Source of the DNA: Luteibacter sp. OK325
GTDB lineage: Bacteria > Pseudomonadota > Gammaproteobacteria > Xanthomonadales > Rhodanobacteraceae
Direction of reading: 5' to 3'
NCBI RefSeq assembly: GCF_003050935.1
Contig: NZ_QAOX01000001.1
Coordinates: 1-64,000, forward strand
DNA length: 64,000 bases
Shown: positions 1 to 64,000 of the stretch, one piece after another
Layout: every line of letters begins with the position of its first letter
How positions within the stretch are numbered: position 1 is the stretch's first letter
Notes under the pieces: generated by a model
Database searches by the model: none
Told to the model about the DNA's origin: nothing
What the model saw: the letters and a program-made list of their open reading frames with translations, nothing else
Program-made: the position numbers and the translations under genes

Positions 1-3
1 TCC

Positions 4-225
4 ACCGTATCGTCGTGAGAGACCTTGGTGTCCACCCTCGAGGCGAGTTCCGCACAAGTGGAGCGGCCGTAGGCCAGATAGATACATGGGCCGCGTGAGC
101 GGCCTTCCGATCCGAACGCGGAGGACTGTCTGAGCAGCGAGGGTGGGCACCAAGGTCTCCCCCGCGAGACGCCCAAGTGTAGAGAGCGATGGCAAAGCCG
201 AGCCGCCCCCGAGGCCGTAGGCGAG
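4..225 (+). repeat. Long palindromic extragenic element, family 1, copy 1
   Basis: Non-coding element of about 220 bases. Its outer arms, 19-40 and 138-159, are inverted repeats matching at 21 of 22 positions. The interior carries a second GC-rich palindrome around GGCCGCGTGAGCGGCC. The same element recurs inverted at 10927-11147, matching over its whole length including the flanks outside the arms, and in a shorter form at 11379-11520. It begins at the window edge, so the true left boundary is not visible. It lies just past the 3' end and terminator of the minus-strand SapC gene. There is no transposase inside, so it resembles a MITE or oversized REP element rather than an insertion sequence. 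Confidence 0.8.
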
Positions 226-304
226 CCATGGGCGAGGTGCGAGGTGCGAAAGATTGCCCGGCTTGAAAGCCGAGCGCCCGGGCCGCGGCAATCCGCGAAG
301 AACC

Positions 305-334
305 AAAAAAAGGCCACCGCGAGGGTGGCCTTTT
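305..334 (-). terminator. Rho-independent terminator of the SapC-family gene
   Basis: A GC-rich hairpin (AAGGCCACC / GGTGGCCTT with a four-base loop), read on the minus strand, is followed by seven T residues. It lies about 20 bases past the stop of the SapC-family gene, so it is assigned to that gene. Confidence 0.85.
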
Positions 335-355
335 CATTCGGAACAACCAGGACGA

Positions 356-1111
356 TCAGACCTTGGCCGGTTCGTCCTTGGCTTCGCGCGAATCCAGACG
401 CATGGCCATGCGGTCGATGTTGGCCAGCGAGACCAGGTGCGAGTAGATCCAGCCGAACGCGCCTTCCCGGAGGAACTCGTGGGCAACCTTCTCGTCGAGC
501 GTGCGCAGCTTCTCTTCGTTGATCACGAACAGGCCGTTGAGGTTGATGCCCTTGCCTTCCTTCTGCAGGGTGATGGTGCGCTCCTCAAGCAGGTTGTGCT
601 CGCGCAGCTTGCCCATGAACCACTGCGTGCGGGCGACGTGGTCCTGGAACTCGCCGAGGAACTTCACGGCATTGGTCAGGGCCGGCGCGTCGGTGCCGTC
701 TTCATTGAAGAGGCGCTCGCCTTCGCTGTCGTTGAAGCCTTCGTAGGCCTCGTCGAGGAACACGGTGAAGTCGTCACCCTCGGTGCCGACCGGCTTTTCG
801 GCCAGCACGAACGGGTAGCGGCGGATGAAGGCCGGAATGTACAGGCCCGTTTCCCAGAAGCCGTTCTCGCCAACCAGCAGGTTCTCGCCCTGGCGCAGAC
901 CGAGGAGGGCCATCGGGCCTGCTTCCTCGATGGTGTTGCCGGCGAACAGGATCGGGTAGTCACGCGCGGCGGGCGCGAATTCGACGCCCGTCAGCGGCAC
1001 GGAGTGCGCGCCGGCGGCGAAACGGATGTTGTTGACCGCCTTGATGCGGAGGTCGCGGTGCGCGGTGCGGTTCAGCGGAACCGGACGCTCGTAGAAAAGC
1101 ACTTCTGCCAC
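356..1111 (-). CDS. SapC family protein
   Basis: This 251-residue soluble protein matches the SapC family (Pfam SapC type), named after a Campylobacter surface-layer associated protein. The biochemical role is not established. Family features seen here are the N-terminal YERPVPLNRTAHRDLRIK segment, the central GLRQGENLLVG stretch, the FIRRYPFVL motif and the C-terminal GINLNGLFVINEEKL region. No signal peptide or membrane segment is visible. In Xanthomonadales such genes often lie near TonB-dependent receptors and tryptophan halogenases, but here it stands alone, transcribed away from the HNH nuclease gene and ending in its own terminator. The family call is firm and the function is unknown. 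Confidence 0.85.
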   Translation of the reverse strand: MAEVLFYERPVPLNRTAHRDLRIKAVNNIRFAAGAHSVPLTGVEFAPAARDYPILFAGNTIEEAGPMALLGLRQGENLLVGENGFWETGLYIPAFIRRYPFVLAEKPVGTEGDDFTVFLDEAYEGFNDSEGERLFNEDGTDAPALTNAVKFLGEFQDHVARTQWFMGKLREHNLLEERTITLQKEGKGINLNGLFVINEEKLRTLDEKVAHEFLREGAFGWIYSHLVSLANIDRMAMRLDSREAKDEPAKV

Positions 1112-1373
1112 AGTGGAACCCTCTATACCCGTCGGACCTGGGAAGCCACCCCGGCCCCCCTTCCAAACCCGCCGGGACTCTATCGAACGCCCACTATATC
1201 AGCGCTTCGCGGCCCGAACAGCCCCGCAAGAAGCGGGCCGAGGCGGTGCTTTTCTGTAGCAATAATGGGCTATGCTCGGGTCAACGCCCCTTGTGGGGTC
1301 GGATCAAACCATCGATCCGCACGGAGTTCGACTGGCTGGAACGCTCTTTCGCTTACGTGAAGGACGAGACACG

Positions 1374-1982
1374 ATGACGATGGAAGTGCTTCAGGATGAC
1401 CTGCCCAGGGTGACCGCGCTGAACGCCACGCGCGTGCTCTCCCTTGACGCGGCAGGCCGCATCCTGGACTGGATCAGCTGGCAGGACGCCGTCTGCCTGT
1501 ACGTTCGTGGCGTGGTCGCCTGGACGCTCGGCGACCCCTGTCTGACCGTCCACGGCGGCCTCAGCCGCGCCAGTGGACTTCAGAGCAGTCTCCAGCTCCA
1601 CCCGATCGTCGCAAGCACCGGCCACTGCCGTGAACACGCCATCGATCCGGCCCCGGCCCTCACCAACACCGCCCTGTTCGCCCGCGACCGGCACATCTGC
1701 CTGTACTGCGGTCACCATTACACACGCCATGAGCTCACCCGCGACCATGTCCTGCCGCTGTCCAAGAAGGGCGCAGACGAGTGGGAAAACGTGGTCAGCG
1801 CTTGCCTGGCCTGCAACCTGCGCAAGAGCAACCGCACACCGCAGCAGGCCAATATGCCGCTCCTGGCCGTGCCATACCGACCCAGCTGGGTCGAACACCT
1901 GATCCTTTCCAACCGCAATATCCTGGCCGACCAGATGGAATTCCTGGTCGGTCACCTGCCGCGCGACCGCCGCCCGGCCTGA
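1374..1982 (+). CDS. HNH endonuclease domain protein
   Basis: A 202-residue protein with an HNH/McrA-type nuclease fold in its second half. Cys109-x2-Cys112 and Cys144-x2-Cys147 form the usual structural zinc site, and the catalytic segment is RDHVLPLSKKG with His125, followed by WENVVSACLACN. The N-terminal hundred residues resemble no domain I recognise. The start at 1374 was chosen because an AGGA-type ribosome site lies about ten bases upstream and the extension further upstream looks non-coding. Solitary HNH genes of this type are widespread in gammaproteobacteria; the substrate is unknown. It precedes dxs by about 75 bases on the same strand, so co-transcription is possible. Confidence 0.8.
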   Translation: MTMEVLQDDLPRVTALNATRVLSLDAAGRILDWISWQDAVCLYVRGVVAWTLGDPCLTVHGGLSRASGLQSSLQLHPIVASTGHCREHAIDPAPALTNTALFARDRHICLYCGHHYTRHELTRDHVLPLSKKGADEWENVVSACLACNLRKSNRTPQQANMPLLAVPYRPSWVEHLILSNRNILADQMEFLVGHLPRDRRPA

Positions 1983-2058
1983 ATCCCGCCCTCACCTGCC
2001 CGCAAAGATTCACGCCTCGTCCCTTGCCCCGGCCCGTCCGTAGGCGAACAATAGGCGA

Positions 2059-3954
2059 ATGAACGACCTCTCCCGCTACCCTTATCTGGCGCAGATCGAA
2101 TCGCCGGAGGACCTCCGACGCTTTCCGGATGACGAACTGCCGGCGATCGCCGACGAACTGCGCCGCTATCTGATCGAGGCCGTGGCCTCGTCGGGCGGGC
2201 ATTTCGGCGCGGGCCTGGGCGTGGTCGAACTGACCGTCGCCCTGCACCATGTCTTCGACACCCCGCGCGACAGGCTCGTCTGGGACGTCGGCCACCAGTG
2301 CTATCCGCACAAGATCCTTACGGGTCGTCGTGACCGGATCACCACGATCAAGAAGAAGGATGGCCTGGCCCCGTTTCCTCGTCGCGAAGAGAGCGAGTAC
2401 GACACCTTCGGTGTCGGCCATTCATCGACCTCGATCTCGGCCGCGCTCGGCATGGCCATCGCCCTGCAGCGTCGGGGTGACAACCGCAAGGTCGTCGCCG
2501 TCATCGGCGATGGCGCGATCACCGCCGGCATGGCCTTCGAGGCACTGAACCACGGTGGCGATGTCGAGCCGAACATGCTCGTGATCCTCAACGACAACGG
2601 CATGTCGATCAGCGAAAACGTCGGCGCGATGACCAAGATGATGGCTCGCGCCATGTCCAGCCGCACCCTTAACGCCTGGCGCGAGCGGGCAAAGAAGGCC
2701 ATGCCGCGCGAGTCCTTCTTCGGCCGCTTCTTCAAGCGCTGGGAGGAACACGCCAAGGGCATGTTCGTGCCGTCCACCCTGTTCGAAGAACTCGGCTTCC
2801 ATTACACCGGCCCGATCGACGGCCACAACATGGCCCAGCTGGTCACCGCCCTGGAAACGGTCAAGGCCCTCCCCGGGCCGCAGCTGATCCACGTGATGAC
2901 AACCAAGGGCAAGGGCTACGAGCCGGCCGAAAAAGGTCCGATCGAATACCACGCCGTCGGTCCGTTCGACCCGGTTGCCGGCGTCGTGAAGAAGGGTGCG
3001 CCGGCCAAGCCGACGTATACCGACATCTTCAGCGACTGGCTTTGCGACATGGCGGCAACCGACGAGCGCCTGCTCGGCATCACGCCGGCGATGCGCGAAG
3101 GCTCAGGTCTGGTCCGCTTCTCCAGGGAATATCCGCAGCGTTACTTCGACGTGGCGATCGCCGAACAGCACGCGGTCACGCTGGCTGCCGGCATGGCGGT
3201 GGAAGGCGCCAAGCCGGTGGTGGCGATCTACTCCACCTTCCTCCAGCGCGCATACGACCAGGCCATCCACGACGTGGCCCTGCAGAACCTCGACGTCACC
3301 TTCGCCATCGACCGTGCCGGTGTGGTCGGCCCCGACGGGGCGACCCATTCGGGCAGTTTCGATCTGTCGTTCATGCGTTGCCTGCCGAACGTGGTGATCA
3401 TGGCGCCGGCCGACGAGCACGAATGCCGGACCATGCTCAGCACGGGCTTCCACTACAAGGGGCCCGCGGCCATCCGGTACCCGCGTGGCACCGGTCCGGG
3501 TGCGAAGATGGCCGAGTCTCTGGAAACCTTTCCGATCGGCAAAGCCGAAGTGCGTCGCCGCGGCCATCACGGCCTGGCCATCCTCTCCTTCGGCACCATG
3601 CTCGCGCCCGCCGCGGTGATCGCCGCCGAGGTGGACGCCACGCTGGTCAACATGCGCTTCGTCAAACCGCTGGACGAGGAACTGATCCTCGAGATGGCAC
3701 GCACGCACAAGGCGTTCGTCACCATCGAGGACAACGCCATCGCCGGCGGTGCCGGTGCGGGCGTTGCGGAGCTGCTAGCGGCGAACGGTGTCACCCTGCC
3801 GATCTTCCACCTCGGCCTTCCGGACGCCTATCTGGAACACGGCAGTCGTGAGGAAGTGCTGACGATGGCCGGCCTCGACCTGCCGCAGATCCGCCGTGCG
3901 ATCGTGACGCGATTCCCGCAATTCGTGGCGACGGAAGTGGCCAGCGCGGGCTGA
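2059..3954 (+). CDS. dxs: 1-deoxy-D-xylulose-5-phosphate synthase
   Basis: Thiamine-diphosphate enzyme that condenses pyruvate with glyceraldehyde 3-phosphate, the first step of the MEP isoprenoid pathway, also feeding thiamine and pyridoxal synthesis. At 631 residues it has normal length (E. coli about 620). Visible motifs are SSGGHFG at 45-50, [16 protein letters not shown] at 75-90, GVGHSSTS near 118-125, and the diphosphate/Mg-binding stretch [15 protein letters not shown] at 150-164 followed by NDN at 178-180. The C-terminal half carries the transketolase pyrimidine domain ([15 protein letters not shown]). It is convergent with prmC, with only five bases between the stop codons. Confidence 0.97.
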
Positions 3955-3959
3955 TCCGA

Positions 3960-4781
3960 TCAGGGACTGTGACGCGCTCCGGAAACCCGGTCGCGTCCTT
4001 CCAGGTCCTGCGCCGTGAACGGCTCGGCGAGTCCCGCGCGCTCTAGCACCTCGCGAACCGAGGGGCCCTGGTTCCAGCCATGCTCCAGCAGCAGCCAGCC
4101 ACCAGGCGTCAGGTGCCGGGGCGCCGCCCGGGCAATACGCCGGATATCGTCGAGGCCGTCGCTACCCGAGGCCAACGCACTGATGGGCTCGAATCGCAGA
4201 TCGCCCTGGCCGAGATGTTCGTCGCCTTCCTCGATATACGGAGGATTACTGACGACGATGTCGAACCCCCCGTCCGCCAGCGCCGCGAACCAGTCACCTT
4301 CCGCGAAACGGACGCGCTGAAGTCCGAGCCTTTCCGCGTTACGTCGGGCCACCTCGAGCGCGGCCCCGCTGGCGTCGACCGCACTGACCGATGCATCGGG
4401 ACGCTCCTTCGCGATCGCCAGGGCGATCGCACCGCTGCCGGTGCCGAGGTCGACGACGCGGCCACGCCGCGGCAGGCGCTCGAGAGCCAGCTCCACTAGC
4501 AGTTCCGTTTCCGGACGGGGAATCAGCGTGGCGGCGGTCACCTCGAGGGTCATCGACCAGAAGTCCCGCGTCCCGGTGATGTAGGCCACAGGTTCGCCAC
4601 GCGCCCTGCGGTGCACCAGCGCATCGAAACGCACACCGGCCGCCGCGTCGAGCGCATCGTCCGAATGGGCGAAGAACCAGGCGCGATTCACCCCGAGCAC
4701 GTGCGCGAGGAGCAACTCCGCTTCGAGGCGATCACCAAGGGCGTCGGCGGACTGGCGCAGGATCGTACGGACATCGGTCAT
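3960..4781 (-). CDS. prmC: Peptide chain release factor N5-glutamine methyltransferase
   Basis: S-adenosylmethionine-dependent enzyme (formerly HemK) that methylates the glutamine of the GGQ motif in release factors RF1 and RF2, raising termination efficiency. At 273 residues it has family length. It shows the helical N-terminal domain ending in [13 protein letters not shown] (58-70), IPRPETE (87-93), the SAM-binding [11 protein letters not shown] motif (111-121) and the catalytic NPPY tetrad (179-182) that holds the glutamine amide. Genes for prfA and hemA, frequent neighbours in other species, are absent here. It is transcribed divergently from the lipoprotein esterase gene. Confidence 0.95.
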
Positions 4782-4846
4782 GCGCGAAGTCTAGCGGGTG
4801 GACGGCGGCAAGGCTCAGGCAAGGCGCCGGCCGCTACAATCACGCC

Positions 4847-5728
4847 ATGCCCCTCCGCGTCCTTCTCCTGTCGATTGCCCTGCTCCTGGGGGGCTGCCAA
4901 TCCGCCTTTTTCGGCGCCATGAATGCGAGGCAATCCAGCGAGGGTGTCGTCGCCCATGGCAACCTCGTCTACGACGAAACCAACCAAATCGCGCTGGATG
5001 TCTATGCGCCCGTCCATGCCGATCACGCACCGGTGGTCGTGTACTTCTACGGCGGCAGCTGGATGAGCGGCAAGCGGCAGTGGTTCCGCTGGATGGGTGA
5101 AGCGCTGGCCGCGCAAGGCGTGGTGACCATCGTGGCCGACGTTCGCCTGTGGCCGCGGACGCGACTGGACGGCTTCCTTCACGACGGTGCCGAGGCCGTA
5201 CGCTGGGCTCGCGACCATGGGGGCGAGTTCGGGGGCGATCCCAGCCACCTCTTCGTCATGGGCCATTCCTCCGGCGGGCAGATCGCCGCCATGTTGGCCA
5301 TGGACAAGCAGTGGCTCGCCGCCGTCGGCATGAAACCGCGGGACCTGGCCGGCTTCATCGGCGTCGCCGGCACCTACGACTTCATTCCCTTTGATGAGCC
5401 CGAGTTCTACGACATGTTCGGTCACACACCCGATGAACAGGCTCGCTCACAACCGATCAACTTCGTCGACGGTGACGAGCCACCCGCGCTACTGCTGCAG
5501 GGCGAGAAGGACACCATCGTCTATCCCTCCGAGGCGGTTGCGCTGGAGGGTCGCTACCTGCAGCAGGGTGAGCCCGTGGACCTGAAGCTTTACCCAGGAG
5601 TGGGGCACGAAAGGCTCCTCCTCGCGTTCGGTCCGCTGAAGAACAAGGCATCTGTGCTCGCCGACACCATGGCCTTCATCCATCGCTACTCGCGCGGCCC
5701 TTTGTGGGAGCCGATTCATCGGCGATAA
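4847..5728 (+). CDS. Alpha/beta hydrolase lipoprotein (esterase-like)
   Basis: A 293-residue secreted hydrolase. Residues 1-17 form a lipoprotein signal ending in LLGGC, so Cys17 is the predicted lipidation site. The mature part is an alpha/beta hydrolase of the BD-FAE/carboxylesterase type: oxyanion-hole segment YFYGGSW (66-72), nucleophile elbow GHSSGG (139-144, Ser141), with Asp222 and His254 completing the triad. Substrate unknown. The last eight residues (LWEPIHRR) and the stop codon are written by a REP repeat (5703-5726), so the original C-terminus has probably been replaced. No close operon partner is visible. Confidence 0.85.
   Translation: MPLRVLLLSIALLLGGCQSAFFGAMNARQSSEGVVAHGNLVYDETNQIALDVYAPVHADHAPVVVYFYGGSWMSGKRQWFRWMGEALAAQGVVTIVADVRLWPRTRLDGFLHDGAEAVRWARDHGGEFGGDPSHLFVMGHSSGGQIAAMLAMDKQWLAAVGMKPRDLAGFIGVAGTYDFIPFDEPEFYDMFGHTPDEQARSQPINFVDGDEPPALLLQGEKDTIVYPSEAVALEGRYLQQGEPVDLKLYPGVGHERLLLAFGPLKNKASVLADTMAFIHRYSRGPLWEPIHRR
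5703..5726 (+). repeat. REP-type repeat overlapping the 3' end of the esterase gene
   Basis: GTGGGAGCCGATTCATCGGCGA, the same 22-24 base unit as at 7921-7944 and 48475-48649. It contains the small palindrome CCGATTCATCGG. Here it lies inside the open reading frame and supplies the last codons, and its final bases lead into the TAA stop. Confidence 0.85.
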
Positions 5729-5739
5729 CCAGATCGCGG

Positions 5740-6642
5740 CTACCTCGCTTTCATCGCATCGCGCCCTTCGGCATTCCCACCGCGTGCCGCGTCGAGCACT
5801 TCCGGGTACGGATAGTTGAGCCCCAGTAACTGACGGATATCCGCGCTCGCGTTCTTCACGAACTCGGCCGGGAGCGCCGCGGGCATATCTTCCATCGGCT
5901 TGACGAACTTCGGCAGGTACTGGGTGATGATCGCGGAGCGGTCGATCGTGCTGCGATTGGGCATGGCGCAATGCCATACGGCGCCGAAGAAAATCACAGT
6001 GTCACCCGGCTCACCGAGCATGCGCTCACAGCGCTCGAAGAACCGGTCGCTCTCGTCGGGGTAGTGCAACTCACGCTGCGTGCCCGGCACGAAGGCCGTC
6101 GCACCCGTTTCTTCGGTAAACGGATCGAGCATGATCGTCGCCTGCGCGTTCAGCGGAAATGTCGCATTGATACGCGCAGGATGTGTTTCCGGCGAATGGA
6201 AATCCCAGTACGGATAGTCGATGTGCGGCTCCTGCCCCGGGCCGCCGGGAAGGATACGGTTCGCCGCGATCGACCCCATGATGAATTCGCTGCCGATGAA
6301 GGCGCGCATCACTTTCATGATCGCCGGATGCGCGGCCATTCGCGAAAAGATCTCACCCTTGGCCAGCAGGTTCCACACGCGGCGTTGCAGGTTGATGCGT
6401 CCGGCCTTCACCGCATCGCCCTGGAAATGGGTGACTTTGCGACCGCGCTCGTCCGCGTCGGATTCGCGCATGACGATTTCACGGGCTTCGGCAATTTCCG
6501 CCGGAGTGAACAGCCCCCGAAGCGTCACCGCACCGATACCGTCGAGCAACTCGCTCACGATGGCATCGGTGTCGAGCCTGTCTTCGGTAAAGACCCGAAT
6601 GCGGAAGGGCGAGCGGGGAACGGAATGCGCGGAGGCATGCAT
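5740..6642 (-). CDS. Phytanoyl-CoA dioxygenase (PhyH) family protein
   Basis: A 300-residue member of the Fe(II)/2-oxoglutarate oxygenase superfamily, PhyH branch, which usually hydroxylates a small organic substrate with succinate and CO2 as by-products. The iron facial triad is visible: His140 and Asp142 in EPHIDYPYWDFH, and His224 in AVWHCAMPNRS. Arg235 in DRSAII is the expected 2-oxoglutarate anchor. The substrate cannot be read from sequence. The gene is divergent from a Gfo/Idh/MocA oxidoreductase across a 145-base region holding a perfect LacI-type operator, which suggests oxidation and dehydrogenation of a sugar, cyclitol or related compound under one repressor. Confidence 0.88.
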   Translation of the reverse strand: MHASAHSVPRSPFRIRVFTEDRLDTDAIVSELLDGIGAVTLRGLFTPAEIAEAREIVMRESDADERGRKVTHFQGDAVKAGRINLQRRVWNLLAKGEIFSRMAAHPAIMKVMRAFIGSEFIMGSIAANRILPGGPGQEPHIDYPYWDFHSPETHPARINATFPLNAQATIMLDPFTEETGATAFVPGTQRELHYPDESDRFFERCERMLGEPGDTVIFFGAVWHCAMPNRSTIDRSAIITQYLPKFVKPMEDMPAALPAEFVKNASADIRQLLGLNYPYPEVLDAARGGNAEGRDAMKAR

Positions 6643-6714
6643 GGCTGGCTCCTGCCGCGACAGCGGCTCGGTTAGGGCGGGCGAAGCGCCGGTTCAGGAA
6701 CTACGCTATGCCGT

Positions 6715-6732
6715 TTTGCAAGCGCTTGCAAA
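6715..6732. promoter_or_regulatory. LacI/GalR-type operator between divergent catabolic genes
   Basis: Perfect 18-base palindrome TTTGCAAGCGCTTGCAAA with the central CG typical of LacI/GalR-family operators. It sits between the divergent PhyH and oxidoreductase genes, and the likely cognate repressor gene is at 7963-8985. A plausible sigma-70 promoter for the oxidoreductase has its -35 box (TTGCAA, 6726-6731) inside the right half of the palindrome and a weak -10 (TAGAGT, 6750-6755, spacing 18), which would explain repression by steric blocking. Confidence 0.8.
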
Positions 6733-6787
6733 CCGCACTGCAACATCCCTAGAGTCGGTTGTACCAAATGCCAGGAAGAGCCAAGCG

Positions 6788-7906
6788 ATGAGCGAACTAC
6801 GGATCGGCCTGATCGGCGCCGGCTACATGGGCAAGGCGCATACGGTGGGCTTCCAGGCCGTCGGGGCGGTGTTCGAGACGGCCCTCCGCCCCGTCTGCGA
6901 GATGATCGCGACATCGACCGCGGAAGGTGCCGCGGAGCACGCCCGCCGTTGGGGCTGGCAGCGGTCGACAGGCGACTGGCGCGAACTGGTCGCCGATCCC
7001 CGAGTCGACGCCGTGGTGATCGCCACGCCGCCTCGCACCCATCTGGACATGGTGATGGCCTGCATCGCGGCCGGGAAACCGGTGTTCTGCGAGAAACCCC
7101 TGGGTGCCAGCGCGGATGAATCCCGGCGCATGACCGAAGCAGTCGAGCGCGCTGGCCTGGCCAACATGATCGGCTTCAACTACATCCGCACCCCGGCAAG
7201 CCAACTGGCGCGGCAGATCATCGCCTCGGGCGAGATCGGCGATGTGATCCAGGTCACCGCCGAGCATGTGGAAGACTACCTGCACGATCCCGCCCTACCC
7301 GCCTCGTGGCGCACACGCATCGCCACCGGCACGGAAGCCGGCGCCCTTGGGGATGTCGCACCGCACATCGTGAACGCCTGCCTGCGCCTGGTCGGCCCGA
7401 TTGCGAGCCTTGTTGCCGACACGAACATCGTTCACGCGCGCCGCGACGGCCCGAACGGATGGGAGGCGGTCGAGAACGACGATCAGGGCCAGATGCTCCT
7501 GCGATTTGCCAACGGGGCCACGGGCAGCATCAGCTTCAGCCGCATGGCCGCGGGACGGAAGATGGGCTACACCTACCGCATCACAGGCACGCGCGGCGCC
7601 GTCGCGTTCGATCAGGAAGACCAGAACGCCCTGTGGCTTTACGACGCTGCTCGTGATCCGGCGCGGAGAGGTTTCCAGAAGCTGTTGATGGGCCCGGCTC
7701 ACCCGGACTACCTCGCCTTCAACCAGGGCGTCGGCCACGGCACCGGTTACAACGACCAGATCGTCATCGAAGCCCGTGATTTCCTGCAGGCCGTGGCAAC
7801 CGGCGAAGCAGTGTGGCCCACGTTCCGCGACGGCTACGAAGTCGACCGCGTGATCGAAGCCGCCCTCCTTTCAAACCGCGAACGCCGCTGGGTCAACGTG
7901 GAGTAG
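6788..7906 (+). CDS. Gfo/Idh/MocA family NAD(P)-dependent oxidoreductase
   Basis: A 372-residue dehydrogenase of the glucose-fructose oxidoreductase/inositol dehydrogenase family. The N-terminal Rossmann fold carries IGLIGAGYMGKAH (6-18), and the cofactor/substrate motif CEKPLG is at 101-106. The C-terminal alpha/beta domain holds the HIVNACLRLVG segment expected near the active site. The start at 6788 has an AGGAAGAG ribosome site; upstream extension would run through the operator and the PhyH gene start. Family members oxidise sugars, inositols and their derivatives; the exact substrate is not recognisable. It is predicted to be repressed from the palindrome at 6715-6732. Confidence 0.9.
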   Translation: MSELRIGLIGAGYMGKAHTVGFQAVGAVFETALRPVCEMIATSTAEGAAEHARRWGWQRSTGDWRELVADPRVDAVVIATPPRTHLDMVMACIAAGKPVFCEKPLGASADESRRMTEAVERAGLANMIGFNYIRTPASQLARQIIASGEIGDVIQVTAEHVEDYLHDPALPASWRTRIATGTEAGALGDVAPHIVNACLRLVGPIASLVADTNIVHARRDGPNGWEAVENDDQGQMLLRFANGATGSISFSRMAAGRKMGYTYRITGTRGAVAFDQEDQNALWLYDAARDPARRGFQKLLMGPAHPDYLAFNQGVGHGTGYNDQIVIEARDFLQAVATGEAVWPTFRDGYEVDRVIEAALLSNRERRWVNVE

Positions 7907-7920
7907 CGCCCCCACCCTCC

Positions 7921-7944
7921 TGTAGGAGCCGATTCATCGGCGAT
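7921..7944 (+). repeat. REP-type repeat
   Basis: TGTAGGAGCCGATTCATCGGCGAT, a single REP unit between the convergent oxidoreductase and LacI genes. It matches the units at 5703-5726 and in the 48475-48649 array. Confidence 0.85.
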
Positions 7945-7962
7945 CCGATAGGCCTCACCGAC

Positions 7963-8985
7963 TCACCCCCGCCGCAGACTCCCCCGAACCACCAATTCAC
8001 AAGCAAACAACTTACTTCGGGGCACCGAATCAGGCTCCTCCATCCAGGCAACGATTCGCTCGATCGCATGCAACACCATCTCGCGAATGGGCTGCTTCAC
8101 CGTCGTAAGCGAATAGGACGCCCATGCCGCCAGGGGCATATCGTCGAAGCCAACGATGCTGACCTCACCCGGTACATCGACGCCACGCTCACGGCAGGCG
8201 TCCATCGCACCGAGCGCCAGCACGTCATCGCCACAGAAGACGCCATCCAGTCGGTCGTTGCGGTCCAGTAGCGTATGCATCGCCAAACGGCCGTGTTCGT
8301 GCGTGTAGTTACCCGCATGCAGGGTCTGTCGCAGTGAGGGCCCGGCCACTTCGGCGAACCCCTTGCACCGATCGATCGTCGAAGCATCGTGTGCCGAGCC
8401 GCCGAGGAAGGCGAGACGACGCAGGCCTCGTGAGCGCATGGCCTCGGCCACCAGACGGCCACCCTCGACGTTGTCGACCGTCGCCACAGGCACGGGCGAG
8501 GACCGCCCCGCGCGACCGAACACGTGCAACACCGGGAGGCCCGCCGCACGACATGACGCGGCGAAGCCCACCGGCGGCGCAGAGGTAGCGATCAGCACCG
8601 CATCGACGTTGTACTGCTGCAGCATGTCGAGCGCGGCTTTGCCGTCTTCGTCTTCGCCCAGGTTCGCGAGCAAGGGCCGCAACCCACGTGCCTGCAGCTC
8701 GCGGGTAAAGAGGTCGAAGACCTCCATGAAGGTTGGATTGGCGAAATGATTGGAGACGAGCCCGATGAGTTCCGTCCGCCCTGTCATGAGGCTGCGCGCG
8801 AGCCGGTTCGGCTTATACCCAAGCCGCTCCGCCGTCTCAATGACGAGCTCACGCGTCTTCGCAGAAACGCTGGCTCCCGGTGTGAACGTCCGTGAAACGG
8901 CTGAAATGGAAACGCCCGTCGCCTCCGCCACATCGCGTGCGGTAGCGGGAGAGGCGCGAGCAGGCGAGCGGGTACGTGACGGCAT
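7963..8985 (-). CDS. LacI family transcriptional regulator
   Basis: A 340-residue repressor. The N-terminal helix-turn-helix (TARDVAEATGVSISAVSRTF, about residues 15-34) and hinge segment NRLARSL (60-66) are typical of LacI/GalR proteins. The C-terminal two-thirds is the periplasmic-binding-protein-like effector domain (IGLVSNHFANPTFMEV, DGVFCGDDVLALGAMDA, SIVGFDDMPLAAW). The first fifteen residues are a basic, low-complexity extension. It is convergent with the oxidoreductase gene and close to the perfect LacI operator at 6715-6732, so it is the obvious candidate to bind there. The effector is unknown. Confidence 0.93.
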   Translation of the reverse strand: MPSRTRSPARASPATARDVAEATGVSISAVSRTFTPGASVSAKTRELVIETAERLGYKPNRLARSLMTGRTELIGLVSNHFANPTFMEVFDLFTRELQARGLRPLLANLGEDEDGKAALDMLQQYNVDAVLIATSAPPVGFAASCRAAGLPVLHVFGRAGRSSPVPVATVDNVEGGRLVAEAMRSRGLRRLAFLGGSAHDASTIDRCKGFAEVAGPSLRQTLHAGNYTHEHGRLAMHTLLDRNDRLDGVFCGDDVLALGAMDACRERGVDVPGEVSIVGFDDMPLAAWASYSLTTVKQPIREMVLHAIERIVAWMEEPDSVPRSKLFACELVVRGSLRRG

Positions 8986-9164
8986 ACATCAAGGTTAGCG
9001 CATCAGGCGACCGGCCAAACAATCGATCCGCTGAAATGGCACCGTAGGCTCAAGCTACGGGTTTGTCTCGAAAAACACCGAGGTGTATTGCAGCTGACCC
9101 ATGTTCTCCTCTCACCCCCAACGAGCTATCGTTTGCTTGTCGTTGTCCAACACAGGAGCGTGAA

Positions 9165-9503
9165 ATGAGAATGACGAAGATCCGCGGTTACTCGCTCGCC
9201 ATGATGGCGATGCTGGCCCTATGTGGGGAAGCCACCGCTGCAGGCATCACATGTCCCGCCGCCAGTGCCATCAAGCAGTCAGGCACGTCGAATGCCGGGA
9301 CGCAGCAGGAAGAAACGGACTACACGGCGACGGAAGGCGGAAAGACGTGGAAGGGGTCGGTTTCCGCATACGACGAACACACCGTCGACCTGAAGACCCT
9401 TAGCGCTGGGAAAGCAGCGACAGCCAACGCCAAAGGCCTCGTTGCATGCGATTACTTCAACGGCGAAACGGCCGCGCTTCGCCTGACGACGGACACCAAG
9501 TAG
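9165..9503 (+). CDS. Small secreted protein of unknown function
   Basis: A 112-residue protein with a signal peptide of about 26 residues (MRMTKIRGYSLAMMAMLALC... ending near ATAAG). The mature part has two cysteines that could form a disulphide (ITCPAAS and LVACDYF) and a Thr/Gly/Lys-rich middle. I recognise no domain. The start was placed at 9165 because AGGAG lies six bases upstream. It belongs to a patch of small unrecognised genes between the LacI regulator and the aminopeptidase. Confidence 0.6.
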   Translation: MRMTKIRGYSLAMMAMLALCGEATAAGITCPAASAIKQSGTSNAGTQQEETDYTATEGGKTWKGSVSAYDEHTVDLKTLSAGKAATANAKGLVACDYFNGETAALRLTTDTK

Positions 9504-9560
9504 CCGAAGCATGAAAAGCTGGGCGATCACTCGCCCGGCCTTCGGTACTACCAGGTTGCA

Positions 9561-9720
9561 TCAGGCGACGACCGAGATGGGGAGGCGCAGTGCCTCCATC
9601 AGTCTCATGCGGTCGGCGAGGCCGACGTAGAAAACCGTCAGGGCTTCAACCCATGGACGCGAGCGGACGCCACGTCGAATGCTTTCGAAAACGGTGGCCC
9701 TGCCACGTGGACTGACGGAC
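9561..9720 (-). pseudogene. Decayed 3' fragment of a paralogue of the 9793-10209 gene
   Basis: Translating the minus strand gives an open stretch ending at a TGA (9561-9563) whose last residues are VFYVGLADRMRLMEAL..ISVVA. The intact neighbour ends VSLYDGLMDWMKMMETQPARISVIA, so both share the Y-x-GL-x-D-x-M-x-x-ME and ISV-x-A pattern in the same order. No matching upstream half or start is found in this frame, and a second open frame overlaps it, consistent with frameshift and decay. A hairpin with a short T-rich tail lies just past the stop (about 9516-9540) and resembles a worn terminator. The homology is judged by eye only. Confidence 0.45.
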
Positions 9721-9792
9721 GTGCGGTGATCGGCGTTCGCAAGGTTGTCCTTGTTACGGCATAGGCACCCGGCCCCAGTACCGGCCCGAGAA

Positions 9793-10209
9793 TCACGCGA
9801 TCACCGAAATGCGGGCGGGCTGAGTCTCCATCATCTTCATCCAGTCCATTAGTCCGTCGTACAAACTCACCAGCTTCGAGAATCCATTGTCACGAGCAAA
9901 GCCGGCCATGCTGCTGATGGTTGCGGTAAAGTCCATGGGCACGTCTGGACGCTCGGCGTACCACTCTCCGGGAATTGCGCCGAAGAGTGTCGTGCAATAC
10001 AGCCCGTCGGGACCGTCGATCTGTCCGCTCATGAGGCGATCGTCGAGGTAGGCCTGTAGTTGTCGTGGCGTGATATTCGAAAAGTCGACAGCCCTCGGGG
10101 TGCTGTAACCAAGTATTTTTGTCTCGGATGGTGGCTCAATGGGCTTCTGCATGGTCGTCGCTGGTAATGCGAACATGCCCACCGTTATGGTCGAACTCGT
10201 GACTTCCAT
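9793..10209 (-). CDS. Hypothetical protein with adjacent decayed paralogue
   Basis: A 138-residue protein that I do not recognise. The start at 10209 (MEVTSSTITVGMFALP) is preceded on the minus strand by AGGAAG at good spacing; the open frame extends a further 31 codons upstream but without a ribosome site. The N-terminus is mildly hydrophobic but not a clear signal peptide. Visible stretches are PRAVDFSNITPRQLQAYLDD, a Cys-containing GLYCTTLFGAIPGEWY, and the aromatic, methionine-rich C-terminus. A fragment with the same C-terminal pattern lies downstream at 9561-9720, suggesting an old tandem duplication. Function unknown. Confidence 0.55.
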   Translation of the reverse strand: MEVTSSTITVGMFALPATTMQKPIEPPSETKILGYSTPRAVDFSNITPRQLQAYLDDRLMSGQIDGPDGLYCTTLFGAIPGEWYAERPDVPMDFTATISSMAGFARDNGFSKLVSLYDGLMDWMKMMETQPARISVIA

Positions 10210-10455
10210 GAAGCTGCTTCCTGATCGGGATGAGCCAAGAGACCAGAGAACAGCTCGCCTCGATAGACGTCCTACTGACACCGCGACGACGGCTGTCACC
10301 ATGTATAGCCTCTCGCCTACACCCTACGACCGCCGGAAATCGATCACGCATGATTGAGGCGTAAGCCGCCATGGTTTTCATCCGCGCGCCATCGAATTAC
10401 CAGGAAAGGTACTCGGATGATGCCTCGGCCTATTCAGGCTGAGGAGAATGAATTC

Positions 10456-10887
10456 ATGAAGCGATTCGTCGTTACCGCGTGCGTGTTAAGTCTGATGCTT
10501 GGCATCGGCGCGGCCCACGCCAGCAATAGTCTTACGCGGGTGTACGTGCACCACGTGAACTCGTCGAAAGGAGGCACTGAGGTCATCCCGCAGGGTGGCT
10601 CGTGGACCGCCCGAGACCACGGCGGCGCCACGTTCCAGATCGTTACCGACGAAATCGGCTACGGGCACGGCGCGCAGGCACGACTGCTCGGAACGCCTCT
10701 TCGCGAGGTCAAGTACGAATCCCTCTGCAACGTTGGCGGTCGCCTGGGATCCTGCCCACGCGGCGCAACGATCATCGGCCATCGCAGCACATGGGACGCC
10801 AGCGGTCGCGACGGTGGAAACTTCGAGGTCGTCGTGTTTCCAAACGGCTTCGGCAGTTCGAAGCGAGCCACCTTGCAAATCCGCTGA
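10456..10887 (+). CDS. Small secreted protein of unknown function
   Basis: A 143-residue protein with a clear signal peptide (MKRFVVTACVLSLMLGIGAAHA, cleavage near residue 22). The mature part is Gly/Thr-rich with one Cys pair (ESLCNVGGRLGSCPRG) and looks like a compact beta-rich secreted domain. GAGGAG at 10441-10446 fits as the ribosome site. I recognise no family. The gene is immediately followed by a family 1 palindromic element (10927-11147, inverted). Confidence 0.6.
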   Translation: MKRFVVTACVLSLMLGIGAAHASNSLTRVYVHHVNSSKGGTEVIPQGGSWTARDHGGATFQIVTDEIGYGHGAQARLLGTPLREVKYESLCNVGGRLGSCPRGATIIGHRSTWDASGRDGGNFEVVVFPNGFGSSKRATLQIR

Positions 10888-10926
10888 TAGAAAAAAAGGT
10901 TCTTCACGGGTTACCGGGGTCCAGGC

Positions 10927-11147
10927 GCTCGCCTTCGGCCTCGTGGGCTCGGCTTCGCCGTTGCTCTCTACACTTGAGCGTCTCGCGGAGGAGACCTGGG
11001 TGCCCACCCTCGCTGCTCAGACAGTCCTCCGCGTTTCGTACCGGAAGGCCGCTAACGCGGCCCGTGTATCTATCTGGCCTACGGCCACTCCACTTGTGCG
11101 GAACTCGCCTCGAGGGCGGGCACCCAGGTCTCTCACGACGATACGGT
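10927..11147 (-). repeat. Long palindromic extragenic element, family 1, copy 2
   Basis: Inverted copy of the element at 4-225. The arms are 10991-11012 and 11111-11132, matching at 21 of 22 positions. Similarity to copy 1 continues outside the arms on both sides: the CTCTACACTTGAGCGTCTCGC side, and the ACGATACGGT side that mirrors ACCGTATCGT at 4-13. Compared with copy 1, the arm reads ACCTGGGTG instead of ACCTTGGTG, and the opposite arm changes in step. Confidence 0.8.
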
Positions 11148-11378
11148 TAGCTGTAAGGCGAGCCGTTGGCGTGCGTGTGACCGCCGAAGCGGACCGTTAC
11201 GGTGGCCGTGCCGGCACGTCATTTCCGGTCCGGTGAGCGCCGTCGTAGCTGCTGCGATGCCTCGTGAGGACGATCGCGACCGGCGCGACGCGGTTGACCG
11301 TTTGGCGATGGCGACGAGCCAGCAGTCGAAGCGGCTTTGCTTTATCGGCTCGACCCGCACGAACCTCAGGGATGGGAA
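11148..11378. other. Non-coding spacer between two inverted palindromic elements
   Basis: No convincing gene. Open frames in this stretch run into the flanking repeats and have neither ribosome sites nor recognisable protein content. It carries short self-complementary stretches but no terminator or tRNA that I can identify. Confidence 0.5.
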
Positions 11379-11520
11379 GAGCCTTCGGTGCCCACCCTCG
11401 AGGCGAGTTCCGCACAAGTGGAGCGGCCGTAGGCCAAATGAGTACACGGCCGCGTTAGCGGCCTTTCCGGTACGGAACGCGGAGGACTGTCTGAGCAGCG
11501 AGGGTGGGCACCGAAGGCTC
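11379..11520 (+). repeat. Long palindromic extragenic element, family 1, copy 3
   Basis: Shorter copy of the family in the same orientation as copy 1 and facing copy 2. The arms 11379-11400 and 11499-11520 are perfect 22-base inverted repeats. They read GCCTTCGGTG where copy 1 has ACCTTGGTG, so both arms have changed together. The interior holds CGCACAAGTGGAGCGGCCGT as in copy 1, and AGTACACGGCCGC (11441-11453), which is shared with the second element family at 57127-57139. It ends about 50 bases before the aminopeptidase terminator. Confidence 0.8.
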
Positions 11521-11571
11521 TGCGCCGCCACGTCCGTCGCTTGCAGCGTCCCCGGAATTCCGCGATGAACC

Positions 11572-11604
11572 AAAAAAAGGCCGGGCGATCGCTCGCCCGG
11601 CCTT
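11572..11604 (-). terminator. Rho-independent terminator of the M1 aminopeptidase gene
   Basis: A hairpin with GGCCGGGCGA paired to TCGCCCGGCC, read on the minus strand, is followed by seven T residues. It lies about 25 bases beyond the aminopeptidase stop codon. Confidence 0.85.
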
Positions 11605-11626
11605 CGGTGTTACACGTCGAAAACGA

Positions 11627-14314
11627 TCAGCGCGTGATCGCCTTCGGGTCCTGCTTCGCCTTCAGCGCCGCACACAGCAGAGTCGACTCGCTGGTCTGGG
11701 CCAGGTCGCGCTCCGCACCGCTCACCTGCGCGAGCTTCGGCTTGAAGTACTCGCTCATGCGGTCGGCTTCGGCCTTCGAGCAGCTGCCGCCTGCGGCCAT
11801 CGTGACGAGCCTGCCGCCGGCGAAGCTGCCGGTACGCGCCACGATCTTGTCGTAGTTGGTCGTGTACCACTTCCACAGCTCATTGCGCGAGGCTTCGGAA
11901 TCACGGTTGCCACGCATCAGCGATGCCATCTCGCCCACCTTCACGTCCTTGCCCAGCGAGAAGTCGCGCACCTTGTTCGACTGCGTCACGTCCTTGGTGC
12001 TCGCAAGGGCCGAGAGCATCGCATTGCGCTTGGCCGGGTCGGAGGTCTTCGGGATCTCGGCGATCAGCGCATCGATGGCCGGTGCGCCGCGTTCCTGCAC
12101 TGCCACGCCAAGCGCGTCGCCGAGCAGGTCGGGATCGGCGGCATCGAGGTCCAGATGCCCATCCTTGACCTTCAGTGCGGCGTCGCCCTGCTTCAGCAGC
12201 TCGGCACGGACTTCCGGCGCGGCGATGTCATCGTCACCCAGGAAGCCGGCGAGTGTCGTGCGGGTAATCGTGTCGTTGTCGGCTTCGCCGGCCTTCTTGC
12301 GGTAGCCCAGTTCCTTGAGCTTCGGCAGGTAGGCGTCCACAGCCCACTTGCGCAGGTGATCGCGCTGGGCGTCGGTGGTGGCTTCGTTGTGGAGGATCCA
12401 GTTGAACGTGACGATCGGTGCGGTGAAGACTTCGCGGGTCTTCGAGGCCGTGATGGGCTTGAGCGCGGCGAGCACGTTACCGGCGTCGAGGTCGCCATGC
12501 AGGAACGCTGCACGTACGGCGTCCACGTAGGCCAGCTGCTCGGCATCGCTCAGCGTGCCGACTACCTTGCTTAACGCGGCGAGGTCGGTCTTGTTCTGCG
12601 CGAAGCGGTAGTAACCACGACCGTTCGCGTTCGGCAGCACCCACGTGCCCTTGGCCGCATCGTCGAGCACCATGGTGCCGGTGGCCTGGTCGAACAGCTC
12701 GCACTTGACCTTGTTCGCACCGCCGGCCGTGCCGTAGCGCACGCACATCGGCACGCCCCACACGCGGCTGGCATCGCCCGTGCTGCCCAGTGGCAGGTAA
12801 CGGCTCTGGGTCAGGTGGAGGACGGTCTTGCCACCTTCGACCTTCACCTCAGTGGTGACGTAAGGCACGCCCGACTGGTTGAGGAAGCTGCGGAAGGCGC
12901 TCTTGAACGCATCGCCCTGGCCAGCGGCCTCGGCGATCGAGTCGATCAGGTCATCGGCCGTCGCGTTGGCGAACTTGTGCTTCTGGATGTAGGCGCGCAT
13001 GCCCTTCTGGAACACCGGGTCGGTGACATAGCCCTCGAACATGCCGAGAACGGCAGCACCCTTCTGGTAGGTGATGCCATCGAACGCGGTTTCGATATCA
13101 CCGTTGCCGGTGATCGGCTGGCGGATCTTGCGCGCGCTGACCAGGCTGTCGTTGTTCATTGCGCCTTGCGCGCCGCGAACACGGTCGAGATCGGCGCGGT
13201 ATTCCGGGTGCACCTTGGTGGTGACCTTCTGCTGCATCCAGGTGGCGAAGGCTTCATTGAGCCAGAGGTCGTCCCACCAGGCCATGGTCACGGTGTCGCC
13301 GGTCCACTGGTGTGCCAGTTCGTGCGCGTTGACGTTGAACGAGCCGCGGACGTACTGCGCCGCCGAATCCGGATCGATCAGCAGGAGCCAGTCACGGAAG
13401 GTGACCAGGCCCGCATTCTCCATGGCGCCGGCGCTGAAGTCAGGCGCGGCGAGCAGGTCGAGCTTGTCGTACGGGTAACCGAAACCGTAGTAGTCCTCGA
13501 GCGTGTGGATGATCGAGTTGGTCTCGCCCAGCACGTGCTGCATGCGATGGCCCTCGCCCTTGGCGGCGATGCCGCGCAGCGGCGTGGCGGTCGTGCGGAA
13601 TTCGGTCGGCGAAATGTCCGGCCCCTTCACGACGTCCCAGGGACCCACGGCAAACGCGACCAGGTAGGTCGGCAGCGGCTTGGTCGTGGAGAAAGTGAGC
13701 GTCTTCCAGCCCGCACCGGCCTTTTCTTCTTTCACCTGGGCGGTATTGGCCACGCCCTGGTCGTCGGCCGGAATGGTCAGGCTGAGATCGAACGGGACCT
13801 TGAACGACGGCTCGTCGAAGCCCGGGAATGCATAACGCGCGGAGACCGGCTCCATCTGCGTCATCGCGTACGGCACGCCTTCGTGCGAGACCTTGTACAG
13901 GCCCTGCAGCTGCTTGTTCAGCGGCGCGGTGAATTCGATCGCCAGGGTAATTTCCTGCGGCTCAAGCTTCGCGCCGAGATCGATGCGCGCGACGCCTTCC
14001 TTCTCGGCAGCCACGGTGTACTTGCCGACGTGCTTCTTGCCAGCGGCATCAGTCACGGTGACCTTGGAGACCTTGAGGTCCTTACCGTGCAGCCAGATGA
14101 AATCCGACGCCTGGCTCAGCTTGATCTTGATCGTGGTCGAGCCGGAATAGTTTTCCTGCTTGGGGTCGACCTTGAAGGCCAGCTTGTAGTTTTCCGGCTG
14201 GGCCCAGGTAGGCAGGTGGCCGAGGGGCGCGGCGGCGTCCGTGCCGGCGGCGAAGGCGGCGCCACAGCAGGTGGCGAGCGCGGTGAGAACGAGAGGACGG
14301 ACGAAACGACGCAT
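11627..14314 (-). CDS. M1 family zinc aminopeptidase, secreted
   Basis: An 895-residue metallo-aminopeptidase that removes N-terminal residues from peptides. A signal peptide of about 22 residues (ending AAFAAG) directs it to the periplasm or outside. The exopeptidase motif GAMENAG is at 296-302, the zinc site HELAHQW at 331-337, and the downstream glutamate in NEAFATW near 354. The N-terminal beta domain carries the MTQMEPVSARYAFPGFDEP region typical of M1 enzymes and the C-terminal half is the ERAP1-like helical domain. Length and the signal peptide fit the Xanthomonadales secreted M1 group rather than cytosolic PepN, so no symbol is given. It ends in its own terminator. Confidence 0.93.
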   Translation of the reverse strand: MRRFVRPLVLTALATCCGAAFAAGTDAAAPLGHLPTWAQPENYKLAFKVDPKQENYSGSTTIKIKLSQASDFIWLHGKDLKVSKVTVTDAAGKKHVGKYTVAAEKEGVARIDLGAKLEPQEITLAIEFTAPLNKQLQGLYKVSHEGVPYAMTQMEPVSARYAFPGFDEPSFKVPFDLSLTIPADDQGVANTAQVKEEKAGAGWKTLTFSTTKPLPTYLVAFAVGPWDVVKGPDISPTEFRTTATPLRGIAAKGEGHRMQHVLGETNSIIHTLEDYYGFGYPYDKLDLLAAPDFSAGAMENAGLVTFRDWLLLIDPDSAAQYVRGSFNVNAHELAHQWTGDTVTMAWWDDLWLNEAFATWMQQKVTTKVHPEYRADLDRVRGAQGAMNNDSLVSARKIRQPITGNGDIETAFDGITYQKGAAVLGMFEGYVTDPVFQKGMRAYIQKHKFANATADDLIDSIAEAAGQGDAFKSAFRSFLNQSGVPYVTTEVKVEGGKTVLHLTQSRYLPLGSTGDASRVWGVPMCVRYGTAGGANKVKCELFDQATGTMVLDDAAKGTWVLPNANGRGYYRFAQNKTDLAALSKVVGTLSDAEQLAYVDAVRAAFLHGDLDAGNVLAALKPITASKTREVFTAPIVTFNWILHNEATTDAQRDHLRKWAVDAYLPKLKELGYRKKAGEADNDTITRTTLAGFLGDDDIAAPEVRAELLKQGDAALKVKDGHLDLDAADPDLLGDALGVAVQERGAPAIDALIAEIPKTSDPAKRNAMLSALASTKDVTQSNKVRDFSLGKDVKVGEMASLMRGNRDSEASRNELWKWYTTNYDKIVARTGSFAGGRLVTMAAGGSCSKAEADRMSEYFKPKLAQVSGAERDLAQTSESTLLCAALKAKQDPKAITR

Positions 14315-14431
14315 GGCGGGTGGGACTCCCCTGTGGGTAATCGCCCATCCTGCGAACAGGGATGACCTTCGACACAGTGCCAGAAGGCACCCCCGTCCTC
14401 GCTGCGCCGCGTCATTCCAGACGCTGCGGCA

Positions 14432-14791
14432 TCAAAGTTCGACGATGGGCTTGAACCCGCCAAAGAACATCCGCTTGCCGTCGAAGGGTAACTTCTTGGG
14501 GTCCATGAATTCGGCAAGTCGCGGATCTTCCATCACTTTCTTCATGACGCGGTCGCGTGCGCGCTTGTTCTCGTAGACCACCCAGGAGAACACCACGGTC
14601 TCGCCGGGCTTCAGCTTCACGGACTGCGGAAACGAGGTGGATTTGCCGGGTTTGACGTCATCGGCGATGCATTCGTTGTAGGCCAGGGCGCCGTGCTCCA
14701 TCCAGATCTTGCCCGCCTTGCGGGCCATTTTCTTGTAGTCGTCCATGCGATCCAGCGGTACGGGTAGAACGAAACCGTCGACGTAGCTCAT
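14432..14791 (-). CDS. DUF1428 family protein
   Basis: A 119-residue protein matching the DUF1428 family (dimeric alpha+beta barrel fold). Recognisable features are the MSYVDGFVLPVP start, the WMEHGALAYNECIADD segment, the VVFSWVVYENKRARDRVMKKVM motif and the C-terminal DGKRMFFGGFKPIVEL. No function is assigned to the family; members are small stress- or metabolism-linked cytosolic proteins. It lies between the aminopeptidase and ahpD on the same strand. Confidence 0.88.
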   Translation of the reverse strand: MSYVDGFVLPVPLDRMDDYKKMARKAGKIWMEHGALAYNECIADDVKPGKSTSFPQSVKLKPGETVVFSWVVYENKRARDRVMKKVMEDPRLAEFMDPKKLPFDGKRMFFGGFKPIVEL

Positions 14792-14841
14792 GGTGCAGCC
14801 CTCCCGGGGTGAATGTCCGCAGAGCGTCTCTCAGAACGAGG

Positions 14842-14866
14842 AAAGGCCGCGTTAAACGCGGCCTTT
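14842..14866 (-). terminator. Hairpin terminator downstream of ahpD
   Basis: Near-perfect stem AAAGGCCGCG / CGCGGCCTTT with a short loop, about 125 bases past the ahpD stop. It has only a moderate T tail on the minus strand. It could end the ahpD transcript or isolate the DUF1428 gene. Confidence 0.5.
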
Positions 14867-14879
14867 GGGGCAGCTCCTT

Positions 14880-14947
14880 GTGGGAGCCGGCTATGCCGGC
14901 GATGGGGTTGAGGCAACCTGACCATCGCCGCTGAAGCGGCTCCCACA
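14880..14947. repeat. Inverted pair of REP-type repeats (REPIN-like)
   Basis: Two REP units face each other: GTGGGAGCCGGCTATGCCGGCGATGG and, inverted, CCATCGCCGCTGAAGCGGCTCCCAC. About 15 bases separate them. Each has its own inner palindrome (GCCGGCTATGCCGGC; GCCGCTGAAGCGGC), with different loop bases but the same GTGGGAGC tail. This is the arrangement of REP doublets described in Pseudomonas and Xanthomonadales. Confidence 0.8.
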
Positions 14948-14989
14948 ATAGGGCCTCCACAGAGGCCCAATGCAGTCCCTGCTTGCCGA

Positions 14990-15532
14990 TCAGCCGGCAG
15001 CGTCAGCCTGCTCGAGAACCACGGCAACACCGTGGATCACCGAGGCGATGCGGACGGCGCTCTGGATCGCCTGGACCGAAATGCCACCGTCGCGGAGCAC
15101 CTTGTCGTGGGAGTCGATGCACATGCCGCAACCGTTGACGGCCGAGACCGCCAGCGAGACGAGTTCGAAGTCGTTCTTGGCGTCGCCCTTGTAGGCACCG
15201 ATCACGTTCATGCGCAGCTTGGCCGGAATGCTCGCGTACTCCGGGTGGCTGACCAGGTGCTGGAAGCGGTAGTAGATGTTGTTCATGCCCATGATCGCTG
15301 CCGAACCCTTGGCGGCGGTCAGCTGTTCGGCCGTAGCGTGCTCGGCGGCGAACGCGGCGATGGCTTCGGTCAGCGGCTTGTAACGGGCCGAGAAGGCGGC
15401 GCCGAGCGCGACCATCGAAATCTGGGCGAGGTTGAGGCCAGGAGCTCCCGCTTCGCTCAACACGGAGTCGAGGTTGAGCTTGAGGTCCTTGGCGTATTCG
15501 GGAAGCTTGCTGCGGAGATCGGCGACGCTCAT
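14990..15532 (-). CDS. ahpD: Alkyl hydroperoxidase AhpD
   Basis: A 180-residue AhpD of the carboxymuconolactone decarboxylase fold. In the M. tuberculosis system AhpD recycles AhpC with electrons from dihydrolipoamide. The catalytic set is present: Glu123, Cys135-x2-Cys138 in NGCGMCIDSH, and His142. The start at 15532 (MSVADLRSKL) is chosen over a longer frame because the extension is Arg/Pro-rich non-coding sequence and an AAGG site precedes 15532. It lies downstream of ahpC on the same strand, with a hairpin terminator between them, so it may be expressed partly by read-through. Confidence 0.93.
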   Translation of the reverse strand: MSVADLRSKLPEYAKDLKLNLDSVLSEAGAPGLNLAQISMVALGAAFSARYKPLTEAIAAFAAEHATAEQLTAAKGSAAIMGMNNIYYRFQHLVSHPEYASIPAKLRMNVIGAYKGDAKNDFELVSLAVSAVNGCGMCIDSHDKVLRDGGISVQAIQSAVRIASVIHGVAVVLEQADAAG

Positions 15533-15641
15533 GGGATGCACCTTGTCTTTGGCTAGGGAATGGGTCGCGGAATGGCTCGGCGCGCACGGCACCGGTTCAC
15601 GCGGGACACGCAAGGCGTGTCGGTGAGGTGGTAACGGTCTT

Positions 15642-15677
15642 AGAAAAGAGGCGGTGAAGCGAACTTCACCGCCTCTG
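15642..15677 (-). terminator. Hairpin terminator between ahpC and ahpD
   Basis: Stem GAGGCGGTGAA / TTCACCGCCTC with a short loop, followed by TTTTCT on the minus strand, just past the ahpC stop. It should make ahpC more abundant than ahpD. Confidence 0.8.
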
Positions 15678-15740
15678 ACGGTTGCCCGCGCCACGCGGGG
15701 GAGGGAGCGTTGTGGCGCGGGACTTACGACCAGTGGTGCC

Positions 15741-16289
15741 TTAGGCGACCTTCAGGGTCTCGTCGCCGGACTTCCAGTTGCAGGCGCACAGCTCGTCGGT
15801 CTGCAGCGCGTCGAGAACGCGCAGCACTTCGTCCGGGTTACGGCCAACCGAACCGGCGGTCACGTAGGCGAACTGGATCTCGCCGTTCGGATCGACCAGG
15901 AAGGTAGCGCGCTGGGCGACGCCTTCGTCGGTCAGGATACCGAGGGCCGAGGTCAGGTCCTTCTTGATATCAGCAACCATCGGGAACAGCAGGTCCTTCA
16001 GGTCGGCGTGGTCCATGCGCCAGGCGCGGTGGACGAACTCGGAGTCGGTCGACACGGCCAGCACCTGGCAGTCGCGGTCGGCGAACTTCTCGTTCAGATC
16101 GCTGAAACCCTTGATCTCGGTCGGGCAGACGAAGGTGAAGTCCTTCGGGTAGAAGAACACGAGCTTCCACTTGCCCTCGTACGACTTGTCGGAGACGTCC
16201 ATGAACGCGTCTTCGATCTTGTTCGCGAGCGGGCCGCCGTTGACGGCCTTGAGGTTGAACTGGGGGAACTTATCGCCAATGCTCAGCAC
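15741..16289 (-). CDS. ahpC: Peroxiredoxin AhpC (AhpD-dependent type)
   Basis: A 182-residue 2-Cys peroxiredoxin that reduces hydrogen peroxide, organic peroxides and peroxynitrite. The peroxidatic cysteine is Cys55 in FTFVCPTEI. The C-terminus has a CAC pair (Cys168, Cys170) in DELCACNWKSGD, as in M. tuberculosis AhpC, which works with AhpD rather than the AhpF flavoprotein; no ahpF is present here. The start is GTG at 16289, chosen for the GGAGAG site seven bases upstream; the longer ATG frame has no such site. It is divergent from oxyR across a region with an OxyR-like site. Confidence 0.95.
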   Translation of the reverse strand: MLSIGDKFPQFNLKAVNGGPLANKIEDAFMDVSDKSYEGKWKLVFFYPKDFTFVCPTEIKGFSDLNEKFADRDCQVLAVSTDSEFVHRAWRMDHADLKDLLFPMVADIKKDLTSALGILTDEGVAQRATFLVDPNGEIQFAYVTAGSVGRNPDEVLRVLDALQTDELCACNWKSGDETLKVA

Positions 16290-16371
16290 GTTTGACTCTC
16301 CGTTGAGGGTGGTTTGAACTCTGCGCGCGCTTAGATTGCCGCGACTGAATGCCAAGGTTAACGGGCCGGGA

Positions 16372-16420
16372 CATATATCTCAAATCGATTGTAGACATCA
16401 ATGTGATAGGCTGGACCTAT
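16372..16420 (-). promoter_or_regulatory. ahpC promoter with OxyR-like binding site
   Basis: On the minus strand, TTGATG (16396-16401) and TATATG (16372-16377) are separated by 18 bases and fit a sigma-70 promoter for ahpC. Just upstream, 16406-16420 reads ATAGGCTGGACCTAT, matching the OxyR half-site pattern ATAG-N7-CTAT with the internal A. A weaker partner, ATTG-N7-CAAT, is at 16388-16402. The spacing of the two sites (3 bases) differs from the 7 of the E. coli consensus. Location between divergent ahpC and oxyR suits joint activation and autoregulation. Confidence 0.6.
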
Positions 16421-16444
16421 TGAAACCGAGTCGAGCCCGTCGCC

Positions 16445-17404
16445 ATGAACCTGCGTGACTTGTCCTACCTCGTTGCCCTGGCCGAGCACCGCCATTTCGG
16501 TCGAGCCGCTGAAGCCAGCTTTGTCAGCCAGCCCACCCTTTCCACCCAGATCCGCAAGCTCGAAGACGAACTGGGTGTCGCTCTGGTGGAGCGCACCCCG
16601 AGAAAGGTGCTGCTCACCGAGACCGGACGCGAAATCGCGCGGCGTGCACGGGGCGTGCTCTCTCAAGTGGACGAGATCAAGTCGATCGCCCAGCGCACCC
16701 GCGATCCGGAGTCAGGCACGATCCGCCTGGGCATCTTCCCCACGCTCGGCCCTTACCTCCTGCCGCACGTCATTCCTCACCTGCGCCAGCGTTTTCCACG
16801 GCTGGAGCTACTGCTGCGCGAAGAGAAAACCGAGCAGATCCTCGGCATGCTGCGCGAGGGCACGCTGGACGCCGGCATCCTGGCCTTGCCGATGCATGAC
16901 GATTCGCTGCACGTCGAGTTCCTTTTCGAAGAACCTTTCGTCCTCGCCGTGCCCGACAACCATCCGCTGGCCGGGCGGCAATGCCTGACCATGGACGATC
17001 TCTCCGAGCAGAACCTGCTTCTCCTCGAGGACGGCCACTGCCTGCGCGACCAGGCGCTCGAGGTCTGCCATATGGCCGGCGCGGGTGAAAAGACGGGTTT
17101 CCGCGCGACCAGCCTGGAAACGCTTCGCCAGATGGTCTCGGCCAACGTCGGCATCACGCTGATGCCGATCCTGGCCGTGAAGCCTCCCGTGGCCCAGTCG
17201 GGCAATGTCCGCCTGATCGAGTTCGAAAGTCCCGCGCCGAGCCGTCGCATCGCCATGGTCTGGCGGAAGAGCTCGGCGATGACGCCTTTTTTCAGCGCCC
17301 TCGCCGAGGTGATCCGCGACGTCCCGGCCGAGTTGTTCAACGCCCGCGAATGCGTCACACGTCAACCGGAAAGCGCGCCAGCCGTTGCCCTTCCATCTTC
17401 CTGA
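16445..17404 (+). CDS. oxyR: Hydrogen-peroxide sensing LysR-type regulator OxyR
   Basis: A 319-residue LysR-family regulator. The winged helix-turn-helix covers about residues 1-60 (DLSYLVALAEHRHFGRAAEA, then SQPTLSTQIRKLEDELG). The redox pair falls at Cys199 and Cys208 in EDGHCLRDQALEVC, the same positions as in E. coli OxyR, where they form the activating disulphide. An additional cysteine lies at 180. It is divergent from ahpC, its expected target. The C-terminus has a variable tail after residue 300. Confidence 0.95.
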   Translation: MNLRDLSYLVALAEHRHFGRAAEASFVSQPTLSTQIRKLEDELGVALVERTPRKVLLTETGREIARRARGVLSQVDEIKSIAQRTRDPESGTIRLGIFPTLGPYLLPHVIPHLRQRFPRLELLLREEKTEQILGMLREGTLDAGILALPMHDDSLHVEFLFEEPFVLAVPDNHPLAGRQCLTMDDLSEQNLLLLEDGHCLRDQALEVCHMAGAGEKTGFRATSLETLRQMVSANVGITLMPILAVKPPVAQSGNVRLIEFESPAPSRRIAMVWRKSSAMTPFFSALAEVIRDVPAELFNARECVTRQPESAPAVALPSS

Positions 17405-17418
17405 CGGTTTCCTGATAC

Positions 17419-18015
17419 ATGCGCGTCTGGCTAGTCGTCCTGCTCCTGCTTTGCGGCCTGGGCGCATACACGTGGTGGCACAAGCGGCCGATGCACGCGG
17501 CGCCGGGCGTGCTCGCGGGCGACGTACCCACGCAGCAGGATCTCGGCACGGGGCCACAGCTGTCGCGCGGCCACTTTTCGCTGGAGCCGCGCGCGAAATT
17601 CGCCATGACCGGCCGCGTACTGTCCCGCGAGGACTACCAGCTCGACGACCTGGCGCCGATCGCGCCGACCGACCTGGCGATGGGCTGGGGGCGGATGTCC
17701 GACAGCACGGTGCTGGACAGGATCCGGATCTCCCAGTCCAACCGGTTTTACTTCTGGTACACCGATAGCTTCCCGATCCCGCGACACGAGATCGAGGATT
17801 CCAGCGCCAACATGCACATGATCCCGGCCAACGACAACGTGGCCCGCGAGCTTCGCGATGTGCGCCCGGGCGAAGTGATCCACTTCGATGGCTACCTGGT
17901 CGACATCAAGCGCGACGACGGCTGGCACTGGAACACATCGCTCACCCGCGAAGACACCGGCGCGGGTGGCTGCGAGATCGTGCTCGTCGAAGATATCCAC
18001 GAAGCGAGCCATTAA
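17419..18015 (+). CDS. Membrane-anchored or secreted protein of unknown function
   Basis: A 198-residue protein with an N-terminal hydrophobic segment (residues 2-18, VWLVVLLLLCGLGAYTW) that acts as signal anchor or signal peptide. The soluble part carries aromatic-rich stretches such as SNRFYFWYTDSFPIPRHEIE, HMIPANDNVARELRDVRPGE and DGYLVDIKRDDGWHWNTSLTRED. The last two read like a periplasmic beta domain conserved among gammaproteobacterial hypothetical proteins. No catalytic motif is recognised. It begins 14 bases after the oxyR stop on the same strand, so it may be co-transcribed. Confidence 0.75.
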   Translation: MRVWLVVLLLLCGLGAYTWWHKRPMHAAPGVLAGDVPTQQDLGTGPQLSRGHFSLEPRAKFAMTGRVLSREDYQLDDLAPIAPTDLAMGWGRMSDSTVLDRIRISQSNRFYFWYTDSFPIPRHEIEDSSANMHMIPANDNVARELRDVRPGEVIHFDGYLVDIKRDDGWHWNTSLTREDTGAGGCEIVLVEDIHEASH

Positions 18016-18032
18016 GGCCCGCGCCGAACCCC

Positions 18033-18566
18033 TCAGCAGCCGATCAGGGCGTGCAAGGGAGCCGGACCGGACCACCTGGCCCGGCCGTGAAGGCCGGTCA
18101 GCTCGATGACGACACTGGCACCGACGACTTCGGCGCCCAGGCGCTCGACCAGCCGGCGGCCCGCCTCGAGGGTTCCGCCCGTGGCCAGCACGTCGTCGAC
18201 CACGATGACCCGCTCACCCGGCGACAAGGCCTCGGTACCGATTTCCAGGCGGTCGTGACCGTATTCCAGGCCGTAATCGACGCCGACGATCGGCGGCGGC
18301 AGCTTGCCGGCCTTGCGCAGCGGGACGAAACCGGCTTTGAGCGCACGCGCCATGGCCGCGCCGAAAATGAAGCCGCGCGACTCGATACCGCAGACGGCGC
18401 CGATCCCCAGCCCGTGCCACGGCGCGCACAGCGCGTCGATGCAGGCGCCGAACGCGGCGGCGTCGGCGAGCATGGGGGTGATGTCCTTGAACATGATGCC
18501 CGGACGCGGAAAATCCGGGACGTCGCGGACAAGATCGAAGATAGCCTTCAAGGCAGGGGCCTGCAT
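18033..18566 (-). CDS. apt: Adenine phosphoribosyltransferase
   Basis: Type I phosphoribosyltransferase that salvages adenine to AMP using PRPP. The 177-residue length is normal. The PRPP-binding loop is VIVVDDVLATGGTL (120-133), with the family motifs FPRPGIMFKDITP (19-31) and GIESRGFIFG (60-69). The gene is followed upstream on the same strand by a DUF2007 gene 29 bases away. Confidence 0.96.
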   Translation of the reverse strand: MQAPALKAIFDLVRDVPDFPRPGIMFKDITPMLADAAAFGACIDALCAPWHGLGIGAVCGIESRGFIFGAAMARALKAGFVPLRKAGKLPPPIVGVDYGLEYGHDRLEIGTEALSPGERVIVVDDVLATGGTLEAGRRLVERLGAEVVGASVVIELTGLHGRARWSGPAPLHALIGC

Positions 18567-18595
18567 GGAATGATCCTGGGGAAGAGTCGCGACGC

Positions 18596-18868
18596 TCAGG
18601 CCGGAAGGGTGGCCGCGCCAAAATCGTCGTCGGAAGCCGCGGAGGCACGCGCCTCGGCTAGCTGCCCCTCGATGACGCGAACGATCGCCCCGGCCGCTTC
18701 GGCTGCCGCTTCGGGGACCATCACGGTGAGGAAATCCCGCGCGGGAAGCTGGCCGACCGCACCGGTAAGAAATTCGCCGGCGATGAAGGCAGGAATCTCC
18801 GCCTGCTCGAGCGCATTCTTGACCAGATGGGCGTCGATCAGGGATTCGGCGTGGTAGACGATATGCAT
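18596..18868 (-). CDS. DUF2007 domain protein
   Basis: A 90-residue protein with a DUF2007 domain, a small ferredoxin-like fold related to the GlnB fold that is thought to bind a ligand or act as a signal-transducing module. The family pattern is the N-terminal [20 protein letters not shown] followed by [20 protein letters not shown]. The C-terminal 20 residues are Ala-rich. It is transcribed together with apt and diverges from glnS. Confidence 0.85.
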
Positions 18869-18964
18869 GATGGGAAGCTACCCGCGCGGCCGCTCTGCGG
18901 CAAGCGCTACGCGCCTAAGGTAAACTCGGGGGTTTGCCGTGCCCCATCCTCCGAGTCCTTTGCG

Positions 18965-20691
<1,727 letters not shown>

Positions 20692-20692
<1 letters not shown>

Positions 20693-21249
20693 TGCTCTAC
20701 GCACAGGTACATCTCACCCTGCCCGCATGGGTCCATGAAGCCGTGGACACCTCGCTCACGTACGCGGGTGACGAGGCCAAGGTCGGGCTGGCCATCGAGT
20801 TGTCCGGGCAGAATATCGACCTCGCCACCGGTGGCCCCTTCGGCGCGGTGGTGTTCGATGGCAACGATCGCATCGTTGCCGTCGGGGTCAACCGCGTGGT
20901 GCCGCATGCATGCTCGGTGGCGCACGCGGAGATGATGGCGTACATGACCGCGCAGCAGCGCCTGCAGCGCTTCCGCCTCAATGAAGACGGCAGCCGGTTC
21001 GTTCTTGCCACCAGTTCGCAACCCTGCTGCCAGTGTTACGGCGCCACGGTGTGGGCTGGCGTGGACGAACTGCTTATCGGCGCACGCGCGGAGGACGTCG
21101 AAGAACTCACGCCATTCGACGAAGGCCCCCTTCCGGCCGACTGGATCGGTGAACTCGAGCGTCGCGGCATCGCCGTGCGCCGCGACATCTGCCGTGACCA
21201 GGCGCGCGATGTACTTCGCCGCTATGGCGAATCGGGCGCCAGCTATTGA
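20692..21249 (+). CDS. Cytidine/deoxycytidylate deaminase family nucleoside deaminase
   Basis: A 185-residue zinc hydrolase of the CMP/dCMP deaminase superfamily. The zinc site is His78-Ala-Glu80 (SVAHAEMMAYM) with Cys112 and Cys115 in PCCQCYG. GGPFGAVVFDGNDRIVAVG is the usual substrate-side beta hairpin. The arrangement is closest to guanine deaminase and related nucleobase deaminases, but the base deaminated cannot be fixed from sequence. Its start codon overlaps the glnS stop. The C-terminus (RRDICRDQARDVLRRYGESG) matches nucleoside deaminases of the GuaD/TadA-like group. Confidence 0.88.
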
Positions 21250-21265
21250 ACCGGGCCATGCCCGG

Positions 21266-21970
21266 ATGAGTCGCTGGCGCGCCGCTTTGCCGCTGTTGCT
21301 GTTGCTTATCGCCGGCGCGGTCATGCTCGGTAGCGGCGCGCTCGACCGCTTTCACCCCGCCCGGCTGCTTGCCGAGGAAGGCGCTCTCCGTAGTGCCATA
21401 GCCGACCACCCCATGATGTCGCGCCTCGCCTACGCGGGCGTGCTCACGTTGGCCATCTCCACCGGCGTGCCCGGGACGATTGTCATCGTCATGGCCGGCG
21501 GCCTCCTGTTCGGCATCGTCGAAGGCACGGCGCTGTCGTCCGTGGCGCTGGTGCTCGGTTCGCTCCTGCTGTTCCTGGCCAGTCGCTACGCGTTCGGTCC
21601 GGGCGGCCGCCAACCGCCGGAACTGGCGACACGCCTGCGCACCGGGTTCGCCGCCCACCCGGTCAGCTACACGCTCGCCCTGCGCTTCATTCCCATCGTG
21701 CCCCTGGGCGCCATGACGGTGGCGCTGGCCTGGCTGCGCTGCCCGCTCTGGCTGTTCCTCGGTGCCACATGGCTAGGCGGCACGGTGTCCCTCGTGGTCG
21801 AGACGGCAGTCGGCGCCGGCCTCGGCGACACGTTCGGCGGCAGCACGCCATTCACGGCGGCGAGCCTTCTCGACGGCAGGATCCTGCTGCCCCTGGCAGC
21901 CTTCGCCGCGCTCAGCGTCCTTCCCCTCATGATCAAGAGCGTCCGTGACCGTCGCCGCCGCCGCGACTGA
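21266..21970 (+). CDS. TVP38/TMEM64 family membrane protein
   Basis: A 234-residue inner membrane protein of the SNARE-associated/VTT (DedA-like) superfamily. Hydrophobic segments lie at about 8-26, 55-78, 85-104, 128-150 and 205-222. The family core GVPGTIVIVMAGGLLFGIVEG (a re-entrant segment) and the RFIPIVPLGAMTVALA motif are present. These proteins are linked to lipid scrambling and undecaprenyl-phosphate flipping in related families. The start at 21266 sits 16 bases after the deaminase stop; an alternative in-frame ATG lies 14 codons upstream inside that gene. The C-terminus is strongly basic (RDRRRRRD). Confidence 0.82.
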   Translation: MSRWRAALPLLLLLIAGAVMLGSGALDRFHPARLLAEEGALRSAIADHPMMSRLAYAGVLTLAISTGVPGTIVIVMAGGLLFGIVEGTALSSVALVLGSLLLFLASRYAFGPGGRQPPELATRLRTGFAAHPVSYTLALRFIPIVPLGAMTVALAWLRCPLWLFLGATWLGGTVSLVVETAVGAGLGDTFGGSTPFTAASLLDGRILLPLAAFAALSVLPLMIKSVRDRRRRRD

Positions 21971-22041
21971 CGCCGGGTCCGTGGAACTGCGCTAGGCTGT
22001 AGCCTCGCTTCGCCCGGCAGGGGGCGCGCAAGGGGAGACAG

Positions 22042-23949
22042 ATGCGCGACGTATCGGTTACGTGGCTGGAACGGGTCTGGCGCCGCACTTCGCTGGTGCA
22101 GCGCCTGACGTGTGTCGCCCTCGTACCCACGGCGATCAGCGCGATCCTGCTGGTTACCCTGCTCACCCGCCACCAGATGGACACCTTGCACGAGATGGGC
22201 CGCTCCACGGCGGACGCCATCGCCCAGCAGGCGGCCAGCGTGTCCGGCGAGGCGCTTCGCAACGGCGAACGGCGAGAGATCTCGCACATCTCGCAATCGA
22301 TCGTGCAACTTCCGCAGGTGGCGCGGGTGCGCATCAGCGACCGCGATGGCGAGATCATCGCCGATCGCGTGAACGGGTCGATCGACGACGAGGATAACCT
22401 CACCGTATCGCGTGAGGTGCTGGACCCGGTCAGCCATCGCGTCGTCGGCTCGGTTACGGTGGATGTGAGCGTGGAGGACGCCATCGCCGCACAGCGAACC
22501 AGCGTGCAGAACGCCCTGCTCTGGCTTGCCCTGAGCCTGTTTATCGCGGTGATGATCGGTTGGTCCACGGCACGCTGGCTTAGCGCTCCGCTGCGCAACC
22601 TGGCCATCGCGGTTCGCCAGCTCGGCCTGGGCGATCGCACGGTGGTCGTTCCGGTGACCGACGACACGGAGATCGGCGACCTGCAGCGCGGCTTCAACGG
22701 TGCCGCGTCACAACTGTTGCACGCGCAGATCGGGATGGAGCGAGAGATCGCCATGGCAACGGAGGAACTGGCCCGGAAGAACGCGGCACTGGAGGCGGCA
22801 AGCGTGGCAAAGGCGCGCTTCCTCGCCGCCGCCTCGCATGACCTGCGCCAGCCGCTCTATGCACTCACCCTGTTCTCGTCGGGCCTTGCCGTGGACGAGT
22901 ACGACCCGGTGCGGCTCAATCGCATCGCTCACATCCAGGAGTGCGTCGAGGCGCTCGACCACCTGTTCAGCGAACTGCTCGACCTCTCGCGTCTCGAGAC
23001 CGGTGCCATGCCGGCGGTGCTCCGCGATGTTCCACTGGACGCCGTGTTTGAAGAGGTCAGCGTGAATTTCCGCATGGTGGCCGAGCAGCACGAATTGCGC
23101 CTCGTGGTGCGGACCACGGGCCTGTGGGTGCGCTGCGACCGCACGATGGTCGCGCGCATCCTCAACAACCTGGTCAGCAATGCCTTGCGGTATACGCGCT
23201 GCGGTGGCGTGCTCGTGGGTGCTCGCCGACGCCGCGACGGCACGGTTCGCGTGGATGTGTGGGATACGGGCCTGGGCATCGCGCCGGAACACCTGCAACA
23301 CATCTTCGACGAGTTTTACCGTGTCGAGAGCGGCCCGGAAGCCGGCCGCCCCGAAAGCACGCGGCGCGGGCTGGGCCTGGGCCTGTCCACGGTGCAGCGC
23401 CTGGCGGGACTGCTCGGTACGCGCGCCCAGGTTCGCTCGCAACCGGGCAGGGGCACCGTGTTCTCCATCACCCTGCCTGAGGTCCAGGCTGGCACGATCG
23501 AGGTGCCCGCGCCGGCTGTCTCGACCGGGGTCACGCCGCGGGACGTGGTCGGCATGCGCGTCCTGGTGATCGACGACGAGCCCAGCATCCTCGCCGGCAT
23601 CAGCTTCCTGCTGGGCAGCTGGGGCTGCGAGGTCATGACTGCCGAGGATGCCCAGCAGGCCATGGAGGCGGTGCACCAATGGATGCAACCGCCGGACATC
23701 GTGATTTCCGACCTGCGCCTGCGTGAAGGCACCGGACTGGACGTGATCGACCTGCTCGATCGTTACTACCGCCGACGCCCCGGCGACCCGCCGCCGTTCG
23801 CGCGCGTGCTGATTACCGGCGAGACCCGGGGCGACTTCCTGCGTAACGTGGACCAGGCCACCACGCAGGTTCTCTACAAGCCGGTTTCGCCTGAACGCCT
23901 GCACGATGTAATGGTTTCTGCCTGGACAGTCCATCATGCTCCCGTCTGA
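22042..23949 (+). CDS. Hybrid sensor histidine kinase with receiver domain
   Basis: A 635-residue membrane kinase. Order: transmembrane helix (about 20-42), periplasmic sensor region (43-155), second helix (156-175), HAMP linker (176-228), a helical stretch, HisKA with acceptor His266 in ASHDLRQPLYAL, then an HATPase domain with N-box NNLVSNALRYT (375-385), G1 DTGLG (408-412) and G2 GLGLGLS (443-449). A C-terminal receiver follows from 505, with Asp557 as phosphoacceptor. The ATPase belongs to the DHp family with the RQPL signature that also appears in the second kinase at 25997. It heads a cluster with a response regulator, a PhnD-like protein and another kinase. Confidence 0.93.
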   Translation: MRDVSVTWLERVWRRTSLVQRLTCVALVPTAISAILLVTLLTRHQMDTLHEMGRSTADAIAQQAASVSGEALRNGERREISHISQSIVQLPQVARVRISDRDGEIIADRVNGSIDDEDNLTVSREVLDPVSHRVVGSVTVDVSVEDAIAAQRTSVQNALLWLALSLFIAVMIGWSTARWLSAPLRNLAIAVRQLGLGDRTVVVPVTDDTEIGDLQRGFNGAASQLLHAQIGMEREIAMATEELARKNAALEAASVAKARFLAAASHDLRQPLYALTLFSSGLAVDEYDPVRLNRIAHIQECVEALDHLFSELLDLSRLETGAMPAVLRDVPLDAVFEEVSVNFRMVAEQHELRLVVRTTGLWVRCDRTMVARILNNLVSNALRYTRCGGVLVGARRRRDGTVRVDVWDTGLGIAPEHLQHIFDEFYRVESGPEAGRPESTRRGLGLGLSTVQRLAGLLGTRAQVRSQPGRGTVFSITLPEVQAGTIEVPAPAVSTGVTPRDVVGMRVLVIDDEPSILAGISFLLGSWGCEVMTAEDAQQAMEAVHQWMQPPDIVISDLRLREGTGLDVIDLLDRYYRRRPGDPPPFARVLITGETRGDFLRNVDQATTQVLYKPVSPERLHDVMVSAWTVHHAPV

Positions 23950-24036
23950 GCCGGATGGCTGGCTTGCCGCGAGGCGCCCGGGGGGCTATGTTTCGAAGAA
24001 CGGGGATGCTCGCGACCGTGCGGGCGGAGGAGTGGC

Positions 24037-24798
24037 ATGCGTGTTCTGATCGCGGACGATCATCAGCTCGTCATCAATGGTGTCAAGGACACCCTGCGCG
24101 AGTTGGGTGAGAACGTCGAGTTCGTCGAGGCCCGAACGGTTGCCGAGCTTCGTGCGCAGCTTGAACGGCAGCCTCTTCCGGATCTCGCCCTGATCGACAT
24201 GGCCATGCCGGGCGCGAACGGTGGCGTCGACCATATCCGGGATGCCGTCGAGAAGCTGGCCGATGCCAACGATGCGGTCACCCCCCAGGACGGCGACGAC
24301 CTGACCGATGACGAGCGACGGCATGCAGCCGACCTGATCGGCACCCGCACGACGCACAAGCGCGCTGTCATCGTGCTTTCGGGCACCGAGGACTCCGCAG
24401 CCATTCGCCACGTGCTCGACCTGGGCGTGCAGGGTTACATCGTGAAGTCATCATCGGCCGAATTGACCCTGAGCGCCGTGCGCCTGGTGGTCGGCGGCGG
24501 GATCTACGTACCGCCGGAAGCGATGAAGGCGGCTGCTTCGAGCACCTCCGCACCATTCTTCTCCACGACCAACGGAAACGATGGGCTGACCACCAAGGAG
24601 CGCCTGGCCACGGTCCTCACCGATCGCCAGATCGACGTACTCAAGCTGCTGGCCAAGGGCCGGCCGAACAAACTGATCGCCCGCGAGCTGGGCATCAGCG
24701 AAGGCACTGTCAAGATTCACCTCGCCGCCATCTTCCGTGCGCTACATGTGCGCAATCGACTGGAGGCACTGGTCGCCGCACAGCACCTGGGCGACTAG
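24037..24798 (+). CDS. LuxR/NarL-type response regulator with an insertion in the receiver
   Basis: A 253-residue regulator, longer than the usual 205-220. The receiver has acidic residues at 7-8, phosphoacceptor Asp54 in ALIDMAMPGA, and Lys137 in GYIVKSS. Between the third and fourth strands (about 72-108) there is an extra hydrophilic stretch rich in Asp and Glu (DAVTPQDGDDLTDDERRHAA). The LuxR helix-turn-helix is at 195-250 (LTDRQIDVLKLLAKGRPNKL and onward). GGAGGAG lies just upstream of the start at 24037. It follows the hybrid kinase by about 90 bases and is its natural phosphorelay partner. Targets unknown. Confidence 0.93.
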   Translation: MRVLIADDHQLVINGVKDTLRELGENVEFVEARTVAELRAQLERQPLPDLALIDMAMPGANGGVDHIRDAVEKLADANDAVTPQDGDDLTDDERRHAADLIGTRTTHKRAVIVLSGTEDSAAIRHVLDLGVQGYIVKSSSAELTLSAVRLVVGGGIYVPPEAMKAAASSTSAPFFSTTNGNDGLTTKERLATVLTDRQIDVLKLLAKGRPNKLIARELGISEGTVKIHLAAIFRALHVRNRLEALVAAQHLGD

Positions 24799-24828
24799 CC
24801 AAAACATAACCCACGCGAGGCAGGCGCG

Positions 24829-25866
24829 ATGCGGGCAGGCGTGAAGAGCGCGGCGGGAGTGCGACTGCGCGTGTGGTTGAGCGCGTGGATCCTCTGCGCC
24901 TTTTGCTCGGGACCCGCCCTTGCGGCAGGCCTCGCCCAGGGCGATGTCGACCCGAACGCGCCGCTCACCTTTGGCATCCTTCCCATCGGGGGACCCGCCG
25001 AGTCGCTGGAAGCGTGGCGGCCCATGCTCGATGACCTGAGCAAGGCGCTCACCCGTCCGGTTCGCGCCGTCTCGGTCACGACCTACGAAGGCATCGCGCA
25101 GGCGATCAGCGAGCAGCGGGTCGATATCGCCTTCCTGTCCGGGAGGCTGGCCCTGGATGCCGTTACCGGCCAGAACATGCAGGTGATTGGCCAGCTGACC
25201 CGCGGCGACAGCTCGAAGGGCTATTACGCCGTGGTGCTCGTGGCCGCGGACTCGCGCCTGCGTACGGTGGACCAGCTCTTCGCGCGGCCGGGCAAGTGGC
25301 GCTTCGCGCGCGGCGAGGCCCTGTCGGTGTCCGGCTATCTCGTCCCGGAAACCCAGCTGTTCGCAGCGCGCAACGTCGACTCGGATACCTTCTTCGCCAG
25401 CGTCCATATCGACAACCACCAGAACAACGCACTGGCCGTTGCCAATGGTGAAGTGGATGTCGCGACCAACAACACCGCGGACCTGGAACGCTTCAAGCAA
25501 CATTTCCCCGACCAGTACGCGCGTCTACGCGTGCTGTGGAAGTCGTCGCTCATTCCCCATGCGGTCATCGTGATCCGCAACGACCTTCCACTCGCCCTGC
25601 GAGAGCGGGTGGCGACCTTCATCACCAGCTATGGAAAGGGGAAGGATGGACCGCGCGAAGAGGCCAACCTGAAGCTGATTCACGATATCAGCGGGTTTGC
25701 GCGGGCCAGCAACGCGGTGCTCGTACCCTTCGTCGACATCGAGTATTCGTTGGAGAAGCGCCGGGCCACCAGCGCGCAGTGGGTCAGCGAAGCCGCCCGG
25801 GAAGCGCGCTTCCACAAGATCGAGGTGGACCACGACGCCGTCGTGAAGCAACTGCAAGGCAAGTGA
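24829..25866 (+). CDS. PhnD-like periplasmic substrate-binding protein, orphan
   Basis: A 345-residue protein with a signal peptide (cleaved near residue 33, PALAAG) and a PhnD/SsuA/transferrin-type binding fold: LTFGILPIGGPAESLEAWRP, the central IAQAISEQRVDIAFLSG, then the EVDVATNNTADLERFK region and the C-terminal VLVPFVDIEYSLEKRR. PhnD proteins bind phosphonates or phosphite for ABC importers. Here there is no ABC permease or ATPase gene; the neighbours are a hybrid kinase, a response regulator and another kinase. A sensory role, comparable to TorT with TorS, is inferred from context only. The ligand is unknown. Confidence 0.85.
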   Translation: MRAGVKSAAGVRLRVWLSAWILCAFCSGPALAAGLAQGDVDPNAPLTFGILPIGGPAESLEAWRPMLDDLSKALTRPVRAVSVTTYEGIAQAISEQRVDIAFLSGRLALDAVTGQNMQVIGQLTRGDSSKGYYAVVLVAADSRLRTVDQLFARPGKWRFARGEALSVSGYLVPETQLFAARNVDSDTFFASVHIDNHQNNALAVANGEVDVATNNTADLERFKQHFPDQYARLRVLWKSSLIPHAVIVIRNDLPLALRERVATFITSYGKGKDGPREEANLKLIHDISGFARASNAVLVPFVDIEYSLEKRRATSAQWVSEAAREARFHKIEVDHDAVVKQLQGK

Positions 25867-25897
25867 CCACCCCGGCCGCCTCGCCAATCGGGCATAG

Positions 25898-25907
25898 ACC
25901 TTAAGGT
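25898..25907. promoter_or_regulatory. Small palindrome upstream of the second kinase
   Basis: Perfect ten-base palindrome ACCTTAAGGT flanked by TAG and ATA, in the 130-base gap between the PhnD-like gene and the second kinase. It has the size and AT-centred symmetry of LuxR/NarL-family regulator sites. Assignment to the neighbouring regulator is a guess. Confidence 0.35.
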
Positions 25908-25996
25908 ATAGACGGGCAGCCTAAGTCCCCTTGTCTATCGCGCGACGAACGCGCGTTTCATAGATTCGTCATGAGAATGTGCGAACAGGCCCCCTC

Positions 25997-27385
25997 ATGA
26001 ACGCGTCGCCGTATTCGCCTGCAAGGCCAGCGCCGCTGCATCGACAGCTGATCCTCCGGGGATTGCTGCCGATGACCGTGGTTGCGCTCGCCCTGACCGG
26101 GTCTCTGGGCGTGTTGCACATGCGGTCCTTGTCCGCCGAAGCGCGCACCGTTGCGCGCATCCAGGCAATCCGTCTTGGCGCCTCCATGGAGGCCGCGACG
26201 GGCGACGATGCCGTTCGCTACGCACTCACGCGCGCACTGTCGCGCAGTGCGCCCACGGAGAGCCTCAGGCTTCGACGTGACGATGCGCCGGACCTCGTCA
26301 TCGAGAGCGGTCGCCAGGTGCCCGCCGGTCGCGCATTGCATGTTCGCCTCAACACGCCATTGGGCGAGCTCGAAACCGTTTCCGACGCCACGTCCCTGCA
26401 TGAGCGTCGCGCAACTGCGGGCGTCATGACCTTGCTGCTCTGTTGCGGCGTGCTGGCGGTGTTCCTGTTTACCCGCCGCGCGCTGGAACGTGACGTCATC
26501 GAACCGATCGAAGGCATGCGCGATCGGATCGACGCGTTCCTGCATCCCCGCCAGGCCAACCCCATCCCGCGTGGCGGCGGCGAGCTTGCCGCCATCGATG
26601 CACTGCTGGACGAGCTGGTCGATCTGCGGCGGCGCCACGACACCGCGATGGCCGACGCGCTGCGTCAGCGCCTGCAGGACATCGCGCGGCACACGCGCTT
26701 CATCGAGCAGATCGGCGATCACTTCCGCCAGCCGCTGCAGGCACTGGCCCTGTTCGTTGCCGGTATGCAACCGGGTGAAGACCTTCGCCAGCGAGCCGTA
26801 CTTGGCCAGATGCGCACGAACCTCACGCGGCTCAACGAGCTCCTCGACGGCTTGCTGGCCATGGCGCGTTTCGATGCGGGCGCCGTCGAGCCCAGGGCCG
26901 TCGGCCTCATCGCCGCGGACCTCTTCGTGCGCGAACGGGCCGCCATCGATGAGGATGCCAGCCGGCTCGGCGTGGACGTCCATTGGCGCGGTGGGCGGCT
27001 GCCGCTCCATGGCGATCCCGCACTGCTGGGTGAGCTGCTTCATCGCCTTGTCTCGAACGCGGTCGTCAGTACGCCGCACGGACGCGTCCTGGTCGCCGCA
27101 AGGCGGCGCGGGAATGCCGTGCGACTCGAGGTCCGCGACAACGGCATGGGCCTCGAACCCTCACAGCAGGAGCGTGTCTTCGAAGAGTTCACACGCCTGC
27201 CCGGCCATGCCGGTTATGGCATCGCGCTGGCGGTGGCGCGGCGCATCGTCGACACGCTCGGCGGCACGATCGGCGTGCGCTCCAGACCGGGCCGCGGCAC
27301 GTTGTTCTGGGTCCAGCTGGAAGGCGCCGCCGTCGGGCCGCCGCTCCGCGCGACCTCGCTACTGAGCCGCCACCCGGCCCACTGA
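25997..27385 (+). CDS. Sensor histidine kinase with altered H-box
   Basis: A 462-residue membrane protein: transmembrane helix at about 20-40, a short periplasmic region, second helix at 140-158, HAMP-like linker, then DHp and ATPase domains. The H-box reads GDHFRQPLQAL (His242) where the upstream hybrid kinase reads SHDLRQPLYAL. Aligned on RQPL, the acceptor position holds Asp241 and the histidine is shifted by one. The ATP lid looks intact: Asn354 in LVSNAV, DNGMG (381-385) and GYGIALA (406-412). The ATG at 25997 was chosen over a GTG six codons upstream. There is no receiver domain of its own. Either the phosphoacceptor moved or the protein works as a phosphatase or modulator. Confidence 0.85.
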   Translation: MNASPYSPARPAPLHRQLILRGLLPMTVVALALTGSLGVLHMRSLSAEARTVARIQAIRLGASMEAATGDDAVRYALTRALSRSAPTESLRLRRDDAPDLVIESGRQVPAGRALHVRLNTPLGELETVSDATSLHERRATAGVMTLLLCCGVLAVFLFTRRALERDVIEPIEGMRDRIDAFLHPRQANPIPRGGGELAAIDALLDELVDLRRRHDTAMADALRQRLQDIARHTRFIEQIGDHFRQPLQALALFVAGMQPGEDLRQRAVLGQMRTNLTRLNELLDGLLAMARFDAGAVEPRAVGLIAADLFVRERAAIDEDASRLGVDVHWRGGRLPLHGDPALLGELLHRLVSNAVVSTPHGRVLVAARRRGNAVRLEVRDNGMGLEPSQQERVFEEFTRLPGHAGYGIALAVARRIVDTLGGTIGVRSRPGRGTLFWVQLEGAAVGPPLRATSLLSRHPAH

Positions 27386-27463
27386 TCCCCGCCCATCTGT
27401 CGGCAACGGCCCGACCGGCGTATCTTTGCGGAGGTACACGGACCTTTCCGAGGATTCACTGTC

Positions 27464-28408
27464 GTGGCGAGCGTCAATTGGTCTGATACGGCGCCGGTCG
27501 TGGCGTTCATCGGCGTGTTCGCTGGGGCCATCGGCCTTCCCGTGCCGGCGATGCCAACGCTTATCGTGGTGGGTAGCACCCTGGTCGCCGCACGCGATCC
27601 CGTCCTGATCCTGGCGACCTTTCTCGGTGCCCTGGCGGGCGCCTTCGCCGGCGACGCGGCGTGGTTTCTTACGGGGCGACGCTTCGGCTACCGCGTACTC
27701 GACAGCCTCTGCCGCATTTCGCTTTCGCCCGACACCTGCGTGCGTCGCGCCAGCGGCTTCTTTGAAAAGCGTGGCGTCAAACTGCTGCTGGTGTCGCGAT
27801 TCATTCCGGGTCTCTCGCTCGTCGCCATCCCGATCGCTGGCGCCGGCGACACGCGCTTTTCGCGCTTCACGCTTTACGACTTGCTCGGTGCAGCCCTGTG
27901 GATTTCCGTGGGCCTGTCCATCGGCATGCTGTTCTATCGGCAAATCGATGCCGTGCTGGCCACGTTGAAGCAGTTCGGCGTCGGCATGGCCGCGATCGCC
28001 CTGATCGGGTTGCTGCTCTGGATCGGCTTTCGTTACACCCGTCGCGCCCTGCTCATTACCCAGTTGCGCAAGAGCCGCATATCCGTGGACGAACTCTCGG
28101 TCCTGCTCGCCAACGAGCCCGGCGCGTTGATCGTCGACGTGCGCTCGACCCTCAGCCGGCGTGACGATCCCTTTGTGATTCCGGGTTCCCGCCTGTTCGA
28201 CCTGGCCACGGCAGACGCTGCCCTGGCCACCCTGCCAAAGCACACCTCGGTGGTGATCTATTGCTCCTGCCCCAACGAGGTCTCGGCCGCAAAGGTCGCG
28301 GAGCGGCTGAGCAAACTGGGCTTCTCCAACGTCCGTCCGCTTACCGGAGGCATCGGCGCCTGGCGCCAGGCCGGCCGCGACGTCGAGGCGATCATCGTCA
28401 CGACCTGA
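27464..28408 (+). CDS. DedA-family membrane protein fused to a rhodanese domain
   Basis: A 314-residue fusion. Residues 1-200 form a DedA/SNARE-associated membrane domain: IGLPVPAMPTLIVVGSTL is the re-entrant motif, SRFIPGLSLVAIPIAGAG the second signature, with hydrophobic segments around 12-25, 48-70, 140-158 and 172-190. Residues 205-314 are a rhodanese (sulfurtransferase) domain with VDVRSTL and a catalytic loop VIYCSCPNE (Cys267, second Cys269) plus LTGGIGAWRQAG. Rhodanese usually moves sulfane sulfur to thiols or cyanide. The start is GTG at 27464. DedA proteins are linked to undecaprenyl-phosphate recycling; why a sulfurtransferase is attached is unclear. Confidence 0.88.
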   Translation: MASVNWSDTAPVVAFIGVFAGAIGLPVPAMPTLIVVGSTLVAARDPVLILATFLGALAGAFAGDAAWFLTGRRFGYRVLDSLCRISLSPDTCVRRASGFFEKRGVKLLLVSRFIPGLSLVAIPIAGAGDTRFSRFTLYDLLGAALWISVGLSIGMLFYRQIDAVLATLKQFGVGMAAIALIGLLLWIGFRYTRRALLITQLRKSRISVDELSVLLANEPGALIVDVRSTLSRRDDPFVIPGSRLFDLATADAALATLPKHTSVVIYCSCPNEVSAAKVAERLSKLGFSNVRPLTGGIGAWRQAGRDVEAIIVTT

Positions 28409-28426
28409 ACCGCGGGCCCGCTCGGG

Positions 28427-28456
28427 TTGTGCCAGCCCCCTTGCGACCACTAAACT
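28427..28456 (+). promoter_or_regulatory. Putative sigma-70 promoter for tRNA-Lys
   Basis: TTGTGC (28427-28432) and TAAACT (28451-28456) with 18 bases between, placing the start about 12 bases upstream of the tRNA. The match to consensus is moderate, but location and spacing fit. Confidence 0.45.
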
Positions 28457-28474
28457 AGTCGGCTTCGCGTGCAT

Positions 28475-28550
28475 GGGTCGTTAGCTCAGTTGGTAGAGCA
28501 GCGGACTTTTAATCCGTAGGTCGCCGGTTCGAATCCGGCACGACCCACCA
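28475..28550 (+). tRNA. tRNA-Lys (anticodon TTT)
   Basis: 76-base cloverleaf: acceptor stem GGGTCGT paired with ACGACCC, D-loop AGCTCAGTTGGTAGAGC, anticodon stem with loop CTTTTAA (anticodon TTT at 28508-28510), T-arm GGTTCGAATCC, and an encoded CCA end. The reverse strand encodes the well-known spurious tRNA-derived peptide GRAGFEPATYGLKVRCSTN. No integrase or att duplication is visible next to it. Confidence 0.97.
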
Positions 28551-28659
28551 TTCGCGCCTTTCGTCCGACGCGCAACGCGTCCTTACCTGACGAGAAACTG
28601 GTCAGGATTCTCATGTTTTCGCCGCCGTCGGGGCGATACCGTGTCCGTAAGCTCATGAC

Positions 28660-29166
28660 ATGGGAAACGGCATGCGTCGGTACACCACAAAGCACAACGA
28701 AGATCTCCGCCTCGGGGACGGGCATAGCGTTGCTACGGAGAGTTGCTCGTGCAGTGCCACCCTGCGTGAATGGCTGGCCGTTCTTAATGAGCGACTCCAG
28801 CATGTGACAACTGCAGTCCGCGAGTTGGCAGGCCGCATGAACGTCTACGATGGACAGACGGCCGACGTCGGCGGTCGCCTCGGAGGCGTCGAGAACAGGC
28901 TTGGAACCCTTAAGCACCGGTTCGGAGCCGTCGAGATCCGACTTGGGGCCGTCGAAGATCGACTCGCTGGTGTCGAGGGCCGGCTCGGCGTTGTCGAGGG
29001 CCGGCTCGCCGTTGTCGAGGAACGCCTCGGCCACACCGCCACCAAGGCGTGGGTGCTCGGGTGCGCAGCGGCGCTGTTGATCGGCATGCTGACCGGCACC
29101 CTGGGCGGCTTCTGGTGGATCGTGCAGCAGTACATCGGGCCGTTACTGCGCGCCTCGGCAACCTGA
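28660..29166 (+). CDS. Coiled-coil protein with heptad tandem repeats and C-terminal membrane helix
   Basis: A 168-residue open frame. Residues 30-60 are a helical Leu-rich region (REWLAVLNERLQHVTTAVRE). From about 69 to 125 there are eight successive seven-residue units of the form x-x-R-L-G-x-V (GGRLGGV, ENRLGTL, KHRFGAV, EIRLGAV, EDRLAGV, EGRLGVV, EGRLAVV, EERLGHT), a textbook coiled coil encoded by 21-base tandem DNA repeats. A hydrophobic segment at about 131-158 (VLGCAAALLIGMLTGTLGGF) is a membrane anchor. The start is uncertain (28660, or 28672); no strong ribosome site is seen. Function unknown. The repeats could vary in number between strains. Confidence 0.6.
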   Translation: MGNGMRRYTTKHNEDLRLGDGHSVATESCSCSATLREWLAVLNERLQHVTTAVRELAGRMNVYDGQTADVGGRLGGVENRLGTLKHRFGAVEIRLGAVEDRLAGVEGRLGVVEGRLAVVEERLGHTATKAWVLGCAAALLIGMLTGTLGGFWWIVQQYIGPLLRASAT

Positions 29167-29202
29167 GGCATTCGCGGCAACCCGTTCCGAAATGCTGATA
29201 GC

Positions 29203-29886
29203 TCAGGCGTAGCGCGTGGGGTCGGGCACGCCGGCCTTGGCGAAGCCCTCCGCTCGAAGCCGGCAGGCATCGCAATGACCGCAGGCGCGGCCCTGGGAGT
29301 CAGCTTGGTAGCAGCTCACAGTGGCGGCGAAGTCCACGCCCAGGCGCATGCCTTCGCGCACGATATCGCCCTTGCCCATATCCATCAGCGGTGCATGGAT
29401 CCGGATTCCGGCGCCTTCGACGCCAGCCTTCGTGGCAACGTTGGCAAGTGACTGGAAGGATTCGATGAAGGCCGGGCGGCAATCCGGGTAGCCGGAGTAG
29501 TCGACGGCGTTGACCCCGCAGAAGATATCGCTCGAACCCAGTACCTCGGCCCAGCCCAATGCAATGGACAGCATGATGGTGTTACGTGCAGGCACATAGG
29601 TCACGGGGATACCCGCGCCGCCATCTTCCGGCACGTCGATATCCGCAGTGAGGGCCGAGCCACCGATGCTGCGCAGGTCCACGTTCACGGTCTTGTGGGT
29701 GACGGCACCGAGCATCTTGGCCACCCGTTCAGAAGCCTCGAGCTCTGAACTGTGACGCTGGCCATAAGCCACGCTCAACGCATACACCTCGAAACCCTGT
29801 TCGCGCGCCATGGCGATCGTGACCGCGGAATCCATGCCGCCGGACACGAGGATCACGGCCTTGCGGGAGGGGGTCGAAGCATTCAT
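29203..29886 (-). CDS. queC: 7-cyano-7-deazaguanine synthase
   Basis: ATP-dependent enzyme that converts 7-carboxy-7-deazaguanine to preQ0 in queuosine biosynthesis. At 227 residues it has the PP-loop motif [14 protein letters not shown] near the N-terminus and the C-terminal zinc cysteines in [15 protein letters not shown]. The start at 29886 (MNASTPS) is supported by AAGG at proper spacing; a longer frame upstream overlaps queE and looks spurious. It follows queE by 17 bases, last in the tol-pal-cpoB-queE-queC run. Confidence 0.95.
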
Positions 29887-29903
29887 GGCATTACCTTGGT
29901 TTG

Positions 29904-30596
29904 TCAGTGGCCGGCCGCGTCGTCCCAGAGCAGCTTGTGCAACTGCATCTGGAATCGTACCGGCAGGCGTTCGGCGAGGATCCACTCGGCCAGCTCGCGG
30001 GGCTGGACCTTCGACCACACGGGGGAAAAGAGAGGCATCACGCGCTGATCCAGCGCATGCTCACGGACGACGTCCCGCGACCATTCGAAGTCGCCACGGC
30101 TGGCGATGACAAACTTCACCTGGTCATGTGGCAGGAGGTGGTCGAGGTTGGACCACAGGTTGCGCGCACTCTCACCGGAGTCAGGTGCCTTGAGGTCCAT
30201 CACCTTGCGGACGCGCGGATCGACATCGGAGACATCGAGCGCGCCGGACGTTTCCAGCGACACCTCGTGGCCGGCGTCGCATAACTTGCGAAGCAGGATC
30301 AGGCAGCGCTTCTGTGCGAGAGGCTCGCCCCCGGTGACGCAGACATGCTTCGCGCCGAAGCTGGCCACATGCGCGACGATAGCGTCGATGTCGTGCCACT
30401 GCCCACCGTGGAAGGAGTACTCCGTATCGCACCAGACGCAGCGAAGCGGGCAGCCGGTAAGGCGCACGAATACGGTGGGCCAGCCGATGGCATCGGCCTC
30501 GCCCTGGACGGAATGGAAGATCTCGGTGATCCGCAGGCGTTCCGCGACGGGCGCGCCCGGCGGAACGTCCGCCAGAGTTGCGGTGTTACCGTTCAT
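29904..30596 (-). CDS. queE: 7-carboxy-7-deazaguanine synthase
   Basis: Radical SAM enzyme that turns 6-carboxy-tetrahydropterin into 7-carboxy-7-deazaguanine, the ring contraction step of queuosine biosynthesis. It has 230 residues. The iron-sulfur cluster motif is Cys49-x3-Cys53-x2-Cys56 ([18 protein letters not shown] begins here), with [10 protein letters not shown] and [23 protein letters not shown] as family motifs. It sits between cpoB and queC in the same direction, close enough (4 bases) to be one transcript. queD and queF are not in this window. Confidence 0.95.
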
Positions 30597-30600
30597 AGGA

Positions 30601-31440
30601 TCAGTTGGCCGTCTGGCGCTGCAGACGACGCAGGCGTTCCTGTGCGAGGCCAGCGGCCTTGGTGCCCGGATACTTGGCCGACACCTGCTTGAGCGTCGCG
30701 ATGGCCGCGTCCTGCTGTTTCAGCTCGATCTGGCAATAGCCGACCTTGAGCAGGCCGTCGGAGACCTTGTCACTCTGCGGATACTGTTTGACCAGGCGCT
30801 GAAAAGCCTCGATCGCGACCGGATAATTCATGGTGACGTAGTAGGACTCGCCCAACCAGTAATAGGCGTTCGGCGCGAGCGCGCTGTCCGGGTACTTGGT
30901 AAGGAAGTCACGAAAGCCACGCGATGCCGTGACGTAATCACCGGCGCGCAGCGACTTGAACGCGGCGTCGTACGCAGCCTGCTCGGTGGCGTTGGCCGCC
31001 GTCGGTGCGGCGGCAGGCGCTGCCTGCTGAGCCGAGGCGGGCGCAACCGCAGTGGGCGCGGGGGCCGGGCCTTGAGGTGCATTGGCGGGCGCGGCGGGCG
31101 ACTGGGCCTGCGCTGCTCCACCCTTTTCGAGACGACTCACGCGCGAATCGACATCCGCGTACTGCGCCTTCTGGGAATCCTGGAGTTGCTGGTTCTGGTG
31201 CTGCAGCTCTTCGATCTGACCCTGCAACTGGGAAAGCTGCTGCTGGAGATCGTTGACCTGGTTGACCAGCGTGGTCGTGCCGGCGTCCTTCTGCGACTGT
31301 TGCTCGAGGCGCGACACACGGTCGGCCAGACTCAAGCGGGAGTCCTGCGCATGGCCGGGCAGACCAAAAAGCGTGGCGGACGCAATTGCGCCCGCCACGC
31401 CAAGCCTGGCCGTAAAACGAGTAGCCAGAAGCTTCTTCAT
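30601..31440 (-). CDS. cpoB: Tol-Pal cell division coordinator CpoB
   Basis: A 279-residue periplasmic protein (also called YbgF) that links Tol energy use to peptidoglycan synthase PBP1B during septation. A signal peptide (residues 1-31) is followed by an N-terminal coiled coil (DRVSRLEQQSQKDAGTTTLV, then LQQQLSQLQGQIEELQHQNQ), a Pro/Ala-rich linker of about 50 residues, and three C-terminal TPR repeats (AYDAAFKSLRAGDYVTASRG, NAYYWLGESYYVTMNYPVA, LLKVGYCQIELKQQDAAIAT). It lies three bases downstream of pal. Confidence 0.94.
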   Translation of the reverse strand: MKKLLATRFTARLGVAGAIASATLFGLPGHAQDSRLSLADRVSRLEQQSQKDAGTTTLVNQVNDLQQQLSQLQGQIEELQHQNQQLQDSQKAQYADVDSRVSRLEKGGAAQAQSPAAPANAPQGPAPAPTAVAPASAQQAAPAAAPTAANATEQAAYDAAFKSLRAGDYVTASRGFRDFLTKYPDSALAPNAYYWLGESYYVTMNYPVAIEAFQRLVKQYPQSDKVSDGLLKVGYCQIELKQQDAAIATLKQVSAKYPGTKAAGLAQERLRRLQRQTAN

Positions 31441-31443
31441 TAC

Positions 31444-31953
31444 TTACTTCGCGGTGTAGACGATCTCAACGCGACGGTTCTTCGACCAGCAATCATCGTT
31501 GTGCTCACGGCAGGTCGGCTTTTCCTTACCGTAGCTCGTGACGTTGACCTGGCCAGCCGAACCACCAGCCGCCTGGAGAGCGCTGGAAACGGCATTGCCG
31601 CGGCGCTCGCCGAGGCCGAGGTTGTACTCACGCGTACCGCGCTCGTCGGTGTTGCCCTCGAGGGTCATGGCCGACTGCGGACGGTCCTGCAGGTACTTGG
31701 CGTGGCAAGCGATGATCTGCTGGAATTCCGGCTTCACATCGTTCTTGTCGAAATCGAAGTACACAACGCGCTGACGGAGGCAGGCATCGGTATCGAGATC
31801 CGACGGCTGGTACTTGCCGTCGTTGGTGGGGGCCTGAGTCTGGGCGACCGGCTCCGGCGCGGGGGCCGGTGCAGGCTTCACAGTCTTCTTGTTGCAGGCG
31901 ACCGCGCCCACGCAAAGCAGGGCGGCCAGGGTGACGCTAACGGTCTTATTCAT
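31444..31953 (-). CDS. pal: Peptidoglycan-associated lipoprotein Pal
   Basis: A 169-residue outer membrane lipoprotein that ties the outer membrane to peptidoglycan. The signal peptide ends in GAVAC, with Cys20 lipidated. A Pro/Ala-rich linker leads to the OmpA-C-like domain, whose peptidoglycan binding motif is seen as LEGNTDERGTREYNLGLGERR. The start at 31953 (MNKTVSV) is chosen over one five codons upstream because AAGGAA lies seven bases before it. It works with tolQRAB encoded upstream and cpoB downstream. Confidence 0.95.
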   Translation of the reverse strand: MNKTVSVTLAALLCVGAVACNKKTVKPAPAPAPEPVAQTQAPTNDGKYQPSDLDTDACLRQRVVYFDFDKNDVKPEFQQIIACHAKYLQDRPQSAMTLEGNTDERGTREYNLGLGERRGNAVSSALQAAGGSAGQVNVTSYGKEKPTCREHNDDCWSKNRRVEIVYTAK

Positions 31954-32130
31954 GGGACGTTCCTTCAACAGTTGAGTTCCGACAGTCGATATACGGTTTC
32001 GGGACAGGCACCGCCGGTTGTCCGGCTGTTTTTCTACTTACATCTACGCCGACGGGGCGCTGTCCCGCACCCTACGTCTTCGTTCCGGCGACTGCCCTTA
32101 AAGCAACTGCCGGTTAACCTTGCGTCCGCA

Positions 32131-32154
32131 GAAAAGGCGCGGAACACCCGCGCC
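32131..32154 (-). terminator. Hairpin terminator after tolB
   Basis: GGCGCGGGTGTTCCGCGCC followed by TTTTCT on the minus strand, about 50 bases past the tolB stop and 180 bases before pal. It probably separates a tolQRAB transcript from pal-cpoB-queEC, or reduces read-through. Confidence 0.65.
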
Positions 32155-32200
32155 CCTTCCCTGGACTTTGCCGACGTCGCGGCCCGAAACGGGCGCGCCA

Positions 32201-33529
32201 TCAACGCTGTCTATAGGGTCCCCAGGACGGCTCGCGCACGTCACCGTCCGAGAGGACGAGACGCTGGCGCACCAGGCCGTCTGCCGAAACCGCATACAGG
32301 ACACCTCGCGTACCCTGCGATGCCGCATAAAGCAGCATGCTGGCATTGGGCGCGAAGCTGGGCGAATCGTCCACGTTACCCGGGGAAACGAAGCGTACCT
32401 GCCCACCCAGACTGCGGTCCATGATAGCGATACGATACACGTTCCCGTTGCCCTGCACCATCGCAATCTGCTTGCCGTCGAAGCTCACCGAGGCGCTGGC
32501 GTTGAAGCCGCCCTGGAAGGTGACTCGCGTCGCCGCACCACCGGATGCGGACATCTGGTAGATCTGCGGCTTACCCGAGCGATCCGAGGTGAACAGGATG
32601 CTCTGGCCGTCCGGCGTGTAGGTCGGTTCGGTGTCGATCGAGAAGTTGTTGGTGAGGCGGGTCTCGGTGTGGCTGGCCACGTCGATCACGAAGATCTCCG
32701 GGTTACCCACGTACGACAGGCTCACGGCGAGCTTGCTGCCGTCCGGCGACCAGGCCGGCGCGCTGTTGATGCCGCGCGGGTGGGCGGCGATCAGGCTGCG
32801 CGAACCGGTGGAGATGTTCTGCACATAGACGGCCGAGTTGCCGCTTTCGAACGACACGTAGGCAATCTTGTTGCCGTCCGGCGACCAGGAGGGCGACAGG
32901 AGCGACTCGCGCGAACGGGCCACGGTCTGCGGGTTGAAGCCGTCCGAGTCCGCAACGATGAGCGAATAGGTAGCATTGTTACCCGTACCCACCGCCGTGA
33001 CGTAAGCAACGCGGGTCCAGAAGGCTCCGCGGACGCCAGTGACCTTTTCGTAGATCTGGTCTGCGATCTGGTGAGCGACACCGCGCAGGTCGCCCGCCGG
33101 GGCGGTGAACGACTGGGCGAGCAAGCTCTGCTGACGGTTTACGTCCCACAGTTCGTACTCGACCTTCAGCATACCGCCACCGGCATCGCTGATGCGGCCG
33201 ATGGTCAGATAGTCCTGCTTGAGCAGGCGCCAGGTCGCGAACTTGATGTCCGAGCCCTGCGACGGCGTCTCGACGATGTCGGCCTTGTCGAGCGATCGGA
33301 ATTTGCCCGAGCGGTTGAAATCGTTCCGGATGACGTCCGCGACGTCAGTCGGGAGCGGCGCACCGCCGGTCTGCGCGAAGGGCACCACGGCGATGGGCGT
33401 CGCCGTCGTCACGCCCTTGGCGATCTCCACGTTGAGCGACTGGGCGGCGGCGGGGCCGGCCACGAGGGCGGCGAGCGCAACCAGGGCGGCGGCGAAGCGG
33501 AGGATCGTTCTACGCATGGGCTGTTTCAT
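32201..33529 (-). CDS. tolB: Tol-Pal system beta-propeller protein TolB
   Basis: A 442-residue periplasmic protein. The signal peptide (about 1-29, ending GPAAAQS) is followed by an N-terminal alpha/beta domain and a six-bladed beta-propeller with repeated SPDGxxIAYVSxxSGN-type blades (LSPSWSPDGNKIAYVSFE, APAWSPDGSKLAVSLSY, TPDGQSILFTSDRSGKPQIY). It binds Pal and TolA through its N-terminal extension. Upstream genes are tolA, tolR and tolQ. Confidence 0.96.
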   Translation of the reverse strand: MKQPMRRTILRFAAALVALAALVAGPAAAQSLNVEIAKGVTTATPIAVVPFAQTGGAPLPTDVADVIRNDFNRSGKFRSLDKADIVETPSQGSDIKFATWRLLKQDYLTIGRISDAGGGMLKVEYELWDVNRQQSLLAQSFTAPAGDLRGVAHQIADQIYEKVTGVRGAFWTRVAYVTAVGTGNNATYSLIVADSDGFNPQTVARSRESLLSPSWSPDGNKIAYVSFESGNSAVYVQNISTGSRSLIAAHPRGINSAPAWSPDGSKLAVSLSYVGNPEIFVIDVASHTETRLTNNFSIDTEPTYTPDGQSILFTSDRSGKPQIYQMSASGGAATRVTFQGGFNASASVSFDGKQIAMVQGNGNVYRIAIMDRSLGGQVRFVSPGNVDDSPSFAPNASMLLYAASQGTRGVLYAVSADGLVRQRLVLSDGDVREPSWGPYRQR

Positions 33530-33645
33530 TGCGACCTGAAAGGATATGGAGGCTTCCGCATGTTAAGCGGCTTCACCTGAACCTGAATGACCCGATGATG
33601 AATCACCTCCGCTCCCGGACCAGGTCGCAGGCGCGGAGGTCATCA

Positions 33646-34578
33646 TTACGGCCTGAACGTGAAGGTGAGGTTGCGCTCGAAAACGTCCTCGAAACCCTGA
33701 TACGGCAGGGGCTGGGCCCGCAGAACGGCATTTTCCAGCGAAGCCCGGCCAGGACCATCGAACGGACAGCTGGAATCGACCTTGGCACTTAACACCTGGC
33801 CGCCAGGAATCTGCACGACGTGGACGATGCAAGCACCGTTGCCGATGTTGTCCGGGCGCAGCCAGTTCTGGGTCACGGCATTCTGGATGGCCGCGATGTA
33901 AGCGGCCTCCTTGCTGTCCTTGCCGTTATTGCCGGTCTGGGGTTCCTTGGCGAATGGCAGGTTTTCGCGACCATTGTCCTTGGCGTTCTCGAGATCCTTC
34001 AGCTGCTGGTCGGCCTGCTTCTTCTTGCTGTCGGCCTGCTTTGTCTGGCTCTTGGCGAGGTCGAGCTGCTTGAAGATGTCGTCGATTTCCTTCTGCTTTT
34101 GCTTCTTCTTCTCTTCCTGCGCGTCGAGCTCGGCCTGACGCTGGCGCTGCGTTTCTTCCTGCAGGCGCTTGGCATCCTCAGCTTTCTGCACGGCGTCATC
34201 GACTACCTTTTCCTGGTCTTTCAGGGCAAGGTTTTTCGGCGGCGGCGGCAAGGTCTCGACCTTGGGCTTTTCGGGAACCGGCGGGGTAGGCGTCGGTTGC
34301 GCGGGCGGCGGTGGCACGGTGTTCGGCACGGGCTTGACCGCGTGCTTGGGCGGCGGAGCGCCCGTCGGGCCGACCAGCGTGGCCTCGATGATTTCACCCG
34401 GCAGCTCGAGCGGCAACGGGCACTTCAGCGGATTCCACTCAGCGGGCAACCCGATTGCCGCGGCCCACTTGTCGTAGTCCGAGCACGGGATGATCGCGAG
34501 GCCGAGGAAGGCCACGATACCGATGTGCAGGAGCGCGGCGAGAACGACCGCGCGCGGGGTGCCGTTACGGTTTTCCAT
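33646..34578 (-). CDS. tolA: Tol-Pal system inner-membrane anchored protein TolA
   Basis: A 310-residue protein with one N-terminal transmembrane helix (VVLAALLHIGIVAFLGLAII), a short periplasmic domain with two cysteines (IIPCSDY, LKCPLP), a Pro-rich segment, then a long Lys/Glu/Gln-rich coiled coil (residues ~125-205) that spans the periplasm. The C-terminal TolA-III-like domain (AAYIAAIQNAVTQNWLRPDN, CIVHVVQIPGGQVLSAKVDSS) interacts with TolB/Pal and is a frequent receptor for colicins and phages. Its start overlaps the tolR end by 14 bases. Confidence 0.95.
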   Translation of the reverse strand: MENRNGTPRAVVLAALLHIGIVAFLGLAIIPCSDYDKWAAAIGLPAEWNPLKCPLPLELPGEIIEATLVGPTGAPPPKHAVKPVPNTVPPPPAQPTPTPPVPEKPKVETLPPPPKNLALKDQEKVVDDAVQKAEDAKRLQEETQRQRQAELDAQEEKKKQKQKEIDDIFKQLDLAKSQTKQADSKKKQADQQLKDLENAKDNGRENLPFAKEPQTGNNGKDSKEAAYIAAIQNAVTQNWLRPDNIGNGACIVHVVQIPGGQVLSAKVDSSCPFDGPGRASLENAVLRAQPLPYQGFEDVFERNLTFTFRP

Positions 34579-35011
34579 TCGACGCGGACTGAGGCTGGCT
34601 CATGAGGCCAATCTTGGAGATGCCCGCTTCCTGGAGGATCGGGAGGATCTGGTACACCTTGCCATAGCCCACGCGGTCATCGCCCGCGAGCAGGACCTGC
34701 AGCTCGGGGTTGGCGTCGTGGAAGGCCGTGATCTTGGTCTTGAAGTCGTCGATGCTGACCGGCTCGCGCTTGGTGCCGTTGGCGGTCAGGTAGATCTGGC
34801 CTGCCTCGTCGACGGAGACAACGATGGGATCTTTCTTGTCCTGCAGGGACTTGGCGTTGGTCTGCGGCAGATGGATGTCCACGCCGAGGTTCATCATGGG
34901 CGTGGTGACCATGAAGATGATCAGCAGCACGAGCATCACGTCGATATACGGCACGACGTTAATCTCGGACTTCAGCTTCCGCTTCTGGCGGCGGTAGACG
35001 TTACGGGCCAT
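34565..35011 (-). CDS. tolR: Tol-Pal system proton channel protein TolR
   Basis: A 148-residue ExbD/TolR protein with one transmembrane helix (NVVPYIDVMLVLLIIFMVTT, 18-37) containing the proton-relay aspartate Asp24. The periplasmic domain follows (VDIHLPQTNAKSLQDKKDPI). With TolQ it uses the proton gradient to energise TolA. The gene is 9 bases downstream of tolQ and overlaps tolA. Confidence 0.96.
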   Translation of the reverse strand: MARNVYRRQKRKLKSEINVVPYIDVMLVLLIIFMVTTPMMNLGVDIHLPQTNAKSLQDKKDPIVVSVDEAGQIYLTANGTKREPVSIDDFKTKITAFHDANPELQVLLAGDDRVGYGKVYQILPILQEAGISKIGLMSQPQSASNGKP

Positions 35012-35020
35012 GGTGCGGGC

Positions 35021-35704
35021 TCAGGCCACGTCGTCGGCGTGGATCTGGCGCTGCAGCACCGAGGAGAATTCTTCCTGGAATACCTCGTAGCGCGACGCGA
35101 TCCGCTCGACCTTGGTGGCGAAGCGGTTGTACGCCCAGACGGCCGGAATGGCGGCGAAGAGGCCCATGGCCGTGGCGATAAGGGCTTCGGAGATGTGGGG
35201 AGCGACCACGGAGATGGTCACGTCCTTCATCTCGCCCAGGCCCTGGAAGGCGCCCATGATGCCCCAGACCGTACCGAACAGGCCGATGTACGGGCTGATC
35301 GAACCGACGTTGGCCAGGAACTCGAGGTTCTGCTCGAGCTTGCCGATCTCACGGGTACCGGCCACGCGCATGGCGCGCTCGGAGCCTTCCATGATGCGGT
35401 CGGCGTCGCTCACACGACGCTGGCGCTGACGGGCGAATTCGCGGAAGCCGGCCTCGAACACGTTCTCGATACCGTGCTGGCCCTCGCGATTGCCTACCTC
35501 ACGAAACAGGGCGGCGAGGTCCGCACCCGACCAGAAGCGGTCTTCGAAGGTCTCGGCGTTGTCGTGGGCGGTCTTCAGCTGACTGTACTTGCGGATGATG
35601 ATCACCCACGACAGGAACGAGAACGCCAGCAACAGCAGCATGACCAGTTGTACGGGCAGGCTCGCTTCCGCGACCAGCTTGAAAATGTTCAGTCCACCGT
35701 TCAT
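35021..35704 (-). CDS. tolQ: Tol-Pal system proton channel protein TolQ
   Basis: A 227-residue ExbB/TolQ protein with transmembrane helices near 15-37, 135-158 and 170-195. Family motif GTVWGIMGAFQGLGEMKD and the second-helix segment ISEALIATAMGLFAAIPAVWAYN, where conserved polar residues line the proton path. Start at 35704 follows ybgC on the same strand by 31 bases. Confidence 0.96.
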   Translation of the reverse strand: MNGGLNIFKLVAEASLPVQLVMLLLLAFSFLSWVIIIRKYSQLKTAHDNAETFEDRFWSGADLAALFREVGNREGQHGIENVFEAGFREFARQRQRRVSDADRIMEGSERAMRVAGTREIGKLEQNLEFLANVGSISPYIGLFGTVWGIMGAFQGLGEMKDVTISVVAPHISEALIATAMGLFAAIPAVWAYNRFATKVERIASRYEVFQEEFSSVLQRQIHADDVA

Positions 35705-35735
35705 CGCTTGAAGGCTCTCCGCCGGTATCTATGGC

Positions 35736-36140
35736 TTAGGTAATGAGGAATTCGTTGGGAAACAGGTCCGCCGGAATCTGGGCCGGGCGCATCGTGTCGA
35801 GGTTCACGCAAGCCGCGCGCACCGTCGCGCGCACCAGCGTCGTGCCCCCGCTCACAATCTCCTGACCGAACAGCATACTTGCTGAACGACGTTCTTTGAC
35901 GGCTACGCTGACCAGGAGTTCATCATTCAGACGGGCCGGGCGGAGGAAATCGAGCTGCATGTCCCGGACCACGAAACCCAGGCTCGAGGTCTCGCGCAGG
36001 GCCACCTGGTCGATTCCCTGGGCGCGCAGCCACTCCGTGCGGGCCCGCTCCATGAAACGGAGATAGTTGGCGTGGTAGACGACGCCACCAGCGTCGGTGT
36101 CTTCCCAGTAGATCCGTACGGGCCAGCTGAAGGCGCTCAT
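35736..36140 (-). CDS. ybgC: Tol-Pal associated acyl-CoA thioesterase YbgC
   Basis: A 134-residue hotdog-fold thioesterase. The active-site region is [23 protein letters not shown], with the conserved Asp and the YH-x-x-Y pattern of the 4-hydroxybenzoyl-CoA thioesterase type. YbgC is believed to act on acyl-CoA or acyl-ACP in phospholipid metabolism. It starts within a four-base overlap (ATGA) with the ruvB stop and precedes tolQ, the standard gamma-proteobacterial order. Confidence 0.95.
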
Positions 36141-37177
36141 GCGTCGTCCGAAAAGAGGTCCGGGGCCACGGTCTGGCGCGGCGGAGGGGTCAGGCCGAGA
36201 TGGCGCCAGGCCTTGGCGGAAGCCATGCGGCCACGCGCGCTGCGAATCAGGTAGCCCTGCTGGATGAGGTAGGGCTCGACCACGTCCTCCAGGGTCCCAC
36301 GGTCTTCGCTCAGGGCGGCGGCGAGCGATTCCACGCCCACGGGGCCTCCATCGAAGTTCTCGATGATCGTTTTCAGCAGGCGGCGGTCGAGGTCATCGAA
36401 GCCCAGAGCGTCGACCCGGAGCATATCCGTGGCGGCTTTTGCCAGGTCGTGGGTGATCTTGCCGTCGCCGCGAACCTCGGCGAAGTCGCGCACGCGGCGC
36501 AGCAGCCGGTTGGCGATACGGGGGGTCCCCCGCGAGCGCCTTGCGATCTCGACGGCACCTTCCATGTCGCATTCGATGTTGAAAATGCGGGCGGCGCGAC
36601 GGACGATCGCCGTCAGCTCGTCCACGCTGTAGAACTCCAGCCGCTGGATGATGCCGAAACGGTCGCGCAAGGGGCCGGTCAGCAAACCCGCGCGGGTCGT
36701 CGCGCCAATCAGGGTGAACGGTGGCAGATCGAGCTTGATCGAGCGGGCCGCGGGGCCCTCGCCGATCATGATGTCGATCTGGAAGTCCTCCATGGCCGGG
36801 TAGAGAACTTCTTCGACCACCGGCGACAGGCGATGGATCTCGTCGACGAAGAGGACGTCATTCGCCTCCAGGTTGGTCAGCAGCGCGGCGAGATCCCCCG
36901 CGCGCTCCAGCACTGGACCCGAGGTGGAGCGGACGTTCACACCGAGCTCGTTGGCGATCACGTGGGACAACGTGGTCTTACCCAGGCCGGGCGGCCCGAA
37001 GATCAACACGTGATCCAGCGCGCCCTGCCGGCGCCGCGCCGCCTCAATATAGATGGCCATCTGCTCGCGCACCGTCTCCTGACCGAGGTACTCGGAAAGC
37101 CGTTTCGGACGAATGCTGGCTTCCAGCGCATCGTCGTCCATGGCGGCGGTGGCGGAAATGATGCGGTGCTCGGACAT
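36137..37177 (-). CDS. ruvB: Holliday junction branch migration ATPase RuvB
   Basis: A 346-residue AAA+ motor that, with RuvA, drives branch migration of Holliday junctions. Walker A is [10 protein letters not shown] (61-70), Walker [10 protein letters not shown], arginine-finger region [16 protein letters not shown], and the C-terminal winged helix ([18 protein letters not shown] and [16 protein letters not shown]). The start at 37177 (MSEHRIIS) was chosen over a frame 24 codons longer, which has no ribosome site. It is separated from ruvCA by kup and an unrecognised gene. Confidence 0.96.
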
Positions 37178-37258
37178 GGGCGCATTATGGCAGGTCTGCG
37201 ACGGGGACAGCCTGCGAGCAGGCCGTCCCACGCGTTGGGGCCACGACAAAGTTAGCCG

Positions 37259-38107
37259 TTACCCTCCCAGACTCCTGGCCAGTTTCAGCAACGTTTGCTG
37301 ATTTGCCTCAACCGCATCGACGTGGACGGGCTGGAGGTCCAGGCGAAAGTCGGTGCTCTCGGTGACCCAGCTGATCGAAACCAACGTCGCCCCGTCGTCC
37401 GAGCGCATGGTCTTCAGCGTCGCCGGATGGCCGTTGACTTCACTGTTAAGCCACTCCTTGACCAGGGTGATGGAGCCGCCCGTTTCGCGATACTCGGACT
37501 CGTCAAGCCGGACGAAGCCCAGGCCAGCCACATCCCAGGAACGCGTGACGCCACTCCATCGTCCGTCGCTCACGCCACCGGCCGTCGTTGCCTCCACCAT
37601 GGGATGGCTCTCGAGCAGAGTCCCACTCAATGAGATCGGGGTGTAACGGAGGTGAGGACGAATGTCTGCGAGCGAGTGGTACCGCTTGCCAAACAACGAC
37701 GTCGACGCCAGTGCAGGCTGAGCGGTACGCGTTGCCTGCCGCAAATCCGGGACCTCTCCGCTATCAGAGATATACGAACCGACGCTGGCCTGCTCAGCAA
37801 TCTCCTGTCGCATCCGCTGGGCGATTGGGCCGACGAAAGGCGAGTCGCCTAGAGCGACGATGTGGAGACCAGGCGACGAAGGCAGGCGGGCGAGATCTAA
37901 GCCTCGCGCTCGCCCGTACGATCCCAGGCCCACATGATCGCTTTCGGTATACATATAGTGAGTACTGAGTTCCGGTCGATCGTAGGTCACAGACTCATTG
38001 ACGACGCCCGCAACACAATTCGCCCGACTGAGCCATGCGACCCCGGCAGATGCGTCGGCGCAGGCCGTGGCAGTTGCGAGTGCAAAAACGTACTTCGCTG
38101 CCCGCAT
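37259..38107 (-). CDS. Secreted protein of unknown function
   Basis: A 282-residue protein with a probable signal peptide (residues 1-21, ending ADASA). GAGGTGAT precedes the start. The body has two cysteines near the mature N-terminus region (CADASA is in the signal; NCVAG is mature), several Ser/Thr-rich stretches, and a C-terminal beta-like half (DGRWSGVTRSWDVAGLGFVR, TLVKEWLNSEVNGHPATLKT, LVSISWVTESTDFRLDLQPV). No domain is recognised. It is inserted between kup and ruvB in an otherwise conserved block and its codon use looks less biased than its neighbours, which hints at an accessory gene. Confidence 0.65.
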   Translation of the reverse strand: MRAAKYVFALATATACADASAGVAWLSRANCVAGVVNESVTYDRPELSTHYMYTESDHVGLGSYGRARGLDLARLPSSPGLHIVALGDSPFVGPIAQRMRQEIAEQASVGSYISDSGEVPDLRQATRTAQPALASTSLFGKRYHSLADIRPHLRYTPISLSGTLLESHPMVEATTAGGVSDGRWSGVTRSWDVAGLGFVRLDESEYRETGGSITLVKEWLNSEVNGHPATLKTMRSDDGATLVSISWVTESTDFRLDLQPVHVDAVEANQQTLLKLARSLGG

Positions 38108-38290
38108 GAGATCACCTCATTCCATGTCCGCGATTCGGACAATCTGAGGCTACGATTCGGCGGAACTTCCGCGAATCGGCACGAACCGATACGCCAAGTC
38201 CGTGCACGCGCTCTCGAGGTCGAGGGCGTCGCCGGAGCACGCTGGGGGCTCGCCCTGCGTTCCCGACGGGCGAGGCCTTAGGCAACGGTT

Positions 38291-38311
38291 CGCCGCTGAA
38301 ACGGCTCCTAC
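38291..38311 (-). repeat. Single REP-type repeat
   Basis: CGCCGCTGAAACGGCTCCTAC, an inverted REP unit with an imperfect inner palindrome, lying between kup and the secreted-protein gene. The sequence matches the right half of the 14880-14947 doublet more closely than the GATTCATC type. Confidence 0.7.
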
Positions 38312-38336
38312 AAAGAGCTCGTCATCGCGCGCCAGG

Positions 38337-40238
38337 TCAGATCTCGACCTGTGCACCCAGCTCGATCAGGCGATTGCCCGGGATCTGGAAGAACGCTGTC
38401 GCCGGCATGGCGTTGCGCGCCAGGAAAGCGAACAGCTTGTCGCGCCAGAGGGCCATGCCGGGACGACGCGCGTCGGCGACGATGTTTTCGCGCGACAGGA
38501 AGAACGTGGTGTCCATCATGTCGAAGTCGAGACCCTTGGCCCCGGCCCTGCCGAGAGACGCCGGGATGTTCGGGTCCTCGGCGAAGCCGTAGCGCAGCTG
38601 CAGGCCGTAGAAGCCGCCGCCGTATTCGATGACTTCCATCCGCTCGTCGTAGTCGGCGACCGGCGTCTCCAGCATCTCCACGGTAAGCAGCACGTTGCGC
38701 TCGTGCAGCACCTTGTTGTGCTTGAGGTTGTGCAGCATCGCGTGCGGCACGGAATTCTGGTTGGCGGTGAGGAACACGGCCGTGCCCGGCACGCGCAACG
38801 GCGGGTGGTCAGAAATATTGGCGACGAACGGTTCAAGCGCGAGACCGGACTGCTTGATTTCGCGGACCACGAGGTCCCTGCCCCGGCGCCAGGTCGTCAT
38901 GACGGTGAAGATGACCACGCCGAGCACCAGCGGGAACCAACCGCCATGGGCGATCTTGAGCGCGTTGGCGCCGAAGAATGCGAGGTCGGTGATGAGGAAG
39001 ATGACGCCCACCGTGATGACCGCGGACCAGTGCCAATGCCAGCGGTAACGCGCGACGACCAGCGCCAGCAGCGTGGTCATCGTCATGGTGCCGGTCACCG
39101 CGATACCGTACGCGGCGCCGAGGTTGTTCGACGAGCGGAAGCCGATCACCGCCAGGACCACGAGAACCAGCAACAGGCGATTCACCCACGGCACGAAGAT
39201 CTGCCCGGACATTTCGTGCGAGGTGTGCACCACGGCCATGCGTGGCGAGTAACCCAGCGACATCGCCTCGCGCGTCATCGAGAATGCACCGGAGATCACG
39301 GCCTGCGAGGCGATGACCGCCGAGGCCGTGGCCAGCGCGATCATCGGGTACAGCAGGCTCTCCGGCACCATCTTGTAGAACGGATTCTCGATCGCGCTCG
39401 GATCGTGCAGAAGCAACGCACCCTGGCCGAAATAGTTGATCAGCAACGCTGGCAGGACGAAGAAGAACCAGGCGAGGCGGATCGGCTTCTTGCCGAAGTG
39501 GCCCATATCCGCGTACAGCGCTTCGCCACCCGTGAGGGCCAGCACGACACCGCCGAGGGCGATGAAGGCCTGCTTGCCGTGTTCCATGAAGAAGCGCACC
39601 GCGTACACGGGATTCAAGGCGTACAACACCTGCGGATGGTCGACGAGCTGGCGCAGGCCGAGCCACGCCAGAACGAGGAACCAGACGATCATCACCGGCG
39701 CGAACGCCTTGCCGACGATCTCGGTACCGTGACGCTGGATAGCGAACAGCGCGACCAGGATGACCAGGCAGATCGGCAGCACATAGGTTTCGAGCGATGG
39801 CGCGGCGACCTCCAGACCTTCGACCGCCGAAAGTACCGACATGGCGGGCGTGATCACGCCGTCGCCGTAGAACAGCGACGCACCGAAGATGCCGATGGCC
39901 GCAAGCACCCATCGGGCACGCGGGGAGCCGGCCACGCTGCGCTGCGCCAGGGCCATCAGCGCCATGATGCCGCCCTCGCCCTTGTTGTCCGCGCGCATGA
40001 CGAAGGTGACGTACTTGAGCGAAATCACCATCAGCAACGACCAGAAGATCAGCGACAACACGCCGAGCACGGCCATCGGCTGCGGCGTCATGCCGTGCGT
40101 ACCGAGCGTTTCTTTCATCGTGTACAGGGGACTCGTACCGATGTCACCGAAGACGATGCCGATCGCACCGAGCGCAAGCGCGGCAAGTTTTTTGCCGTGC
40201 GCGTTGCGCAACTCTTCAGCGTGGCTATGCTGGCCCAT
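38337..40238 (-). CDS. kup: Kup-type potassium uptake transporter
   Basis: A 633-residue inner membrane protein of the KUP/HAK/KT family that imports K+ with protons. The N-terminal two-thirds holds about twelve hydrophobic helices; family motifs are ALGAIGIVFGDIGTSPLYT (first helix) and YGDGVITPAMSVLSAVEGLE. The hydrophilic C-terminal 180 residues form the cytosolic domain. The start at 40238 lies 3 bases past the ruvA stop, so it is in the ruvCA transcript. Confidence 0.95.
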   Translation of the reverse strand: MGQHSHAEELRNAHGKKLAALALGAIGIVFGDIGTSPLYTMKETLGTHGMTPQPMAVLGVLSLIFWSLLMVISLKYVTFVMRADNKGEGGIMALMALAQRSVAGSPRARWVLAAIGIFGASLFYGDGVITPAMSVLSAVEGLEVAAPSLETYVLPICLVILVALFAIQRHGTEIVGKAFAPVMIVWFLVLAWLGLRQLVDHPQVLYALNPVYAVRFFMEHGKQAFIALGGVVLALTGGEALYADMGHFGKKPIRLAWFFFVLPALLINYFGQGALLLHDPSAIENPFYKMVPESLLYPMIALATASAVIASQAVISGAFSMTREAMSLGYSPRMAVVHTSHEMSGQIFVPWVNRLLLVLVVLAVIGFRSSNNLGAAYGIAVTGTMTMTTLLALVVARYRWHWHWSAVITVGVIFLITDLAFFGANALKIAHGGWFPLVLGVVIFTVMTTWRRGRDLVVREIKQSGLALEPFVANISDHPPLRVPGTAVFLTANQNSVPHAMLHNLKHNKVLHERNVLLTVEMLETPVADYDERMEVIEYGGGFYGLQLRYGFAEDPNIPASLGRAGAKGLDFDMMDTTFFLSRENIVADARRPGMALWRDKLFAFLARNAMPATAFFQIPGNRLIELGAQVEI

Positions 40239-40241
40239 GGT

Positions 40242-40850
40242 TCAACTTCCCAGCGCGGCGCGTAGCGCCTTGCGAATAATGGCTTCGGCGGTATCGCCAT
40301 CGGCGGCGACTTTCTGCACGAGGCGCGAAGCTTCCACAGGCTTGTAACCGAGTTGCTGGAGGGCGACGGTGGCCTCGGCCACCGGATCGGCCGGCATGAC
40401 TTCGCCGGGCACGGTCGAGGGCAGACGCACGCCTACCGCATCGACACGATCGCGCAGCTCGACCACCATGCGCTCGGCAGTCTTCTTGCCGATGCCGGGA
40501 ATCTTGGTGAGCGCCACCACGTCGCCCGCGTGGACAAGCCGCGACAGATCGTCGGTCGACACCCCCGAGAGCACGGCCAGGGCGATCTTCGCGCCAATGC
40601 CACTCACTTTGAGCAGGTGGCGGAACATGGCGCGATCGGGCTCGCGGAGGAATCCGTAAAGCGAGACCCCATCCTCTCTTACCGCGTAATGGATAAGCAG
40701 GATGACTTCCTTGCCGGTCGCCGGAAGGTCGTAAATCGTGGACATCGGGGCGTCGACGTCGTAACCGACGCCGCCCACCTCGATGAGCAGTGAGGGAGGC
40801 TGCTTGCTGATGAGGGTTCCGCGCAGTCGACCGATCATCGGCGTCTCCAT
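40242..40850 (-). CDS. ruvA: Holliday junction binding protein RuvA
   Basis: A 202-residue DNA-binding subunit. The N-terminal OB fold begins [20 protein letters not shown] after a short METP extension; two helix-hairpin-helix motifs follow ([18 protein letters not shown] and [20 protein letters not shown]), and the C-terminal RuvB-binding helices contain [20 protein letters not shown] start four codons downstream (40838, MIGRL) matches E. coli RuvA and may be the true one. The gene overlaps ruvC by 16 bases at its 5' end. Confidence 0.95.
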
Positions 40851-41353
40851 GCCGTGCGCGGGATGCCCACGCGTTCAAGACTGGTCCGGGTGTGCGCATG
40901 GGCGATTGCGATCGCCAGCGCATCGGCGGCATCCGCCTGAAGCGGACCCTTGATGCCGAGAATCATCCCGATCATGTGCTGGACCTGGGTCTTGTCGGCG
41001 CGGCCGGTTCCGACCACCGCCTGCTTGACCTCGGTCGCTGCGTATTCGTGCACGACGATTCCCTGGCTGACCATGGCGACAATGGCCGCGCCACGTGCCT
41101 GACCCAGCTTGAGGGCCGAATCGGGGTTGCGCGCCATGAACACACGCTCGATCGCAGCCTCCGCCGGACCGTGCATGGCGATGATCGCGCAGAGTTCGTC
41201 AAAGATGCGTTTGAGGCGAAGGGGAAACGTCGCTTCACCGCCGATGACGAGCGCGCCGTGCCAGACGTGAGTCAACGTGCCGTTGTCGGCCACGTCGATC
41301 ACGCCCACACCCGTGCGCTGGCTGCCCGGATCGATACCGAGAATGCGGGTCAT
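40835..41353 (-). CDS. ruvC: Holliday junction resolvase RuvC
   Basis: A 172-residue endonuclease that cuts four-way junctions with RuvAB. The RNase H-like catalytic acidics are visible: Asp8 in [16 protein letters not shown], a glutamate in AAIERVFMA, and the C-terminal pair in [15 protein letters not shown]. Family length is normal. It is followed by ruvA with overlap and preceded by yebC. Confidence 0.96.
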
Positions 41354-41374
41354 GACAGCGATGGGTTCACGAGC

Positions 41375-42124
41375 TCACGCGTCTTCCGCATCCTGGCCGG
41401 GCAGGATGGCGTTGTGGTAGACCTCGTCCACGTCGTCGAGGTCGTTCAGGCGCGTCAGCAGCTTCTCGAAGTGCTCGAGGGCCTCGCCCGCGGGCGTGAC
41501 CAGCGGTCCGTTCGGGCGCATGACGACATCGGACCCGTCGATATCGAAGCCGGCGGCGGCAAGGGCCTTGCGCATGGCTTCGACGGCGATCGGGTCGGGG
41601 GCCAGCAACACCGTGCCGACGCCGTTTTCAATCGCGATGTCGTCGGCGTTGTTCTCGATGGCCGCTTCTTCCAGCTTCGCCTCGACATCGGCGTCGCCGC
41701 CGGTGTGGACGACGACCTGGCCGACGTGGGTGAACTGGAAGGCCACCGAATTGGTCGTGCCCAGGTTGCCGCCGAGCTTGGTCAGCGCGGCGCGGACGTC
41801 GGCGACCGTGCGGGTCTGGTTGTCGGTGACACAGTCGATGATCAGCGCGGTACCCGCCGGGCCATAGCCCTCGTAGCGGATCTCGTGCATGTCGGCGCCA
41901 CCCTCGGCACCCGAGCCGCGCTTGATCGCGCGATCGATGGTGTCGCGGGTCATGTTCGCGGCCAGGGCCTTGTCCACGGCCGCGCGCAGGCGCGGATTGC
42001 CGTTGGGATCGGGCACGCCGCCACGGGTGGCGATGGTGATTTCGCGGATCAGCTTGGTGAACACCTTGGCGCGCTTGGCGTCTTCGGCGTTCTTGCGACC
42101 TTCGATGGACGGGCCTCTACCCAT
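41375..42124 (-). CDS. yebC: YebC/PmpR family transcriptional regulator or translation factor
   Basis: A 249-residue protein of the YebC family, DNA-binding regulators in some species and ribosome-associated translation factors in others. Signatures are MGRGPSIEGRKNAEDAKRAK at the N-terminus, IDRAIKRGSGAEGGADMHEIRYEGYGPAG, and the C-terminal DLDDVDEVYHNA. In gammaproteobacteria it regularly sits upstream of ruvC, as here (21 bases). Confidence 0.94.
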   Translation of the reverse strand: MGRGPSIEGRKNAEDAKRAKVFTKLIREITIATRGGVPDPNGNPRLRAAVDKALAANMTRDTIDRAIKRGSGAEGGADMHEIRYEGYGPAGTALIIDCVTDNQTRTVADVRAALTKLGGNLGTTNSVAFQFTHVGQVVVHTGGDADVEAKLEEAAIENNADDIAIENGVGTVLLAPDPIAVEAMRKALAAAGFDIDGSDVVMRPNGPLVTPAGEALEHFEKLLTRLNDLDDVDEVYHNAILPGQDAEDA

Positions 42125-42179
42125 GTGCGTTTCCTGGCTTTACCGGACGGACGAGGGCGCGATTCTAGCCGCAATCACG

Positions 42180-42818
42180 TTAAGGGGCTAAGGGGGAGTC
42201 GAACCGACCGTCGCGAAGGAAAACAGCGACCTGCCTGGCGACGTCCGCCGAGACCAGCATGCCGGTATGACTGGTCTCCAGCACGCAATGGCCGGCCAGA
42301 CCCGGCAGACGGGTCTCTTCCACGCCGACGGAGCCGTCGTGCTCGTCGCCCAGGACCCCGACGAAGGCACCCAGGCCAACGGGCATGCGTCCGGCGATCA
42401 TGCCGACCTCGCGGGCGCCATCCCATCTATCCAGGCCGTGCTCGAGCAGTTCGCGCGAGCGGCCGAGCAGCATGTCGCCGCCCCAGCGATGGGTGAGGCC
42501 CCTCGCCGCGCCGCTGCCGTTGAGCGGCGAACCAAGGCAGACGATCCGCCCCTGCGGCAAATCGTCATCCCTGCAGGCGAGCAAGGCCAGGATGCCGCCG
42601 AGGCTGTGACCGACCACATGGACCGAGCCCGGACCGAGGCTGCGGATCCGCTTGCGCAGGCGGTTGATCGCCTGCTCGGGCGGCGCGGCCACGCTCATGT
42701 ATTCGAACTGGTGAACGCTGAAACCTTCCTCGCGCAGGCGCCGATGGAGCATCGCCATGGCGAAGCCCCGCATCCACAGACCGTGGAGCAGCAGGACTTC
42801 GGGCAGGTTGTCGGTCAT
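42180..42818 (-). CDS. Alpha/beta hydrolase (lipase/esterase-like)
   Basis: A 212-residue cytosolic alpha/beta hydrolase. The oxyanion segment is LLLHGLW (9-15) and the nucleophile elbow VVGHSLGG (68-75, Ser71). A C-terminal VLETSHTGMLVSADVARQV supplies the His. The protein resembles the PGAP1-like or triacylglycerol lipase type with a short lid; the substrate is not known. It lies between yebC and aspS in the same direction, with 16 bases to aspS. Confidence 0.85.
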   Translation of the reverse strand: MTDNLPEVLLLHGLWMRGFAMAMLHRRLREEGFSVHQFEYMSVAAPPEQAINRLRKRIRSLGPGSVHVVGHSLGGILALLACRDDDLPQGRIVCLGSPLNGSGAARGLTHRWGGDMLLGRSRELLEHGLDRWDGAREVGMIAGRMPVGLGAFVGVLGDEHDGSVGVEETRLPGLAGHCVLETSHTGMLVSADVARQVAVFLRDGRFDSPLAP

Positions 42819-42834
42819 CGGTGGGCGGCGCCGG

Positions 42835-44601
<1,767 letters not shown>

Positions 44602-44671
44602 GCGCTTGAAGCTTCGTTGGGTAGACCCCGGATCGTACCACGACCCGGGGCCCCGCCCGGCGTTCCGGCGC

Positions 44672-45244
44672 TTAGCGACCGCCCCCGGAGAAGATGCCGC
44701 GGCAGCCCTTGTCGACCCATATACCGTCGCGGTCGACACCCCAGCTGTAGCCTTCCTGGCAGCGTGCATCGGAGTTCTGGCGAATCAGCCGCGGACGCCC
44801 GTAACGCGTATCGACATCGCAATGGCCGTAGCCACCATTGTGGCTGCCACAGTCGATCGTGCGCTGCGGACCGCCGCCACCCCAGCCCGGGCCTGGACCC
44901 GGCCGGCTATCGTCCCAACCCGGTCGACCGTTGTCCCAACCGGGGCGATCATCGCCACCCGGGCGACCACCGCCCCAGCCACCGGCCTCGGCGAAGATGC
45001 CGCGGCAGCCACGATTGACCCAGATCGTGCCGTGGTCGAAGCCCCAGGTCTGGTCGCGGACACAGCCGGCTTTCGATTCCTGTCGGACCAGCTGCGCGTC
45101 GCGCCACGAAACCGGGCAACGTCCCGGCTTGTTATCCCGGCTCCCGCAATCGATGCTGCCACGCTGCGCCTGAGCGACCGGCGACACCGCACTCATCGTC
45201 ACTGCCATCGCCATCAGGGCAAGACCACCCAGCACACCACGCAT
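44672..45244 (-). CDS. Secreted protein with two DUF3011 domains
   Basis: A 190-residue protein with a signal peptide (about 26 residues, ending AQAQ). Two copies of a Cys/Trp-containing DUF3011-like domain follow: [40 protein letters not shown] and [40 protein letters not shown] are aligned with conserved cysteines, RQ-S-x-A and the IWV-x-x-GCRGIF ending. They are joined by a Gly/Pro/Trp-rich linker with tandem DNRPGWDD-type repeats. AAGGAG precedes the start. Function unknown; a secreted disulphide-bonded carbohydrate or envelope binder is a guess. Confidence 0.85.
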
Positions 45245-45352
45245 ACACACTCCTTTGTCATTCGATCGGGAGGCGTACGCTAGCGCAAGAAATTGCAACG
45301 GGCTTTGAACGAAATGACGAAGTTGATGCCTGGGGACACGGGTCCTGCCCGA

Positions 45353-45691
45353 TCAGGGCGAGGACGGCCCGGAACCGCCCTTACTGCTCGGTGCGGGAGC
45401 CGCAGCGGGCGCGGGCGCCGGGGCTGCCGCTGCCGGGGCGGAGCTGGGTGCGGGCGCGGGTGCAGGCGCGCCGGATGAGCCCTCTGCGAGATTCTTCTTT
45501 TTGTCCCCGTCCTTCTTGAAGTCGGTTTCATACCAGCCGCCGCCGGCCAGGCGGAACTGCGGCGCACTGAGCATGCGACCCACCTGAGATTCGCCGCAGG
45601 TCGGGCAGACCGTGGGATCGGCGTCGGACATCTTCTGCAAGCGCTCGAAACGGTGTCCGCAGGCTTTGCACTGGAACTCATAGATGGGCAT
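45353..45691 (-). CDS. FmdB-family zinc ribbon protein
   Basis: A 112-residue protein. The N-terminal 45 residues are the FmdB zinc ribbon (MPIYEFQCKACGHRFERLQK, then VCPTCG), with Cys-x2-Cys pairs binding zinc. The remainder is a Lys-rich segment and a long Ala/Pro tail (APAPAPSSAPAAAAPAP pattern). FmdB proteins are named for a putative regulator of formamidase; the role is undefined. The gene is the customary neighbour upstream of aspS in gammaproteobacteria. The start at 45691 is chosen because the 25 upstream codons of the frame lack a ribosome site. Confidence 0.85.
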   Translation of the reverse strand: MPIYEFQCKACGHRFERLQKMSDADPTVCPTCGESQVGRMLSAPQFRLAGGGWYETDFKKDGDKKKNLAEGSSGAPAPAPAPSSAPAAAAPAPAPAAAPAPSSKGGSGPSSP

Positions 45692-45859
45692 GGGCGGTTC
45701 TCTGAACGTTAGCCGGCGATTATCTGCCCGGAAGCTCCGGGCCGGAATACTTTTGCGTTGCACCAATGGAGTGAAATAAGCCAGCTCCGTGCCAACACCT
45801 TAAAAACAGGGATATCCATGCCATTGTTTCACCATTATGGCGCGCGCGTGACGAATCTG

Positions 45860-45889
45860 TTGACGCACCGCAGCGAGAATGCCTAGCGT
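45860..45889 (+). promoter_or_regulatory. Putative promoter of the TonB-dependent receptor gene
   Basis: TTGACG (45860-45865) and TAGCGT (45884-45889) with 18 bases between, 80 bases upstream of the receptor start. The -35 is good, the -10 weak. No Fur box is recognised in the 276-base gap. Confidence 0.4.
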
Positions 45890-45967
45890 CGATCCCAGCG
45901 CGGCATTTCGACCGCGTCCGCGGGGCACTCCCGCCCTGCGAGCGTAGCTCGCCTTGGGGACCCATCG

Positions 45968-48460
45968 ATGACGACAGGCAAGACCTCTCGACGCAAGCCG
46001 GCGGCCAGCTTCTGGCTCCCCGCCCTCGGACTCATGATCGTGACGCCCGGTTACGCCCAGGACGCGACGCCACCCCCGGACGCCAGGCAAGCACGCCAGC
46101 TGGATCAGGTGGTGGTGACCGGTACGCGCAGTACCAACCGCACCGAAGCGGAATCATTGTCACCGATCGACGTGCTCACGCCCAAGGACCTCACCTCCAG
46201 CGGCGCGACCGACCTCGCTACCGCACTGGGGAGACTGTTGCCCTCGCTGGACTTTCCGCGCCCGGCCATCAACGACGGTAACGATGCCATCCGTCCGGCG
46301 AGCCTGCGTGGTCTGTCACCCGACGCCACGCTCGTGCTGGTCGACGGCAAGCGCTACCACACGTCCGCGCTGGTCAATTACAACAACTCCGTCGGCCGCG
46401 GTGCCGCACCCGCCGACCTCAACTCCATTCCGATCTCCGCGATCGACCACATTGAAGTTCTCCGTGACGGCGCGGCCGCGCAGTACGGCTCCGATGCCAT
46501 CGCTGGCGTGATCAACATCGTGCTCAAGCACGGTGCCGGCGAGGGCAAGAACAGCATCAACATCAATGGCGGCACCATGAGCAAGCACGATGGTGACACC
46601 AACGGAACCGATGGCTCCATGGGCATCGACCTGGGCGGCAAGGGCGCGGATGCGAAGGGCTGGCTGCGCGTGGCCTGGAACTACCAGGATTCAATGAATA
46701 CCAACCGGCGCTCGCCGCTCTCGCTGTACACACCCGAAGAAGCCGCCGATGGCAACGTGGCCCACCAGCGCTACGGCGACCCCGCGGTGAAGACCTACCA
46801 GGCGCTGACCAACTTCCAGTACGAAGTGGCGCACAACGTCGATGTCTACGGCTTCCTCACCATGAGTCGCCGCGACGTCACCTCGAACGGTTACTACCGT
46901 GCCGCCGCCAACGCGCGCAACGTGCCGGAGATCTATCCCAACGGATTTCTTCCGCAGATCGTCAACCATACCAACGACACCAGCGCCGTACTCGGGGTGA
47001 AGGGGATCACCGATAGCGGATGGCGCTGGGACGCCTCCGGCAACTACGGCATCAACAACCTCGGCTTTGACATCCAGAACAGTGTCAACACCAACCTGTT
47101 CTACACCACGGGTTCGTCGCCGACGTATTTCAACGCCGGCACGTTCAAGAACTCGCAGGCCCTGGCCAACATCGACATCGGCAAGGATCTCAATGTCAGC
47201 TGGCTGAAGAACCCGCTGACGCTCGCCTTTGGTGCGGAGTATCGCAAGGAGAAGTACCAGATCGATGCGGGAGATCCCACGTCGTACTTCTTCGACCAGG
47301 ACACCCTCATCCCGGGTACGACAACACCTTACGCGGGCGGATCGCAGGTATTCCCCGGACTGTCTCCCGAGGCCGCCGGTAGCTTCACCCGACATAGCGA
47401 AGCGCTCTACGCCGATCTCGAAAACGACATCACCGACAAGTTCTCCGCGGGCATCGCGGGGCGTTACGAGCACTACAGCGACGCGGGCTCCACTCGCTCG
47501 GGCAAGATCTCCGGGCGTTACCAGTTCACCCCGACCTTCGCCCTGCGTGGCACGGTGTCGAACGGCTTCCGCGCACCGTCTCTGGCCCAGCAGAACTACC
47601 AGTCGGTGGTGACGATCATCGACCCGAGCACCGGCCAGCTGGCGCAGACGGGCACCTACCGTACGTCGGATCCGGCAGCGATTGCGCTGGGAGCCAAGGC
47701 GCTCAAGCCCGAGAAGTCGGTGAACTACGGCATCGGCGCGGTGTGGGAACCGATCGCCGATTTCAGCGCGACGCTCGATGTCTACCAGATCCGCATCTGG
47801 CACCAGATCCTCTATTCCGACACGATCAGCCTCACCGACCCGCTACTTGCCACGTACTTCAACAGCATCGTGCCGGGCCAGCAGGTCACCGCGATCCAGT
47901 ACTTCGCCAACGCGGCGGCAACACGTACGCGTGGTGCGGACCTGGTGCTCAACTATCGCATCCCGACGACGTCGTGGGGCCAGGTGAACCTGCTCGTGAG
48001 CGGCAACTACAACCAGGTGAAGGTGCTCTCGGTAAGCGCGACGCCGGAAGTGCTGCAAGCCAATTCGACCGATCCCATCGAGCTGTTCGGTCGGTCGAGC
48101 CAGGGCATCCTGACCAAGGCCACGCCACGCACGAAGTTCCTGGTCGGCGCGGACTGGGCCATCGCGGGATTCAACGTGCATGGCGACCTCACCCGCTACG
48201 GCTCGGTTACCCGCGTAAATACCGACCCGACGACGGACCAGGTGTTCTCGGCGCGATGGTTGTTGAATACCTCGGTCGGATACGCCATTGATGCGTGGAA
48301 CTTCACCGTTGGCGTGGACAACCTGACCAACCAGTACCCGACCCGCGTGAGCAGGACCGACACCGGTGAGGACTTTGCCAGTGGGTTGCAGTACTCGGCG
48401 TTGTCGCCGTTCGGTTTCAACGGACGGTATATGTACGCGAAGGTGGGCTTCAGGTTCTGA
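45968..48460 (+). CDS. TonB-dependent outer membrane receptor
   Basis: An 830-residue receptor. A signal peptide (about 30 residues, ending PGYAQ) precedes a TonB-box-like DQVVVTGTRS stretch, then the plug domain (SLRGLSPDATLVLVDGKRYH, EVLRDGAAAQYGSDAIAGVI) and a 22-stranded beta-barrel ending in the outer membrane signature FNGRYMYAKVGFRF with terminal Phe. The barrel repeat region SLAQQNYQSVVTIIDPSTGQ and FSATLDVYQIRIWHQ resemble iron-complex or vitamin receptors, but the substrate cannot be read. No ligand-specific neighbours help: it is flanked by fmdB and a REP array. Confidence 0.93.
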   Translation: MTTGKTSRRKPAASFWLPALGLMIVTPGYAQDATPPPDARQARQLDQVVVTGTRSTNRTEAESLSPIDVLTPKDLTSSGATDLATALGRLLPSLDFPRPAINDGNDAIRPASLRGLSPDATLVLVDGKRYHTSALVNYNNSVGRGAAPADLNSIPISAIDHIEVLRDGAAAQYGSDAIAGVINIVLKHGAGEGKNSININGGTMSKHDGDTNGTDGSMGIDLGGKGADAKGWLRVAWNYQDSMNTNRRSPLSLYTPEEAADGNVAHQRYGDPAVKTYQALTNFQYEVAHNVDVYGFLTMSRRDVTSNGYYRAAANARNVPEIYPNGFLPQIVNHTNDTSAVLGVKGITDSGWRWDASGNYGINNLGFDIQNSVNTNLFYTTGSSPTYFNAGTFKNSQALANIDIGKDLNVSWLKNPLTLAFGAEYRKEKYQIDAGDPTSYFFDQDTLIPGTTTPYAGGSQVFPGLSPEAAGSFTRHSEALYADLENDITDKFSAGIAGRYEHYSDAGSTRSGKISGRYQFTPTFALRGTVSNGFRAPSLAQQNYQSVVTIIDPSTGQLAQTGTYRTSDPAAIALGAKALKPEKSVNYGIGAVWEPIADFSATLDVYQIRIWHQILYSDTISLTDPLLATYFNSIVPGQQVTAIQYFANAAATRTRGADLVLNYRIPTTSWGQVNLLVSGNYNQVKVLSVSATPEVLQANSTDPIELFGRSSQGILTKATPRTKFLVGADWAIAGFNVHGDLTRYGSVTRVNTDPTTDQVFSARWLLNTSVGYAIDAWNFTVGVDNLTNQYPTRVSRTDTGEDFASGLQYSALSPFGFNGRYMYAKVGFRF

Positions 48461-48474
48461 GCGTGGCCTGCTCT

Positions 48475-48649
48475 TTGTAGGAGGCGATTCATCGGCGAAG
48501 GGTGCTGGCGACACGGCCGAAAGCATCGCCGATGAATCGGCTCCCACCGAGCAAGAGCATCGCCGATGAATCGGCTCCTACCGAGCAGAAGCATCGCCGA
48601 TGAATCGGCTCCTACCGAGCGAAAGCATCGCCGATGAATCGGCTCCCAC
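48475..48649. repeat. REP repeat array: one forward unit and four inverted units in tandem
   Basis: A forward unit (about 48475-48498) faces four inverted units at 48524-48547, 48558-48581, 48593-48616 and 48627-48649. The inverted ones read CATCGCCGATGAATCGGCTC followed by CCAC or CTAC and recur every 34-35 bases, separated by 10-11 variable bases (CGAGCAAGAG, CGAGCAGAAG, CGAGCGAAAG). The array fills the gap between the convergent receptor and clpB genes. It is not a CRISPR array: spacers are too short and similar. Confidence 0.85.
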
Positions 48650-48673
48650 ACAGAGCTGCCCTGCCAGCGGTGG

Positions 48674-51256
<2,583 letters not shown>

Positions 51257-51319
51257 CGATGGTTCTCCCAAAGGTTCTGGCGCGCCCCGGGCCCTCCCCG
51301 CGACCGCCTCTGGCCAAAC

Positions 51320-51348
51320 AGATGCGGGTTAAAGCGTGCTCCTTCAAC
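51320..51348 (-). promoter_or_regulatory. Sigma-32-like (heat shock) promoter for clpB
   Basis: On the minus strand GTTGAA (51343-51348) is followed after 14 bases by CCCGCATCT (51320-51328). This resembles the RpoH consensus CTTGAA-N13 to 17-CCCCATNT with one mismatch in -35 and one extra base in -10. It leaves a leader of about 60 bases to the clpB start. Confidence 0.55.
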
Positions 51349-51435
51349 AGTGAAAGGCAAGCGCAACAGGTCGTCCTCCGCTTTTTTCACACTACACGCG
51401 GCATCCTCGGGGGATCGCCGCCCCATGGAGCCACC

Positions 51436-52221
51436 GTGACAGCCAGCCGCGACACCCTGCCCCGCCCCGCTCCGGGCCTGATCGACTCCGGAACGGCCCT
51501 GTTCCTGGACGCGGACGGCACCCTGCTCGCCTTCGCTGATGATCCGGAGGGGGTCGCCCTTGCCGACGGCCTGCTCGATACCCTGGATGCGATCCATACG
51601 GCGCTGGGTGGTGCGATGGCACTGGTCAGCGGACGGGCGATCAACGGGCTGGACCGGATATTCGGCCGTCCACACTGGGCCGCCGCCGGCCAACACGGCT
51701 TGGAACGACGCGACGCGACGGGGCGGGTGATCACGGTTCCTGTGGATCCGGCGGAACTGGCCCGCCTACGCGAGGCGGTCCACGCGGTCGCTGCCGAACT
51801 GCCTGGCGTACGGGTCGAGGACAAGAGCTGGTCGGTCGCGCTGCATTGTCGCGAACGCCCGGAGTACGAGCCGGAACTGGCTCGCCGCGCGCCGGTGATT
51901 GCCCAGCGATTCCCTGGCTTCGAGTTGCAACCGGGCAGCTATGTATTCGAGTTCAAGCCACGCGGCATGGACAAGGGCGTAGCGATTGCCGCCTTCCTCG
52001 ACGAGGCGCCGTTCCGGGATCGACGCCCCGTCTATCTCGGTGATGATCTCACCGACGAGCACGGCTTCGCGGTGGTCAACGCCCACGGCGGCGCTTCTGT
52101 TCGCATAGGCGCAAGAACACCGTCACACGCGACGTTCACATTGTCTACCCCGGCCGACGTTCATGCTTGGCTGGATTCCGTGAAAGCCAGGCTGTCGCAA
52201 GGAGCCGCAAGCGCAACATGA
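51436..52221 (+). CDS. otsB: Trehalose-6-phosphate phosphatase
   Basis: A 261-residue HAD-superfamily phosphatase that removes phosphate from trehalose 6-phosphate. HAD motif I is ALFLDADGTL (21-30; Asp25, Asp27), with motif IV VYLGDDLTDEHGF. The GTG at 51436 is chosen as start because GGAG sits seven bases upstream; longer frames overlap the clpB promoter region. It overlaps otsA by four bases (ATGA), consistent with a bicistronic trehalose operon divergent from clpB. Confidence 0.93.
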   Translation: MTASRDTLPRPAPGLIDSGTALFLDADGTLLAFADDPEGVALADGLLDTLDAIHTALGGAMALVSGRAINGLDRIFGRPHWAAAGQHGLERRDATGRVITVPVDPAELARLREAVHAVAAELPGVRVEDKSWSVALHCRERPEYEPELARRAPVIAQRFPGFELQPGSYVFEFKPRGMDKGVAIAAFLDEAPFRDRRPVYLGDDLTDEHGFAVVNAHGGASVRIGARTPSHATFTLSTPADVHAWLDSVKARLSQGAASAT

Positions 52222-53633
52222 GCCGACTAGTCGTCATTTCCAATCGCGTCGCGCTACCGAAGCAGACGCAGACCGGCGGACTGGCGTCCGCAATGAACGC
52301 GGCGCTGCAGGAAATGGGCGGCCTGTGGTTCGGCTGGAGCGGTAACATCGCCGCCGAGACCGGCAAGGAATTGCATGAGGTGGCCGACGGCCACATCAGC
52401 TACGCCACCATCGACATGTCCAAGGCGGACCACGACGACTATTACAGTGGCTTCGCCAATCGTGCCCTCTGGCCGCTCTTTCACTATCGCGCCGACCTCG
52501 TCGACTACCGTCGCGACCATCTCGAAGGCTATCTCCGGGTCAACCGGATGTTCGCCAAGCGCGTGGCCAGGCTGCTCAAGAAAGACGACATCATCTGGGT
52601 ACACGACTATCACCTGATCCCGCTGGCGGCGATGCTGCGCGAGCTCGGTGTCGAGAACCGGATCGGCTTCTTCCTGCATACGCCCTTACCGGCGGCAGGC
52701 TTGCTGATCACCCTGCCCCGGCATCGCGAGCTGCTCGAACCACTGGCCTCGTACGATCTCGTCGGCCTGCACACGCAGCGCGATCTTCGCGCCCTCGAGG
52801 ATTATTTCCTGCACGAACTGGGCGCGGCCATGCGCACGGGTGGCCGCATCCGCGCGGCCAACGGGCGTATCTTCCGCGCTGGCGTATTCCCCATCAGCAT
52901 CGATACCGCCGAGGCAGTGGAACTGGCCCATCGCGCGGAAGACAGCGGTGCCGTGGCCAAGCTCAGGGCGAGCGTGGATGATCGCTCACTGATCATCGGC
53001 GTGGATCGCCTGGATTATTCGAAGGGCCTGCCCGAGCGATTCGAGGGTTTTGCACGCCTGCTGCGCGACTACAAGGAAATGCGCGGACGCGTATCACTGC
53101 TGCAGATCGCCCCGCCGTCGCGCTCGGATGTGCCCGAGTATCGCTCGCTGCGTCGCGAGCTGGAACGCAGCGCCGGTCATATCAACGGCCAGTACGCCGA
53201 GCCGGACTGGGTACCGATTCGCTACGTGAACAAATCATTCGCCCATAAGGTGCTCGCGGGCTACTTTCGCGTGGCCAAGGTCGGCCTGGTCACGCCTCTG
53301 CGCGACGGCATGAACCTGGTCGCCAAGGAATACGTCGCCTGCCAGGATCCACAGGACCCTGGCGTGCTGGTGTTGTCGCGCTTTGCCGGGGCTGCCCAGG
53401 AGCTTGATGCGGCCTTGCTGGTCAACCCGTCGGATCTGGACGAGGTCTCCGAGGCACTGAAGCGAGCCCTCGAGATGCCGTTGAAGGAGCGCCGCATGCG
53501 CTGGCAGTCGATGATGGACGTGCTCGAACGCAACGACATCACCACCTGGCGCAACGCTTTCCTGCAGGCACTTACCGAGCCGCCCAAGGTGAAGCCGGAG
53601 ATCTACGTGCAGACGCCGATGACGGCGCCTTAG
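52218..53633 (+). CDS. otsA: Trehalose-6-phosphate synthase
   Basis: A 471-residue GT20 glycosyltransferase that joins UDP-glucose (or another NDP-glucose) and glucose 6-phosphate. Motifs include MSRLVVISNRVALPKQ at the N-terminus, WVHDYHLIPLAAMLRE, the IIGVDRLDYSKGLPERF substrate loop, and LVAKEYVACQ. With otsB it makes trehalose, an osmo- and heat-protectant. Its end overlaps the convergent pgeF end by four bases. Confidence 0.95.
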   Translation: MSRLVVISNRVALPKQTQTGGLASAMNAALQEMGGLWFGWSGNIAAETGKELHEVADGHISYATIDMSKADHDDYYSGFANRALWPLFHYRADLVDYRRDHLEGYLRVNRMFAKRVARLLKKDDIIWVHDYHLIPLAAMLRELGVENRIGFFLHTPLPAAGLLITLPRHRELLEPLASYDLVGLHTQRDLRALEDYFLHELGAAMRTGGRIRAANGRIFRAGVFPISIDTAEAVELAHRAEDSGAVAKLRASVDDRSLIIGVDRLDYSKGLPERFEGFARLLRDYKEMRGRVSLLQIAPPSRSDVPEYRSLRRELERSAGHINGQYAEPDWVPIRYVNKSFAHKVLAGYFRVAKVGLVTPLRDGMNLVAKEYVACQDPQDPGVLVLSRFAGAAQELDAALLVNPSDLDEVSEALKRALEMPLKERRMRWQSMMDVLERNDITTWRNAFLQALTEPPKVKPEIYVQTPMTAP

Positions 53634-54367
53634 GCGTCGGTCCAGATCAGCGACGCGAAACGACCGCTGTTCGCGCCATCGCGGCGGTACGAGTAGAGCC
53701 GCTCGTCGGTGAGGGTGTCGAAACCGCCACCCGATACCTGCGACACGCCGGCCGTCGCCAGCCTGCGCCGCGCAAGAAGGTAAAGGTCGCAATGCCAATG
53801 ACCGGGTCGGGTGGAGACGAAGGCCAGCGCCGCGCAGGCATCACCGTCAACGAAGGCCGCACGCACTTCCTCGCCTACCTCGTACGACGATGCACCGATA
53901 GCCGGGCCGAGCCAGGCCTGCACCCCATCAGCCGCCATCGTCGCGACCGTGTTTTCCAGTACGCCCGCCGCCAGCCCTCGCCAGCCGGCATGGGCTGCAC
54001 CGATCGTCTGGCCGTCGGCCGAGACGAACAGCACGGGCAGGCAGTCCGCGGTGAGTATGGCCAACGCCTGGCCCGGACCCCGTGCCACCGAGGCGTCCGC
54101 CACCGGCTCGTCGTCCCCGGCGGCGGTGGATTCGATCACCGCGATGCCATGCACCTGGCGCAGCCACAGGGGCGGTGCCGATAGCTCCAGCGCTTCGGCC
54201 AGGGCCCGCCGGTTGACTTCGACCGCGGCCAGATCGTCGCCGGAGCGCAGTCCCAGGTTCAGCCGGCCATAGGGGCCCTCCGAGACGCCGGGACCCCATC
54301 GTGTGGAAACGGCCGCGCCGACGCCGGCCGGCGCCTTCCAGTCCGGAACGATCCAGTCGCCTTCCAC
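53630..54367 (-). CDS. pgeF: Peptidoglycan editing factor PgeF (YfiH/laccase-domain family)
   Basis: A 245-residue protein of the multi-copper polyphenol oxidoreductase/YfiH family. In E. coli PgeF prevents misincorporation of L-Ser or Gly into the cell wall stem. The metal-site signatures are LTADCLPVLFVS, AAHAGWRGLAAGVLE and the C-terminal GRFASLIW. Two bases separate it from rluD upstream, so the two are co-transcribed, the standard neighbourhood in gammaproteobacteria. Confidence 0.93.
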   Translation of the reverse strand: MEGDWIVPDWKAPAGVGAAVSTRWGPGVSEGPYGRLNLGLRSGDDLAAVEVNRRALAEALELSAPPLWLRQVHGIAVIESTAAGDDEPVADASVARGPGQALAILTADCLPVLFVSADGQTIGAAHAGWRGLAAGVLENTVATMAADGVQAWLGPAIGASSYEVGEEVRAAFVDGDACAALAFVSTRPGHWHCDLYLLARRRLATAGVSQVSGGGFDTLTDERLYSYRRDGANSGRFASLIWTDA

Positions 54368-54369
54368 CC

Positions 54370-55344
54370 TTAGTCCTCGATCGGATGGAGGATGGTATCG
54401 GCGCGCAGTGCCTCGATCAGCGCGTCCTGATCGGTTGGACGCGGTGAGTCGAACTCCAGGTATTCACCCGTGATCGGATGGTCGAAACCCAGTTTCTCCG
54501 CATGCAGCGCCTGTCGACGGAAGCCGCGCAAGGCATCGATCAGCTCCTGGCTGGCGCCGCGCGGGAGGCGCAGGCCGTTGCCGTACAGCTGGTCACCGAC
54601 CAGCGGGTGGCCGATATGGGCCATATGCACGCGAATCTGGTGGGTACGCCCCGTCTCCAGGTTGCACTGGATCAGGCTGTGGGCGCGGAAGCGCTCGCGG
54701 ACGCGGTAATGGGTCACCGACTCCTTGCCACCGTCGATCACGTCGCGAACGCCCTGCTTGAGCCGGTCGTGCTGGTGACGCCCGATCGGCTCATCCACCG
54801 TGCCACCAGCCACCATCGTGCCAAGCACGACGGCCTCGTACTGCCGGCGCACCTCGTGCAGCGAGAGCATTTCGACCAGGCGCGTATGCGCTGCAAGGGT
54901 CTTGGCGACCACCATCAACCCCGCCGTGTCCTTGTCCAGGCGGTGCACGATGCCGCCGCGTGGCAGCTCCGCCAGCGCCGGATTGTGGTGCAGGAGGGCG
55001 TTGAGCATGGTCCCCGTGGGATTGCCGGCTCCGGGGTGGACCACCAGGCCCATGGGCTTGTCGACCACCATCAGATCGTCGTCCTCGAAGCGGATGTCGA
55101 GGGCGATGTCCTCCGGCTGGGCGTGGACCTCGTTCTCCAGCTCCGCCTCCAGTTCGACCTTCTCGCCGCCCCGGACAAGCTGCCGCGGCGCCGCGCGGGC
55201 CCCGTCCAGCAACACTTTCCCGTCCTTGATCCACCCCGTGAGGCGGGATCGGGAATAATCGGGGAACATCTCGGCCACGGTCTGGTCGAAACGCCGTCCA
55301 GCCGCCGTCACCGGCACAAGGGCTTCATGTCGTAACGTCGTCAT
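54370..55344 (-). CDS. rluD: 23S rRNA pseudouridine synthase RluD
   Basis: A 324-residue RluA-family pseudouridine synthase, which modifies positions 1911, 1915 and 1917 of helix 69 in 23S rRNA. The N-terminal S4 domain (YSRSRLTGWIKDGKVLLDGA) precedes the catalytic domain with the HRLDKDTAGLMVVAKT motif (catalytic Asp) and the GRTHQIRVHMAHIGHPLVGD motif. It diverges from bamD over about 70 bases, the conserved arrangement for the pair. Confidence 0.95.
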   Translation of the reverse strand: MTTLRHEALVPVTAAGRRFDQTVAEMFPDYSRSRLTGWIKDGKVLLDGARAAPRQLVRGGEKVELEAELENEVHAQPEDIALDIRFEDDDLMVVDKPMGLVVHPGAGNPTGTMLNALLHHNPALAELPRGGIVHRLDKDTAGLMVVAKTLAAHTRLVEMLSLHEVRRQYEAVVLGTMVAGGTVDEPIGRHQHDRLKQGVRDVIDGGKESVTHYRVRERFRAHSLIQCNLETGRTHQIRVHMAHIGHPLVGDQLYGNGLRLPRGASQELIDALRGFRRQALHAEKLGFDHPITGEYLEFDSPRPTDQDALIEALRADTILHPIED

Positions 55345-55413
55345 ACCGCCCCGCCCGGCCCATGGCCGGTTTCGGCTATCATGCCTTTTCGCTCAAGCAT
55401 CCGAACTCTCTCA

Positions 55414-56241
55414 ATGCGTGTAACTAAGATCACCATTCTGCTCGTCCTCGCCCTGTCGATGAGCGCCTGCTCGATGTTCCGCAGCAAAAAGGAGACGATC
55501 GACACGATGCCGGAAGACCGGCTCTATGCGACGGCTCACAATTCGCTGGAGTATTCGGACTATTCAGCCGCCGAGAAGGGCTACCAGCGCCTGATTGCGC
55601 GCTTCCCGTCCGGTGACGTCAATGAGCAGGCCCAGATCGAACTGGCCTACGCGCAGTACAAAGACAACAAGCCGGACGACGCGTACTCCACGATTAATCG
55701 CTTCATCAAGACGTTTCCGACCCACAAGCATGCAGATTATGCCTATTACCTGCGCGGCATGATCAATTTCGACCGGACCGGTGGCCTGATCGAGCGCTAC
55801 CTGCAGCGTGGAAACACGGCTTCGACCCGTCGGGACCAGGGTTTCAACCTGACCTCGTTCGACGATTTCAGCCAGCTTGCCCGCCGGTATCCGAACAGCG
55901 CCTACGCCACGGACGCCCGCCAGCGCATGATTTTCCTGCGCAACCAGCTGGCCCAGTTCGAGATCAACGTGGCCGAGTACTACCTGCGCACGAAGTCGTA
56001 TATCGCTTCAGCGGACCGCTCGCAGTACGTGGTCGAGCATTACCAGCAGTCGCCGGAGACCGCCGACGCCCTGGCTATCCTCACGCGCAGCTACGAAGCC
56101 CTCGACCGTAAGCCGCTGGCCGAGCAGACCCGCAAGGTGCTGGCCCTGAACTACCCGAACCACCCCTACCTGACCGACCCATCGTGGCCGCACAGCCCGT
56201 CGATCTGGCGCAAGGCGATTCCGTTCTCGGGTCACCATTGA
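55414..56241 (+). CDS. bamD: Outer membrane protein assembly factor BamD
   Basis: A 275-residue lipoprotein of the BAM complex (ComL/YfiO). Signal MRVTKITILLVLALSMSAC, Cys19 lipidated. The mature part is made of TPR-like repeats: LYATAHNSLEYSDYSAAEKG, FPSGDVNEQAQIELAYAQY, KHADYAYYLRGMINFDR, VAEYYLRTKSYIASADRSQY. The start at 55414 gives the ideal lipoprotein signal; an upstream ATG at 55381 adds eleven unlikely residues. A terminator follows immediately. Confidence 0.95.
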   Translation: MRVTKITILLVLALSMSACSMFRSKKETIDTMPEDRLYATAHNSLEYSDYSAAEKGYQRLIARFPSGDVNEQAQIELAYAQYKDNKPDDAYSTINRFIKTFPTHKHADYAYYLRGMINFDRTGGLIERYLQRGNTASTRRDQGFNLTSFDDFSQLARRYPNSAYATDARQRMIFLRNQLAQFEINVAEYYLRTKSYIASADRSQYVVEHYQQSPETADALAILTRSYEALDRKPLAEQTRKVLALNYPNHPYLTDPSWPHSPSIWRKAIPFSGHH

Positions 56242-56265
56242 CCGATTGAGTCATCGCTCAAAAAG

Positions 56266-56292
56266 AAAAAGCCGGCGAAAGCCGGCTTTTTT
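56266..56292 (+). terminator. Rho-independent terminator of bamD
   Basis: AAAAGCCGGC, a short loop GAAA, GCCGGCTTTTTT: perfect stem with six T residues, 25 bases past the bamD stop. Confidence 0.92.
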
Positions 56293-56308
56293 GTTCTTCG
56301 CGCTTTTT

Positions 56309-56596
56309 GGGAGGGCTCGCCTTCGGCATCGCGTTTTGCGCGCGCGGTGCGGCGCAAGAGCCGGCGGGTGTCACCCTCGGGGCCACGTCTGCGGCGACCC
56401 GCTTTGGAAGGGCCGCCCAAAAGCGGCCGTTTATCGATTGCCCTGCGGGCCGGGTCGGGCTTCGACTGGGGGTTTCCGAATCGGCATCCTGCCTTAGCGG
56501 AAACGGCCGACCATCCGGGTCGGCCCCCTTCGGGCCTTGTCCAGTCGAAGCCCTCGCCTACGCTACCGGCCCCGAGGGTGACACCCGCCGGCTCTT
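56309..56596 (+). repeat. Long palindromic extragenic element, family 2, copy A
   Basis: Non-coding element of about 290 bases beginning 17 bases past the bamD terminator. Its arms (56356-56384 and 56568-56596) are a perfect 29-base inverted repeat; the inside holds further palindromes (AAAGCGGCCG, CGGCCGACCATCCGGGTCGG). Copy B at 56967-57253 is the same element in opposite orientation, so the two face each other. Compared with copy B, one T in the left arm is C and the opposing A is G. Outer flank GGGAGGGCTCGCCTTCGGC resembles the flank of family 1. Confidence 0.85.
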
Positions 56597-56966
56597 CCGG
56601 ATCCTGAGGTTCGTGGGGTCGAGCGCACCGCTCGCACTCCGAGGGGCGACTGTTCCTTAGCAGGCGACACGCGCTACGCCTCGCCGCGGCAAGTACCGTG
56701 TGATGCATGACTCCCGCCCGCCCGGGCTCCACTGACGCTGTGCCTCGCTGGTCCGACAACCGCACCTGACGGCAACAACCCGAAGGTAAGCGGCCAAGGA
56801 AAGGCGGCGACAGGCAACAACCAAAAGCGCAAAGCGATCGGCAAGCAGCGGCAAGCGCATAGCGACACCGTACGATGTGTTGCCGATCCGCATGGCGGCA
56901 CCGCACGACCCCTTGCCCATCACGATCGCCAGCGGTGCACTTTCCACATGACGCCTCGCCGTGGGG
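56597..56966. other. Non-coding spacer between the inverted family 2 elements
   Basis: About 370 bases without a convincing gene. Open frames here lack ribosome sites and recognisable content. A self-complementary pattern is visible around GCGCATAGCGACACCGTACG and the GCGGCAAGC repeats near 56845-56865. No tRNA, terminator or transposase gene is seen. Confidence 0.5.
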
Positions 56967-57253
56967 AAGAGCCGGCGGGTGCCACCCTCGGGGCCGGTAG
57001 CGTAGGCGAGGGCTCCGACTGGACAAGGCCCGTCAGGGGGCCGGCCAGGACGGCCGGCCGTTTTCGCGCGACAGGAGTCGCGTCGAAAACCCCCAGGCGG
57101 AGCCCGACCCGGCCCGCAGGGCAATAAGTACACGGCCGCTTTTGGGCGGCCCTTCCCTAGCGGGTCGCCGCAGTCGTGGCCCCGAGGGTGGCACCCGCCG
57201 GCTCTTGCGCCGCACCGCGAGCGCAAAACGCAAGGCCGAAGGCGAGCCCTCCC
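56967..57253 (-). repeat. Long palindromic extragenic element, family 2, copy B
   Basis: Inverted copy of 56309-56596, ending ten bases from the nadE stop codon. Arms 56967-56995 and 57178-57206 are perfect 29-base inverted repeats. AGTACACGGCCGC at 57127-57139 also occurs in family 1 copy 3. Internal sequences differ from copy A by scattered substitutions and small gaps. Confidence 0.85.
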
Positions 57254-57262
57254 GCAGCGCTT

Positions 57263-58879
57263 TTATCGCCAGTCAGAGGTGATCGGGTACCTACGCTCGC
57301 GGCCGAAGGCCTTGGTGGTGACGCGCGGCCCCGGGGCGGCCTGGCGGCGTTTGAACTCGTTGATGAAGACCATGCGGATCACCCGGCGCACGGTGGCGTC
57401 GTCGTGGCCGGCGGCGATGATGTCCTCGGCCGAGGCTTCGCCTTCGATGAACTGCTCGAGGATCGCGTCCAGCTCGTCGTAGGGCGGCAGGGAGTCCTGG
57501 TCAGTCTGTTCGTGGCGCAGTTCGGCCGACGGCGGGCGGTCGATCACGGCCATCGGGATGGCGCCGTCGATCGCCGCGCGCCAATGCGACAGGGCGTAAA
57601 CCGTGGTTTTGTAGACGTCCTTCAACGGGGCATACGCACCGCACATATCGCCGTAAAGCGTGGCGTAACCGACCGCCATCTCGCTCTTGTTGCCGGTGGA
57701 AAGCAGCAGCTTGCCGGTCTTGTTGGACATGGCCATGAGCAGGACGCCGCGGGTCCGCGACTGCAGGTTTTCCTCGGTGATGTCCGGGTTGCGACCGGCA
57801 AACACGGGTGCCAGCGCGCCGGTAAAGGCCTCGTAGATGCCTTCGATCGGCAGCACGTGGTATTCGACGCCGAGATGTTCGGCCTGGGCCTTGGCTTCAC
57901 GCAGCGAAAGATCCGAGGTGTAGACCGTGGGCATCATCACCGCGGTGACCTTGTCCTTGCCCAGTGCATCCACGGCGAGCGCGAGGGTCAGTGCGGAGTC
58001 GATGCCGCCGGACAGGCCGAGCAGCACGCCGGAGAAGTGGTTCTTGCCGATGTAGTCACGGATGCCGCGGACGATGCCCGCGTACATGATCGCTTCGGGG
58101 GAGCGCGTGTCGGCGGTGGGCCAGTCGATAGCGACCAGACGCCTGGTTTCCGTGTCGAATTCGACCGTGAGCAGCATCTCCTCGAACGACGGCGCACGGG
58201 CGAGTACCTCGCCATCGGCCTGGACCAGCAGCGAATGGCCATCGAAAAGCAGGTCGTCCTGGCCGCCGACGAGATTCACATAGGCGATCGGCAGGCCGGT
58301 TTCGCGCGCGCGCTGCTTGAGCAGCGCCTCGCGGGTGGCGGCCTGCCGGCGGTCCCAGGGCGATGCGTTAATGACGAGGATCAGCTCGGCGCCGGCCTGC
58401 GCGGCATAGGCGGCGGGTTCAGCCTCCCAGATGTCCTCGCAGATCAGCATGCCGACGTTGACGCCGTCGATGGTGAACACACGCGTGGCCTGGCCGTGCT
58501 GGAAGTAGCGCTTCTCGTCGAAGACCGTGTAATTGGGCAGTTCCTGCTTGTGGTACGTCCACTCGATCTGGCCTTCGCGGATGAGGGACGCGGCGTTGAA
58601 CACCTCGCCCTGCGAATCCGGGTAACCCACGATCGCGGAGATGCCCTGGATGGTCGGCGCAAGAGCGCCGAGCTCGCGATGGCAGGCATCGAGAAAGCTC
58701 GGCCGCTGGAGCAGGTCTTCCGGCGGGTAACCGGAAAGCGTCAGTTCGGGGAAGGCAACCAGCGAGGCGCCCAGGCGGTCGCGTGCCTCGTCGGCCAGCG
58801 CCTTGACCCGTCGCGCGTTGTCGGCGGTGGCACCCACCGGGAAGTCGAACTGGGCCAGGGCGAAGCGGAACGTGGACAT
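57263..58879 (-). CDS. nadE: Glutamine-dependent NAD+ synthetase
   Basis: A 538-residue fusion of an N-terminal nitrilase-type glutaminase and a C-terminal synthetase, making NAD from nicotinic acid adenine dinucleotide with ammonia from glutamine. Glutaminase triad: Glu in FPELTLSGY, Lys in WTYHKQELP, Cys in MLICEDIWE. Synthetase PP-loop: LGLSGGIDSALTLALAVDAL. The start at 58879 (MSTFRFALAQ) is standard; an upstream frame of 14 codons has no site. It ends in the family 2 repeat region. Confidence 0.95.
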   Translation of the reverse strand: MSTFRFALAQFDFPVGATADNARRVKALADEARDRLGASLVAFPELTLSGYPPEDLLQRPSFLDACHRELGALAPTIQGISAIVGYPDSQGEVFNAASLIREGQIEWTYHKQELPNYTVFDEKRYFQHGQATRVFTIDGVNVGMLICEDIWEAEPAAYAAQAGAELILVINASPWDRRQAATREALLKQRARETGLPIAYVNLVGGQDDLLFDGHSLLVQADGEVLARAPSFEEMLLTVEFDTETRRLVAIDWPTADTRSPEAIMYAGIVRGIRDYIGKNHFSGVLLGLSGGIDSALTLALAVDALGKDKVTAVMMPTVYTSDLSLREAKAQAEHLGVEYHVLPIEGIYEAFTGALAPVFAGRNPDITEENLQSRTRGVLLMAMSNKTGKLLLSTGNKSEMAVGYATLYGDMCGAYAPLKDVYKTTVYALSHWRAAIDGAIPMAVIDRPPSAELRHEQTDQDSLPPYDELDAILEQFIEGEASAEDIIAAGHDDATVRRVIRMVFINEFKRRQAAPGPRVTTKAFGRERRYPITSDWR

Positions 58880-58938
58880 GGGGGATCCGTGCGGTCGCGG
58901 GGACTGCCTATGATAAGGCACAAGCCCTCAGGGGCGCC

Positions 58939-59976
58939 TCAGCGAAACAGGTCGCCGATCGCCAACGCCGTCCTGTACGGCTCAGGGTCATTTCGGTTGC
59001 TCAGCAGGACGACCGTCAGGTGCCGCTTCGGGTAACGAACGATCACGTTGCGAAACCCGATCGTCTCCCCCGAATGCCACAACGTCTCACCGGTCATCCG
59101 CCAGCCGTAGCCGTATGCCACGGTGGGATCATCCGTCGCCGTCCACGGCGTGAAGGCCGCCTTGCGCGACGCATCGCTCAACAATCGGTTGTCGTACAGC
59201 GCGGCATCCCAGCGCGCCAGGTCGTCGATCGACGAATAGATGCCACCATCGCCCAGCACCGAACTGGTCATGCTCTGGTCGGTACGCACCCAGTGCCCGC
59301 CCTCTTCGCTGTAACCGAAAGCGCGATGCGGCACGGACGGACCTTCGGTCACATAAGCGAGCGTATTCGTCATGCCCAGCGTCAGGAAAATGCGTTGACG
59401 CAGGAAATCCTGGAATGGCATGCCGGAGGCCCGCTCCACGACCAGCGCGAGCATCGCGTAACCGCCATTGCTGTAGCGGTACGAGGTACCCGGCGCAAAG
59501 TAGAGATGGTCGGTCTTCTCCAGCAACGCGAGCACATCCCTGTCGCGCAACGGCACGCGCGTGTCGGCAGCCATGATGTCTTCGTAGTCGATCAACCCGC
59601 CCTGATGGCTCAACAATTGGCGTAGCGTGATCGCGTCGGCAGCGGCCGGTAGCGACGGAAGCCAGCGCCGGACACGATCGTCGAGCGAGAGCCTGCCGTC
59701 CTGGGCGAGCAGGAGGATAGCCGTCGCCGTGAACTGCTTGGTCACCGAAGCGAGTCGATAGTCGGTCTGCGGCGACGCAGGTACACGGTGTTCCGCGTCG
59801 GCAAAGCCGTATCCGCGCCGCACCAGCGGCACGCCATCGCGAATCACCAGGAGCGACGCCCCCGGTCCGTCGCCGTCGTAGCGCTTCATCAAGGTATCCA
59901 CCGACGCGTCACGCGACGGTGCGGACCCACATGCCGAAAGAACGCTGCAGAAGACCAGCAGGAACGCGAGGCGCAT
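58939..59976 (-). CDS. Lipoprotein serine hydrolase (class C beta-lactamase-like)
   Basis: A 345-residue lipoprotein: signal ending SVLSAC with Cys16 predicted lipidated. The serine-hydrolase fold has Ser77-x2-Lys80 (SVTK), Tyr168-Ser-Asn170 (YSN) and His301-Ser-Gly303 (HSG) in place of KTG. These are class C beta-lactamase/DD-peptidase-like enzymes that usually act on D-amino acid peptides or esters rather than antibiotics. The start at 59976 is preferred over a longer Arg-rich frame. It lies directly downstream of ddpX. Confidence 0.88.
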   Translation of the reverse strand: MRLAFLLVFCSVLSACGSAPSRDASVDTLMKRYDGDGPGASLLVIRDGVPLVRRGYGFADAEHRVPASPQTDYRLASVTKQFTATAILLLAQDGRLSLDDRVRRWLPSLPAAADAITLRQLLSHQGGLIDYEDIMAADTRVPLRDRDVLALLEKTDHLYFAPGTSYRYSNGGYAMLALVVERASGMPFQDFLRQRIFLTLGMTNTLAYVTEGPSVPHRAFGYSEEGGHWVRTDQSMTSSVLGDGGIYSSIDDLARWDAALYDNRLLSDASRKAAFTPWTATDDPTVAYGYGWRMTGETLWHSGETIGFRNVIVRYPKRHLTVVLLSNRNDPEPYRTALAIGDLFR

Positions 59977-59978
59977 GC

Positions 59979-60680
59979 TCACTCCACGGGAACGTCGTAA
60001 ATGGTGTCGGCGGCCACTGCGGATGGCAGCGAGTAATGCCACCACTCGAGCGCGTAGTTGACGAAGCCTTCGGCTGCCATCGCCTGCAGCAGACGCTGCC
60101 GGTTCGCGCGCTGCACGGCGGACACCCCAGGGTTGTCGGTATGCGCGCGCGGATCGAAGAAATCGAAGTCCGTGCCCATGTCCAACGGCGTGCAACGCGT
60201 GCTTTCGCAATGCATGAGCGTGAGGTCGACGGTGGCGCCGCGGCTATGGCCCGAGATCGGCGCGATGTACTCGCCAAGCAGCTTGTCCTTGCCCAGGTTC
60301 GGATAATGTTCGGCCTTGGTACGTGTTTCGGAAAGATCGCCAGCCCAACGAACGAACGCCGCCACCGCGCGCGCGGGTCGATAGCAATCCCATAACCGCA
60401 GGCGATACCCGTCCCTGCGCAGGCTTGCCTCCACCCGCGCGAGCGCCTGGGCGGCGGCCGTACGCAGGAGGCACTTCGGCGCGCCATAGCCGTCGACCGG
60501 CGCACCGGTGAAGTTGTCGCTCTTCGCGTAGTGGATGTCCTCGGCGATGTCCGGCACCAGCGAACGGATGTCGCTCAACCCGGCCTCCTGCGGTGTGCGC
60601 GCCGGCGACACCCGAGATAGGGGCTCGGCGGCTTGCGCGCTAAGGGCAAGCGCGCAGGCGAGTAAAAGCCAGGTCTTCAT
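59979..60680 (-). CDS. ddpX: D-alanyl-D-alanine dipeptidase, secreted VanX/DdpX family
   Basis: A 233-residue M15-family zinc dipeptidase that cleaves D-Ala-D-Ala. Signal peptide of about 18 residues (ending SAQAAE). Zinc and catalytic residues visible: His145 and Asp152 in SGHSRGATVDLTL, Glu212 and His215 in LEWWHY, with Arg102 in CYRPARAV. E. coli DdpX is cytosolic and shorter; here a secreted form is predicted. Starts at 60686 and 60701 are alternatives. It overlaps the end of the dipeptidase-hydrolase fusion gene by about 40 bases, so translation is coupled. Confidence 0.9.
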   Translation of the reverse strand: MKTWLLLACALALSAQAAEPLSRVSPARTPQEAGLSDIRSLVPDIAEDIHYAKSDNFTGAPVDGYGAPKCLLRTAAAQALARVEASLRRDGYRLRLWDCYRPARAVAAFVRWAGDLSETRTKAEHYPNLGKDKLLGEYIAPISGHSRGATVDLTLMHCESTRCTPLDMGTDFDFFDPRAHTDNPGVSAVQRANRQRLLQAMAAEGFVNYALEWWHYSLPSAVAADTIYDVPVE

Positions 60681-63282
60681 AGTCATTGCTGAAATCGGCA
60701 TCGGGATCGACCTTGGTCAGGCGCAGCTGGTCCGGTGCAGGGAGGTCGAGCCAGGGCTCGGCGTCCATGCGCTGTCCATTCCACTGTACGAGGTATCGCG
60801 TGCCCACGCGCTTGAGCATGCCGGTCATCACCGGCGAGCGCGCGGCGGCAAAGCGCACCCCCTCCTTTGCTGGGCAGATACTCACCTCGCCGAACCACGG
60901 ATCGCGCCACACGCCGAGCATCGAGCTTGCATCCTTCGTGGTGGCAGCGACGCGCGACGACGTGTCCGGGGCCCTCGATGCACCGGGCACCGAGGCCTCG
61001 GCCACGATGCGATCGGCGTACTCGCCCACCGTGTGCACCTCGGCCGGCGCGGTGAAGCGCTTGAGCAGGACCTCTGCGAGCGTGTCACGCGCGTCCTCAC
61101 CACCACCATTCATGAGGATCACGAAGCCGCTGTGTTTCTCCGGCAGGAGGCTCACGGTGGAATACATGCCGGACAGCGTGCCCGTATGCGACACGCTCCA
61201 TTGCCCGTCCACATCGGCGAGGCGCCAGCCATAGCCATAACCGTAGAGATGCGTGTCGTTCCAGTTCTTGCGGCGCTGGCCAACCGGCATGGGATTCTGT
61301 ATAGACCACAACGGTTCGCGTTGCTTTGCGTCCAGCCAGGACAGTTGTGTCGCATCCGGCGCGAGCCAGTTGCCGGCCCAGCGCAACATGTCGTGCAGAT
61401 CGCAGCGCACGCCGCCCGCGGCTGCCGAGGTGATCGCCGGCACGGTGGCAGGGTCGGCGTTCATCACTTCGTTGCCATGTTCGCCCAGACGATGTGGCTG
61501 GGCCACGTTGCCCACGCCATCGCGTGACCAGGTGCCGATCTGGCAACGACTCAGGCCGAGCGGTTCGAACACCTCACGCCGCAGCAGCGTTTCATACGGC
61601 ACGCCACCCGCCGCGGCGGCTACCTCACCCGCCACGACATAGAGCAGGTTGTCGTAGGCATAGCGCGAGCGGAAGCTGTGCTCGGGCTTCAGGTAGGCCA
61701 GGCCGGCGAGGATATCCTTGCGAGTGAAGTCGTTCGGCTCGGGCCACAGCATGAGGTCGCCCGCACCTTCACGTAGCCCGCTGTTGTGGATCAGCAAGTC
61801 GCGCACCTGGATCTCGCGAGTGACCCAGGGGTCGTTCATGCGGAAGTCCGGCAGGTACTTCGTCACCGGGTCGTCCCAGTGCAGCTTGCCAGCGGCCACG
61901 AGCCGGGCCAGCAGCGCCGTGGTCATCGCCTTGCTGTTGGAGGCAATCTTGAACAGGGTCTTGTCGTCGACCTTGTGCCCCGAGCCGGCGACCAGCTCGC
62001 CCGCGGTCCGGGTGTAAACCACCTTGCCGTCTTCGATCACGCCGACGGCGATACCAGGAATGTGGTAGCGCGCAACGGCTTCGTCGACCAGCTTGTCCAG
62101 GGAACCGGCCGAGGCCGCTTCGTCGGCGGCCCAGACTCGCAGCAGGTTGCCACTCCACAGCTTCGCGGTGTCTACGTCGGAGAAGCCCCGGCGCTTCAGA
62201 CCTGCGGTGACATTGCGCGTCTCCGAGGCATCCATCCACCCCGTCACTTCGCCGCCACCATCGAAATCCGAAGCGATGCCGACATGATCGACGCCTGCCA
62301 CCTTCACCATGTGCTGGATATGGTCGAGGAAGTCGTCCAGCGTCGCCAGGGGGTGCTCGCGCTGGATCGCCTTCATGCCTTCGACATAAGCAGGCAGGTA
62401 GTCGTGTTTTTCGCTGTCGTAACTCTTGTCGCCGGCCCCATGGGCCACCTTGTCCTGCAGCGTCTTCTCCGCGGCCTCGCGTGCGGGATCTTTCTTCAGG
62501 AACTCCTTGTACGCAACAGCCTGGATGACACCGCCCTTCGCCGCGATGGCCACCAGCAAGTCGTCGGGAAGGTTACGCGGGTGGTCCGTAATCGCACGCG
62601 CGGACGAATGAGAGGCGATGATGGGCGCCTTTGAAAGCGCGAGCACATCGCGGACGCAGGCGTCGGAGGCATGCGAAACGTCGACCATCATGCCCAGCGC
62701 ATTGGCCCGCTGGACGACCTGGCGGCCGAAGTCGGTGAGACCGAGGTTGCTGTCGGGCTTGTCGCCGAGCTCCTCCTTCGGCAACGAGCTACCGCAGAGA
62801 TCATTGTTGCCCACATGCGCCAGGCCGACATAACGCGCCCCACGTGCGTAAGCCACATCGAGGCGATGCAGCTCGTGGCCGAGCGAGTAGCTATTCTCGA
62901 TGCCGATCATGGCCGAAAGCCGTCCGGCCACCTTGTTCGCACGCACATCGGCCGGCGTGCGCGCCAACCGAATCTGGTCCGGGTAGCGCTTCAGCATGAG
63001 ATCGATGGCGTCGTACTTGCGTGCCGCCTGTGATACAGCTCTGGCGTAGCCCGCTGGCGTCAACGGGCCCTGCTCCACGTAGATCACGAAGAACGCGGCA
63101 TCAAGGCCGCCCCGGCGCATCTTCGGCAGGTCCACTTTCAGCGGCCCGTCCTTCCCGGCATCGAACCTGGGATCGTGCATGTACGACAGAGGAATATCGA
63201 CGTGCGTGTCGAGGGTCAGCGGGTGGTCCTGAGCCTGCGTGGCGGCGCAGAAGCCCAGGCTAAGTAGAACGAGTCGCTTCAT
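60640..63282 (-). CDS. Fusion of an M19 membrane dipeptidase and a serine beta-lactamase-like hydrolase
   Basis: An 880-residue secreted protein (signal peptide about 18 residues). Residues 20-385 are an M19 renal-dipeptidase-like domain with the binuclear zinc set: His27-x-Asp29 (DTHVD), Glu129 (GIEN), His204 (DVSH), His225 (ASH) and Asp339 (ASDF). Residues 395-790 are a class C beta-lactamase/DD-peptidase-like domain with Ser448-x2-Lys451, Tyr543-Asp-Asn545 and His699-Thr-Gly701; a C-terminal lipocalin-like tail follows. M19 enzymes hydrolyse dipeptides, often with a D-residue at the C-terminal position. A strong GGGAGG site precedes the start. It is followed by ddpX and another serine hydrolase. 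Confidence 0.9.
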   Translation of the reverse strand: MKRLVLLSLGFCAATQAQDHPLTLDTHVDIPLSYMHDPRFDAGKDGPLKVDLPKMRRGGLDAAFFVIYVEQGPLTPAGYARAVSQAARKYDAIDLMLKRYPDQIRLARTPADVRANKVAGRLSAMIGIENSYSLGHELHRLDVAYARGARYVGLAHVGNNDLCGSSLPKEELGDKPDSNLGLTDFGRQVVQRANALGMMVDVSHASDACVRDVLALSKAPIIASHSSARAITDHPRNLPDDLLVAIAAKGGVIQAVAYKEFLKKDPAREAAEKTLQDKVAHGAGDKSYDSEKHDYLPAYVEGMKAIQREHPLATLDDFLDHIQHMVKVAGVDHVGIASDFDGGGEVTGWMDASETRNVTAGLKRRGFSDVDTAKLWSGNLLRVWAADEAASAGSLDKLVDEAVARYHIPGIAVGVIEDGKVVYTRTAGELVAGSGHKVDDKTLFKIASNSKAMTTALLARLVAAGKLHWDDPVTKYLPDFRMNDPWVTREIQVRDLLIHNSGLREGAGDLMLWPEPNDFTRKDILAGLAYLKPEHSFRSRYAYDNLLYVVAGEVAAAAGGVPYETLLRREVFEPLGLSRCQIGTWSRDGVGNVAQPHRLGEHGNEVMNADPATVPAITSAAAGGVRCDLHDMLRWAGNWLAPDATQLSWLDAKQREPLWSIQNPMPVGQRRKNWNDTHLYGYGYGWRLADVDGQWSVSHTGTLSGMYSTVSLLPEKHSGFVILMNGGGEDARDTLAEVLLKRFTAPAEVHTVGEYADRIVAEASVPGASRAPDTSSRVAATTKDASSMLGVWRDPWFGEVSICPAKEGVRFAAARSPVMTGMLKRVGTRYLVQWNGQRMDAEPWLDLPAPDQLRLTKVDPDADFSNDYEDLAFTRLRACP

Positions 63283-63295
63283 CGTTGCCTCCCTT

Positions 63296-63324
63296 AAAAA
63301 AAGGCACCCCGGTCCTGGGGTGCC
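63296..63324 (-). terminator. Rho-independent terminator between the receptor and the dipeptidase fusion
   Basis: GGCACCCCAGGACCGGGGTGCC followed by seven T residues on the minus strand, 13 bases past the receptor stop codon. The GGGAGG ribosome site of the fusion gene begins three bases past the T run. So the terminator sits inside a tight 54-base junction and may attenuate read-through into the peptidase genes. Confidence 0.88.
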
Positions 63325-63336
63325 GGCAAGTGGACC

Positions 63337-64000
63337 TTAGAAGTCCAGGGAGACAGTAAGTTGACCGAAACGCGGGGACTGGAAGCGCTGAGGCTGCAGG
63401 TAGGTCGGGTTGAGCCCGCCGACCGATGTCTGAAGATCCTGGTCGACACCCAGCGTGCGTTGCTGGTTGAGCACGTTGTACACAGCGAGCTTCACGCGCA
63501 GGTTGTTCTTCTCGTCCAACGGCAACAGGTAGGTGATGCTGGCGTTGAGATTGAACGTCCACGGCGTGCGGTCCGCGCCGCGGGGCGAACGCTGGTACAC
63601 GCGATTCTCGGACACGGGATCGGCACAGTTCTCCACGCAGATGAAGTAGCTGTGGTAAACCGTGGCGTCATAGGGATTACCCACGCCATACCCAGTGATC
63701 GGGCTACCGGAAAGCGCCGTCACGTCTGCACCCACCTGCCACTGCCTGGTGATCGCATAGGTGCCGCGGACCTTGAACTGATGGCGATGGTCGTTGGGCA
63801 GGTAGCCCCCGTTGAGGTTCACCCAGGGGTCGTCGAAGTTCTCGGTACGGCCGGTGTCGTCGAAGTTCGTGTCGGAGTTGACCGGTCCTTCCGCGTTGCC
63901 GCGGTTCCAGGACAGCACGTACGAGGCATTCAACATCCACTTCTCGTCCCAGGCGCGATCGATCTGGAACTCCAGCGAGCCGAAGGTGCGCTTAGGCTTC
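63337..64000 (-). CDS. TonB-dependent receptor, C-terminal part (runs off the window)
   Basis: The last 220 residues of a beta-barrel receptor, continuing past the right edge. The reading frame is open without interruption to base 64000 (upstream residues read RTFGSLEFQIDRAWDEKW). Barrel strands such as LNASITYLLPLDEKNNLRVK and QLTVSLDF with terminal Phe are typical of outer membrane proteins; the VLNQQRTLGVDQDLQTSVGG stretch resembles Oar-like receptors of Xanthomonadales. It is followed by the terminator at 63296-63324 and the peptidase cluster. Confidence 0.88.
   Translation of the reverse strand, partial: KPKRTFGSLEFQIDRAWDEKWMLNASYVLSWNRGNAEGPVNSDTNFDDTGRTENFDDPWVNLNGGYLPNDHRHQFKVRGTYAITRQWQVGADVTALSGSPITGYGVGNPYDATVYHSYFICVENCADPVSENRVYQRSPRGADRTPWTFNLNASITYLLPLDEKNNLRVKLAVYNVLNQQRTLGVDQDLQTSVGGLNPTYLQPQRFQSPRFGQLTVSLDF

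Follow-up and report, generated by a model that had tools for sequence, protein, structure and literature searches.

Mobile insertion cassettes (MICs) are bounded by terminal inverted repeats (TIRs), lack a transposase of their own and carry passenger genes. Group IIC introns target intrinsic terminators, and the attC sites of integrons lie in direct orientation within an array. Among the small dispersed repeats of bacteria, CIR has been described as two inverted-repeat arms which are joined through a linker (PMC2229807), and REPINs as an inverted pair of hairpins in intergenic space that carries a GTAG/CGTC tag (PMC3733652) and whose amplification in trans is ascribed to a domesticated enzyme (PMC3116915, PMC8266576). 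The first 64,000 nucleotides of a Luteibacter sp. OK325 contig (the window) hold palindromes with features of several of these systems, and a literature search found no paper on this Luteibacter repeat family. Taken jointly with the mechanism proposed below, we lean towards the reading that the palindromes are subterminal modules at the ends of non-autonomous transposons, a TIR-bounded family found in Luteibacter.

Structure of the element

The complete element spans 674 bp (10898-11571). Its left TIR, GGTTCTTCACGGGTTACCGGGG (10898-10919, plus strand), is among the pattern matches listed, with two mismatches, and its right TIR, GGTTCATCGCGGAATTCCGGGG (11550-11571, minus strand), matches exactly; the repeats are imperfect, the left one being 77% complementary to the opposite end of the element according to the repeat finder. 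Between them lie two end modules, one of arm type CTGGG (10991-11132, outward strand minus) with arms at 10991-11012 and 11111-11132 that are 95% complementary over 22 nt, and one of arm type TTCGG (11378-11521, outward strand plus) with arms at 11378-11400 and 11499-11521 that are 100% complementary over 23 nt. The spacer separating the modules (11133-11377) has no promoter-like site by scan, no sigma-70-like promoter was found anywhere in 10850-11650, and the ORFs in the spacer, which extend into the flanking modules, are not considered genes. A second element is represented by its right half (1-304, plus strand), the left part being lost at the contig start. It contains a module of arm type CTTGG (14-164, plus strand; arms 14-40 and 138-164, 89% complementary over 27 nt) and a TIR with one mismatch (283-304, minus strand), and adjoins an A7 tract (305-311) which belongs to the next terminator (hairpin at approximately 312-335) and marks the side of the insertion site that is preserved.

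The sequence-only reading had placed three copies of a palindrome of about 220 bp at 4-225, 10927-11147 (inverted) and 11379-11520, with arms that differ in step and no transposase inside. The copies exist where they were placed and have a common interior, a 30-mer of which has three matches in the window compared with none in 100 shuffles; the arm complementarities given above bear out the change in step, and a reading of the ORF list agrees that the elements in the window are free of a transposase. The unit itself was misjudged: it is a module of about 145 bp, which at most loci is paired with a second, inverted module inside a TIR-bounded element. The second and third copies are the two end modules of the 674-bp element and are therefore not independent, and the first, cut by the contig start, is half of another element. 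That reading missed what the unit is, where it begins and ends, and that it is a mobile element aimed at terminators; its interpretation as a whole is partly supported.

Insertion into intrinsic terminators

The 674-bp element is flanked by two A7 tracts (10891-10897 and 11572-11578; T7 on the other strand), the target-site duplication. The right-hand copy is the T-tract of the terminator of an 895-aa ORF (11627-14314, minus strand), which from its translation we take to be an M1-aminopeptidase (pepN)-like protein. The hairpin of this intrinsic terminator (11579-11605, minus strand) adjoins the insertion, with a stem running from 11605 to 11576 that has 13 pairs and is followed by the T-run. 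At the pepN-like terminator of the sister genome G019 the site is empty and consists of a single T8 tract, where the OK325 genome has T7-element-T7; genome G009 likewise lacks the element there. Of the 18 left and 22 right ends recognised across the OK325 genome, 39 of the 40 adjoin an A/T run of at least four (L024 is left out of this count, its search window picking the neighbouring L015 element), and wherever both ends have a tract, in 11 elements out of 11, the base agrees. A hairpin of -10 kcal/mol or stronger lies beside 26 of the 26 tracts tested compared with 26 of 106 control stretches. Two elements have 8-bp duplications that are not homopolymers (L007, TCTTTTTT; L029, CTTTTTTA) and L267 is flanked on either side by TAAATAAA, while inspection by eye of eight loci with GGTTCATTCGC-type ends revealed no target duplication. 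Comparison of these sites shows that the elements lie within intrinsic-terminator T-tracts and that, for the type found in OK325, insertion duplicates the tract over 7-8 bp.

Distribution, cargo and search for a transposase

A 139-bp query gives 41 BLAST matches in the OK325 genome. At the BLAST level 14 genomes out of 61 have modules, and all 14 are Luteibacter; no relative was found by BLAST in 38 genomes outside the genus. A covariance-model search with strict filters matched eight of 147 genomes, all eight among the 12 Luteibacter genomes in the draw and none outside. In the fetched DNA 95 of 96 neighbouring module pairs have the (-,+) order, the regions analysed being a selection among the matches listed and fewer than all copies per genome. 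The module interior is conserved over 13 genomes, and a second module class exists with a different interior and 13 distinct arm pairs.

A few elements carry genes. One, in genome G013, carries a candidate anti-phage pair, PDC-M02, and none of the elements read contains a transposase of its own; an IS110 gene within L092 and L109 and a transposase-like ORF within L073 are read as passengers. A parent insertion sequence was sought among ISL3, IS256, IS1595 and IS6, and the OK325 genome yielded no candidate. At 15 loci, that in OK325 among them, the weak ISL3 matches represent a fatty-acid-desaturase-like gene by reading of the translations, nine further loci having been translated in a different frame or strand; a clear ISL3 occurs in G013 only and a stop-bearing fragment in G020. 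IS1595 was found in none of 23 genomes, IS256 in one (G002) and IS6 in one, under the cut-off (G006). A small peptide considered as the defining gene was rejected, having relatives (E <= 0.01) in 19 of 23 genomes, even in ones where no modules were found.

Covariation and strand asymmetry of the arms

The in-step change of the arms is strongly supported in 102 modules of 13 genomes and in the second module class. In an alignment of these 102 distinct modules, to which no genome contributes more than 12, 10 of 25 arm pairs have changed on both sides; the covariation score over 185 cells is 0.229 compared with 0.099 +- 0.005 after shuffling, and on each of the five measures none of 500 shuffles does as well. 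By a hand count from the covariation table, the 21-bp helix must have switched at least 12 times from one Watson-Crick pair type to another. In the second class 98.1% of arm cells are paired (shuffling whole arms gives 84.5% on average and never more than 92.7%), with 263 Watson-Crick, three G.T, no A.C and four other pairs, a tally which omits the two outermost positions holding two G.T and one A.C. Copies with broken arms, which would have spoken against the sequence-only reading, are rare: 161 of 188 modules have no unpaired position among 20, 22 have one or two and five have three or four.

The mismatches that do occur are unevenly distributed between the strands, which is a new observation of this analysis. 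On the outward strand the ratio of G.T to A.C to other mismatches is 173:11:25 in 205 modules (one of 206 with a truncated flank having been dropped) and 174:11:28 in 224 modules, both extractions demanding 8 of 12 matching arm positions and thus favouring intact arms. A recount without this rule, in 188 modules bounded by the interior motifs only, gives 164:14:31. Genome-level G.T:A.C events number 45:8, 47:8 and 44:11 over three counts (p 9e-6 for 44:11, from the 188 modules), with the reservation that the modules are related by descent and the events hence not independent. Without the two most variable positions the 224-module count retains 25:7 genome-level events (p 0.002). Both main arm types are asymmetric (28:3 and 21:5 genome-level events). 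The module sense is ambiguous at L255, L256 and L264. Covariation with strand-specific wobble, as looked for in a structured RNA, is found, though the asymmetry falls to 15:7 (p 0.13) when distinct position/pair types are counted. The asymmetry extends to the GGTTCATTCGC-type TIR hairpin, where 89 sites show eight outward wobbles of three change kinds, none inward, one compensated change and two others.

A mutation bias was rejected as the source of this asymmetry. The module interior has no strand bias (54:59), and rare within-group variants that convert Watson-Crick pairs, counted by the resulting pair, produce 21 G.T, seven A.C and 18 other pairs (p 0.013; p 0.011 against the interior). In the handling of interiors, those longer than 120 nt were dropped, which kept 180 of 205 modules. 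When rare arm variants were tallied more crudely by base change (21 for C>T and A>G, 15 for G>A and T>C), they did not differ from the interior (p 0.34); this tally ignores the partner base, and was redone by pair. The G.T excess on the outward strand together with the unbiased interior therefore speaks for selection acting on a single folded strand, whether RNA or single-stranded DNA, over a double-stranded cruciform or template-switch repair alone. Of the earlier proposal of selection or gene conversion acting on the hairpin as cruciform or RNA, the in-step change stands and the double-stranded cruciform loses ground.

Proposed mechanism and alternative explanations

It is proposed that a putative transposase supplied in trans recognises the TIRs, and that insertion into the terminator tract would spare genes. 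Comparison of the copies shows that each end usually holds one inverted module, in which a helix of about 21 bp with arms that vary together encloses a conserved interior; transition mismatches are tolerated mainly as G.T on the inside-to-outside strand, in both main arm types and the GGTTCATTCGC-type TIR hairpin alike. The outward strand of each half would work as a folded single strand, which we judge most likely to be RNA: a transcript from spacer or cargo could run outward across the module and the TIR hairpin, and its fold might shield or terminate transcripts of the cargo or act as an RNA encoded by the element. Module 11378-11521 folds at -95.4 kcal/mol (z -10.2) on its outward strand, and its complement likewise folds very well (-87.1 kcal/mol, z -9.3). 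A known RNA family was dropped as a candidate, nothing in the element reaching an Rfam gathering score; over the window only a tRNA (28475-28547) does so. We consider this combination of a terminator-inserting transposon, a transposase in trans and an outward folded strand, with RNA judged likeliest, to be the best overall explanation and more likely than not.

Template-switch (quasipalindrome) repair alone, in which stalled replication copies one arm from the other and no selection acts on the folded product, would account for arm types that differ block-wise and for the tandem duplicates of the 3' arm found downstream in 15 of 221 modules (5' arm upstream: 0 of 221), duplicates from which it follows that copying errors occur at the hairpin. 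Template switching has been published as a process that creates and maintains RNA hairpins, and has also been offered to explain asymmetric base-pair frequencies in stems (PMC8794818). Since insertions occur in both orientations, however, it should on our reading correct G.T and A.C alike, which is at odds with the 44:11 events beside an unbiased interior, and elements with unpaired arms persist uncorrected (L015, L025 and three more); we regard it as unlikely to suffice. A similarly low probability is assigned to the folded strand being single-stranded DNA during transposition, in which case each module would fold on the outward strand, the one with the 3' end, and the transposase or a partner would read it. 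The G.T pair is stable in single-stranded DNA also, for which reason the asymmetry does not separate RNA from single-stranded DNA. The reach of the asymmetry into the TIR hairpin, its presence in both main arm types and the location of modules adjacent to the ends, in those classes that were read, would suit a role in transposition. Known single-strand transposition, to our knowledge, works with the same strand at the two ends and leaves the target unduplicated, whereas here the strands used at the two ends are opposite and the target tract is present in duplicate. An ordinary MITE, its modules passive relics with pairing inherited from few founder lineages, would fit the three arm types in OK325 (32, 27 and three modules) and their fixed left and right types at the loci displayed, but is improbable given the pair-type switches needed, the covariation seen in the second class as well and the interior conserved across 13 genomes.

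If the preferred explanation of a selected outward strand is true, this would be a bacterial transposon which limits harm by means of terminator T-tracts and in which a folded single strand is selected at both ends. The wobble asymmetry with its interior control would offer a simple sequence test of RNA or single-stranded DNA selection against hairpin-templated mutation, applicable to ERIC, NEMIS and comparable repeat families, and cargo such as PDC-M02 makes the element a possible vehicle for small defence systems. More speculatively, the family may be a terminator-seeking cassette system with a putative transposase in trans, which moves defence genes between Luteibacter strains and whose ends form a new, arm-diversifying structured RNA or single-stranded DNA in mobility or cargo insulation.

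Comparison with known systems

Like bacterial MITEs (Correia/NEMIS, ERIC, RUP, CIR), the Luteibacter elements are short, dispersed and intergenic, with TIRs at both ends, target duplication in the OK325 type and L267, a strong fold and no transposase of their own in those read. Unlike MITEs, they usually have two inverted structured modules whose arms covary with a strand-specific mismatch pattern, insert in terminator T-tracts instead of TA and occasionally carry genes. With MICs they share the TIR boundaries, the lack of an own transposase and the passenger genes, and differ in their structured end modules and in that no parent was found among the four IS families tested. The intergenic, inverted hairpin units recall REPINs and their RAYT; however, the modules of about 145 nt are far longer and are not palindromes of 20-40 nt with a GTAG or CGTC tag, the ends begin with GGTTC and the target is duplicated. 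Group IIC introns share the intrinsic terminator as target, while the Luteibacter element is distinguished by its TIRs, the T-tract duplication and Rfam matches that are weak, under the gathering scores and include no ribozyme. In contrast to the direct orientation of integron attC sites, neighbouring Luteibacter modules are, with one exception among the 96 pairs, inverted.

Structure and distribution of the elements

Judged from comparison of sequences, the palindromes are part of a transposon family that is non-autonomous, seeks out terminators and has structured ends, which are paired and strand-specific. All three palindromes described in the sequence-only reading exist, with an arm complementarity of 89, 95 and 100% for copies 1 (4-225), 2 (10927-11147, inverted) and 3 (11379-11520). 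Copies 2 and 3 are real and had been taken for separate copies, but they are the two ends of a single element (10898-11571), which carries at each end a module, a unit of ~145 bp in which an arm helix of ~21 bp surrounds a conserved interior. Copy 1 is present as a half element rather than a full unit; the sequence opens within the element at the contig start (window 1-20). Read through, the element consists of a terminal inverted repeat (TIR), link, inverted module, spacer, module, link and TIR. In the genome of Luteibacter sp. OK325 (4.94 Mb in 21 contigs, of which C1 begins with the window) a 139-bp query gives 41 BLAST matches, and most loci searched there have another match, inverted, at a distance of ~200 bp. 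Among the 96 neighbouring module pairs in the fetched DNA, 95 have the left module on the minus and the right one on the plus strand, and spacers range from 178 to 1748 bp. Further TIRs are located near contig ends (C4:122, C7:328, C10:678 and C1:922856 of 923045), and element copies may therefore be missing through assembly gaps.

A search of named genomes gives one exact pattern match, in Luteibacter sp. dw_328. BLAST finds modules in 14 of 61 genomes, every one in the genus Luteibacter, and a covariance model finds them in one of 26 genera, with matches in 8 of the 147 genomes sampled across the family. TIR-like sites (up to three mismatches) occur in 19 of the 23 genomes of the genus, and some of them belong to elements with other palindromic interiors (loci L255, L256 and L264; genomes G022, G004 and G015) whose ends are GGTTCWTCGCG-like, L255 being flanked by A7 tracts.

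Insertion at terminators

In the flanks of 34 loci of the OK325 genome, 18 left and 22 right ends are recognised, and 39 of these 40 are adjoined by a run of at least four A or T. Both ends are recognised in 12 loci; tracts lie on both sides in 11 of these and consist of the same base in all 11. The adjoining 35 nt contain a hairpin of -10 kcal/mol or lower at all 26 tracts tested, compared with 26 of 106 control stretches. The window element lies beside an 895-aa ORF, which we take to be pepN-like and whose 3' part has a homologue in all 23 genomes of the genus. In G019, a genome of the same genus, this ORF is followed by a terminator hairpin, a single T8 tract and matching downstream sequence with no element; at the same terminator OK325 has T7, the element and T7. 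G009 likewise has no element at this terminator. Downstream of the ORF, G007 carries a module of a second class, with a different interior, and in G008 an element whose module is of class 1 lies there. Mobility and target of the family are demonstrated at the level of sequence.

Covariation of the arms

Covariation is demonstrated in an alignment of 102 distinct class-1 modules from 13 genomes, for which RNAalifold predicts 31 pairs, double changes occurring in 12 of them. In the arms plus one small hairpin (25 pairs), 99.0% of cells are paired and both sides change in 10 pairs; none of 500 shuffles matches the real alignment on any of five measures, and slid structures lower the paired cells to 37-52%. 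Related sequences can beat shuffles without structure, a caveat of the covariation tool, and the two measures counting pairs or types, least prone to this excess according to the tool, are also above the shuffles. The second class comprises 15 modules in L091, L094, L096, L097, L099, L100, L101 and L185, all except L185 fetched for a GGTTCATTCGC-type TIR. Here 98.1% of arm cells are paired, with 13 distinct arm pairs, against a mean of 84.5% and a maximum of 92.7% in whole-arm shuffles.

All 20 arm pairs are standard (Watson-Crick or G.T) in 161 of 188 modules; one or two positions are unpaired in 22 and three or four in five. This extraction also includes five 5' module halves without a 3' half, and in L015 and L025 a left and a right module seem to have fused. 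Of 221 modules, 15 have tandem repeats of the 3' arm downstream of it, and none has repeats of the 5' arm upstream. In L003 and L028 the flank outside a left-type module contains 26-bp tandem repeats that combine the 3' arm with its link, and L028 has four further arm copies.

Strand asymmetry of mismatches

A G.T mismatch on one strand is an A.C mismatch on its complement. On the outward strand, which reads from the inside of the element toward its end, 205 modules have 173 G.T, 11 A.C and 25 other mismatches, 224 modules have 174, 11 and 28, and the 188 bounded by interior motifs alone have 164, 14 and 31. Counting each genome, position and pair once gives G.T:A.C ratios of 45:8, 47:8 and 44:11, respectively, and removal of the two most variable positions gives 25:7 (p 0.002, 224-module set). 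With each position and pair type counted once the ratio is 15:7 (p 0.13, 205-module set), and the asymmetry therefore depends on mismatches that persist and that recur in different genomes. Eleven G.T types occur in at least three modules and four are rare, as opposed to one and six A.C types (p 0.02). Rare variants of the interior, used as a control, are without strand bias (54:59), against which 44:11 gives p 6e-5 and 25:7 p 0.003. In a crude count by base change alone, rare arm variants (21:15) show no difference from those of the interior (p 0.34); sorted by resulting pair, rare variants of Watson-Crick pairs give 21 G.T, 7 A.C and 18 other (p 0.013; against the interior, p 0.011). The TIR hairpin CATTCGC-N4-GCGAATG shows eight outward wobbles of three kinds and no inward one at 89 sites, along with one compensated pair and two other mismatches.

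If the outward strand folds as RNA or single-stranded DNA, an excess of G.T is what is predicted. The isolated module folds well on both strands (-95.4 and -87.1 kcal/mol), and cruciform DNA, which the sequence-only reading had also considered, does not predict a strand bias of mismatches. Nor does strand-neutral repair. Transcription, the enzyme involved and the function of the fold are inferences.

Cargo genes

An IS110-type transposase lies inside L092 and L109 and is read as a passenger. One module of L073 (1300-2510, G007) contains a transposase-like ORF, possibly IS30-like. L206 and its orthologues in the genus, which we take to be a desaturase-like gene, match PF01610 (ISL3) weakly and are a pitfall for IS counts. 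A peptide of ~43 aa is carried by elements of G003, G010 and G013 (L068, L069, L092, L093 and L098) and has relatives in 19 of 23 genomes. The second-class element L091 (G003:C1:4024004-4025441) carries DUF4279 and DUF6968 proteins, and the 2751-bp element of L254 (288-3039, G022:C3), whose left end has two different TIR motifs in tandem, carries a DUF4062 protein together with one of 121 aa; the three DUF proteins have no PADLOC matches. The cargo of L067 (2145-3879, G013:C83), consisting of a DUF4365 protein and one of 386 aa, matches PDC-M02A (8e-56) and PDC-M02B (2e-104) of PADLOC, and is a candidate anti-phage pair located between two end modules.
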